This document shows positions 1 through 33,449 of a stretch of DNA of 33,449 nucleotides, in pieces. The stretch spans positions 1 through 33,449 of the forward strand of contig JAKAOH010000016.1 of the NCBI GenBank assembly GCA_021812285.1. Direction: 5' to 3'. Under the pieces are notes generated by a model. It searched no databases. It had not been told where the DNA came from and saw nothing but the letters and a program-made list of their open reading frames with translations. Both the position numbers and the translations under genes were made by a program. The first letter of the stretch is position 1. The number at the start of each line of letters is the position of its first letter. Source of the stretch: Acidobacteriota bacterium. GTDB taxonomy: Bacteria > Acidobacteriota > Terriglobia > Acidiferrales > UBA7541.

Positions 1-1
1 C

Positions 2-1003
2 GACGGCATGAATCTGTTTCGCTACGGAAATTTCGATTGGGTGAACCCGTCCGATGCTCCTTCGCAAGAGAAGGTGATGGCCAAGGTTCACCAGCTCATC
101 GAACAGATTCAGGATCTGCAAAAGGCCCCGGTCGTTCCGCCATACGTCGGCCCCGTACTGCTCAGCGGTCGCGCCGCCGCCGTGTTCTTCCATGAAGTTC
201 TCGGTCATCGCCTCGAGGGTTTCCGCCAGAAAGAGCTGACTGAAGGGCAGACGTTCACGGGAAAAGTTGGCCAGCAGATCATGCCAAGCTTCCTTTCCGT
301 TTACGACGATCCCACACTCAAGGAGATCAACGGACAGGCGCTGCTTGGCTACTACCCGTTCGACGATGAAGGCGTTCCCTCGCAGCGCGTCACGCTGGTG
401 AAAGACGGCGTCCTGAAAAATTTTCTGATGTCCCGCTCGCCGCTGCCCGGCTTTCCTCAATCGAATGGCCACGGCCGGCGTCAGATCGGTTTCCAGCCGA
501 TTTCGCGGATGGGCAATACGATCGTCGAAAGCTCGAAGGGCGTCCCGTTCTCCCAACTGCGTAAGATGCTGATCGAAATGCTGCGCCGGCAAAACAAGCC
601 GTTCGGCTTGCTGATCGACGACCTCTCCGGCGGATTCACCATCACCGGTCGCGCCGAGCCGCAAGCCTTTCAGCTCGAGCCGCTAATCGTCTACAAGGTG
701 TTTGCCGACGGCCGGCCCGACCAGCTCGTGCGTGGCGTCAATATCGTTGGCACGCCGCTGACCGTGCTGACCAAGATCGTCGCCACCGGCGACAAGGAAG
801 CGGTCTTCAACGGTTTCTGCGTCGCCGAATCCGGCGCCGTCCCGGTTTCCGCCGACGCGCCGGCGATGCTTCTCTCCGAGCTCGAAGTGGCCAAGAAGGA
901 AACTTCCGCCGATAAGCCCCCGATCCTGCCGCCGCCCGCGCACGACCCGCTCGATCCCGAGCCGAAGGGCATCAAGCCGACTCCCTGGGGGCAATCGCGA
1001 TGA
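2..1003 (+). CDS. tldD: TldD/PmbA-family metalloprotease, C-terminal part (5' end outside window)
   Basis: This is the C-terminal part of a TldD-type peptidase. The frame is open to the window edge and the family is longer than the roughly 330 residues visible, so the true start lies upstream. The HExxxH zinc motif is present (HEVLGH at nt 191-208). The third ligand expected in active TldD, a cysteine near the C terminus, matches FCVAESG (about nt 815-835). The conserved DDEGVPSQ and SNGHGR blocks also match the family. In Escherichia coli, TldD acts with the metal-less partner TldE on unfolded peptides and modified-peptide precursors. Here the next gene is a paralogue lacking the ligands and overlaps by 4 nt (ATGA), which suggests translational coupling and a heterodimer. 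The tail after about residue 290 is proline-rich and not part of the fold. The family assignment is firm; the substrate is unknown. Confidence 0.85.
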   Translation, partial: DGMNLFRYGNFDWVNPSDAPSQEKVMAKVHQLIEQIQDLQKAPVVPPYVGPVLLSGRAAAVFFHEVLGHRLEGFRQKELTEGQTFTGKVGQQIMPSFLSVYDDPTLKEINGQALLGYYPFDDEGVPSQRVTLVKDGVLKNFLMSRSPLPGFPQSNGHGRRQIGFQPISRMGNTIVESSKGVPFSQLRKMLIEMLRRQNKPFGLLIDDLSGGFTITGRAEPQAFQLEPLIVYKVFADGRPDQLVRGVNIVGTPLTVLTKIVATGDKEAVFNGFCVAESGAVPVSADAPAMLLSELEVAKKETSADKPPILPPPAHDPLDPEPKGIKPTPWGQSR

Positions 1004-2913
1004 TCCGCCGCGTGCTGGCCGTTTTCGCGTTTCTCAGTTTCCTCGCCCTGCCCGTTGGGCTTGTCGCCGCGCAGCCGATCGGCGCCGCGCGCCCCGCCGC
1101 GGCCAAGAGCGCCGTCCGCACCATCTCCATTCCCGCCGCCGGTAAATTTCCGGCGCTGAAAGTTTCCGTCGCCCCCGGCCAGGCGCAATCGCCCGAGGAC
1201 GATACGCTCCGCGCGATGAAAGCCGAAATGGCGCGCTCGCTTGCGCGCCTGCAAACGGCCCAGCTAGGCAAGCCCTATTTCATCGCGTATCGCCTGCTCG
1301 ACGTTCAGGTGCGCGCCATCACCGCCGATCTGGGCTCGATCGTCAATTCCACCACCACGCGCCAGCGCTTCATGCTCGTGCAGGTGCGGATGGGCAATTA
1401 CCATATCGACAGCTCGAATTTCATTTCGAGCGGCGGCTTCCAGGGCTCGATCGGCAACGCCGGCCAGGTGGGCATTGACGGCGATTACTATTCGCTCCGC
1501 CAGGATCTCTGGCTGGCCACCGATCAGGCTTACAAACAGGCAGCCGACAAACTCGCCGCCAAGCAGGCTTTTCTCAATAGCCTCGCCAAGCCGCCCGAAA
1601 TCGACGATTTCGCCCGCATTCAGCAGCCGGTCGTTCTGATCGAGCCCCACGCCGTGCCCGATTGGACTTCGCGCGATTGGGACAAGGAAGCCCAACAAGC
1701 CTCCGCCGTCTTCCGTTCCTACCCCGATCTCTACGACGGCCGCGTCACCTATTACATGATCTATCAGACGTACTACCTGCTGACGAGCGAAGGCACCGAA
1801 CTGCGCGTTCCCTCGAGTTCCGCCGCCATCGAAGCCGCCGCCGAAACGCAGGCGCCCGATGGCATGCCGCTCCACGATTTCTATTCCTTCTACGCCACCA
1901 CGCCTTCCGGTCTGCCGGCAATCGATCAGGTGACGCAGCACATCACTCACATCAGCCAGCAGCTCGAGGCGCTTCGCTCGGCTCCCTCCGTCGCCGATTA
2001 CGACGGTCCGGTGCTGTTCGCGCCCCAGGCCGCCGGCTCTCTGCTCGCGCAGCTTCTGGCCCCGTCGGTTTCGGGAGCGCGCCCTCCACTGGCTTCCGTG
2101 GCCCAGTATGAACGGCTATATAGTGAACTGGGCGGCCGCAGCGACTGGAGCGGCCGGATTGGCCAGCGCGTCTTGCCCACTAGCGTCACGCTGTTCGACG
2201 ATCCTTCGGCCACGTCTTTCGATGGCCATCCTCTGATCGGAACCTATCAGGTGGACGCGGAGGGCGTTCAGGGGCAAAAAGTCACTCTGGTGCAAAATGG
2301 TTTGCTCGAAGGCTTGCTGATGTCGCGGCGTCCCGGCCCCGATTTCAGCACGTCCAACGGCCATGGCCGCGCCGCGGGATTGGGAACGCCGACGCCGGCC
2401 ATCAGCAACCTGTTTCTGCAATCCAACGACGGTTTGTCGGATCAGGCGATGAAGCAGAAGCTGCTCGATATCTGCAAGAGCGACGGCATGCCGTGGTGCC
2501 TGGTGGTGACGCGCATGGATAATCCGGCGCTCGCCGCGATCCATCACGGCGAATTCGATTCCATGCTGGCGGGAATGCTCAGCGGCGTCTCGAATGGCGA
2601 TCGTATGCCGCTCATCGTCTACCGCATCTGGACCAGCGATGGGCATGAAGAGCTGGTTCGCGGCGCGCGGATCGTCGGCCTCACCGTCCGCAACCTGCGC
2701 AATATGGCAGCGGTCGGCGACACGCCCGAAGTCTTCAATTTCATGCAGAATCCGCAGTTCATGGCCACCGCGTTCGCCGCTTTCGGTTCGGCGGGCGGCG
2801 GCTTGCCCAGTTCCGTCGTCACCCCCTCGCTTCTGATTCGCGACGTTCAGATTAACGGTCCCCACGGCGGCGAACAGCGTCTTCCCCTCGTCCCGATGCC
2901 GCCGATTCAGTAA
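1000..2913 (+). CDS. Exported TldE/PmbA-like protein without metal ligands
   Basis: A 637-residue TldD/PmbA-family protein. It starts at an ATG overlapping the upstream stop and opens with a signal peptide (MIRRVLAVFAFLSFLALPVG, cleavage near A24). The C-terminal half is collinear with the upstream paralogue: YDGPVLF, VLPTSVTLFDDPS, DAEGVQGQKVTLV, MSRRPGP and SNGHGR all align. Where the paralogue has HEVLGH this protein reads AQLLAP, and the late cysteine is also missing, so it should not bind the catalytic zinc. That is the TldE condition in known TldD/TldE pairs, where TldE is a structural partner. The signal peptide is unusual, because the E. coli pair is cytoplasmic; this pair may work in the periplasm. 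The family and the loss of ligands are seen directly; partnership and location are inferred. Confidence 0.8.
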   Translation: MIRRVLAVFAFLSFLALPVGLVAAQPIGAARPAAAKSAVRTISIPAAGKFPALKVSVAPGQAQSPEDDTLRAMKAEMARSLARLQTAQLGKPYFIAYRLLDVQVRAITADLGSIVNSTTTRQRFMLVQVRMGNYHIDSSNFISSGGFQGSIGNAGQVGIDGDYYSLRQDLWLATDQAYKQAADKLAAKQAFLNSLAKPPEIDDFARIQQPVVLIEPHAVPDWTSRDWDKEAQQASAVFRSYPDLYDGRVTYYMIYQTYYLLTSEGTELRVPSSSAAIEAAAETQAPDGMPLHDFYSFYATTPSGLPAIDQVTQHITHISQQLEALRSAPSVADYDGPVLFAPQAAGSLLAQLLAPSVSGARPPLASVAQYERLYSELGGRSDWSGRIGQRVLPTSVTLFDDPSATSFDGHPLIGTYQVDAEGVQGQKVTLVQNGLLEGLLMSRRPGPDFSTSNGHGRAAGLGTPTPAISNLFLQSNDGLSDQAMKQKLLDICKSDGMPWCLVVTRMDNPALAAIHHGEFDSMLAGMLSGVSNGDRMPLIVYRIWTSDGHEELVRGARIVGLTVRNLRNMAAVGDTPEVFNFMQNPQFMATAFAAFGSAGGGLPSSVVTPSLLIRDVQINGPHGGEQRLPLVPMPPIQ

Positions 2914-2957
2914 CCGAGCCGCGTTTTCCCGGCGCGCCGAGCCCGAACCGATCGGCG

Positions 2958-2963
2958 TATAAT
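2958..2963 (+). promoter_or_regulatory. Candidate -10 box (TATAAT) for the small coiled-coil gene
   Basis: A perfect TATAAT lies 33 nt upstream of the ATG at 2997, in the 83-nt gap after the TldE-like gene. No convincing -35 box is seen at the usual spacing and there is no TG extension. A strong ribosome binding site (GGGGGAGG, 2979-2986) follows. Confidence 0.45.
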
Positions 2964-2996
2964 TCTTTACTCCATCCTGGGGGAGGAAAATCGCAC

Positions 2997-3245
2997 ATGT
3001 CGGAACCGTCTTATGAGGACCTGAAAAAGCGCGTCGCGGAACTCGAAAAGCAGTCGGGCCGCCGTTCCGGCAAACTCGAATTCAAAGTAGGTGAAAAAGG
3101 CGGCGTGAGCGTTTACGGCCTGGGCCGCTTCCCGGTCACCCTCTATTACGAACAGTGGATTCGCCTGCTCGACAACGCCGCGGAACTGCGCGAATTCCTT
3201 GAAGAAAACAAGGCGGAGGGCCGCCTGAAACTGAAAGAGAAATAG
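2997..3245 (+). CDS. Small conserved hypothetical protein, 82 aa
   Basis: The start is set by a strong Shine-Dalgarno stretch (GGGGGAGG) 10 nt upstream of the ATG. Residues 5-22 (YEDLKKRVAELEKQ) form a short charged coiled coil. A compact middle part follows (KLEFKVGEKGGVSVYGLGRF), probably beta, and then a helical end (LLDNAAELREFLEENK). There is no signal peptide or membrane segment, so it is expected in the cytoplasm. I do not recognise a named family or function. It has its own likely promoter and lies between the TldE-like gene and the kinase, whose promoter begins right after its stop. Codon use and length suggest a real gene. Confidence 0.7.
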   Translation: MSEPSYEDLKKRVAELEKQSGRRSGKLEFKVGEKGGVSVYGLGRFPVTLYYEQWIRLLDNAAELREFLEENKAEGRLKLKEK

Positions 3246-3258
3246 CCGGCGACGCCGC

Positions 3259-3287
3259 TTGACCCTCGCGGCAGCCCATCGTAGTAT
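3259..3287 (+). promoter_or_regulatory. Sigma-70-type promoter for the kinase gene
   Basis: TTGACC (3259-3264) and TAGTAT (3282-3287) are separated by exactly 17 nt. Transcription would begin near 3294, only about 10 nt before the ATG at 3305. This fits the absence of a recognisable ribosome binding site. Confidence 0.6.
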
Positions 3288-3304
3288 GCAGCACGACTCT
3301 TGCC

Positions 3305-6295
3305 ATGGAACTAATCGGAAAAACCTTCTCTCATTACCGCATTCTCGAGCCGCTTGGTGCGGGCGGCATGGGTGTGGTTTACAAAGCTGAAGACACCCGC
3401 CTCCAACGCTTGGTCGCCCTGAAATTCCTTCCCGAAGACGTTGCTCACGATCCCGCCGCGCTCGAACGCTTTCAGCGAGAGGCCCGCGCGGCCAGCGCGC
3501 TCAACCACCCCAACATTTGCACCATTTACGATATCGGCGAGGAAAACGGACGCCGTTTCATCGCGATGGAGTATCTGGAAGGCCGGACGCTCAAGCATCG
3601 CATTGAAAGCGGCCCGCTCCCGCTCGAACAACTGCTCGACTTGGGCATCGAGATCGCCGATGCGCTCGACGCCGCCCACGCCAAGGGCATCGTTCACCGC
3701 GATATCAAGCCGGCGAACATCTTTATCACGGACCGCAACCACGCGAAGCTGCTCGATTTCGGCCTCGCGAAGCAGACGCTCGGCAACGGTAATGTCACCG
3801 CGACCGCGGCGACGCTTCCCGGCGTTACCGAGGCTCTGCTCACCAGCCCGGGCACGGCCTTGGGCACCGTCGCCTACATGTCGCCCGAGCAGGCGCGCGG
3901 CGAGACGCTCGATGCGCGTACCGACGTTTTCAGCCTTGGCGCGGTGCTCTACGAAATGGCCACCGGCCTCGCGCCGTTCGCCGGATCCACCGCGGCGGTT
4001 ATCTTCAATGGAATCCTCGAGCGCGACCCGGAACCTCCCAGCCAGCGCAACGCCAAGCTGCCGCCAAAGCTCGACGAAATCATCGCCAAGACTTTGGAGA
4101 AAGACCGCGAACTGCGCTGCCAGACCGCGGCGGAACTGCGCGCCGAGCTGAAACGCCTGAAACGGGATCTCGATACCAGCCGCGCCGCCGCCCGCACGTC
4201 CACCATGTCCGCTTCCGCGGCTCCCGAGGCGACGGCCTCGGCCGTGGCTGCTCCCGGGCTCACCTCCACGCCCAGTTCTGGCACTCCGGCTGCCGCCGTA
4301 ACGCCGCCGGCTGCGCCCGTTTCGTCCGGCAGCGGCCCGATTTCCGCGGCAGCCACTCCCGCTGCCGCCAAAAGCCGCTGGCCGTTGGTTGCCGCTGCCG
4401 TCGTTGTCATTGGAGCCATCGGCGCCGGCGCCTATTTCTTCCTGAATCGCGCGCCCAAGCTCACCTCCAAGGACACGATCGTCCTCGCCGATTTCTCCAA
4501 CACCACCGGCCAGTCGGTTTTCGACGGCACGCTCAAGCAAGCCCTCGAAGTCCAGCTGGAGCAGTCGCCATTCCTGGATGTCCTTCCTGATCCGCAGGTG
4601 CAGGAGACGCTGCGCCTGATGGGCCGGCCGGTCAATTCGGCGATTACCGGCGGCGTGGCCCGGGAAATCTGCGAACGGACCGGGAGCACGGCGACGATTG
4701 ACGGCTCGATTTCCATGCTCGGCAGCGAATACGTCCTCGGCCTCAACGCTGTCGACTGCCAGAGCGGAAGCCCGATCGCGCAGGAACAAGTGACCGCTAG
4801 CCGTCCCGAAGATGTACTTACGGCGCTCGGCACCGCCGTCACCAGGCTCCGGCAGCGCTTGGGCGAATCGCTCGCTTCGATCCAGAAATTCAATATGCCG
4901 CTCGCCGAAGCGACCACTTCTTCGCTCCCCGCGCTCAAGGCTTTCAGCATGGGCCAGAAAGCGGACCTCGAAACCGGCGACGCCAGCGCGATTCCGTATT
5001 TCCAGCAGGCGATTGAGCTCGATCCGAATTTCGCGTTGGCCTACGCCCTGATGGGCATTTCCTATGGAAATCTTGGCGAATTAGGACTTTCCGCGCAGGA
5101 CCTGACGAAGGCTTACCAACTCCGTAATCGGGTCTCCGAGCGCGAGCGATTCCACATCGAGAGCATGTATTACCAGAACGCGCTGGGCGACCTGGATCGG
5201 GCGCGCCAATCCCTTCTGCAATGGCAGCAGACCTATCCGCGCGATTTCATCCCCTACGTGGACATGGGCAGCGTCGATGCACAGGCAGCCGAATGGAATA
5301 AATCCGCGGAGCAAAGCCTGACGGCGTTACGCTTGAATCCCGATGACGTGATTGCTTTCGGAAATCTGGCCCAGTCCTACATGATGCTGGGCCGGTTTGG
5401 CGAGGCTGGTTCGACGCTCGATCAAGCGGCAAAGCGCCATCTCGATGCGGCCTACATGCATGCTTATCGCTATCTGCTTGGTTTTCTCCAGAACGATCCG
5501 GCGACGATGAAGCAACAAGCGGCCTGGGCCGTGGGAAAGGTTGGCGCGGAAGACGCGTTCTTGTCGCTCGAATCGGATACAGCAGCCGACGCCGGCCACT
5601 TGGCGCAAGCGCGCACGCTCGACGACCAGGCCGTTGCCACGGCCCAGCGCGACGGCATGGCGGAAGACGCCTGGCTCTGGAACCTCGACGCCGCTTTGCG
5701 CGAAGCCGAAATCGGCGATCCTGCCCGCGCCCGCCAGATCGCCGGCGCTTTGCTGAAGACACCCGGCCTCGATCGTTACACGCAAGCCGTCGCCGCGCTG
5801 GCGCTGGCTCGCGCGGGCGACGCCGCTGGCGCTCAGACCGTTGCCGACAGCCTGACGAAGGCGTATCCGAACGACACGACGATGAGCGATTATTGGCTGC
5901 CTTCGGTCCGCGCCGCCATCGCGCTCGATCACAATGACGCCGCGCAGGCGCTCCAGGATCTCCAGCCGTCGAAGCCGTACGAAGCAGGGCTGGAGCCCCC
6001 TTTCACGGAAACGGTTACCATGTATCCGGTTTATTTGCGCGGATTGGCGCTGCTCCAGGAAAAGCAGGGGCAGCAAGCCGCCGAGGCATTCCAGGAACTC
6101 CTCGATCATCGGGGCGTCATTGCGAATTTTCCGATTGGCGCGCTCGCTCAGCTCGATTTGGCTCGCGCGCAGGCGATGGCGGGCGACACCGCCGCCCGCA
6201 CTTCCTATCAAAACGTCCTCGCGCTCTGGCACACGGCCGATCCCAAATTCGCGCTTCTCCAGCAAGTCCGCTCCGAGTACGCCCACCTGAAGTAA
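3305..6295 (+). CDS. Transmembrane Ser/Thr protein kinase (PknB-like) with extracytoplasmic TPR region
   Basis: The 996-residue protein begins with a complete Hanks-type kinase domain (about 10-280): glycine loop GAGGMG at 18-23, ATP-binding K40, catalytic loop HRDIKPAN with D133, DFG with D151, and [10 protein letters not shown] in the activation segment. An Ala/Pro/Ser/Thr-rich linker (about 285-355) leads to one membrane helix (about 359-381). The outer part starts with a domain resembling the TolB/FlgO-type N-terminal fold ([13 protein letters not shown], about 390-540). From about 540 to the end there are helical TPR-like repeats. This layout is frequent in acidobacteria. The kinase should be active, with the outer region sensing or binding an unknown ligand. 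The leader is very short and lacks a clear ribosome binding site. No adjacent phosphatase or response protein hints at its target. Confidence 0.9.
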
Positions 6296-6428
6296 CCGGG
6301 CAACGTCTCCATTTCTCCCGTCGTGGATGCACGAGGGTTCATGCGCCTTGAGCCGCAGGGCAAAGGCATCCCGGCCTTGCCTTCGACATGCGCGGCAGTC
6401 GGGGGCCCTGAAATAGGCGGGAAATGCG

Positions 6429-6461
6429 CCAAGCCCCCGGCCTTGAGAGCCGAGGGCCTGG
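6429..6461. terminator. Hairpin between convergent genes, possible terminator
   Basis: The kinase and the TonB-dependent receptor converge across 6296-6474. The arms 6429-6441 and 6449-6461 form a 13-bp stem (two G-U pairs when read on the minus strand) with a 7-nt loop, right after the receptor stop. The following bases are only modestly T-rich on either strand, so intrinsic termination is uncertain. The rest of the gap (6296-6428) has further imperfect inverted repeats and no gene. Confidence 0.45.
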
Positions 6462-6474
6462 CCACATGCGTTTG

Positions 6475-9156
6475 CTAGAACTGGAAGCTGATCGTGCCGT
6501 AGGTGGAAAGCGGCGCGCCGGGGTAGCCCAGAATCGCTCCCGCGGATGTGCCGGTGAACGGCGTGAAATAGCCTCCGGAAGAGATGTACTCGAATTCGTT
6601 GTACTTCTTGTTGAACAGGTTCGTCATGGTGACGCTCAAGTTCACATATTTCTTGATCGGCGCGACAAACGAGAGGTTTGCCGTGCCGTATCCCGGCATC
6701 GTCATGCTGTCCGGCGCACCGGTCACGTCGTTCCACAAGTGCTGCGAGCCGATGTAATCGAAGGAAAAACGCGGTTCCACCAGCACGCGCTCGTGGAGGG
6801 CGATTCCGTAATACACGCCGAAATTCATCGTCGTGCTGGGCGTGTAGGAGACCGGGATGTTGTTGTAGCAGCTGCCGCCCTGCGCCGGCGAGATGCAAGG
6901 GGCGCTCGGAGGGTTACCCGAGTTGTAGGTGACGAAGTGAGCCGACTCGCCGTTGAAGTTGGCGAAAATGTGCAGGTTCGAGACGGGGTCGTCGTCGAAG
7001 AAGATGTTGACGCCGTGAAAGGTCGAGCTGCCGCCCGAGGTGAGCTCGTTGCCCGTGGCCGTTTCGTAGTCGATTTCCTGATTGTCGTAATCGAGGTGGT
7101 AATATGCGAGGCCGAAAATGGTGTTCTTCAGCACGGGTGCGTTCGCGAAATGAACCTTGAAGCCGGCCTGCGCGTACTTGCCCTCGGCCAGCAGGTAAGC
7201 CGCCGGATCGATTTTCTGGAACATTCCGCCGCCGCCTCCGAGCGAGGGCGAATGGTATTCGGTGCTGTAACCGCCGTAGATGCTCAGCCAGTGGAACGGC
7301 ATCACGCCCGCGCTGATCGATGGCTCGACTCCCGTGCGGCTCTCATGCGAACCGCAGATGGAGCCCTGATCGGTCGCATTGCCGGGCAACAGAAACGGAT
7401 CGCTCGATTTGGGGTAGAGCGAGCAATGTTGGCTCAGCACCACGTTGTTCGCCGAGAGGTTGAAAACCCGGTACGCCTGATCGCTGTAACTCGTCTGGAA
7501 CGCGACGAAGCGGATGCCGGGGGTGATGTGAATTTGCGGAATCGGATGGAAGGTGTCCTGCGCGTAGAGCGCCACGTCGTCCTGGTCGAAGTAGCCGGAC
7601 CGGATCTTGCCGCCTTGGTTGGGAATCATCAGCGGCCCGTTGCCGCCCAGGCTGGGATCGTAGAAATCGTTCTGGCTGTTATAGAGCGCGTGGATGTAGT
7701 AGGCTCCGACGGCGACCGTGTTCAACGGCAGGACCTTCGAGAGGCCGAGTTCATCTCCGAAGGAGTCGGTGTGCGGATTGTTCCACTCGTTGATCTGCCC
7801 CGAGCCCGGCGGGCCGGCGAAGACGTCGGTCAGGCGGTTGTGCAGCCGATGGATCGCCGAGTACCAGGTCATGTTCGTGAGCGTGGTGGTGGAATTCAAC
7901 AGGAGATTTTCGCGCCCGTAGAGCATCCACATGGCGTTCGTATCGTATTTGTTGTAGCAGTTGTAAGGCAGTCCGCTGTAATAGCCGCTCGAATCTTCGG
8001 CATAGTTGGTGCCCTGGCCAGGCGTGTCCACGGCGCAGGACCCGGTTGTGGGATCGTAGGTGTAATAGACGCCTGCGGTGTGGCTCAGCGGAATCGTCTG
8101 GTTGCGGAAGCCGCCGGCCTTCGAGTAATAGCCGCCCAGTTCGAAGCTGCCCGCGGAAAACATGCGGATCGTCTTGGCAAACACCGATCCGTCCTTGGAG
8201 TGGTTGTTAAAACCATCCGGGGCCGTGCGGAAGCTGTCGCCGCTGCCCACGCCGCCCGAAATGACCGTCGACCAGCCGTGGAAGCCGCCCGTATTCAGGA
8301 CGAACGCGATGTTCTTCTGGTTGAAGCTTCCATACGTTCCCTGAACGCTGAGGTGGGTGCCGATGGTCGGCTGAATCGGGGTGAATTCCACTCCGCCGCC
8401 AACGTTGTCGTAAAAGCGGCTCTTGGGATCTCCCGGCCCGTACGTGACCGCCAGGTTCTGAATGAGCAGGTTTTGCGGCATCGTAGCCGATTGCCACAAG
8501 CCGGTGGCTACGTCCGAGACCGGTACTCCGTCAAACGTCACGCCGAGCGAGCCGGGCGATATGAACCCGGGAGCCTCTCCGCCCCAGCCCTGATTGATTC
8601 CATTCAGCTGGATCGTGTATTTCGTCGCGCCGGTCTGACCGTAGCCGAATACGTTCGCTCCCGGCGTGTAAGCGATCATCTGCGCGCCGCCGGCGACGGG
8701 ACCGGCCGCGTCGAGTTGTTTCCGGTCGAGCACCCGGATCGTCTGGTCGGATTTCAGAACATCCACGCGAGTGGGAACCGGCCTTGCGCCAGGAATCACG
8801 GTCCCTCGCACCACCACCGACTGCGATAGCGTCATAACGGTCAGTCTCACCGAAAGAGTCGCGGTTTGCTCCGTGGTGAGAGAAACGCGCTGGGTGAAAG
8901 GCTCGAAGCCTCCCTTTTCCACGCTCACCAGAAAACGGTCGCGCGCCAATCCGTTTGCGCGGAAATGTCCGTCGGCGGCGGTTTGCGTGTGCGTCACCGC
9001 GCCGGAGGTGAGATCGGTGACGGTGATCGTGGCGCCAACGACGGCGCTTCCCGAAACATCCTCCACCGTTCCGGTGATTTTGCCCGTCTGCTGAGCGTGC
9101 GCCACAAGCGCGCCGCTCATGACGAACAAGAAAGCTAAAACGAGTTTTCGACTCAC
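6475..9156 (-). CDS. TonB-dependent outer-membrane receptor, substrate unknown
   Basis: I place the start at GTG 9156-9154 because AGGAGG lies 5 nt upstream and the product then opens with a signal peptide (VSRKLVLAFLFVMSGALVAHAQ). The frame stays open 20 codons further up to an ATG, but that start would bury the signal peptide. The product has 893 residues. Residues about 25-110 form a carboxypeptidase-regulatory-like beta domain (GKITGTVEDVSGSAVVGATI). A plug domain follows (QLNGINQGWGG, VTFDGVPVSD, YGPGDPKS), then a long beta-barrel ending in the aromatic signature ISFQF. Such receptors take up siderophores, cobalamin or glycans using TonB energy. No transporter or riboswitch adjoins it, so the ligand cannot be inferred. 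It sits alone, with the metallophosphoesterase upstream on the same strand. Confidence 0.88.
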   Translation of the reverse strand: MSRKLVLAFLFVMSGALVAHAQQTGKITGTVEDVSGSAVVGATITVTDLTSGAVTHTQTAADGHFRANGLARDRFLVSVEKGGFEPFTQRVSLTTEQTATLSVRLTVMTLSQSVVVRGTVIPGARPVPTRVDVLKSDQTIRVLDRKQLDAAGPVAGGAQMIAYTPGANVFGYGQTGATKYTIQLNGINQGWGGEAPGFISPGSLGVTFDGVPVSDVATGLWQSATMPQNLLIQNLAVTYGPGDPKSRFYDNVGGGVEFTPIQPTIGTHLSVQGTYGSFNQKNIAFVLNTGGFHGWSTVISGGVGSGDSFRTAPDGFNNHSKDGSVFAKTIRMFSAGSFELGGYYSKAGGFRNQTIPLSHTAGVYYTYDPTTGSCAVDTPGQGTNYAEDSSGYYSGLPYNCYNKYDTNAMWMLYGRENLLLNSTTTLTNMTWYSAIHRLHNRLTDVFAGPPGSGQINEWNNPHTDSFGDELGLSKVLPLNTVAVGAYYIHALYNSQNDFYDPSLGGNGPLMIPNQGGKIRSGYFDQDDVALYAQDTFHPIPQIHITPGIRFVAFQTSYSDQAYRVFNLSANNVVLSQHCSLYPKSSDPFLLPGNATDQGSICGSHESRTGVEPSISAGVMPFHWLSIYGGYSTEYHSPSLGGGGGMFQKIDPAAYLLAEGKYAQAGFKVHFANAPVLKNTIFGLAYYHLDYDNQEIDYETATGNELTSGGSSTFHGVNIFFDDDPVSNLHIFANFNGESAHFVTYNSGNPPSAPCISPAQGGSCYNNIPVSYTPSTTMNFGVYYGIALHERVLVEPRFSFDYIGSQHLWNDVTGAPDSMTMPGYGTANLSFVAPIKKYVNLSVTMTNLFNKKYNEFEYISSGGYFTPFTGTSAGAILGYPGAPLSTYGTISFQF

Positions 9157-9493
9157 GAAGGCCTCCTGGACCTCATGCTCTATAAATAAAAATGGGTCGC
9201 CCCACGCGCGCGTCATCTTCCTTCACGCGACTGGCACAAGCGTTTACTCCACGGTGAAAATCCCGTGAACGATTCGGGGTTGAGGAAAACGCGGAGATGA
9301 ATCGGAAAGCGGAGACACGTGCTTGGAATTCCACACTTTACGCGGCTCCAGCGGAGAGCGGTTCCGGTTACAAGTGTGTGAATGCGCGATATTTCTTGCG
9401 CGGCCGCGGTTTACGGCCGACGAGGCCGCGGCGTTCGGCCCGGAGCGCCTTCCAGAGTCTCGGACCACTCATTTCGGATTGAGCTGGTGAGTT
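9157..9493. other. Intergenic region upstream of the TonB-dependent receptor
   Basis: About 340 nt between the receptor start and the metallophosphoesterase stop. It holds the receptor ribosome binding site (AGGAGG) and an AT-rich patch at 9180-9193 that may include its promoter. No -35/-10 pair is convincing. I see no gene, RNA or repeat in the remainder. Confidence 0.5.
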
Positions 9494-10399
9494 TTACTGG
9501 CCGACCGTGATGATCGGGATTTCCGGCGGACAATTCAGCCGGATCGGCACGTGCGACCATCCGATTCCCCGGCTCACGTACATGCGCGAGCCCCGCTCTT
9601 CATACCACCCCGCCAGGAACCGGCCCGAACCGCCCGGCAGCCAGAAGGGCCGGATAAACGGCAGCCGCAATTGGCCTCCGTGCGTGTGGCCGGCAAACCC
9701 GAGATCGTAGCGGCCGGCGGTCTCGTTGAAGAATTCCGGCGAATGAAACAGAACGATCGTGTAAGCGCCCGGCGGCGCGCCGCGTAGCGCCGCGTCCAGA
9801 TCGGCGTGCCCGGTCCAGGGATCGTCGAGCCCCGCCAGCCACACGCCCGGTCGTACGAGCACGCCCTGATTCAGCAGGAAATGCACGCCCGCCGTGCGAT
9901 AAAAATTCCGCTCGTGAGGAACCGGATGCCAGTTCTCCCAATTTCCGCGAACCACCCACACGCCGAGTGGGGGCCGCGTCGCGGCAATCGCCGAGAGCAC
10001 CTGGTGCACACGGTCGTAATGCACGCCCATGCCCACCGAATCGCCCGTAATCAGGACCAGGTCGGGTCGCTCGCGTTTCAGAATCGCCACCACTTCGCGT
10101 TCCCGCTCGCCGAAATGGACCACGTGCAGGTCGCTCAACTGCGCGATTTTCAGCGGCGGGGAAACCGGCGCCTCAACGTGCCAATGCGTCACCTGAATCG
10201 AGTTCGGCTCGATCCAGAAACCGTCGAGAAGAAGCAGGCCGAGCGTGGCGGCCAGCAAACCCCAGCCTATCCGGCCCCATGTCCGCCGTTTCAGTTTTGC
10301 CCCCTTGCCTGCATGTTTTTTCGCCCCGACGCCCGCGGAAGCGAAGAGTGTATGCCAGCGCCAAAGCCTTCGCCAAGCGTGGGGCGAAGCGTGCCGCAT
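9494..10399 (-). CDS. Membrane-anchored calcineurin-like metallophosphoesterase (YkuE/LpxG-like)
   Basis: The 301-residue protein has one N-terminal membrane helix (about 44-62, GRIGWGLLAATLGLLLLDGF) after a basic stretch, and then a metallophosphoesterase domain. Motifs in order: SDLH (D90, H92), GDSVG, GNWEN (G152-E155), FHSPEF and GHTHGGQ. The classic third motif is GNH(D/E); here the histidine is tryptophan (W154). GDSVG also lacks the final acidic residue often found in GDxxD. The metal-binding Asp, Asn and His residues remain, so metal binding is likely, but catalysis may differ. The fold suggests a phosphodiesterase or pyrophosphatase acting at the membrane, for example on lipid intermediates; the substrate is unknown. 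The ATG at 10399 is the only good start; it has GGAG just upstream and lies 33 nt from the divergent CDF gene. Confidence 0.85.
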   Translation of the reverse strand: MRHASPHAWRRLWRWHTLFASAGVGAKKHAGKGAKLKRRTWGRIGWGLLAATLGLLLLDGFWIEPNSIQVTHWHVEAPVSPPLKIAQLSDLHVVHFGEREREVVAILKRERPDLVLITGDSVGMGVHYDRVHQVLSAIAATRPPLGVWVVRGNWENWHPVPHERNFYRTAGVHFLLNQGVLVRPGVWLAGLDDPWTGHADLDAALRGAPPGAYTIVLFHSPEFFNETAGRYDLGFAGHTHGGQLRLPFIRPFWLPGGSGRFLAGWYEERGSRMYVSRGIGWSHVPIRLNCPPEIPIITVGQ

Positions 10400-10414
10400 A
10401 CCGCTCCGCTGCCC

Positions 10415-10420
10415 TATAAT
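10415..10420 (+). promoter_or_regulatory. -10 box (TATAAT) of the CDF transporter gene
   Basis: A perfect TATAAT ends 11 nt before the ATG at 10432, so the mRNA would be nearly leaderless. The -35 position has no clear TTGACA. The box lies just upstream of the divergent metallophosphoesterase start, so the two promoters are packed together. Confidence 0.5.
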
Positions 10421-10431
10421 GCCTTCGAGCG

Positions 10432-11838
10432 ATGGAAGCCGCTGCGCACGCCGAGCGGGAAAAGAAGCTGGCCGCGCTGGGTTCGGTGCTGGCGGCGATC
10501 GTGCTCGTTTCCCTCAAGGTTTTTCTCGCCGCGGAGACCGGCAGTCTGGGCGTTCTTTCCGAAGCGCTGCACTCGGGCCTCGACCTGGTGGCCGCCGTCT
10601 TCACCTATCTTTCCGTGCGCGTCTCCGACAAGCCCGCCGATACCATCCACACCTACGGCCACGGCAAGGTGGAGAATTTTTCCGCGCTGTTCGAAACCGG
10701 TCTTCTGCTGCTCACCGCGGTTTACGTCATCTGGGAAGCGTTTCAGAGGTTGCTCTTCGTCCACGTCACACTGCGGCCCAGCCTCTTTGCGGTTCTCATC
10801 CTCGGGCTGGCGATGGTGATCGATTGGACGCGCTCGCGGGCGCTCGCCCGCGTGGCGCGGCGCCACGAAAGCGATGCTCTCGAAGCCGATGCGCTCCATT
10901 TTTCCACCGATGTCTGGAGCACGCTCGCTGTGCTCATCGGCATGTCCGCCGTGTGGCTGGGTCACCGGCTGGGCGTCGCGTGGCTGCGCTTCGCCGATCC
11001 GCTTTCCGCGCTCGTTGTAGCGGGCGTGATTGTGTGGATCGGTTCGCGGCTGGGAAAACGCACGGTGGATGCGCTGCTCGACGCCGCGCCAAGCGGCCTG
11101 GTCGATCGCATCCGCGAATCGGTGGAAGCGGGCGAAGGCATGCTGTCCGTCGAGCGCGTGCGCGTGCGGCGCGCCGGAAATCGCCATTTCGTGGACGTCA
11201 CGATCACCGTGCCGCGCCAGCTGAGCATCGAGCAGGCTCACGATCTGACCGTCGAGGTGGAAGCGCGCGTGCAGCGCGTGGTGAGCGGAGAAGTGATGGT
11301 CCACGTCGAGCCGCGCCGCGATTCCGCCGAGGGAATCTTCGACCGCGTGCGCGCCGTGGCGCAGCGCGCGGGCATGCCCGTCCATGAAATTTCCGCGCAG
11401 CAGCTCGACGGCCGGCTCCTGGTGGACCTTCACCTCGAAGTGGACGAGCGTCTTTCCCTGGCCGACGCGCACCGCCGCGCCACGGATCTCGAGGAGAGCC
11501 TGCGCGGAGAACTCAACCCGCAGGCCGAAATCAACATCCACATCGAACCGCTCGGCCTGCTCGTCGCCGGCGCCGAGGAAAACAAGGAACTCGAAGCGGC
11601 GATCCAACAGCGGCTCGACGGTCTCCGCGCGGAATATCCCGAACTGGCCGATTGCCACCAGATCCACGCGCGCCGCGTGGAACACCGCGTCCAGGTTTCC
11701 TGCCACTGCTCTTTCGAGGGGAACCTGCCGATCACCCGCGTGCACGACATCACCGTGGCGCTCGAAGGTCGCCTGCGCCGCGATTTCCCGGAAATCGATC
11801 GCATCACCATCCATCCCGAACCGCTGGGCGAGGCGTGA
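10432..11838 (+). CDS. CDF-family metal cation efflux transporter with three tandem C-terminal domains
   Basis: The 468-residue protein begins with a cation diffusion facilitator membrane domain (about 13-205, six helices). Metal-site residues of the zinc/iron type are present: HSGLD (H47, D51) and HFSTD (H156, D160). The typical TYGHGKVENF loop follows the second helix. The family exports Zn2+, Fe2+ or similar divalent metals in exchange for protons. Ordinary members have one cytoplasmic ferredoxin-like dimerisation domain and are about 300 residues long. Here three such units follow one another, each ending in a similar strand: VMVHVEPR (about 285-292), INIHIEPLG (about 364-372) and ITIHPEPLG (about 459-467). 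The extra domains could bind metal or strengthen the dimer. The start has no ribosome binding site, matching a near-leaderless transcript. Confidence 0.9.
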   Translation: MEAAAHAEREKKLAALGSVLAAIVLVSLKVFLAAETGSLGVLSEALHSGLDLVAAVFTYLSVRVSDKPADTIHTYGHGKVENFSALFETGLLLLTAVYVIWEAFQRLLFVHVTLRPSLFAVLILGLAMVIDWTRSRALARVARRHESDALEADALHFSTDVWSTLAVLIGMSAVWLGHRLGVAWLRFADPLSALVVAGVIVWIGSRLGKRTVDALLDAAPSGLVDRIRESVEAGEGMLSVERVRVRRAGNRHFVDVTITVPRQLSIEQAHDLTVEVEARVQRVVSGEVMVHVEPRRDSAEGIFDRVRAVAQRAGMPVHEISAQQLDGRLLVDLHLEVDERLSLADAHRRATDLEESLRGELNPQAEINIHIEPLGLLVAGAEENKELEAAIQQRLDGLRAEYPELADCHQIHARRVEHRVQVSCHCSFEGNLPITRVHDITVALEGRLRRDFPEIDRITIHPEPLGEA

Positions 11839-11901
11839 AAACCGCGCCTGCACCGATTCGCCGCACACTTCGCTTTTTTCGCACTCTTCTCGGACTCGCT
11901 G

Positions 11902-11944
11902 TGCTAGCATGAAATTGCTGGGCTGTACCCGAGCGGTTATCGGG
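11902..11944 (+). promoter_or_regulatory. Extended -10 promoter and short leader of panB
   Basis: TGC-TAGCAT (11902-11910) is an extended -10 element. The same nine bases precede the thiolase gene in this window. Transcription would start near 11917. The leader then holds a small hairpin (CCCGA 11928-11932, TCGGG 11940-11944) before the ribosome binding site CGGAGGG. No -35 box is seen. Confidence 0.45.
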
Positions 11945-11962
11945 ACGGCACCGGAGGGTCCC

Positions 11963-12850
11963 ATGAGCGCTGTTTCTTCCGCGGGCAACGGCCGCGTCAC
12001 CGTGCCCGACATTCTCTCCCGAAAAGTTCGTCTCCCCGGCGGCTGGGAAACGCGGCAAAAAATCACCTGCCTCACCGCTTACGATTTCCCCACCGCGCGC
12101 CTGCTCGATTCGGCGGGCGTGGATATTCTGCTGGTGGGCGATTCGCTGGGCATGGTCGTGCTCGGCTACGAAAACACGCTTCCCGTTTCGATGGAAGAGA
12201 TGCTCCACCACACGCGGGCGGTTTCGCGCGCCGCGCGGCGCGCGCTCGTCGTCGGCGACATGCCGTACGGCAGCTATCACGTTTCTCCCGAAGAGGGAGT
12301 GCGAAGCGCCTTGCGTTTCGTCAAGGAAGCCGGCGCCGCGGCGGTGAAGCTCGAAGGCGGCGAACGGCGGCTGGATCTGATTTCGCGCCTGGTGGACGCG
12401 GAGATCCCGGTGATGGGCCACGTCGGCCTCACGCCGCAATCGGTTCATCGCTTCGGCGGATTCAAGGTGCAGGGCAAAACCGCGGAAGCGGCCAAGGAAC
12501 TCCTGCGCGACGCCCGCGCGATCGAAGCCGCCGGCGCGTTCTCGTTGGTGCTTGAATCCATTCCGCGCGAAATCGCCGCCGAAATCACCGCCGAATTGCG
12601 CATTCCCACGATCGGCATCGGCGCCGGTCCGGATTGCGACGGCCAGGTGCTCGTCTTCCACGACCTGGTCGGCTTGACCGTGGAGCGCGCGCCGAAATTC
12701 GCGCGCCGTTACGCCGATCTCTCGGGAGCCATCACGCAGGCCGCGCGCGCGTTTCTCGACGACGTTCGCTCCGGCGGCTTCCCATCCGACGCGGAATCCT
12801 TTCACCTTTCGCCGGAATCTGCTAAAGAAGCCGTCCGCCAGGTGAGGTAG
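11963..12850 (+). CDS. panB: 3-methyl-2-oxobutanoate hydroxymethyltransferase (PanB)
   Basis: PanB transfers a hydroxymethyl group from methylene-tetrahydrofolate to 2-oxoisovalerate, giving ketopantoate, the first committed step of pantothenate (CoA) synthesis in the cytoplasm. The 295-residue length is close to the usual 260-290. Signatures seen: LTAYDFPTARLLD, the metal-binding VGDSLGMVVLGYENTLPV, AVKLEGG with the substrate lysine, MGHVGLTPQS and IGIGAGPDCDGQVLV. The ATG at 11963 is chosen because GGAGG lies just upstream and the protein aligns from MSAVSS. An in-frame ATG at 11909 falls inside the -10 box. The DinB-like gene and panC follow on the same strand, so the three are probably one operon. 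Confidence 0.96.
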   Translation: MSAVSSAGNGRVTVPDILSRKVRLPGGWETRQKITCLTAYDFPTARLLDSAGVDILLVGDSLGMVVLGYENTLPVSMEEMLHHTRAVSRAARRALVVGDMPYGSYHVSPEEGVRSALRFVKEAGAAAVKLEGGERRLDLISRLVDAEIPVMGHVGLTPQSVHRFGGFKVQGKTAEAAKELLRDARAIEAAGAFSLVLESIPREIAAEITAELRIPTIGIGAGPDCDGQVLVFHDLVGLTVERAPKFARRYADLSGAITQAARAFLDDVRSGGFPSDAESFHLSPESAKEAVRQVR

Positions 12851-12908
12851 CGGGCCTCCCGAAAGCCTGGCGCGGCGGCGGCTTCCGCCATTCAAGAAGG
12901 AGATCGCT

Positions 12909-13406
12909 TTGACACCGGAAGATTTCCGCACGCTTTACGAATACAACGCCTGGGCCAATCGCCGGATCCTCGACGCTTGCGCCGCGCTTCCATCCGAACA
13001 ATTCACTCGGCCGCTCGGCTCGAGCTTCCCTTCGATTCGAGACACGCTCGCGCACATCACCGCAGGGGAATGGATCTGGACCCAGCGATGGCGCGGCGAA
13101 TCGCCGGCGGCGCCGCCCGAATGGGTGAAAACAGCCGATGCGAAGGATTTGGGCGAGCGCTTGTCCGCTCTCGATGGCGAACTTCTGGAATTTGCCTCTC
13201 GGTTGAGCTCCGACGATCTCGCGCGCCCGATCGCTTACCGGAACCTTTCCGGCGAATCGTCCTCGCAGCCGATTTGGCAGCCGCTCCAGCATTTGGCGAA
13301 TCATTCCACCTATCATCGTGGCCAGATCGTCACGATGCTTCGTCAGGTCGGCGCCAAAGCGCCGCACACCGATCTGATCGTCTTCTACCGCGAGCGCGCG
13401 AAGTAG
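12909..13406 (+). CDS. DinB/YfiT-like putative metal-dependent protein
   Basis: A 165-residue four-helix-bundle protein of the DinB family. Three histidines in the family positions, H49 (TLAHIT), H132 and H136 (NHSTYHRGQ), form the expected metal site. The N-terminal YEYNAWANRRIL is also typical. The start is TTG at 12909, supported by AAGGAG 7 nt upstream; no in-frame ATG fits the N-terminal homology. DinB-like proteins include thiol transferases that use bacillithiol or mycothiol, but most have no known role. The gene sits between panB and panC, 58 nt after the first and 20 nt before the second, so co-transcription is likely. A role in pantothenate metabolism is possible but unproven; the position may be accidental. 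Confidence 0.87.
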   Translation: MTPEDFRTLYEYNAWANRRILDACAALPSEQFTRPLGSSFPSIRDTLAHITAGEWIWTQRWRGESPAAPPEWVKTADAKDLGERLSALDGELLEFASRLSSDDLARPIAYRNLSGESSSQPIWQPLQHLANHSTYHRGQIVTMLRQVGAKAPHTDLIVFYRERAK

Positions 13407-13426
13407 CGGCCCGGACGAACCGCACC

Positions 13427-14299
13427 GTGGAACTGATCCATACCGTCGATTGGATGAAGCAGGTGGCGCGCCAGGCCCGCGCGGAGGGCGCGATTGTGGG
13501 CCTCGTGCCGACGATGGGAGCGCTGCACGAAGGCCATCTGTCGCTGGTTCGCGCCGCGCGCGAGCGGTGCTCGCGCGTTACCGCTTCCATTTTCGTCAAT
13601 CCGAAACAGTTCGGACCGAAGGAGGATTTCCAGCGTTACCCGCGTGCGCTCGAGCGCGATCGCGACCTGCTCGAATCGCTCCGCGTGGACCATCTCTTCG
13701 CGCCGCCGCCCGAGGAGATGTATCCGCGGGGATTTTCGACGAGCGTCACGGTGGAGGGATTGAGCGAGCGGCTCGAAGGCCGTTCCCGTCCCGGCCATTT
13801 CACCGGCGTGACCACGGTGGTTCTGAAGCTGCTCGAAATCGTCCAGCCCTCCTTCGCTTATTTCGGCCGCAAGGACGCGCAACAGGCGCGGATCGTGCGG
13901 CAAATGGCGCGCGACCTGAATCTCGACGCGGAAATCGTCGTTTGCCCGATCGTTCGCGAATCCGATGGTTTGGCGCTCAGCTCGCGCAACGCGTATCTCG
14001 GCGAATCCGAGCGCCGCGCCGCCACCGTCCTCTCGCGTTCCCTCGCGTCCGCGCGCCGGATGATCGAGCACGGCGAGCGCAAAACGGTGCCGCTCGTCGA
14101 GCGCATTGCGAGCGAACTCGCCGCCGAGCCTCTGGCCGCGGTGGATTATGCGGAAATCGTGGACGCGGAAACGTTAGAGCCCATCGAACGGCTCGACTGG
14201 CCGGCGCTCGCCGTACTCGCCGTTTTCATCGGCTCAACGCGGCTGATTGACAACATGCGGATCGAGCCGCGTGCCGGCGGGGTCGTTTGCGAGCTGTAG
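13427..14299 (+). CDS. panC: Pantothenate synthetase (pantoate-beta-alanine ligase, PanC)
   Basis: PanC condenses pantoate with beta-alanine using ATP to form pantothenate, through a pantoyl-adenylate. Signatures of the nucleotidyltransferase fold are intact: VPTMGALHEGHLSL with the HIGH-like HEGH, SIFVNPKQFGP, GHFTGVTTVVLKL, YFGRKDAQQ and the KMSKS-like region ending GLALSSRNAYL. I choose GTG at 13427 because residues from VELIHTVDWMK match the family N terminus; the product is then 290 residues. The next in-frame ATG (13454) would remove that part. The ribosome binding site is weak. The DinB-like stop is 20 nt upstream. No panD, the beta-alanine source, is in the window. Confidence 0.95.
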   Translation: MELIHTVDWMKQVARQARAEGAIVGLVPTMGALHEGHLSLVRAARERCSRVTASIFVNPKQFGPKEDFQRYPRALERDRDLLESLRVDHLFAPPPEEMYPRGFSTSVTVEGLSERLEGRSRPGHFTGVTTVVLKLLEIVQPSFAYFGRKDAQQARIVRQMARDLNLDAEIVVCPIVRESDGLALSSRNAYLGESERRAATVLSRSLASARRMIEHGERKTVPLVERIASELAAEPLAAVDYAEIVDAETLEPIERLDWPALAVLAVFIGSTRLIDNMRIEPRAGGVVCEL

Positions 14300-14403
14300 C
14301 GCCGGCTCCCAGCCGGCGAGGGCTGCCCCATGTTCCCCCGAGGCCCGACGCGCTGGGCCTGTCTGCCTGGCAAGAATGCTGGAAGCGGCGTTCAACTTCC
14401 GGC
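14300..14403. repeat. Hairpin-rich intergenic element between panC and the peroxiredoxin gene
   Basis: At 14300-14318 there is a perfect 8-bp hairpin with a 3-nt loop (CGCCGGCT, CCC, AGCCGGCG). At 14378-14403 a second 8-bp hairpin has one G-U pair. The sequence between has no coding signal. The design resembles interspersed GCCGGC-type repeats I recall as common in acidobacterial genomes. The second hairpin lies directly after the peroxiredoxin stop and may also serve as its terminator, although the T tract is weak. Confidence 0.45.
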
Positions 14404-14408
14404 GCGGT

Positions 14409-14885
14409 TCACCGCGCGAGGCTTTTCAGCACTTCCAGCACTTCGGCCGCGTGGCCTTTCGATGGCGCCGATTCCCAAATGTGCCGCACCTTGCCGTCGG
14501 GACCGATGAGCGTCGTCGAACGCACGATGCCGAGCGCCGTTTTGCCCATGAAGTGCTTCAGCCGCCGCGCGCCGTAGGGTTCGATCGCCTGGAAGTCGGG
14601 ATCGCTGAGCAGCGTGAAATTCAGTTTGTATTTGTCGCGGAAGCGCGCCTGCAATTCCACTTTATCGCCGCTGCAGCCGGCAATCGCCGCGTTCAGCTTG
14701 TCGAATTCAGGTTTGGCGTCGCGAAACTCGGACGCTTCGTTGATTCAACCCGGCGTCAGGGCTTTCGGAAAGAAATAGAGCACCAGCCAGCGCCCGTGAA
14801 AATCCCGCAGGCCGGTTTCCTTGCCGTCGGCGTCCTTCAGCCGGAAATCGGGCGCCGGATCGCCCGGCTTCAGTTTTTGTCCCAT
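14409..14885 (-). CDS. bcp: BCP/PrxQ-type peroxiredoxin with in-frame UGA (selenocysteine) at the catalytic position
   Basis: Translating from ATG 14885-14883, with GGGAG upstream, gives 158 residues if the UGA at 14747-14745 is decoded. The product aligns end to end with bacterioferritin-comigratory peroxiredoxins: PGDPAPDFRLKDADG, VLYFFPKALTPG, then UGA at codon 47, then INEASEFRD, NFTLLSDPDF, FMGKT and the C-terminal helix. In the family the residue after TPG is the peroxidatic cysteine, so the stop codon replaces exactly the catalytic residue; the reading is selenocysteine (Sec47). The usual resolving cysteine five residues later is absent (serine); one cysteine occurs at 71. The enzyme would reduce peroxides with a thiol donor. 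A hairpin fitting a bacterial SECIS follows the UGA. The true stop is also UGA (14411-14409). The gene starts 29 nt after gatB, probably in the same transcript. The alternative is a nonsense mutation or sequencing error. Confidence 0.82.
14716..14735 (-). promoter_or_regulatory. Candidate bacterial SECIS hairpin for the peroxiredoxin UGA
   Basis: Read on the minus strand, the hairpin begins 9 nt after the UGA. A 5-bp stem (GCGUC 14735-14731, GACGC 14720-14716) encloses CGAGUUUCGC. Two further C-G/G-C pairs with one bulged C can leave the loop AGUUU. As I recall, bacterial SECIS rules ask for a small upper stem, an apical loop about 16-37 nt from the UGA and a G among the first two loop bases; this hairpin meets all three. 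It lies inside the coding sequence for ASEFRDA, which also fits the protein family. Confidence 0.6.
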
Positions 14886-14914
14886 GGCGTTTCTCCCGCT
14901 CGCTCGAAGCGCGG

Positions 14915-16396
14915 CTATTCGGCCAGCAGCCGCTTGAGCGTTTCATTCACCTGCTGGGGATTGGCCTGGCCGCGCGTCGCGCGCATCACCTGGCCGACGA
15001 AAAATTTGAAGACGCCTTCGTTTCCAGCGCGGTATTTCGCCAGGTTCGCCGGGTCGCGCTCGATGATTTCCCGCGCGATCCGCTCGATCTCGCCCGTGCC
15101 GCTCATCTGTTCGAGTCCTTCGGCGGCCACCACCTGCGCGGCGGACTGGCCGGTTTCGAACATTCGAACGAAGGCCCGCTTGGCCCCGGCCGCGGTGATT
15201 TCTCCGCCCTCCACGCGGCCGACCAGGTCGGCAAGTTCCTGTGGCGCGACGCGCGCGGCGGGCTGGTCCGCTCCCGTTTCTTTCAGCCGGCGCAGCAGTT
15301 CGCCCTGAATCCAGTTAGCGGCGGGTTTCGCCGCTGCTCCCGCGGCGACCACCGCTTCGAAATATTCCGCCAGCGCCCGCGTCCCGGTGAGCACGCGCGC
15401 GTCGTACGGCGTCAGGCCGTAGGCTTCGGCGAAGCGCGTGCGCCGCGCGGCGGGCAATTCCGGCATCGCGGCGCGGATTTCCTCTTGCCATGCCGCGCGG
15501 ATCTCGACCGGCAGCAGATCCGGGTCGGGAAAATAGCGGTAATCGTGCGCGTGCTCCTTCGAGCGCATCGGCTCGGTGCGCCCGGCGGCAACGTTCCACA
15601 GCCGCGTTTCCTGCGTCACGCGTCCGCCCTGCTCGATTGTCGCGATTTGCCGCTCGATTTCGAATTCCAGCGCGTGCGCCAGGTAGCGGAACGAGTTCAG
15701 GTTTTTCACTTCGGTTTTCGTGCCGAATTCCCCGTTGCCGCGCGGGCGCACGCTGACGTTGGCGTCGCAGCGCAGCGAACCTTCCTCCATGTTGCAATCG
15801 CTCACGTCCAGATATTCCAGGATCTGCTTCAACTCTTCCAGATACGCTTGCGCTTCGGCCGGCGCGCGCAGGTCCGGCTCGGAGACGATTTCCACCAGCG
15901 GCGTGCCGCACCGGTTGAAATCCACGTAGGTCGAGCGGTCGGAATCGAGAAAGCCTTCGTGCAGCGCCTTCGCGGCGTCTTCCTCCAGATGCAGCCGCGT
16001 GACGCCGATCCGTTTCCGTTCGCCGTCGAGCTCGATTTCGAGCGCGCCGCCGGTCGCCAGCGGCAGCTCGTACATCGAAATCTGATAACCCTTGGGCAGA
16101 TCGGGATAGAAATAGTTTTTGCGGGCGAAGCGCGAGCGCGGTTGCACAGTCGCGCCCAGTGCGAGTGAAGCGCGAATCCCGAGTTCCACCGCGCGGCGAT
16201 TGATCACGGGCAACGTGCCGGGCAATCCCAGGCAGACGGGGCAGACGTTCGTGTTCGGCGCGTCGCCGAATCGCGTGGAACAGGCGCAAAACATCTTGCT
16301 CGCCGTTTTCAGCTGCGCGTGCACCTCGAGCCCGATGACCGCTTCGTAGCGGGCCAGCACCTCTGGCGCAACGCCGGATTCGAGCGTTCGGCTCAT
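14915..16396 (-). CDS. gatB: Asp/Glu-tRNA(Asn/Gln) amidotransferase subunit B (GatB)
   Basis: GatB is the kinase/transfer subunit of the GatCAB complex, which converts Glu-tRNA(Gln) and Asp-tRNA(Asn) to the amide forms in bacteria lacking GlnRS or AsnRS. The 493-residue length is normal. Signatures: YEAVIGLEVHAQLKT, the zinc cysteines in MFCACST and NVCPVCLGLPG, ARKNYFYPDLPKGYQIS, GVTRLHLEEDAAK, VDFNRCGTPLVEIVSEPD and EVKNLNSFRY. The C-terminal YqeY-like tRNA-binding tail (about 400-493) is intact. The ATG at 16396 is preferred: the frame is open 21 codons further up, but the -10 box lies in that stretch. gatA and gatC are not nearby. The peroxiredoxin gene follows after 29 nt. Confidence 0.97.
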   Translation of the reverse strand: MSRTLESGVAPEVLARYEAVIGLEVHAQLKTASKMFCACSTRFGDAPNTNVCPVCLGLPGTLPVINRRAVELGIRASLALGATVQPRSRFARKNYFYPDLPKGYQISMYELPLATGGALEIELDGERKRIGVTRLHLEEDAAKALHEGFLDSDRSTYVDFNRCGTPLVEIVSEPDLRAPAEAQAYLEELKQILEYLDVSDCNMEEGSLRCDANVSVRPRGNGEFGTKTEVKNLNSFRYLAHALEFEIERQIATIEQGGRVTQETRLWNVAAGRTEPMRSKEHAHDYRYFPDPDLLPVEIRAAWQEEIRAAMPELPAARRTRFAEAYGLTPYDARVLTGTRALAEYFEAVVAAGAAAKPAANWIQGELLRRLKETGADQPAARVAPQELADLVGRVEGGEITAAGAKRAFVRMFETGQSAAQVVAAEGLEQMSGTGEIERIAREIIERDPANLAKYRAGNEGVFKFFVGQVMRATRGQANPQQVNETLKRLLAE

Positions 16397-16408
16397 GATA
16401 GTTTTTCG

Positions 16409-16417
16409 ATTATAGCA
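16409..16417 (-). promoter_or_regulatory. Extended -10 promoter (TGC-TATAAT) of gatB
   Basis: On the minus strand TG-C-TATAAT is a near-ideal extended -10 element, and only 12 nt separate it from the ATG. The leader would be about 5 nt, without a ribosome binding site, so translation is probably leaderless. The upstream TTGACC is too close (6 nt) to act as its -35 box. Confidence 0.55.
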
Positions 16418-16567
16418 TCGGGTCAATCCCGCCATGCGGCTGTGCGTGGGATCGCGCAAATGCAGGGGCGAGTTGAAAACGCGCCTTTTGCGTCGCGAAT
16501 GGACTTACGGGACCCGCCCCCGCGACGCCTTAGGCAGAACGGGATTTTTGTGGTTCGCGGCTCGGAT

Positions 16568-18718
16568 TCATTTGCCGCCGCCCCAGCTGTAGCGCAAACC
16601 CACGCGATACGACACTCCGAGCGCGGGATAACCGAGCACGATCTGGTAGCGCCGGTCGAACATATTGTCCACGCGCGCGTAGCTGCTCAGCCCGTTGCCC
16701 AGCCGCCAACTCGCGCCGAGGTTCACGATGAAATAGCTCGGCACGCTGGTCATTCCGAGGCCCAGAAAATCGCTGTCGGTGCGTCGGCCGACGTATTGCG
16801 CTTCGGCATTCCAATCCGTGTGCGCCGCGGAAACGTTTGCCACCACGTTCGCCGCGTTCAGCGGACGCAAAAACAGCCGGTTGCCGGGCAATTCAGTGGG
16901 ATCGAAGGCGTTGGGGCTGCGCAAGACGAGCGTATTGTCGTAAGTGTAGTTCGCGGCGATCAGAAGCCAACGCGCCGGCTGCGATTCCACTCTCGCGTTT
17001 GCCCCATACGCGCGCGAGCGGTCGGTATTGAAAAACGTGCCGGTGCCGTACGGGCAGGCCGAAGTGATCGAGCCGAAGCCGAAGCTCACGATGTCGTAGA
17101 ATTCGTTGCGAAAACCGTTGAGGCTTACGCGCACGCGGTCGGCCGCAAACGTCTGATCCACGCCGGCGTTGAGCGTCTGGCTGCGCTCGGGCCGCAGCGA
17201 GGGATTGCCGGGAAAACAGGGATCGTTCGAAAACGTGTCGAGAAACGACGGCGACTTGATGCCCCAACCGTAGGAAGCATAAACGCGGGTCGGTCCCCAT
17301 TCCGGATTTCCTTCGCGCAGCGCGTAGGAAAGCCCCATGCGCGGCACGACGCGCGTGCCGAAGCTGGCATTGGCGTCGGCGCGCGCGCCAAGAACGGCGC
17401 TAAGCCGGCGCGTCGCCTGCACTTCGGCTTCGAAATAGCCGGCTTGATTATTGCGCCGCGCGTGGATCCCGCCGAAATAGCCGTTTTCGACCTCGTATTC
17501 GTAGCCGGCGGTCAGCGCGCCATCGCCGAAAAGGTAGCTCGACTGCTCCTCGAAATCGAGCCGGTTGTATTCGTTTCGCGTGGTGTAGATGGGCGGATCG
17601 GCGTAGGTTTCTCCCAGATAGGATTCCGCGGCGTCCAGGTGATGGTGCCATCGGCTGCCCGTTTGGAAGTCCCAGGCGAGATTCGCCGAAACGTTTTTCA
17701 GCGCGTCGTGCTGATTCGGGTCGTAGGGCAGAAAAAGCGTTTGCCCGGCCACGCCCGCGTCGCTCGCGCTCGAACGAGCCGCCAGGCGCAGCGTGTCGGT
17801 CGGCGAGAAATGCCAGCCGAAATCGCCGGAAAGGGAATTGTCGCGGAAACGGTCGTTCGGCCCCTGTCCCTGCGTTTCGAACGAAGCGATTCCCGCCGAA
17901 TAATCCAGTTTTCCCGCCAGGCCGCTCAAATTCGCGCCGGCGTGCCAGGTGGAAAATTTGCCGCCGTCGGCGAACAGGTTGATGCGCGGGCGGCGCGTCG
18001 TGCCGCGACGCGTCAAAATCTGGATCACGCCGCTCATCGCGTCCGAACCGAAAAGCGCGCTCGCGGCTCCGTGCACCACTTCCACTTTTTCCACGTTGTC
18101 GAGCGTGAAATTCGAGAAATCCACCGCGCCGCCCGGCTCGTTCACGGGCGTCCCGTCCACGAGCACCTTGGTGAAATTGGAATTTCCGCCGTCGAGAAAA
18201 AGGGATGTCACGCCGCCCATCGGCCCGAGCTGGGAAATCGAGACGCCGGCGAGCGAAGTGAGGAGCGGCGCAAGCCACGCATCGTGCCGCTGTTCGATTT
18301 CCTGCCGCGTGACGACGTCCACCGGCCCCACCGTGTCGGAAACGGGCACCGGTTCGGCTTCCGCCGTCACCGTCACCGTCGAGGCGAGCGGCCGCAACGC
18401 CAGCCGCAGGTTCCAGATCATCCGCTGCCCGGCTCCGGCTCGGATTTTCCGCTCGACGGGCGTGAAGGACGCGTCGCTGATGCGAACCAGATAGCGTCCA
18501 GGAGGAAGTCTCAGCGTGTAGCGGCCATCCGCCGACGAAACGGCGCGATAAATGGCGCGGGACACTTCACCTTTGGCGACGACCGTCGCTCCGGCGATCG
18601 GCGCGCCGCTCGGATCGGCCAGAATGCCGGTGAGGCGCGCGTTTTTCGGCGCGGCGAATAACGAAAACGAAAAGAAAAGCAGAAACGGGAAGAAAACTGC
18701 CTGGCGCTTGACGAACAT
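16568..18718 (-). CDS. btuB: TonB-dependent outer-membrane cobalamin receptor (BtuB-like)
   Basis: The 716-residue protein starts with a signal peptide (MFVKRQAVFFPFLLFFSFSLFAAP). A carboxypeptidase-regulatory-like domain follows (about 27-110), then a TonB-box-like VTVTAEAE. Next is a plug domain (about 125-235) with LVDGTPVNEPGG and VEVVHGAASALFGSDAMSGVIQI, as in BtuB and FepA-type receptors. The remainder is a beta-barrel of about 22 strands. The terminal region (VGLRYSWGGGK) ends unusually in GGGK after the last aromatic. The cobalamin assignment rests on the riboswitch directly upstream and on btuFCD immediately before it on the same strand; barrel sequence alone would not decide the ligand. 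The start has AGGAGG with good spacing, next to a hairpin that could gate translation. Confidence 0.82.
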   Translation of the reverse strand: MFVKRQAVFFPFLLFFSFSLFAAPKNARLTGILADPSGAPIAGATVVAKGEVSRAIYRAVSSADGRYTLRLPPGRYLVRISDASFTPVERKIRAGAGQRMIWNLRLALRPLASTVTVTAEAEPVPVSDTVGPVDVVTRQEIEQRHDAWLAPLLTSLAGVSISQLGPMGGVTSLFLDGGNSNFTKVLVDGTPVNEPGGAVDFSNFTLDNVEKVEVVHGAASALFGSDAMSGVIQILTRRGTTRRPRINLFADGGKFSTWHAGANLSGLAGKLDYSAGIASFETQGQGPNDRFRDNSLSGDFGWHFSPTDTLRLAARSSASDAGVAGQTLFLPYDPNQHDALKNVSANLAWDFQTGSRWHHHLDAAESYLGETYADPPIYTTRNEYNRLDFEEQSSYLFGDGALTAGYEYEVENGYFGGIHARRNNQAGYFEAEVQATRRLSAVLGARADANASFGTRVVPRMGLSYALREGNPEWGPTRVYASYGWGIKSPSFLDTFSNDPCFPGNPSLRPERSQTLNAGVDQTFAADRVRVSLNGFRNEFYDIVSFGFGSITSACPYGTGTFFNTDRSRAYGANARVESQPARWLLIAANYTYDNTLVLRSPNAFDPTELPGNRLFLRPLNAANVVANVSAAHTDWNAEAQYVGRRTDSDFLGLGMTSVPSYFIVNLGASWRLGNGLSSYARVDNMFDRRYQIVLGYPALGVSYRVGLRYSWGGGK

Positions 18719-18724
18719 CGCGAT

Positions 18725-18748
18725 CCTCCTCTCTCGCCCGCGCGAGAG
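18725..18748 (-). promoter_or_regulatory. Hairpin abutting the btuB ribosome binding site
   Basis: Just before the btuB start the leader folds into a 7-bp hairpin (arms 18748-18742 and 18737-18731, 4-nt loop). It is followed at once by AGGAGG (18730-18725). With no U tract present, this looks like the expression platform of the cobalamin riboswitch acting on translation initiation. This is inference from position. Confidence 0.4.
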
Positions 18749-18799
18749 TTGAAGGTTGTTCCGGCTCGCAGGCGTCCAATAAGGCGCCCGGCCTTCGCC

Positions 18800-18980
18800 G
18801 GAATGGGGGCTTCGCCGGTCTCCTGGCTCGGCGGCGTGTTCCTGCCGAAGCGCCTTCCCGGCTCGAGCGAGCCAGTGGCGCTTCGTACGTTCGCGTTCCG
18901 CCTTACAGTCGCGCGGCGGCGACGGTTTTGCACCGTCTTCCCGTGCACGAAGCTCCGGGTGAATGAGAGCGACGCTCGTT
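18800..18980 (-). promoter_or_regulatory. Cobalamin riboswitch upstream of btuB
   Basis: Read on the minus strand, all core pieces occur in order: GGGAAGACGGTGCAAAACCG (about 18942-18923), GCGACTGTAA, GAAGCGCCACTGG, CCGGGAAGGCGC and the B12 box GAGCCAGGAGACCGGC (about 18828-18813). This is a textbook adenosyl/methylcobalamin aptamer. Binding of B12 normally lowers expression of the downstream receptor. The aptamer lies between the btuD stop (19054) and the btuB start (18718). I see no strong promoter of its own, so readthrough from btuFCD is possible. Confidence 0.9.
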
Positions 18981-19053
18981 GCCGGAACGTTTCCGGCGGG
19001 GCGCCGCGGGTTTGCGAATCAAGCGAAATCGGATTGCGCGCTTCCTTCGGTTC

Positions 19054-19917
19054 TTATTCCGTTCTCACCTCCAGCACAATTCTGGGCCGGCCGCTCGCGC
19101 CAGGCTCGACGCGCAGCGGCGCGGCAAAGACTTCCCGCAAGACTGTTTCCTGAAACACTTCGCTCGGCTTTCCCGTGCCAAGGGCCCGTCCGCGGTGCAT
19201 GAGCACCACCTGATCGGCGAATTCCGCGGCGAGGCCGAGTTCGTGCGTCACCACGACGATCGTCGCGCGGCCGTTCGCGGCGAGCGCGGCCAGTTGCCGC
19301 AGCAATTCCACCTGCCCGCCGATATCCAGGTGCAGCGTCGGCTCGTCGAGCAGTAGCAACAGCGGCTGCTGCGCCAGGGCCCGCGCCAGCACCACGCGCT
19401 GCTTTTCGCCGCCGGAAATTTCATGCATCCAGCGCTCGGCCAGATGAGCGCCGCCCACCTGTTCCAGCGATTTCATCGCCAGATCCAGATCGTCGGTGGA
19501 AGGAAAATGCAGCCGCCGGCTGTAAGGGTAGCGGCCCTGCAACACGTATTCCACCGCGCTCATCGGGAAAACAAGCGGGCTTTCCTGCTGCACCACCGCG
19601 ATTCGCTGCGCGCGCGTTCGCGCGTCCAGCTTTTCCAGCGAAACGCCGTCGAGTTCCACGTGCCCGGCGAGCGGCCGCAGCAGCCCGGAAAGCAGCCGCA
19701 GCAGCGTTGTTTTCCCGCTCGCGTTCGGCCCGACGATCATCAGCAATTCGCCGCGCCGCGCGCGGAAACTCACCGGCTCCAGCGTGAAGCGCGGCGCTGC
19801 GCTCCGCCCGGGATGGTACGCGTAGCTCAGGTGCTCGGCGAGCAGGCGCGGCGGCTCGCCCGGCGCAAACACCGGCAGATCGCGCGGATTCGCCAGCGGC
19901 GTTCCCGTCTCGCTCAT
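19054..19917 (-). CDS. btuD: Cobalamin ABC transporter, ATP-binding protein (BtuD-like)
   Basis: The cytoplasmic ATPase of the B12 importer, 287 residues. Walker A is GPNASGKTT, the Q-loop is in VVQQESP, the ABC signature is ISGGEKQRV, Walker B is LLLLLDEPT, and the H-loop is VVTHE. The order and spacing match the FecE/BtuD importer class. Start ATG 19917 overlaps the btuC stop by 4 nt (ATGA), indicating translational coupling. The frame is open far upstream inside btuC, but those codons are overlap and not part of the protein. Cobalamin is favoured over iron-siderophore because of the two flanking cobalamin riboswitch regions. Confidence 0.92.
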   Translation of the reverse strand: MSETGTPLANPRDLPVFAPGEPPRLLAEHLSYAYHPGRSAAPRFTLEPVSFRARRGELLMIVGPNASGKTTLLRLLSGLLRPLAGHVELDGVSLEKLDARTRAQRIAVVQQESPLVFPMSAVEYVLQGRYPYSRRLHFPSTDDLDLAMKSLEQVGGAHLAERWMHEISGGEKQRVVLARALAQQPLLLLLDEPTLHLDIGGQVELLRQLAALAANGRATIVVVTHELGLAAEFADQVVLMHRGRALGTGKPSEVFQETVLREVFAAPLRVEPGASGRPRIVLEVRTE

Positions 19918-20939
19918 CCCAGCTTCCTTCGCAGCAGATAAATAAAGACCGGCGCGCCCGCAATCGCCGTCATCGCGCCTACCGGCAATTCCGTCGGCGC
20001 GATCACCGTTCGCGCCAGCGTATCGGCGATGATCAGCGCGAGCGCGCCGCCCAGCGCCGACGCCGGAATCAGCAGCCGGTAATCCGAGCCGAACAGCATC
20101 CGCATCACGTGCGGCACCAGCAGCCCGATGTAGCCGATCGCCCCGCTCACCGAAACCGCCAGCGCCGTCAGCAGCGAACCGGCCAGATAAACCACCAGTT
20201 TCACGCGGCCCACATTCACGCCCAGGTGCTCCGCTTCCTGTTCGCCGGCGGCCAGCAGGTTCAAATCCGCCGCGGTCGTGTAAACGCCGCCGATCGTCAT
20301 CCACGCCACCAGCATCAGCCAGCCCGTTCGCACCGGCAGCGGCGACGACAAATCGCCCATCAGCCAGAAAGCCATTCCGCGCAGGTCGCGTCCCGGCAGC
20401 GACGCCATCAGAAACATGATGATCGCGGAAAAAAACGACGCGGTGATGATTCCCGCCAGCAGCAGCGTGAAGCTGTCCAGGTGGCCGTGCCTGCGTCCTA
20501 GAAAATAGACCGCCGCGACCGTCAGCAGCGCGCCGGCAAACGCGGCCGCCATCGTGCCGATCGTCGTTCGCGGCTGAACGAGCAGAGCCAGAATCGCGCC
20601 CAGCGCCGCGCCGCTCGATACGCCCAGCACGTAGGGATCGGCCAGCGGATTTCGCAAGAGCGCCTGAAATCCCGCTCCCGCGACGGAAAGCGAAGCGCCC
20701 ACCAGCAGCGCCAGCAGCACGCGCGGCAGCCGCAAATCCAGCACGATCATCCGGCAATCGGCGGTCATGTGCGCCGTGTTGCCGGTGGCGGCTTCCACCA
20801 GACACGCGCCCACCTGCGGCGTCGAAATCGAAACGGCGCCCAGCCGCAGCGAAATGACGGCGACCACGAGCAGAAGCAGCGCCAGCAGCAGCGTCACCCC
20901 GATCACTTTCCTTGAAGTCAGCGGTTTCGAGGGGCTCAT
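19914..20939 (-). CDS. btuC: Cobalamin ABC transporter permease (BtuC-like, FecCD family)
   Basis: A 341-residue FecCD-family permease with about ten hydrophobic helices, the first at residues 11-30 (VIGVTLLLALLLLVVAVISL). Family blocks seen: DLRLPRVLLALLVGASLSVAGAGFQALLRNPLADPYVLGVSSGAALGA near the N terminus, then LAGIITASFF, AIGYIGLLVPHVMRMLFG for coupling to the ATPase, and ELPVGAMTAIAGAPVFIYLLRR at the end. Two copies in the inner membrane form the channel with two BtuD subunits. The start is ATG 20939, overlapping the btuF stop by 4 nt. Earlier in-frame starts fall inside btuF and are rejected. Confidence 0.93.
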   Translation of the reverse strand: MSPSKPLTSRKVIGVTLLLALLLLVVAVISLRLGAVSISTPQVGACLVEAATGNTAHMTADCRMIVLDLRLPRVLLALLVGASLSVAGAGFQALLRNPLADPYVLGVSSGAALGAILALLVQPRTTIGTMAAAFAGALLTVAAVYFLGRRHGHLDSFTLLLAGIITASFFSAIIMFLMASLPGRDLRGMAFWLMGDLSSPLPVRTGWLMLVAWMTIGGVYTTAADLNLLAAGEQEAEHLGVNVGRVKLVVYLAGSLLTALAVSVSGAIGYIGLLVPHVMRMLFGSDYRLLIPASALGGALALIIADTLARTVIAPTELPVGAMTAIAGAPVFIYLLRRKLG

Positions 20940-22129
20940 GATTGCGCCCTCGCCCGCGCGGATTTCGGCACCACTCCGGCTGCTGGCTGGGCGAACGCGC
21001 TCGGATGCAGCGCTCGCGCCAGTTTCTCGATCGCGCCGATGAGCGGAGGGCTCGGCCGGTTGATCGCGTCGTTGACCACCAGAATGTGGCCGTCCTTTAC
21101 CGCTTTGAGGTCTCGCCAGCCGGCGCGCCGCTCGAGCGAGCGCGCGATTTCCGCGGGCGTGCCCGCGCTCGAAGCGGGAAAGATGAGATATTGCGGCTGC
21201 TTGGCCAGAACTTCTTCCAGGCTGATGTGCGGCCAATCCTCGCTCACGCTCACCACGGATTTCGCTCCGGCCCACCGCAGCGCGTCGGCGAGGAAAGTAT
21301 TGCGCCCCGTGGTGATCAGCGGATCCTCCCAAACGACGAAAAACACGCTTTTCGGCGAATGCCCCGCCAGCCGCGCGTGCACGGCCTCCAGCCGCGTTTC
21401 GAGCCGCGCCGCCAGCGCTTCTCCTGCTGCGTTTTCGCCGATCACCGCGCCGATTTCCCGCACCGAGCGAATCATGCCTTGCACCGTGTGGACATCGGTG
21501 GCGTAAACGGGAATGCCAAGCCCCTCGAGTGAATAGACCGTTTCCCACCGGTTGATCGAACCGTCCACGAAAACCAGACTCGGTTGCAGCGCCGCGATTC
21601 GTTCCAGGCTTGGCTCGACCGGCTCGCCCACGCTTTCGACGTGCGGCTCGCCCGCGGGAATTTCGCTGAAATCGGTGACGCCCGCGATTTTTTCCGCCGC
21701 GCCCAGTGCGTAAAGGATGTCGGTGTCGTTCGGCGCGAGCGAAACGATGCGCGTCACGTCAGCCGGAACACTCACGCGCCGGCCCGCTTCATCCGTCACC
21801 GTGCGCGTGGCCGGTTTCGGTTGCCGCGCGGCTTGGAAAGCCGCAAGCGGCGCGCGAACTCCCTGGCTCGCCGCGTGCTGGCGGCTTGCCCGCGCGCTTT
21901 TCTCTGGCCCTGCCGCCTCGATGAATCCTGTCATCCTGAGGCCGAACGCAGAAGCCGAACGCGCTTTGCCGACTCTTAGCGGCCGAAGGATCTGCTTTCC
22001 CTGGTGGCTCGCGACGAATTTCGCGGATGGGAGCACTGCTGCCAGGCCGAGCGCCAACACGATGAGTGGATGAGCCGCGAGCAACGTCACACGGCGCTCG
22101 AACGCGCGTCTTGTTTTTTTCGAGAACAA
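20936..22129 (-). CDS. btuF: Cobalamin-binding periplasmic protein (BtuF-like) with a repeat inserted after the signal peptide
   Basis: The mature part (from about residue 108, TVTDEAGRRVSVPADVTRIVSLAPNDTDILYALGA) is a class III periplasmic binding protein of the BtuF type that delivers B12 to BtuCD. The only start compatible with a signal peptide is TTG 22129-22127, giving 397 residues: MFSKKTRRAFERR, then a hydrophobic run (LIVLALGLAAVLPSA). Between signal peptide and mature domain there are about 70 residues of non-homologous sequence. Part of this (about 45-70, ILRPLRVGKARSASAFGLR) is the translation of an interspersed repeat. The TTG lies in the T tract of a predicted riboswitch terminator with no ordinary ribosome binding site; the GGGG of the terminator arm might serve. 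The exact start is therefore uncertain. The stop overlaps the btuC ATG by 4 nt. Confidence 0.85.
   Translation of the reverse strand: MFSKKTRRAFERRVTLLAAHPLIVLALGLAAVLPSAKFVASHQGKQILRPLRVGKARSASAFGLRMTGFIEAAGPEKSARASRQHAASQGVRAPLAAFQAARQPKPATRTVTDEAGRRVSVPADVTRIVSLAPNDTDILYALGAAEKIAGVTDFSEIPAGEPHVESVGEPVEPSLERIAALQPSLVFVDGSINRWETVYSLEGLGIPVYATDVHTVQGMIRSVREIGAVIGENAAGEALAARLETRLEAVHARLAGHSPKSVFFVVWEDPLITTGRNTFLADALRWAGAKSVVSVSEDWPHISLEEVLAKQPQYLIFPASSAGTPAEIARSLERRAGWRDLKAVKDGHILVVNDAINRPSPPLIGAIEKLARALHPSAFAQPAAGVVPKSARARAQS
21928..22005. repeat. Interspersed CATCCTGAG...GAAGGATCTG repeat inside btuF
   Basis: On the plus strand this stretch runs from TCATCCTGAGG to GAAGGATCTGCTTTCCC, with short internal repeats (GCCGAACGC twice). 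I recognise it as a copy of a small repeat family dispersed in many bacterial genomes, normally between genes (translated fragments such as CHPEAER or ILRPLR). Here it is read in frame within btuF. Only one copy is visible in this window, so the repeat assignment rests on recall. Confidence 0.55.
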
Positions 22130-22165
22130 AAAAGCCCCGGCGGGTGGAGCGGGGCTCTGGGAGCC
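22127..22165 (-). terminator. Riboswitch-controlled intrinsic terminator of btuFCD, with competing hairpin
   Basis: On the minus strand AGCCCCG (22156-22150) pairs with CGGGGCT (22139-22133), and TTTTTG follows, a clear intrinsic terminator just before btuF. Upstream, GGCTC (22165-22161) can pair instead with GAGCC (22157-22153), which uses bases of the terminator arm. The two folds are mutually exclusive, as expected for a riboswitch expression platform. Another hairpin, ACACTC/GAGTGT, lies directly upstream (about 22187-22166). Confidence 0.7.
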
Positions 22166-22197
22166 ACACTCCTGGCCGCGAGAGTGTCAGCTTTCTC

Positions 22198-22250
22198 CGA
22201 TTCGGGCAGGTTTCCTGACTGACGGCCTTCCGCGCGTGGCGGAACGTGGA
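22198..22250 (-). promoter_or_regulatory. 3' part of a cobalamin riboswitch (B12 box) before btuF
   Basis: The minus strand reads GGAAGGCCGTCAGTCAGG followed by AAACCTGCCCG. This contains the P6-side GGAAGGCC and a fully conserved B12 box (AGTCAGGAAACCTGCC, about 22220-22205). Just 5' of it is a 6-bp hairpin TTCCGC/GCGGAA. No matching 5' aptamer motifs (GCGAAT, CCGCCACTGTGA) occur immediately upstream. They appear only 340 nt further up, beyond a repeat. Confidence 0.7.
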
Positions 22251-22254
22251 AACT

Positions 22255-22345
22255 ATTGCGCTACCTCAGTTCCTGTAGGGCACGGCTTGAGCCGTGCCGT
22301 AAAGCCGGCCAAATATCGAGGGCTTAAGCCCCTGAGGGCCGGCCG
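22255..22345. repeat. Interspersed hairpin repeat inside the btuFCD leader
   Basis: Two strong inverted repeats are adjacent. The first is GGCACGGCT-TG-AGCCGTGCC (22279-22298), a perfect 9-bp stem. The second is GCCGGCC (22304-22310) against GGCCGGC (22337-22343), enclosing the 12-bp palindrome GGGCTTAAGCCC (22320-22331). The CTGTAGGGCACGGCTTGAGCCGTGCC type is, from memory, abundant between genes in acidobacterial genomes. It separates the 5' and 3' parts of the cobalamin riboswitch. Confidence 0.6.
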
Positions 22346-22479
22346 AAGAGGTGATGCAACAGCTCCAAGGGTGTTTCCGGCTCGCGTTTTTCTATCCGTC
22401 GCGCAACGCCCCATTGGTCTTTCCGGCACAGCGCCTGCCCGCCGGCCTCCTGGCGGGAGGAACCTGCTTCTCTTCTGCG

Positions 22480-22650
22480 CTGCGTGGGCGCTGCTGACGC
22501 GTCGAGCGGCCCTTCCGGTCGCCGTTCTACGCGGCTTCCGTGGGCGTCCCTTCATCGGGACGGGAAACACCGGCCGATCACAGTGGCGGGACCGCGGCCG
22601 ATTCGCACGGCCTTCCCTTCACCCGATCCGGCTGCTTGTTTCAAATCGAA
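22480..22650 (-). promoter_or_regulatory. 5' part (or complete upstream copy) of a cobalamin riboswitch
   Basis: The minus strand reads GGGTGAAGGGAAGGCCGTGC, GAATCGGCC, then GCGGTCCCGCCACTGTGATC (about 22623-22571), the canonical 5' core of a cobalamin aptamer. Further down are ACGGAAGCC and ACCGGAAGGGC, where the family has GAAGCCACTG and GGGAAGGC. Next comes GCGTCAGCAGCGCCC (about 22500-22486), which could be a degenerate B12 box. So this is either a complete but decayed copy, or the 5' half of a riboswitch whose real B12 box lies at 22205-22220. Confidence 0.75.
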
Positions 22651-22679
22651 GTGTAGGCGCGCGCCCGAGCCGGTGTCAA
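22650..22679 (-). promoter_or_regulatory. Sigma-70 promoter of the btuFCD leader
   Basis: TTGACA (22679-22674) and TACACT (22655-22650) are 18 nt apart. Transcription would start near 22643, immediately before the riboswitch 5' core. The -35 box overlaps the stop codon of the transposase remnant, so the promoter sits exactly at the border of the former insertion. Confidence 0.6.
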
Positions 22680-22975
22680 TCCGCGCCCGGGATGAGAATA
22701 CAGCAGGACGGATTCTGCACGCCGACGGTTGGGCGGTCCATGTCCAAATAGCGGCACGTGTCCCACTTCGAGCCGGCCATGTGCCGTAAGCGCGCTGCCG
22801 CCAGCGTCAGCGCCGATCGGCCGTCGGGAAACGCCCCGACCGCCCGCGTTCTTCGCCGTACTTCCCGCAGCAACCGCTCCAGCGGGTTGTTCGTTCGCAG
22901 GCAGCACCAGCGCTCCTGCGGAAACCCGTAGTAGTACAGCGTCTCCTCGCCCGAATCAGCGTTGACGTGACGGGC
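22676..22975 (-). pseudogene. IS256 (Mutator)-family transposase, C-terminal remnant
   Basis: One minus-strand frame reads GEETLYYYGFPQERW, RTNNPLERLLREVRRRTRAV, GAFPDGRSALTLAAARLRH and KWDTCRYLDMD, ending with TGA at 22678-22676. This is the characteristic C terminus of IS256-type DDE transposases, including the NPLERL...RRRTR...GAFPDG block. Only about 100 of the usual 400 residues remain, without start, DDE motifs or a recognisable terminal inverted repeat, so it is an inactive relic. It borders the btuFCD promoter on one side and a gene-poor stretch on the other. Confidence 0.85.
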
Positions 22976-23516
22976 GTCACAGACAGGAGATGCGAGTCTG
23001 GGTTATGTTTGGAGTGGTCGCAAGGGTGGGACGTTTCGCGTAAAAGCGGCTTGCGGCCTACAAAGAGGGGGACAGTTACAGCGTAGCGCGCGTTCCGAAT
23101 GGAGCGTTCGGTTCTTCCGCGCTGCGACAGCGAAGAGGGGCCGTTGGCAGTGGCCGACTGTCTCTCTCAACGAGTTACCGCCGGGGTTGCGCCTTCTCCC
23201 CCACGCCTACTTGGCCACCCCGGCGGACCCTTTTCAGTGGTTTCAAGGCCTGCCTCGGTCATTTCCCGCACTTCCCCCGCCCCTTTGTTTGGCGCTCATC
23301 TGCTGCAAAGTGATGCATTCTGCGCTCGCCGATTCCGCAGGCGCAGTGACATGTCCTGAGACGCCAAAGCATCGTGTTCGCCCGCGCCTTCGCGAAACTC
23401 TTGGCACGCTCGCAGTGCTCATGTGCAACGCTCGCGGTTGAAAGCGGGCATCTTTCCGAACTTTTGTGGACACGAATTTCCAATACGCTTATCACACAGC
23501 CGAAACCCAGAGGGCT
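22976..23516. other. Gene-poor stretch between the IS remnant and the M61 peptidase
   Basis: About 540 nt in which several open frames of 60-90 codons overlap on both strands. None has a convincing ribosome binding site, codon pattern or recognisable motif. I see no RNA gene, terminal repeat or attachment site. It may be decayed DNA from the same insertion as the transposase remnant. Confidence 0.5.
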
Positions 23517-25421
23517 TTACGTCCCATCGCCCATGGGTTTTGGCGCGAGGATCTGCCGCAGGTAATCGGTCGTGCCCGGCACTCGGACAAGATGCGGGTA
23601 CTTCAGTCCGCCGTCGTAATAGACGGAATAGAGCGCGGTGACGCCTTCGCCCTTCGCCATGACTTGCAACGGCTTTTTGCTCTTCTGCGCTTGGGCGATT
23701 TCGCTCCACAACAAGCCGGTGCTGTATAGGTGGCCGTCGATGGACACAAGCTTCATGCCCGGTGCGAGCCCAGCCTTGAAAGCTGGTCCGTTCCATAACA
23801 CGTCCTTGATCTTGCCGTGCCCGTCGAGGAACAGGCCCACTGTGAACATTGCGTTGACGCCATGGCTGCTGAGTTCGCCCTTGCCGACGTTTTCGAGCGC
23901 ATTTTGATACCGCGAAGGCCGATCGGTATAGACCAGACGCCAACCACTGGCGTTGATGCCGGACAGCAGCGGAACCTGTTGGCCCACGCCGTACAGCCAA
24001 TTGTGCAGGAAACTCGCCCAGTCATACGGCTGGACCGCATTGAGAGCGCTGACGACGTCGTGGAAGGTGTAGGTATGAGTTGTGAAACTGCCGTTGTCGA
24101 TGCCGAAAAATCGGCGGGCAAAATCGTCAATCGAGCGCCGATCGTGACTTAACGTCCGGATTTTCACATCGACGGCGAGCCAGAGCAGCTCGCCTTCACG
24201 ATAGAAATCGATTTGCCGGCGCCAGTTCGCCCATGCGCTCGGTGAGCTGTAAAGCAACTGCGCGGCAACGGTGGTGTCGACGAGCGGCCGCCACTGGCGG
24301 CCGGGATGGTGCGCCATTACCGCCGCCCGGTAGGCGACCGCCTGACGCCATGTTTGCGGCGACCACAACCCGCTTCGCGCCGTCAGCGTGTCGCCGAGGT
24401 AGGTCGTGAGTCCCTCATACACCCACACCATCTTCGTATGCTCGGGAATTTCGAAATTGGGCTGCCACAGCCCCGCCGGACGCATGAATTTGCCGTTCCA
24501 GGAGTGCGTGTATTCGTGCGGCAGAAGCGACGCATCAAGCATGAAATGGTCGGCGTCGGCAAACATCTTCGAGCCGCTGCGCGCGCGGTCATCGCTCGAC
24601 TGGTGGTGCTCCAGACCACCCGTCGAAACGTAATCGCTGAGCGTCAGAAGAAGGTGGTAGTCGTTGTAGTGATGTGAGTGAAAGAGCGCCTGCGCTTGTT
24701 CGACCAGATGACGAAAATCGGCGAGTTGGGCATCGGAAATGTTGATCGCTGCCGCGGTGTCGCCCACCATGTCGAGATAACGATGCACCGACGAGCCGGG
24801 TGGCGTGAGATCGATCTCTCGGAAATATTTCCCGGCAATCACCGGTGAATCCACCAGCGTGTTGAACGGTACAGGCTTGAACGTGATGCGCCCGCCGCGG
24901 CGTTCTTCCGTCGTCAGCGCACTCGCGTAGCCCCAACTGGCGGGGATGACCAGCGTCGGTTCATACATCTGCGCCTTGGTCGGATAGCCGGTCTGGTACA
25001 GCGCTACGGTATTCCACTCCAGACCCATGAGACGCGGTGTCACCCGGTCGCGTGCCGGGAATTCGAAGCGGATATCGATCCGGTGCACGCCCGCCGGAAC
25101 CGTCAAATGGAACGCGAACATGTCCACTTCGTTGCGTAGCCATGCGATCCGTTTGCCGCGGGCCGTGATTTCCAGGCCCATCATTGTGCCGATCGGACCG
25201 TCCGGCGCGTGATCGCCCGGAATCCATTTCGGGTAGTAAAGCGTCAGCGGTCCCGGCCTGACCGGCATCACTTCCTGCACGTAGAAAATCGTTTGTTGCG
25301 GATGGGGCAATCGCACCGTTAGCGCAACGGGGCCGGCTGGACCCTTCGCAACCGTCTGACCGAAGCAAGGCGCCGACGCGACGAGGGCGACCGCGCCCAG
25401 AAGCATTGACAATCGTTTCAT
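23517..25421 (-). CDS. Exported M61-family (glycyl aminopeptidase-like) metallopeptidase with PDZ-like end
   Basis: The 634-residue protein starts at ATG 25421 (AGGGG upstream) with a signal peptide (MKRLSMLLGAVALVASAPCFGQ). It then has the M61 N-terminal beta region and a thermolysin-like catalytic domain. The zinc motif is HEYTH (H302-H306) followed by SWNGK, and the third ligand is in WVYEGLTTYLGD. GGLEHHQS, typical of M61, precedes it. Residues about 530-600 resemble a PDZ domain (GHGKIKDVLWNGPAFKAGLAPG). M61 members are aminopeptidases favouring small residues such as glycine; specificity here is not predicted. A start 2 codons earlier (25427) is possible. The gene stands alone next to the IS remnant, so acquisition by transfer is possible, but the sequence alone does not prove it. 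Confidence 0.88.
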   Translation of the reverse strand: MKRLSMLLGAVALVASAPCFGQTVAKGPAGPVALTVRLPHPQQTIFYVQEVMPVRPGPLTLYYPKWIPGDHAPDGPIGTMMGLEITARGKRIAWLRNEVDMFAFHLTVPAGVHRIDIRFEFPARDRVTPRLMGLEWNTVALYQTGYPTKAQMYEPTLVIPASWGYASALTTEERRGGRITFKPVPFNTLVDSPVIAGKYFREIDLTPPGSSVHRYLDMVGDTAAAINISDAQLADFRHLVEQAQALFHSHHYNDYHLLLTLSDYVSTGGLEHHQSSDDRARSGSKMFADADHFMLDASLLPHEYTHSWNGKFMRPAGLWQPNFEIPEHTKMVWVYEGLTTYLGDTLTARSGLWSPQTWRQAVAYRAAVMAHHPGRQWRPLVDTTVAAQLLYSSPSAWANWRRQIDFYREGELLWLAVDVKIRTLSHDRRSIDDFARRFFGIDNGSFTTHTYTFHDVVSALNAVQPYDWASFLHNWLYGVGQQVPLLSGINASGWRLVYTDRPSRYQNALENVGKGELSSHGVNAMFTVGLFLDGHGKIKDVLWNGPAFKAGLAPGMKLVSIDGHLYSTGLLWSEIAQAQKSKKPLQVMAKGEGVTALYSVYYDGGLKYPHLVRVPGTTDYLRQILAPKPMGDGT

Positions 25422-25480
25422 GTGCATCCCCTGAAGTGGAGTACTCGAAAGCACCAAACTGCTCGCCTGCCCGACGTTTT

Positions 25481-25508
25481 GTATCACCAAGGGTCGAGGC
25501 GTTGTCAA
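25481..25508 (-). promoter_or_regulatory. Candidate promoter of the M61 peptidase gene
   Basis: On the minus strand a perfect TTGACA (25508-25503) is followed after 16 nt by TGATAC (25486-25481), preceded by TGG. The leader to the ATG at 25421 would be about 55 nt. Confidence 0.45.
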
Positions 25509-25899
25509 GGCCAAACGACCGGGGCCCAATCGCCGCTATCGGCGGCGTACAGGCTCCGGGCGGTGAATTCCCGGCTGGCAACTGTCTCCAGAGACGGTCA
25601 GGCGTATGTTGTTGCCTAAGCTGGAATCCAGGCCGCAAATTCCGGTCCGGGTTTCCGCTCTGGGGGAAGCGCTCCATGCCACAAGGTGACTCGGGTTCGA
25701 CCCGCCAAGCTCCCTTACCGTCGTGGACGGGAAGTTTCGCTGGGGACTGAGTGGAAACGACAGGCGTTGCAGGATCCTGCTTCTTACTGTTCTGGCTGCT
25801 TCAACCGGCGGTGGGGTATCAAGGTGCTTCAGCGCTGGTTATGGTCGGCGCGTTTTCCGTCTATCCGTTCGTCCGCTTTCGCGCCGCGCACGGGCGGAT
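25509..25899. other. Intergenic region without recognisable gene
   Basis: Between the M61 promoter and the stop of the membrane-anchored small protein there are about 390 nt. A hairpin CGGG-TTCGA-CCCG (25692-25704) superficially recalls a tRNA T arm but lacks the rest of a cloverleaf. No start codon with a ribosome binding site leads into a convincing frame. Confidence 0.5.
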
Positions 25900-26424
25900 T
25901 CATACGTAGATCAGGTCGTTCCCGCCCGCGCGCCCCCAGCGCACGTCGTCGATCCACCAGCGGCTCGCGCTGCGGACCATGGTGAATTCGGCGTCCGTTT
26001 CCGTGCCTTCGTCTCCGCTGAAATGGATGTCGACCGTAACGTGATTGACGGTCTCAGCGTGGGGAAACATCGTGACGCGGCCCTCCAGCAGCCGCCAGTG
26101 GGTGGCCATCGCGGTGCTGAAAGTTTCAAAGGAAAGTTGGCGCCGGAAACGCACGGAAAACTGATCGTAAGCGGCGCGGAAATCGCCCCGCTCGAGCGCG
26201 GCGAAATGTTCTTCCACCAATTGCGTTGCCTGCGCATCCGCCTGGGCCATCGCCACCGGATTTTCCATCCGGCTCAGCCACAGGGTAGTCAGCGCAAAGG
26301 CGGCGCAACTCACCGCGAGCAGCGCAACCATCACCCAAAGCCAGCGCCGGTAGCGGCGATCGTCGAATGGGCCGCCGTCAGGCGGCTCTTCAACGGGAAA
26401 AATCGGAATGGGCGAATCGGCCAT
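25900..26424 (-). CDS. Membrane-anchored protein with NTF2-like domain, function unknown
   Basis: The 174-residue protein has a proline-rich cytoplasmic start, one membrane helix (about 29-48, WLWVMVALLAVSCAAFALTT) and an outer domain. That domain starts with a helix and the phrase EHFAALERGDFRAAYDQFS, and ends in strands such as EFTMVRSASRWWIDDVRW. This pattern of an acidic helix, FS(V)RFR and a closing WxIDD strand is typical of NTF2/DUF4864-like folds used for ligand binding or assembly. I do not recognise a named family. The thiolase lies 74 nt upstream on the same strand, so the two may be co-transcribed; no functional link is evident. Confidence 0.72.
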   Translation of the reverse strand: MADSPIPIFPVEEPPDGGPFDDRRYRRWLWVMVALLAVSCAAFALTTLWLSRMENPVAMAQADAQATQLVEEHFAALERGDFRAAYDQFSVRFRRQLSFETFSTAMATHWRLLEGRVTMFPHAETVNHVTVDIHFSGDEGTETDAEFTMVRSASRWWIDDVRWGRAGGNDLIYV

Positions 26425-26498
26425 TCCCGCGGATCATTCCTTTCGGCGGCCAGGTTCGCTCGGCCCCGCGCCGGCTGCGGCTTCCACCCCACGAGCGC

Positions 26499-27746
26499 TC
26501 ACGCGTTTTCGATTTCGAGCGCCATGCCCATGCCGCCCGATACGCACAGCGTCGCCAGGCCCCATTGCGCGCGCCGCCGCCGCATTTCGTGAACGAGCGT
26601 GGTGAGGATGCGCGCTCCGGTGCAGCCGATCGGATGGCCCAGCGCGATCGCGCCGCCGTTCGGGTTCAGCCGTTCCCGGTCGAAGCCGAGTTCGCGGTCG
26701 CAGGCCAGCACCTGCGCCGCGAATGCTTCGTTCAGTTCCACCACGCCGTAGTCCGCCAGTTTGCGCCCGCTGCGGCGCTCGAGCTTTCGCGCCGCTGGCA
26801 CCGGTCCGATGCCCATCACGCGGGGATCGACGGCCGCCACGGCGGAAAAGGAAATTCGCGCGAGCGGGTCGAGGCTCAATTCCTTCACGCGTTTCCCGCT
26901 CGCCAACACCAAAGCGGCCGCGCCGTCGGTGATTCCGCTGGAATTTCCGGCTGTGATGGTTCCCGTCTTGCGGAACACGGGAGGAAGTTTCGCCATGCTT
27001 TCCGTTGTGACGTCCGGGCGGATGTGTTCGTCGCGATCGAAACGGGTCGTCTGGCCCGAGCGGTCGGCGAGATCGAGGGGAGCGAGTTCCGCTTGGAAAT
27101 GGCATTCGGCCGCGGCGCGAGCGGCGCGTTGATGGCTTTCGGCGGCGTAGTCGTCCTGTTCCTCGCGTCCGATGCCGTAACGCTCGGCCAGCAATTCCGC
27201 CGTTTCACCCATCACCATTTCGGAAATCGGGCAGAGGAATCCGTCCTGATACATTCCGTCGAGCAGTTTCTGATCCCCCATTTTCGCGCCCCAGCGCGCG
27301 TCGAGCATGTAAGGCACGCGGCTCATGGATTCCGTTCCGCCGGCGACCACCAGATCCGCTTCGCCCAGCCGGATGCGCTGCGCGGCCAGCGCCACGCTTT
27401 CGAGGCCGGAAGCGCAGGCCATGTTGATGGTGAAGGCCGGCGTATCGTCGTCGAGTCCCGCCCGCCACGCGATTTGGCGGGCCGGATTCGGGCGCACGCC
27501 CGCCTGGCGCGCGTTGCCGAAAATCACTTCATCCACTTTCCAGGGATACGGCCAGCTTTCCGGCTGCGGCTCACCCGGCTTGCGCTCGGGCGGAATCTGG
27601 CCGAAGGCGCGAGCCAGCGCCGCGCGCGCGGCGTGGACGCCCAATTCGACGGCGGTCAGATTTTTCAGCGCGCCGCCGAAATTTCCAATCGGCGTGCGCA
27701 CCGCACTGATAATGAACGTTTCACGATCGTCTATGGGATTTTGCAT
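26499..27746 (-). CDS. Thiolase (acetyl-CoA C-acyltransferase)
   Basis: A 415-residue thiolase of the acetyl-CoA acetyltransferase/3-ketoacyl-CoA thiolase family. Catalytic elements are intact: nucleophile cysteine in [39 protein letters not shown] with the catalytic histidine, and the second cysteine in [11 protein letters not shown]. It condenses two acyl-CoA molecules or cleaves 3-ketoacyl-CoA in the cytoplasm; sequence alone does not settle direction or chain length. The start is ATG 27746 with AAGG upstream, and an extended -10 element (TGCTAGCAT) lies 13 nt before it. The frame is open far upstream through serS on the other strand, which is not coding. There are no neighbouring beta-oxidation or polyhydroxyalkanoate genes. 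Confidence 0.94.
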
Positions 27747-27759
27747 GGGACCTTTTCTG

Positions 27760-27768
27760 ATGCTAGCA
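27760..27768 (-). promoter_or_regulatory. Extended -10 promoter (TGC-TAGCAT) of the thiolase gene
   Basis: The nine bases are identical to the element before panB. The core TGCTAGCA is an 8-bp palindrome in the 97-nt divergent gap between thiolase and serS. The leader would be only a few nucleotides. On the serS side of the gap there is also a hairpin (GCCGGC 27800-27805, GCCGGC 27813-27818) and a weak TACTCT (27830-27835). Confidence 0.45.
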
Positions 27769-27843
27769 CAGTTGTTGCGCGCCGGGAGTTCCGGCGCCCG
27801 CCGGCTTTTCTCGCCGGCCCGGGATGCGCTACTCTGTTTCGCT

Positions 27844-29115
27844 ATGCTTGATCTTTCCTTCGTGCGTGAACACACGGACGTCATCCGCCGGATGGCGGAA
27901 AATCGCGGCATTACGATCGATCTAGAGGCCTTCCAGGCCCTCGACGACGAGCGGCGCCGCCTGATCACCGAAGCCGAGCGCCTGAAGGCTTTGCGCAACC
28001 GCTCGAGCGAGGATATCGGCCGGCGCAAGCAGGCCGGCGAGGATATCGCCGCGCTGGCCGCGGAAATGAAGCAAACTTCGCAGCAGATCCGCCAATACGA
28101 CGACCGCATCGTCGAGCTCGACGAGCAATTGCGGCGGTTTCTGCTCACCGTGCCGAATCTGCCAGATGCCACCGTTCCCGTCGGCCGCGACGCCCACGAC
28201 AACGTCGAAGTTCGCCGTTGGGGCGCGCCCCCGGATTTCGATTTCATCCCTCGTCCGCATTGGGAAGTCGGCGAAAAGGCCGGCATTCTGGATCTCGAGC
28301 GCGCCACACGGATCGCCGGCTCGCGCTTTGCCTTGTATCGGGGTCTCGGCGCAAGGCTCGAACGCGCGCTGGCCAATTTCTTCCTCGACGTCCACACGCG
28401 CGAGCATGGCTATACCGAATTTCTCCCTCCGTTCATCGTCAGCACCGAATCGCTCACCGCCGTCGGCCAGCTGCCGAAATTCGCCGCCGATATGTTCCAT
28501 CTCGAGGGTACGGACTGGTGGCTCACTCCAACCGCCGAAGTCGAGCTGACCAATCTCCATCGCGGCGAGACGCTCGACGCGGACGCGCTTCCGCTTCGCG
28601 TCTGCGCCTGGACCGCCTGTTTTCGTTCGGAAGCCGGCGCCGCGGGCCGGGACACCCGCGGCATCGTGCGCCAGCACCAGTTTCAGAAAGTCGAGATGTA
28701 CAAATTCACCCGGCCCGAGCAAAGCTACGACGAACTGGAAAAGCTCGTTCGCGATGCCGAAGACCTGCTCCAGCGGCTCGGCCTGCACCACCGCGTCATC
28801 CTGCTTTCCACCGGCGACATGGGTTTCGCTTCCGCCAAAACCTACGACGTCGAGGTGTGGATGCCGTCAACCGGCGCCTTCATGGAAATCTCTTCCTGCT
28901 CGAATTGCGAATCGTTTCAGGCGCGCCGCGCCGGCATCCGTTTCCGGCCGAAAGGCGGGAAGAGCGAATTTGTTCACACGCTGAACGGCTCCGGCTTGGC
29001 CGTCGGCCGAACCTGGGTCGCGCTGGTCGAAAACTACCAGCAGGCTGACGGCTCGATCCTCATTCCCGATGCCCTGGTTCCCTATATGGGTATCGAGCGA
29101 ATTCCCGCCCCGTAA
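27844..29115 (+). CDS. serS: Seryl-tRNA synthetase
   Basis: SerRS charges tRNA(Ser), and also tRNA(Sec) in organisms that use selenocysteine, which matters for the UGA-containing peroxiredoxin in this window. The 423-residue length is standard. Residues about 30-105 form the antiparallel coiled-coil arm that grips the tRNA (LITEAERLKALRNRSS to IVELDEQLRRFLLTVPNLPD). Class II motifs follow: the TPTAEVELTNLHRGE active site, motif 2 CFRSEAGAAGRDTRGIVRQH, ISSCSNCESFQARRAGIRFR, and motif 3 LNGSGLAVGRTWVALVEN. The ATG has no ribosome binding site; a TACTCT -10-like box 8 nt upstream suggests a leaderless mRNA. It is divergent from the thiolase. Confidence 0.97.
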   Translation: MLDLSFVREHTDVIRRMAENRGITIDLEAFQALDDERRRLITEAERLKALRNRSSEDIGRRKQAGEDIAALAAEMKQTSQQIRQYDDRIVELDEQLRRFLLTVPNLPDATVPVGRDAHDNVEVRRWGAPPDFDFIPRPHWEVGEKAGILDLERATRIAGSRFALYRGLGARLERALANFFLDVHTREHGYTEFLPPFIVSTESLTAVGQLPKFAADMFHLEGTDWWLTPTAEVELTNLHRGETLDADALPLRVCAWTACFRSEAGAAGRDTRGIVRQHQFQKVEMYKFTRPEQSYDELEKLVRDAEDLLQRLGLHHRVILLSTGDMGFASAKTYDVEVWMPSTGAFMEISSCSNCESFQARRAGIRFRPKGGKSEFVHTLNGSGLAVGRTWVALVENYQQADGSILIPDALVPYMGIERIPAP

Positions 29116-29235
29116 GGCAGGGTACGGTTTGCCTCATTGGCAACAAGTGCTCGTGCCTGTTAGTCCTGTTGTATCAATCTGTTAAGGATTATTTTCGCGC
29201 CTAGGAGACGGCCGGTGGCCCGTTTTTACCCTGCC
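29116..29235 (+). other. Long-range 9-bp inverted repeat after serS, possible structured RNA with terminator
   Basis: GGCAGGGTA (29116-29124) begins directly after the serS stop and is perfectly complementary to TACCCTGCC (29227-29235). Inside are a 5-bp hairpin TTGCC/GGCAA and, near the 3' end, ACGGCC-GGT-GGCC(C)GT followed by TTTTT (29208-29227), a plausible intrinsic terminator for serS. The outer pairing could close a structured 3' UTR or small RNA of about 120 nt. I do not recognise a known RNA family. Confidence 0.4.
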
Positions 29236-29250
29236 AGCTGCCGGTTTTCG

Positions 29251-29279
29251 TTGACCCCGATTAGCTGCTTGAATAAACT
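29251..29279 (+). promoter_or_regulatory. Sigma-70-type promoter for the small YHS/TRASH-like gene
   Basis: TTGACC (29251-29256) and TAAACT (29274-29279) are separated by 17 nt. A start near 29286 would give a 70-nt leader to the ATG at 29355. A second possible -10 box, TAGCAT (29343-29348), lies 6 nt before the ATG and would make a leaderless mRNA. Confidence 0.5.
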
Positions 29280-29354
29280 GCGGCCAACTGATTTGCGTTT
29301 TTGCTTTTCGGGGCAGGGACGGCCCGACGGGAGAAGCAGGGGTAGCATAACGGA

Positions 29355-29642
29355 ATGGAATTCTTGCTTGATGTTTTTGAAACGGTTCTTTGGGTGATTT
29401 TTGTGGTTTGGCTGCTGCGACGCATTTTCGGTCGCAGGCCCGCGCGGCCGGCAAGTGCCGGACGCGTCGAGCGGCAGCCGGCCGCCCCCATGAAGACGCT
29501 GCATCGTGACCCCAGCTGCGGCACCTACGTGGCCGAGGACATTTCTTATCCGCTCGAAGAAGACGGGAAGACGCTGCACTTTTGTTCCGAGGAATGCCGG
29601 GCGCGTTACGTCGCCCGGAAACGGCGCTCCGCTCAGGCCTGA
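29355..29642 (+). CDS. Small membrane-anchored protein with YHS/TRASH-like cysteine motif
   Basis: The 95-residue protein begins with a membrane helix (about 3-23, FLLDVFETVLWVIFVVWLLRR). A basic/proline linker leads to a small domain with DPSCGTYV (about 52-59) and HFCSEECRARYV (about 75-86). Spacing of cysteines and the FCSxEC pattern match the YHS/TRASH zinc- or heavy-metal-binding group and PP0621-like small proteins. It probably sits at the inner membrane with the metal domain in the cytoplasm. The role is unknown; related domains bind copper or occur in metal sensing and transport. Glutamate dehydrogenase follows 137 nt later on the same strand. The ribosome binding site is weak. Confidence 0.75.
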   Translation: MEFLLDVFETVLWVIFVVWLLRRIFGRRPARPASAGRVERQPAAPMKTLHRDPSCGTYVAEDISYPLEEDGKTLHFCSEECRARYVARKRRSAQA

Positions 29643-29779
29643 AGGATCGGGTGAGGCCGCTGGCGGATGCGTCCATCTCTCGCGCCCGGCGGAGCGGTTT
29701 TCCGCGGCGCGGGTCGCGGCGCAAAGCCGCGGGTAAGCGGGCAGTCGCAGACGCTCGTCAGGCTGAAGGAGGAGATTCG

Positions 29780-31072
29780 ATGGCAACGGTCACCCGGCCC
29801 GTCGTTCCCCCGCGCATTCCACCTCGCGAGGACCTCAATCCATTTCACATCGCGCAGCTTCAATTCGACATGGCGGCCGAGCTGCTTAAGCTGACCAACG
29901 GCGCTCGGCAAATTCTGCGCGTGCCGCGGCGCATCCTGGAGGTTTCAATTCCCGTGGAGCTGGACAACGGGCAGACGCGCATTTTCACCGGCTACCGCGT
30001 GCAGCACAACGTGGCGCGCGGGCCGGGCAAAGGCGGCATTCGCTATCATCCGAACGTTTCGCTCGATGAAGTGAAGGCGCTGGCCGCGTGGATGACGTGG
30101 AAAACGGCCACGGTGAACGTTCCTTTCGGCGGCGCCAAGGGCGGTGTCATCTGCGATCCCAAACGCATGAGCAAGGGAGAACTCGAACGGCTCACGCGCC
30201 GCTATACCTATGAAATCGCCCCGCTCATCGGACCGGAACTGGATGTTCCCGCACCGGACGTCTACACCGACGCGCAGACGATGGCCTGGATTATGGACAC
30301 CTACGCCGTCACCGTCGGCCACGCCGCTCCCGCGGTCGTCACCGGCAAGCCGCTTTCGCTCGGAGGTTCCCCGGGCCGCGGCGAAGCCACCGCGCGCGGC
30401 GTCGTCGTGGTGGCCGAAGAGGCCTGCAAGTTCAAGAAGATTTCGCTGCGCGGCGCCACGGTGGCGATTCAGGGATTCGGTAATGTGGGCTCGACCGCCT
30501 GCCGGCTTTTCACCGAGCGAAAGGCGAAGGTGGTGGCGATCAGCGACTCGCGCGGCGGAGCCTACAGTGCCCGCGGCATCGATCCGCTCCGCGCCCAGCG
30601 CTACAAGGAACGCACCGGCACGGTCGTCGGCATGCCCGGGACTTCGCGTCTCAGCAACGACGACCTGCTCGCACTGAAGTGCGACCTCCTGTTGCCGGCG
30701 GCGCTCGAAGGCGTATTGACGCTCGCCAACGCCGATCAGATCAAGGCGCGCATCGTCGTCGAAGCCGCCAACGGCCCGACCACCCCTCATGCCGATGAAA
30801 TTCTTCACCGGAAGGGAGTGCTCGTCGTGCCGGATATTCTCGCCAACGCCGGCGGCGTCACCGTCAGCTACTTCGAATGGGTGCAAAATCTGCAGGGCTA
30901 CGCGTGGACCGAGGCGGAAGTCAACGATCGGCTCGGCGCGGTGATGCGCCGCGCGTTCGGTGAAATCGTCGCGTCGGTGCAAAAATATCGCACGCATCTG
31001 CGCAGCGGCGCTTACGCGCTCGCCGTCGGTCGCGTCGCCGAAGCCGTCCAGGCGCGCGGCCTGTTTCCCTGA
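29780..31072 (+). CDS. gdhA: Glutamate dehydrogenase (Glu/Leu/Phe/Val dehydrogenase family)
   Basis: The 430-residue protein belongs to the hexameric, roughly 50-kDa glutamate dehydrogenase class, which interconverts glutamate with 2-oxoglutarate and ammonia using NAD(P)H. Seen: GPGKGGIRYHPNV and WMTWKTATVNVPFGGAKGG with catalytic K120, DVPAPDVYTDAQTMAWIMDTY, the Rossmann motif IQGFGNVGS and the C-terminal VVEAANGPTTP...LVVPDILANAGGV. The start is ATG 29780 with a strong GGAGGAG upstream; the frame is open 66 codons further up, without homology. Coenzyme preference cannot be read with confidence. A strong terminator follows, so the gene probably ends its transcript. Confidence 0.95.
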   Translation: MATVTRPVVPPRIPPREDLNPFHIAQLQFDMAAELLKLTNGARQILRVPRRILEVSIPVELDNGQTRIFTGYRVQHNVARGPGKGGIRYHPNVSLDEVKALAAWMTWKTATVNVPFGGAKGGVICDPKRMSKGELERLTRRYTYEIAPLIGPELDVPAPDVYTDAQTMAWIMDTYAVTVGHAAPAVVTGKPLSLGGSPGRGEATARGVVVVAEEACKFKKISLRGATVAIQGFGNVGSTACRLFTERKAKVVAISDSRGGAYSARGIDPLRAQRYKERTGTVVGMPGTSRLSNDDLLALKCDLLLPAALEGVLTLANADQIKARIVVEAANGPTTPHADEILHRKGVLVVPDILANAGGVTVSYFEWVQNLQGYAWTEAEVNDRLGAVMRRAFGEIVASVQKYRTHLRSGAYALAVGRVAEAVQARGLFP

Positions 31073-31100
31073 AGTGTTTTGCATCGAGCATCTCTCTCGC

Positions 31101-31141
31101 CGCGCCGGAAGGAAACACCGCCCGCCGGCGCGACGTTTTTT
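31101..31141 (+). terminator. Intrinsic terminator after gdhA
   Basis: A perfect 8-bp GC stem (CGCGCCGG 31101-31108, CCGGCGCG 31125-31132) with a 16-nt loop is followed by ACG and six T residues, 28 nt after the gdhA stop. Confidence 0.65.
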
Positions 31142-31179
31142 CGTCCGGCATCCGATTCCCCTTGCGCGCAACTTTGCAC

Positions 31180-31208
31180 TTGCGCTTCGCCGTGCATCTT
31201 CTTAGAGT
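31180..31208 (+). promoter_or_regulatory. Candidate promoter of thiD
   Basis: TTGCGC (31180-31185) and TAGAGT (31203-31208) are separated by 17 nt. The start would be near 31215, just before GGAGG (31216-31220), supporting TTG 31231 as the thiD start. No thiamine-pyrophosphate riboswitch motifs are present. Confidence 0.4.
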
Positions 31209-31230
31209 GCAAGATGGAGGCGAACGAACG

Positions 31231-32109
31231 TTGGCAAACCATTCCGCGGCACCGCCGATCGCGCTGGCGATTGCCGGATTCGATCCCGCATGTGGCGCCG
31301 GCATCGCGGCCGATCTGAAGACGTTTGCGGTGCACGATTGCTACGGCGTCGCCGCGATCACCGCGCTCACGGTGCAATCCACGCAGGGTGTGAAGACGGT
31401 TCATCCCGTTCCGCACGCCACGCTGCGGGCGCAGCTCGACGCCCTGGCCGAGGATCTGGAAATCGCCGTCGTCAAAATCGGCATGCTCGCTAATCGCTCG
31501 AACACCGTCGAAGTGGCCGAGTTTCTGGAGCGCGCGGGAATTTCGCGCGTGGTGCTCGATCCCGTCGTCAAGCCCTCGAGCGGCGGTCCTGAACTCCTCG
31601 ACGCTTCGGGTCTGAAATTTCTGCGGGAAGACCTGATCAAGCGCGTCGCCGTGATTACCCCCAATCTCGACGAGGCCGAACTGCTCACCGGCCTCGAGGT
31701 GAAAGATCTCACTGGAATGAAGGCCGCCGCGCAGAAGCTGGTGGAAATGGGAGCGCGCGCCGCCGTGGTGAAGGGCGGACATCTGGAGAAGGCCGTGGAC
31801 GTGCTGTTCGACGGCGGAGAAGTGGTCACCTTCGGCGGCGATCAGGTGAAGACCGGGCACACGCACGGCACCGGCTGTGTGTTTTCCTCGGCGCTTGCCG
31901 CACAGCTTGCCGGTGGCCGTGGACTCGCCGAAGCCGTCACGCTCGCCAAGGCGTTCGTCACCAAGGCCATCGAGCACGGCCATCCGATCGGCAAAGGGCC
32001 GGGGCCCGTCAATCCCTTTTATCGCTTCCGTGTGGATGCCGCCGGCCGCGCCACCCGCGCCGACTCCCACGTGGTTTATCCCCCCGAACCCGAACCGACG
32101 CTGCGCTAA
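31231..32109 (+). CDS. thiD: Hydroxymethylpyrimidine/phosphomethylpyrimidine kinase (ThiD)
   Basis: ThiD phosphorylates hydroxymethylpyrimidine twice to the pyrophosphate needed for thiamine synthesis. The ribokinase-like fold is clear: IALAIAGFDPACGAGIAADLKTF at the N terminus, VKIGMLAN, VVLDPVVKPSSGG, ITPNLDEAELLTG, AAVVKGGHLE, and the anion hole THGTGCVFSSALAAQLAGG. TTG 31231 is the chosen start because GGAGG lies 10 nt upstream and a promoter fits; it gives 292 residues, slightly above the usual 265. An in-frame GTG at 31207 is the main alternative. No other thiamine genes adjoin. A pyridoxal kinase role is possible in this fold but less likely. Confidence 0.92.
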   Translation: MANHSAAPPIALAIAGFDPACGAGIAADLKTFAVHDCYGVAAITALTVQSTQGVKTVHPVPHATLRAQLDALAEDLEIAVVKIGMLANRSNTVEVAEFLERAGISRVVLDPVVKPSSGGPELLDASGLKFLREDLIKRVAVITPNLDEAELLTGLEVKDLTGMKAAAQKLVEMGARAAVVKGGHLEKAVDVLFDGGEVVTFGGDQVKTGHTHGTGCVFSSALAAQLAGGRGLAEAVTLAKAFVTKAIEHGHPIGKGPGPVNPFYRFRVDAAGRATRADSHVVYPPEPEPTLR

Positions 32110-32128
32110 GTCGGCATTTCAGCCGCGT

Positions 32129-32953
32129 TCAGAAGGTAATCGCGTTGGTCTTGGCGTGGCTAAGCTGGAAGTCGCTCGATCGGATCACCAGGCGGATGGG
32201 CAATTGATTTTGGCCCACGGCGACCATGTCGTCCGAGCGGATGAAGGCGGGAAACCAGAATTTTCCCTGCGTGTTTTCCCGGACCGTCTCGAAAACCGAG
32301 AAGGGAAGCGCGCCGCTGGCCGGCGGTTCGCCATTGACGAATTTCCCGTAGCTCTTCACGATCGCCATCTCCTGATCGTCCACCCACACCACTCCGGAAA
32401 AGAGCTGTTCGCCGGGAATGATCTGTTTCGGTTTCACGCGAAAGATGAACGTATCCACCTGGTCCAGCTTTTCCTTGCCCTGGTAGATGAAGTCGTATTT
32501 GTCCGCCTGTTTGCCCGCCAGCGGAAATAGCGGCATTTCCGCCAGCACTTCCAGGTCCTGCGTCGAAAGGTGGACGTATTCGAGCGACGACGAAGAGTGG
32601 CTGAGCAGCCGGTCGTAGCGCTTGCCGTTCGCCTTCAGAAAGCTGAGCACCTTCACCTGGTACGTGCCGGTCGGCGCGCCCGCCGTTCCCAGTTCCTCCA
32701 CGCGGATCGTTTGCTGAAAATCGTATTTCGCGTACGCCGCCTTGAACTTCGCTTCGTTCGCGGTGAATTGCGCGACGATCAGCGCCGGGGGGATCCGCGT
32801 CGGCGCGGTTTCCGGATGCAGCGGAATCAGCTTGATTTTCGGGTTTTCCGGCGGTGTGATCGGGCCGGGCCGCTGCGCCCGCGCTCCGGCCGCCGCGCCG
32901 AGCGCCACCAGCGCGCCCAGGCAAAAACGTACAATCGCTTTCCTCATTGGCAT
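32129..32953 (-). CDS. Exported protein of unknown function, LolA/RseB-like fold suspected
   Basis: A 274-residue protein with a clear signal peptide (MPMRKAIVRFCLGALVALGAAAGARA). Two ATGs, 32953 and 32947, are equally possible; the earlier is given. The mature part opens with PPENPKIKLIPLHPETAP and has a helix FTANEAKFKAAYAKYDF. Alternating strands follow, such as YQVKVLSFL, YDFIYQGKEKLDQVDTFIFRVKP, GVVWVDDQEMAIVKSYGKF, FWFPAFIRSDD and LPIRLVIRSSDFQ. The half-barrel of long strands, a stage that mentions gain and then modification of an outer property, and GxVWVDxxxxxIVK recall LolA/RseB-type lipoprotein-binding folds in acidobacteria. No named family is assigned. It converges with thiD (19-nt gap, no terminator) and is divergent from acyP. 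Confidence 0.75.
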   Translation of the reverse strand: MPMRKAIVRFCLGALVALGAAAGARAQRPGPITPPENPKIKLIPLHPETAPTRIPPALIVAQFTANEAKFKAAYAKYDFQQTIRVEELGTAGAPTGTYQVKVLSFLKANGKRYDRLLSHSSSSLEYVHLSTQDLEVLAEMPLFPLAGKQADKYDFIYQGKEKLDQVDTFIFRVKPKQIIPGEQLFSGVVWVDDQEMAIVKSYGKFVNGEPPASGALPFSVFETVRENTQGKFWFPAFIRSDDMVAVGQNQLPIRLVIRSSDFQLSHAKTNAITF

Positions 32954-33049
32954 CGGCCCGAATCCGATTTTCGCACATCCGCGCCCGCGGCGCCCGCCCG
33001 GAACTCGAACGGCTTCCTGCATTCCTTCGCATCCGCCGGGGTCCGGCTC

Positions 33050-33058
33050 TGGTAAAAT
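33050..33058 (+). promoter_or_regulatory. Extended -10 promoter (TGG-TAAAAT) of acyP
   Basis: TG-G-TAAAAT lies 32 nt before the ATG. A strong ribosome binding site (GAGGAGG, 33075-33081) sits between. No -35 box is evident. Confidence 0.5.
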
Positions 33059-33090
33059 TCATCGTTTGCTTGGCGAGGAGGATTTCTCCG

Positions 33091-33390
33091 ATGAGCGAGG
33101 AACGCCGCATCGCCAGACTGTACTACGTGAGCGGCTCGGTGCAAGGCGTGGGCTACCGCCATTGGGCGCGCCGCTCCGCCGAAGCGCTGGGCGTTGCCGG
33201 CTACGCGAAGAACCTGCGCGATGGCCGCGTGGAAGTCTACGCCATCGGCGCGCCGGACAAGCTCGGCGCCTTTCGCGAAAAGCTGGAAATGGGCCCGGCG
33301 TCGGCCGCCGTCTGGGAGGTACAGGAGCAGCCGGCCGATTTTCTGCCGCGCTACGGCAACGAATTTGCCATCGAACACGAAGGCTGGTGA
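33091..33390 (+). CDS. acyP: Acylphosphatase
   Basis: The 99-residue protein has the acylphosphatase signature in order: YYVSGSVQGVGYRHWARR, with the phosphate-binding loop and catalytic arginine (R23), then GYAKNLRDGRVEVYAIG with the catalytic asparagine (N45). These small cytoplasmic enzymes hydrolyse acyl phosphates. The ATG at 33091 is chosen because of GAGGAGG 9 nt upstream; the frame is open 48 codons further up, but that part overlaps the promoter and has no homology. apt begins 13 nt after the stop, so the two are probably co-transcribed. Confidence 0.95.
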   Translation: MSEERRIARLYYVSGSVQGVGYRHWARRSAEALGVAGYAKNLRDGRVEVYAIGAPDKLGAFREKLEMGPASAAVWEVQEQPADFLPRYGNEFAIEHEGW

Positions 33391-33403
33391 AAAAGGAACC
33401 GGT

Positions 33404-33449
33404 ATGGACGATTTGAAGAAAATGATTCGCGAGGTGCCGGATTACCCGA
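33404..33449 (+). CDS. apt: Adenine phosphoribosyltransferase, first 15 codons (cut by window end)
   Basis: The visible start MDDLKKMIREVPDYP matches the N terminus of adenine phosphoribosyltransferases (LKxxIRxVPDFPKPGI), the purine-salvage enzyme that makes AMP from adenine and PRPP. AAGGA lies 7 nt before the ATG. Only 46 nt are in the window, so the assignment rests on this short match and on family recall. Confidence 0.65.
   Translation, partial: MDDLKKMIREVPDYP

Follow-up and report, generated by a model that had tools for sequence, protein, structure and literature searches.

On the minus strand of contig JAKAOH010000016.1, analysed here as a stretch of 33,449 nt (the window), a btuF-like gene is preceded by the two ends of a cobalamin riboswitch, which raises the question of whether these ends belong together and what occupies the space between them. 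A sequence-only reading had placed the 5' core and the B12 box about 350 nt apart, and had proposed either that a peripheral stem had received a large insertion around which the aptamer still folds or that two tandem aptamers had existed. Direct reading of the sequence confirmed the positions of both ends (GGGAAGGCCGTGCGAAT and CCCGCCACTGTGA within 22617-22578 for the 5' core; AGTCAGGAAACCTGCC, the B12 box, at 22220-22205; both on the minus strand), and the distance from ACTGTGA to the box was measured as 357 nt. Our results indicate that the leader is very probably one complete cobalamin riboswitch (22631 to about 22197, minus strand) whose P8 domain has been enlarged by a 122-nt MITE-like insertion and whose predicted core fold is kept. 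The features of the locus, in the order of transcription, are as follows.

22650-22679, minus strand: promoter-like site TTGACA-18-TACACT (10 of 12 matches; 0.0 expected in shuffles)
22613-22631, minus strand: P2 and P3 5' strands, pairing with 22197-22210 (unconstrained fold; species permutation test)
22572-22617, minus strand: 5' aptamer core (P4, P5, CCACTGTGA) and P7 5' strand (ortholog HMM, E=2e-19; RF00174)
22563-22571, minus strand: P8 5' strand GGTGTTTCC, pairing with 22370-22378 (probability 0.99-1.0)
22509-22545, minus strand: arm GCCCAC..GGAAGGGC (fold; counterpart of RF00174 GCCACUG..CGGGAAGGC)
22380-22507, minus strand: third, variable arm, containing the proposed degenerate B12 box at 22486-22498 (fold; 109/121 identical to the sister species)
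22370-22378, minus strand: P8 3' strand GGAAACACC (fold; helix kept in relatives)
22247-22368, minus strand: inserted repeat, probably MITE-like (copy alignment, copy counts, absence at the site in two congeners, G003 and G004)
22223-22244, minus strand: short stem TTCCGC..GCGGAA (22228-22244) and P7 3' strand (22223-22227) (fold; in G003 this stem likewise comes after P8)
22205-22220, minus strand: B12 box (ortholog HMM match 22226-22129, E=1.9e-12)
22197-22210, minus strand: P3 and P2 3' strands, overlapping the end of the B12 box (fold)
22166-22187, minus strand: P13-like hairpin ACACTC..GAGTGT, expression platform (kept in relatives)
22128-22156, minus strand: intrinsic terminator with T-run (position and T-run kept in relatives)
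20939-22129, minus strand: btuF-like gene, start codon provisional (Pfam PF01497; NCBIfam BtuF model, below its equivalog cut-off)

BtuF-, BtuC- and ABC-ATPase-like genes for B12 uptake were found downstream, together with the terminator, as is usual for a cobalamin riboswitch. These genes are followed by a second riboswitch and then by a gene for a BtuB-like receptor. The promoter-like site (22679-22650) and the terminator (22156-22128) are both present, P13 and the terminator are conserved in relatives, and a TACACT-like box recurs upstream of orthologous leaders. Binding of a corrinoid would most likely switch off transcription of the btuF-btuC-btuD B12-uptake operon, putatively at the terminator. 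The second cobalamin riboswitch (18796-18967, minus strand) is complete, scores 89 bits, has a compact accessory domain and lies upstream of the BtuB-like TonB receptor gene (16568-18718).

Which 3' half belongs to the 5' core was addressed by homology searches. The Rfam cobalamin model RF00174 gave two matches in the window, at 18796-18967 (89 bits) and at 22517-22617 (33.9 bits). The latter is local and marginal (cut-off 31.5 bits), covers only model positions 46-168 without P2, and places the 3' half on AGAACGGCGACC and not on the true B12 box. An end-to-end RF00174 match above cut-off was not obtained for this leader, which is a limit of the model with long inserts and not the absence of a riboswitch part. 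For the orthologous leaders of two relatives the same model did produce full-length alignments that include the distal box (G016, 60.5 bits; G004, 43.9 bits); in both alignments the long insertion opens just before the P7 3' strand, and both show a counterpart of the GCCCAC..GGAAGGGC arm. A high-scoring complete aptamer contained in 22480-22650 alone, with the distal box scoring as chance, was not found, as the local match in this region is partial and its box is misplaced.

Because RF00174 gave no match on the isolated 3' half (22150-22280), HMMs of orthologous leaders were used instead. We read btuF leaders in relatives of the same family and order, including the sister species (G002) and the congeners G003 and G004 (two congeners are Acidobacteria MAGs), and compared their 5' half and their P7-3'/B12-box/P2-3' half with those of the genome studied here (G000). 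In 74 leaders, this one included, the same two ends occur in the same order, 16-363 nt apart, with gaps of 16-36 nt in most and of >100 nt in 15. HMMs of both halves were built without this genome and its sister, that of the 3' half from 72 orthologous sequences. The 5'-half HMM matched the window at 22657-22573 (E=2e-19) and the 3'-half HMM at 22226-22129 (E=1.9e-12), the next best match of the latter in the window having an E value of 0.31; the distal B12 box is therefore not a chance occurrence. By these HMMs the leader contains one 5' core and one B12 box. Within one family (f1, leaders L036-L126) the P7 hairpin is a minimal 16-36 nt in most leaders and 100-363 nt in a few genera, and for a single orthologous riboswitch a spread of 16-363 nt is unusually wide.

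We next considered whether the two ends are predicted to pair across the long gap. When 451 nt (22640 to 22190) were folded with ViennaRNA without constraints, P2, P3, P4, P5, P7, P8 and the GCCCAC..GGAAGGGC arm were recovered, along with the third arm, a single hairpin formed by the repeat and the short stem before the P7 3' strand. The fold energy was -214 kcal/mol compared with -188 +/- 6.5 kcal/mol in shuffles (z=-3.9), and no shuffle was as stable. P7 had pair probabilities of 0.95-1.0 and P8 of 0.99-1.0, and the five P2 pairs that were tested had 0.86-1.0, in predictions that take no account of tertiary contacts or co-transcriptional kinetics. The 13 nt proposed as a degenerate B12 box, GTCAGCAGCGCCC (22498-22486), turned out to be the 5' strand of the third arm, where they pair with GGCGCTG further on. 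Taken on its own, the energy of the P2 duplex is not enough to pick out the distal box against the GC-rich background of the window, where 75/9550 segments did as well, and partners were therefore permuted across species. P2 strands paired better with their own-species partner than with permuted partners (0/2000), as did P8 strands (5/5000), both counts that relatedness among the sequences can inflate. The P8 helix is retained in relatives despite sequence change.

Two further candidate pairings involve the expression platform. By reading of the sequence, CCGC in L5 is complementary to GCGG in L13, which would permit the L5-L13 kissing-loop contact. The strongest partner of the P2 5' strand anywhere in the leader is the 3' arm of the terminator (22635-22613 with 22156-22131, minus strand; -24.8 kcal/mol), and this predicted duplex could represent a possible antiterminator pairing or a GC-rich coincidence.

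Expansion of the P6-accessory (P7/P8) domain, which P7 closes, accounts for the 357 nt between the 5' core and the B12 box. The insertion of the sequence-only reading was present but consists of two things, an older P7/P8 domain typical of the group and a later 122-nt repeat of mobile type; most of the extra length is the old P8 accessory domain and the remainder is the repeat. Several related genera, and also families of the same order, have P8 with its arms, with sequence changes that preserve the helix; the three-arm accessory domain would be an older feature common to the genus and several related groups. An equally long accessory domain, of 363 nt, occurs in the btuF leader of G003 (L035 915-1285), which lacks the element; it has palindromic arms of a different kind (GGCCACCCTAAAGGGTGGC, GGCGACCCAACGGGTCGCC), which could not be clearly recognised as dispersed repeats of the G003 genome.

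The element itself spans 22247-22368. It has terminal inverted repeats at about 22349-22367 and 22247-22266 and, as the earlier reading had noted for the region between the two halves, two internal palindromes (about 22323-22309 and 22288-22269). In an alignment of copies taken from this genome and from a congener, the terminal inverted repeats TAGAAGCTGTTGC..GCAACAGCTTCTA are common to the copies but decayed in that of the window; in these copies the repeats are close to TAGAAGCTGTTGCAAAACC..GGTTTTGCAACAGCTTCTA and enclose the two inner palindromes. Matches to the element, mostly partial, numbered 14 in this genome, 22 in the sister species and 42 in G004, and the second palindrome alone occurred 15, 24 and 57 times, respectively, compared with 0 for a reversed control. 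The sister species carries the element at the same position in the leader. At this site G003 has only TGA (CACC-TGA-TTCCGC) between flanks that are similar but not identical, and the G004 leader has a different stem without the element. The element would have entered between P8 and the short stem before this species and its sister diverged.

These properties indicate a short, hairpin-forming DNA that is probably mobile and MITE-like. TA or CTAG stands at the ends of several copies, inseparable from the terminal repeats, and Y1 transposase-type matches (PF01797) occur in 4/4 genomes searched; neither a transposase nor a target duplication was assignable to the element from the aligned copies and the PF01797 search. 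Like MITEs and REP elements, it is short, multi-copy and palindromic and has no transposase of its own (PMC10969869; PMC3733652), and the terminal inverted repeats common to the aligned copies are a further likeness to MITEs. Assignment to the GTAG-tagged REPs was not adopted, as the CTAC end varies among copies; a 2013 survey reported GTAG REP families in Proteobacteria, Cyanobacteria, Chloroflexi and the PVC group, with Acidobacteria not listed (PMC10969869; PMC3733652). A published description of the element was not found in the literature searched. Many of the approximately 42 matches in G004 (L145-L164) are near full length with TA or CTAG ends, and the palindrome is also present in other Acidobacteria families, with up to 80 copies in one genome (G043).

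Because the element is an inverted repeat over its whole length, its RNA is predicted to close as one hairpin, with the pairing of P2, P3 and P7 unchanged. In silico, the mean P7 pair probability was 0.987 with the element and 0.984 without it. When the element was replaced by 120 dinucleotide shuffles of itself, the mean P7 probability was 0.37, and with only 13% of the shuffled inserts did P2/P3, P7 and P8 each remain at >=0.8. In the model, the undisturbed core can thus be accounted for by the element pairing with itself. The insertion is one event in two related species, and tolerance is accordingly shown once. Between these two species 200/200 core positions are identical, compared with 109/121 in the third arm, 114/125 in the element region, 246/283 at the 5' coding end of btuF and 134/226 in the upstream region. 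The third arm and element together differ at 23/246 positions versus 0/200 in the core (p=8.6e-7), and the core also differs from btuF in divergence (p=1.4e-9).

This evidence was set against the ways in which the locus can be read. Under the tandem-aptamer proposal, a first aptamer at 22480-22650 would carry the degenerate box and a second would have lost its 5' half, leaving its box at 22205. The marginal RF00174 match at 22517-22617 and a B12 box standing far downstream fit this account, but only a single core and a single box were found, the proposed degenerate box pairs within the third arm, relatives with gaps of 16-190 nt likewise carry each of the two only once, and the 5' core is connected to the distal box through P2 and P7. 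Given the ortholog HMMs, the fold and the complementarity of the 5' P2/P3 strand to the distal box side, we rejected a tandem or degenerate second aptamer as extremely improbable. The other option in the sequence-only reading, an aptamer folding around a large insertion in a peripheral stem, is the one favoured by the folding, the layout of the orthologues and the conservation.

A single riboswitch might still be a broken one. The size of the insertion, the marginal Rfam score and a gap far above the usual length would all be expected of a decaying pseudo-aptamer disrupted by the insertion, with btuF expressed without B12 control. We consider this very unlikely, since 200 core positions are unchanged in the two insertion-bearing species despite divergence of btuF and of the arms next to the core, the promoter, P13 and terminator are retained, and removing the element in silico does not alter the predicted pairing of the core. 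It is also rather unlikely, although less so, that the element has been co-opted and kept to tune the switch, for example through a longer transcription interval between the aptamer halves. Both sister species do retain it at one and the same site, where it lengthens the distance between the halves by about 120 nt; however, it diverges as fast as the variable arm (91% versus 90%), its terminal repeats have decayed relative to other copies, and two congeners do without it. The divergence and the decayed ends suggest that, within one intact riboswitch, the element is a passenger and not an adopted part.

The leader resembles the AdoCbl riboswitch class of RF00174 in its core, B12 box, P2/P3/P7, P8 domain, P13, terminator and btuF context. 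It differs from the class in that the accessory region of about 357 nt holds a copy of a dispersed inverted-repeat element and in that the standard search misplaces the 3' half. Variable insertions forming separate stem-loops and an optional P8-P10-P11 domain have been described for cobalamin riboswitches (PMC2258182), as has the fact that the P6 accessory region varies strongly in length (PMC9600662). The expectation that a working switch with a large insertion would be unusual holds only in part: a long accessory domain is nothing exceptional in the class, whereas an identified repeat inside it is less usual. The nearest case that we found, in a search covering few subscription papers, of a mobile repeat in a riboswitch leader is found upstream of the pneumococcal trp operon, where a BOX repeat separates two T-box riboswitches (PMC3049150). 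There too a dispersed MITE-type repeat is co-transcribed, and the BOX leader still appears to work, but the pneumococcal repeat lies between two separate riboswitches and the repeat described here lies inside one aptamer. Large accessory insertions being already known, what sets this case apart is the identification of a dispersed repeat element inside a single aptamer.

The origin of a long riboswitch insertion can rarely be recognised, although such insertions are amply documented; in this case the inserted piece is identifiable as a dispersed inverted-repeat element, two congeners have the site without it, and the pair of species carrying it allows the core to be compared. The shuffle test offers a simple reason for the tolerance of such elements in structured RNA. 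More tentatively, and with the balance of probability against it, palindromic mobile elements might be a recurrent source of the variable insertions of accessory domains: since their RNA folds back on itself, they could enter an aptamer and leave it intact, and some may then tune the timing of the switch. Since the standard model misplaces or barely detects very long accessory domains, some whole leaders may be called broken. In the sister genome, a second copy of 27 nt of the 5' core lies at a contig end (G002:C148:10-36, minus strand) and represents either a contig-end duplicate or a further riboswitch fragment.
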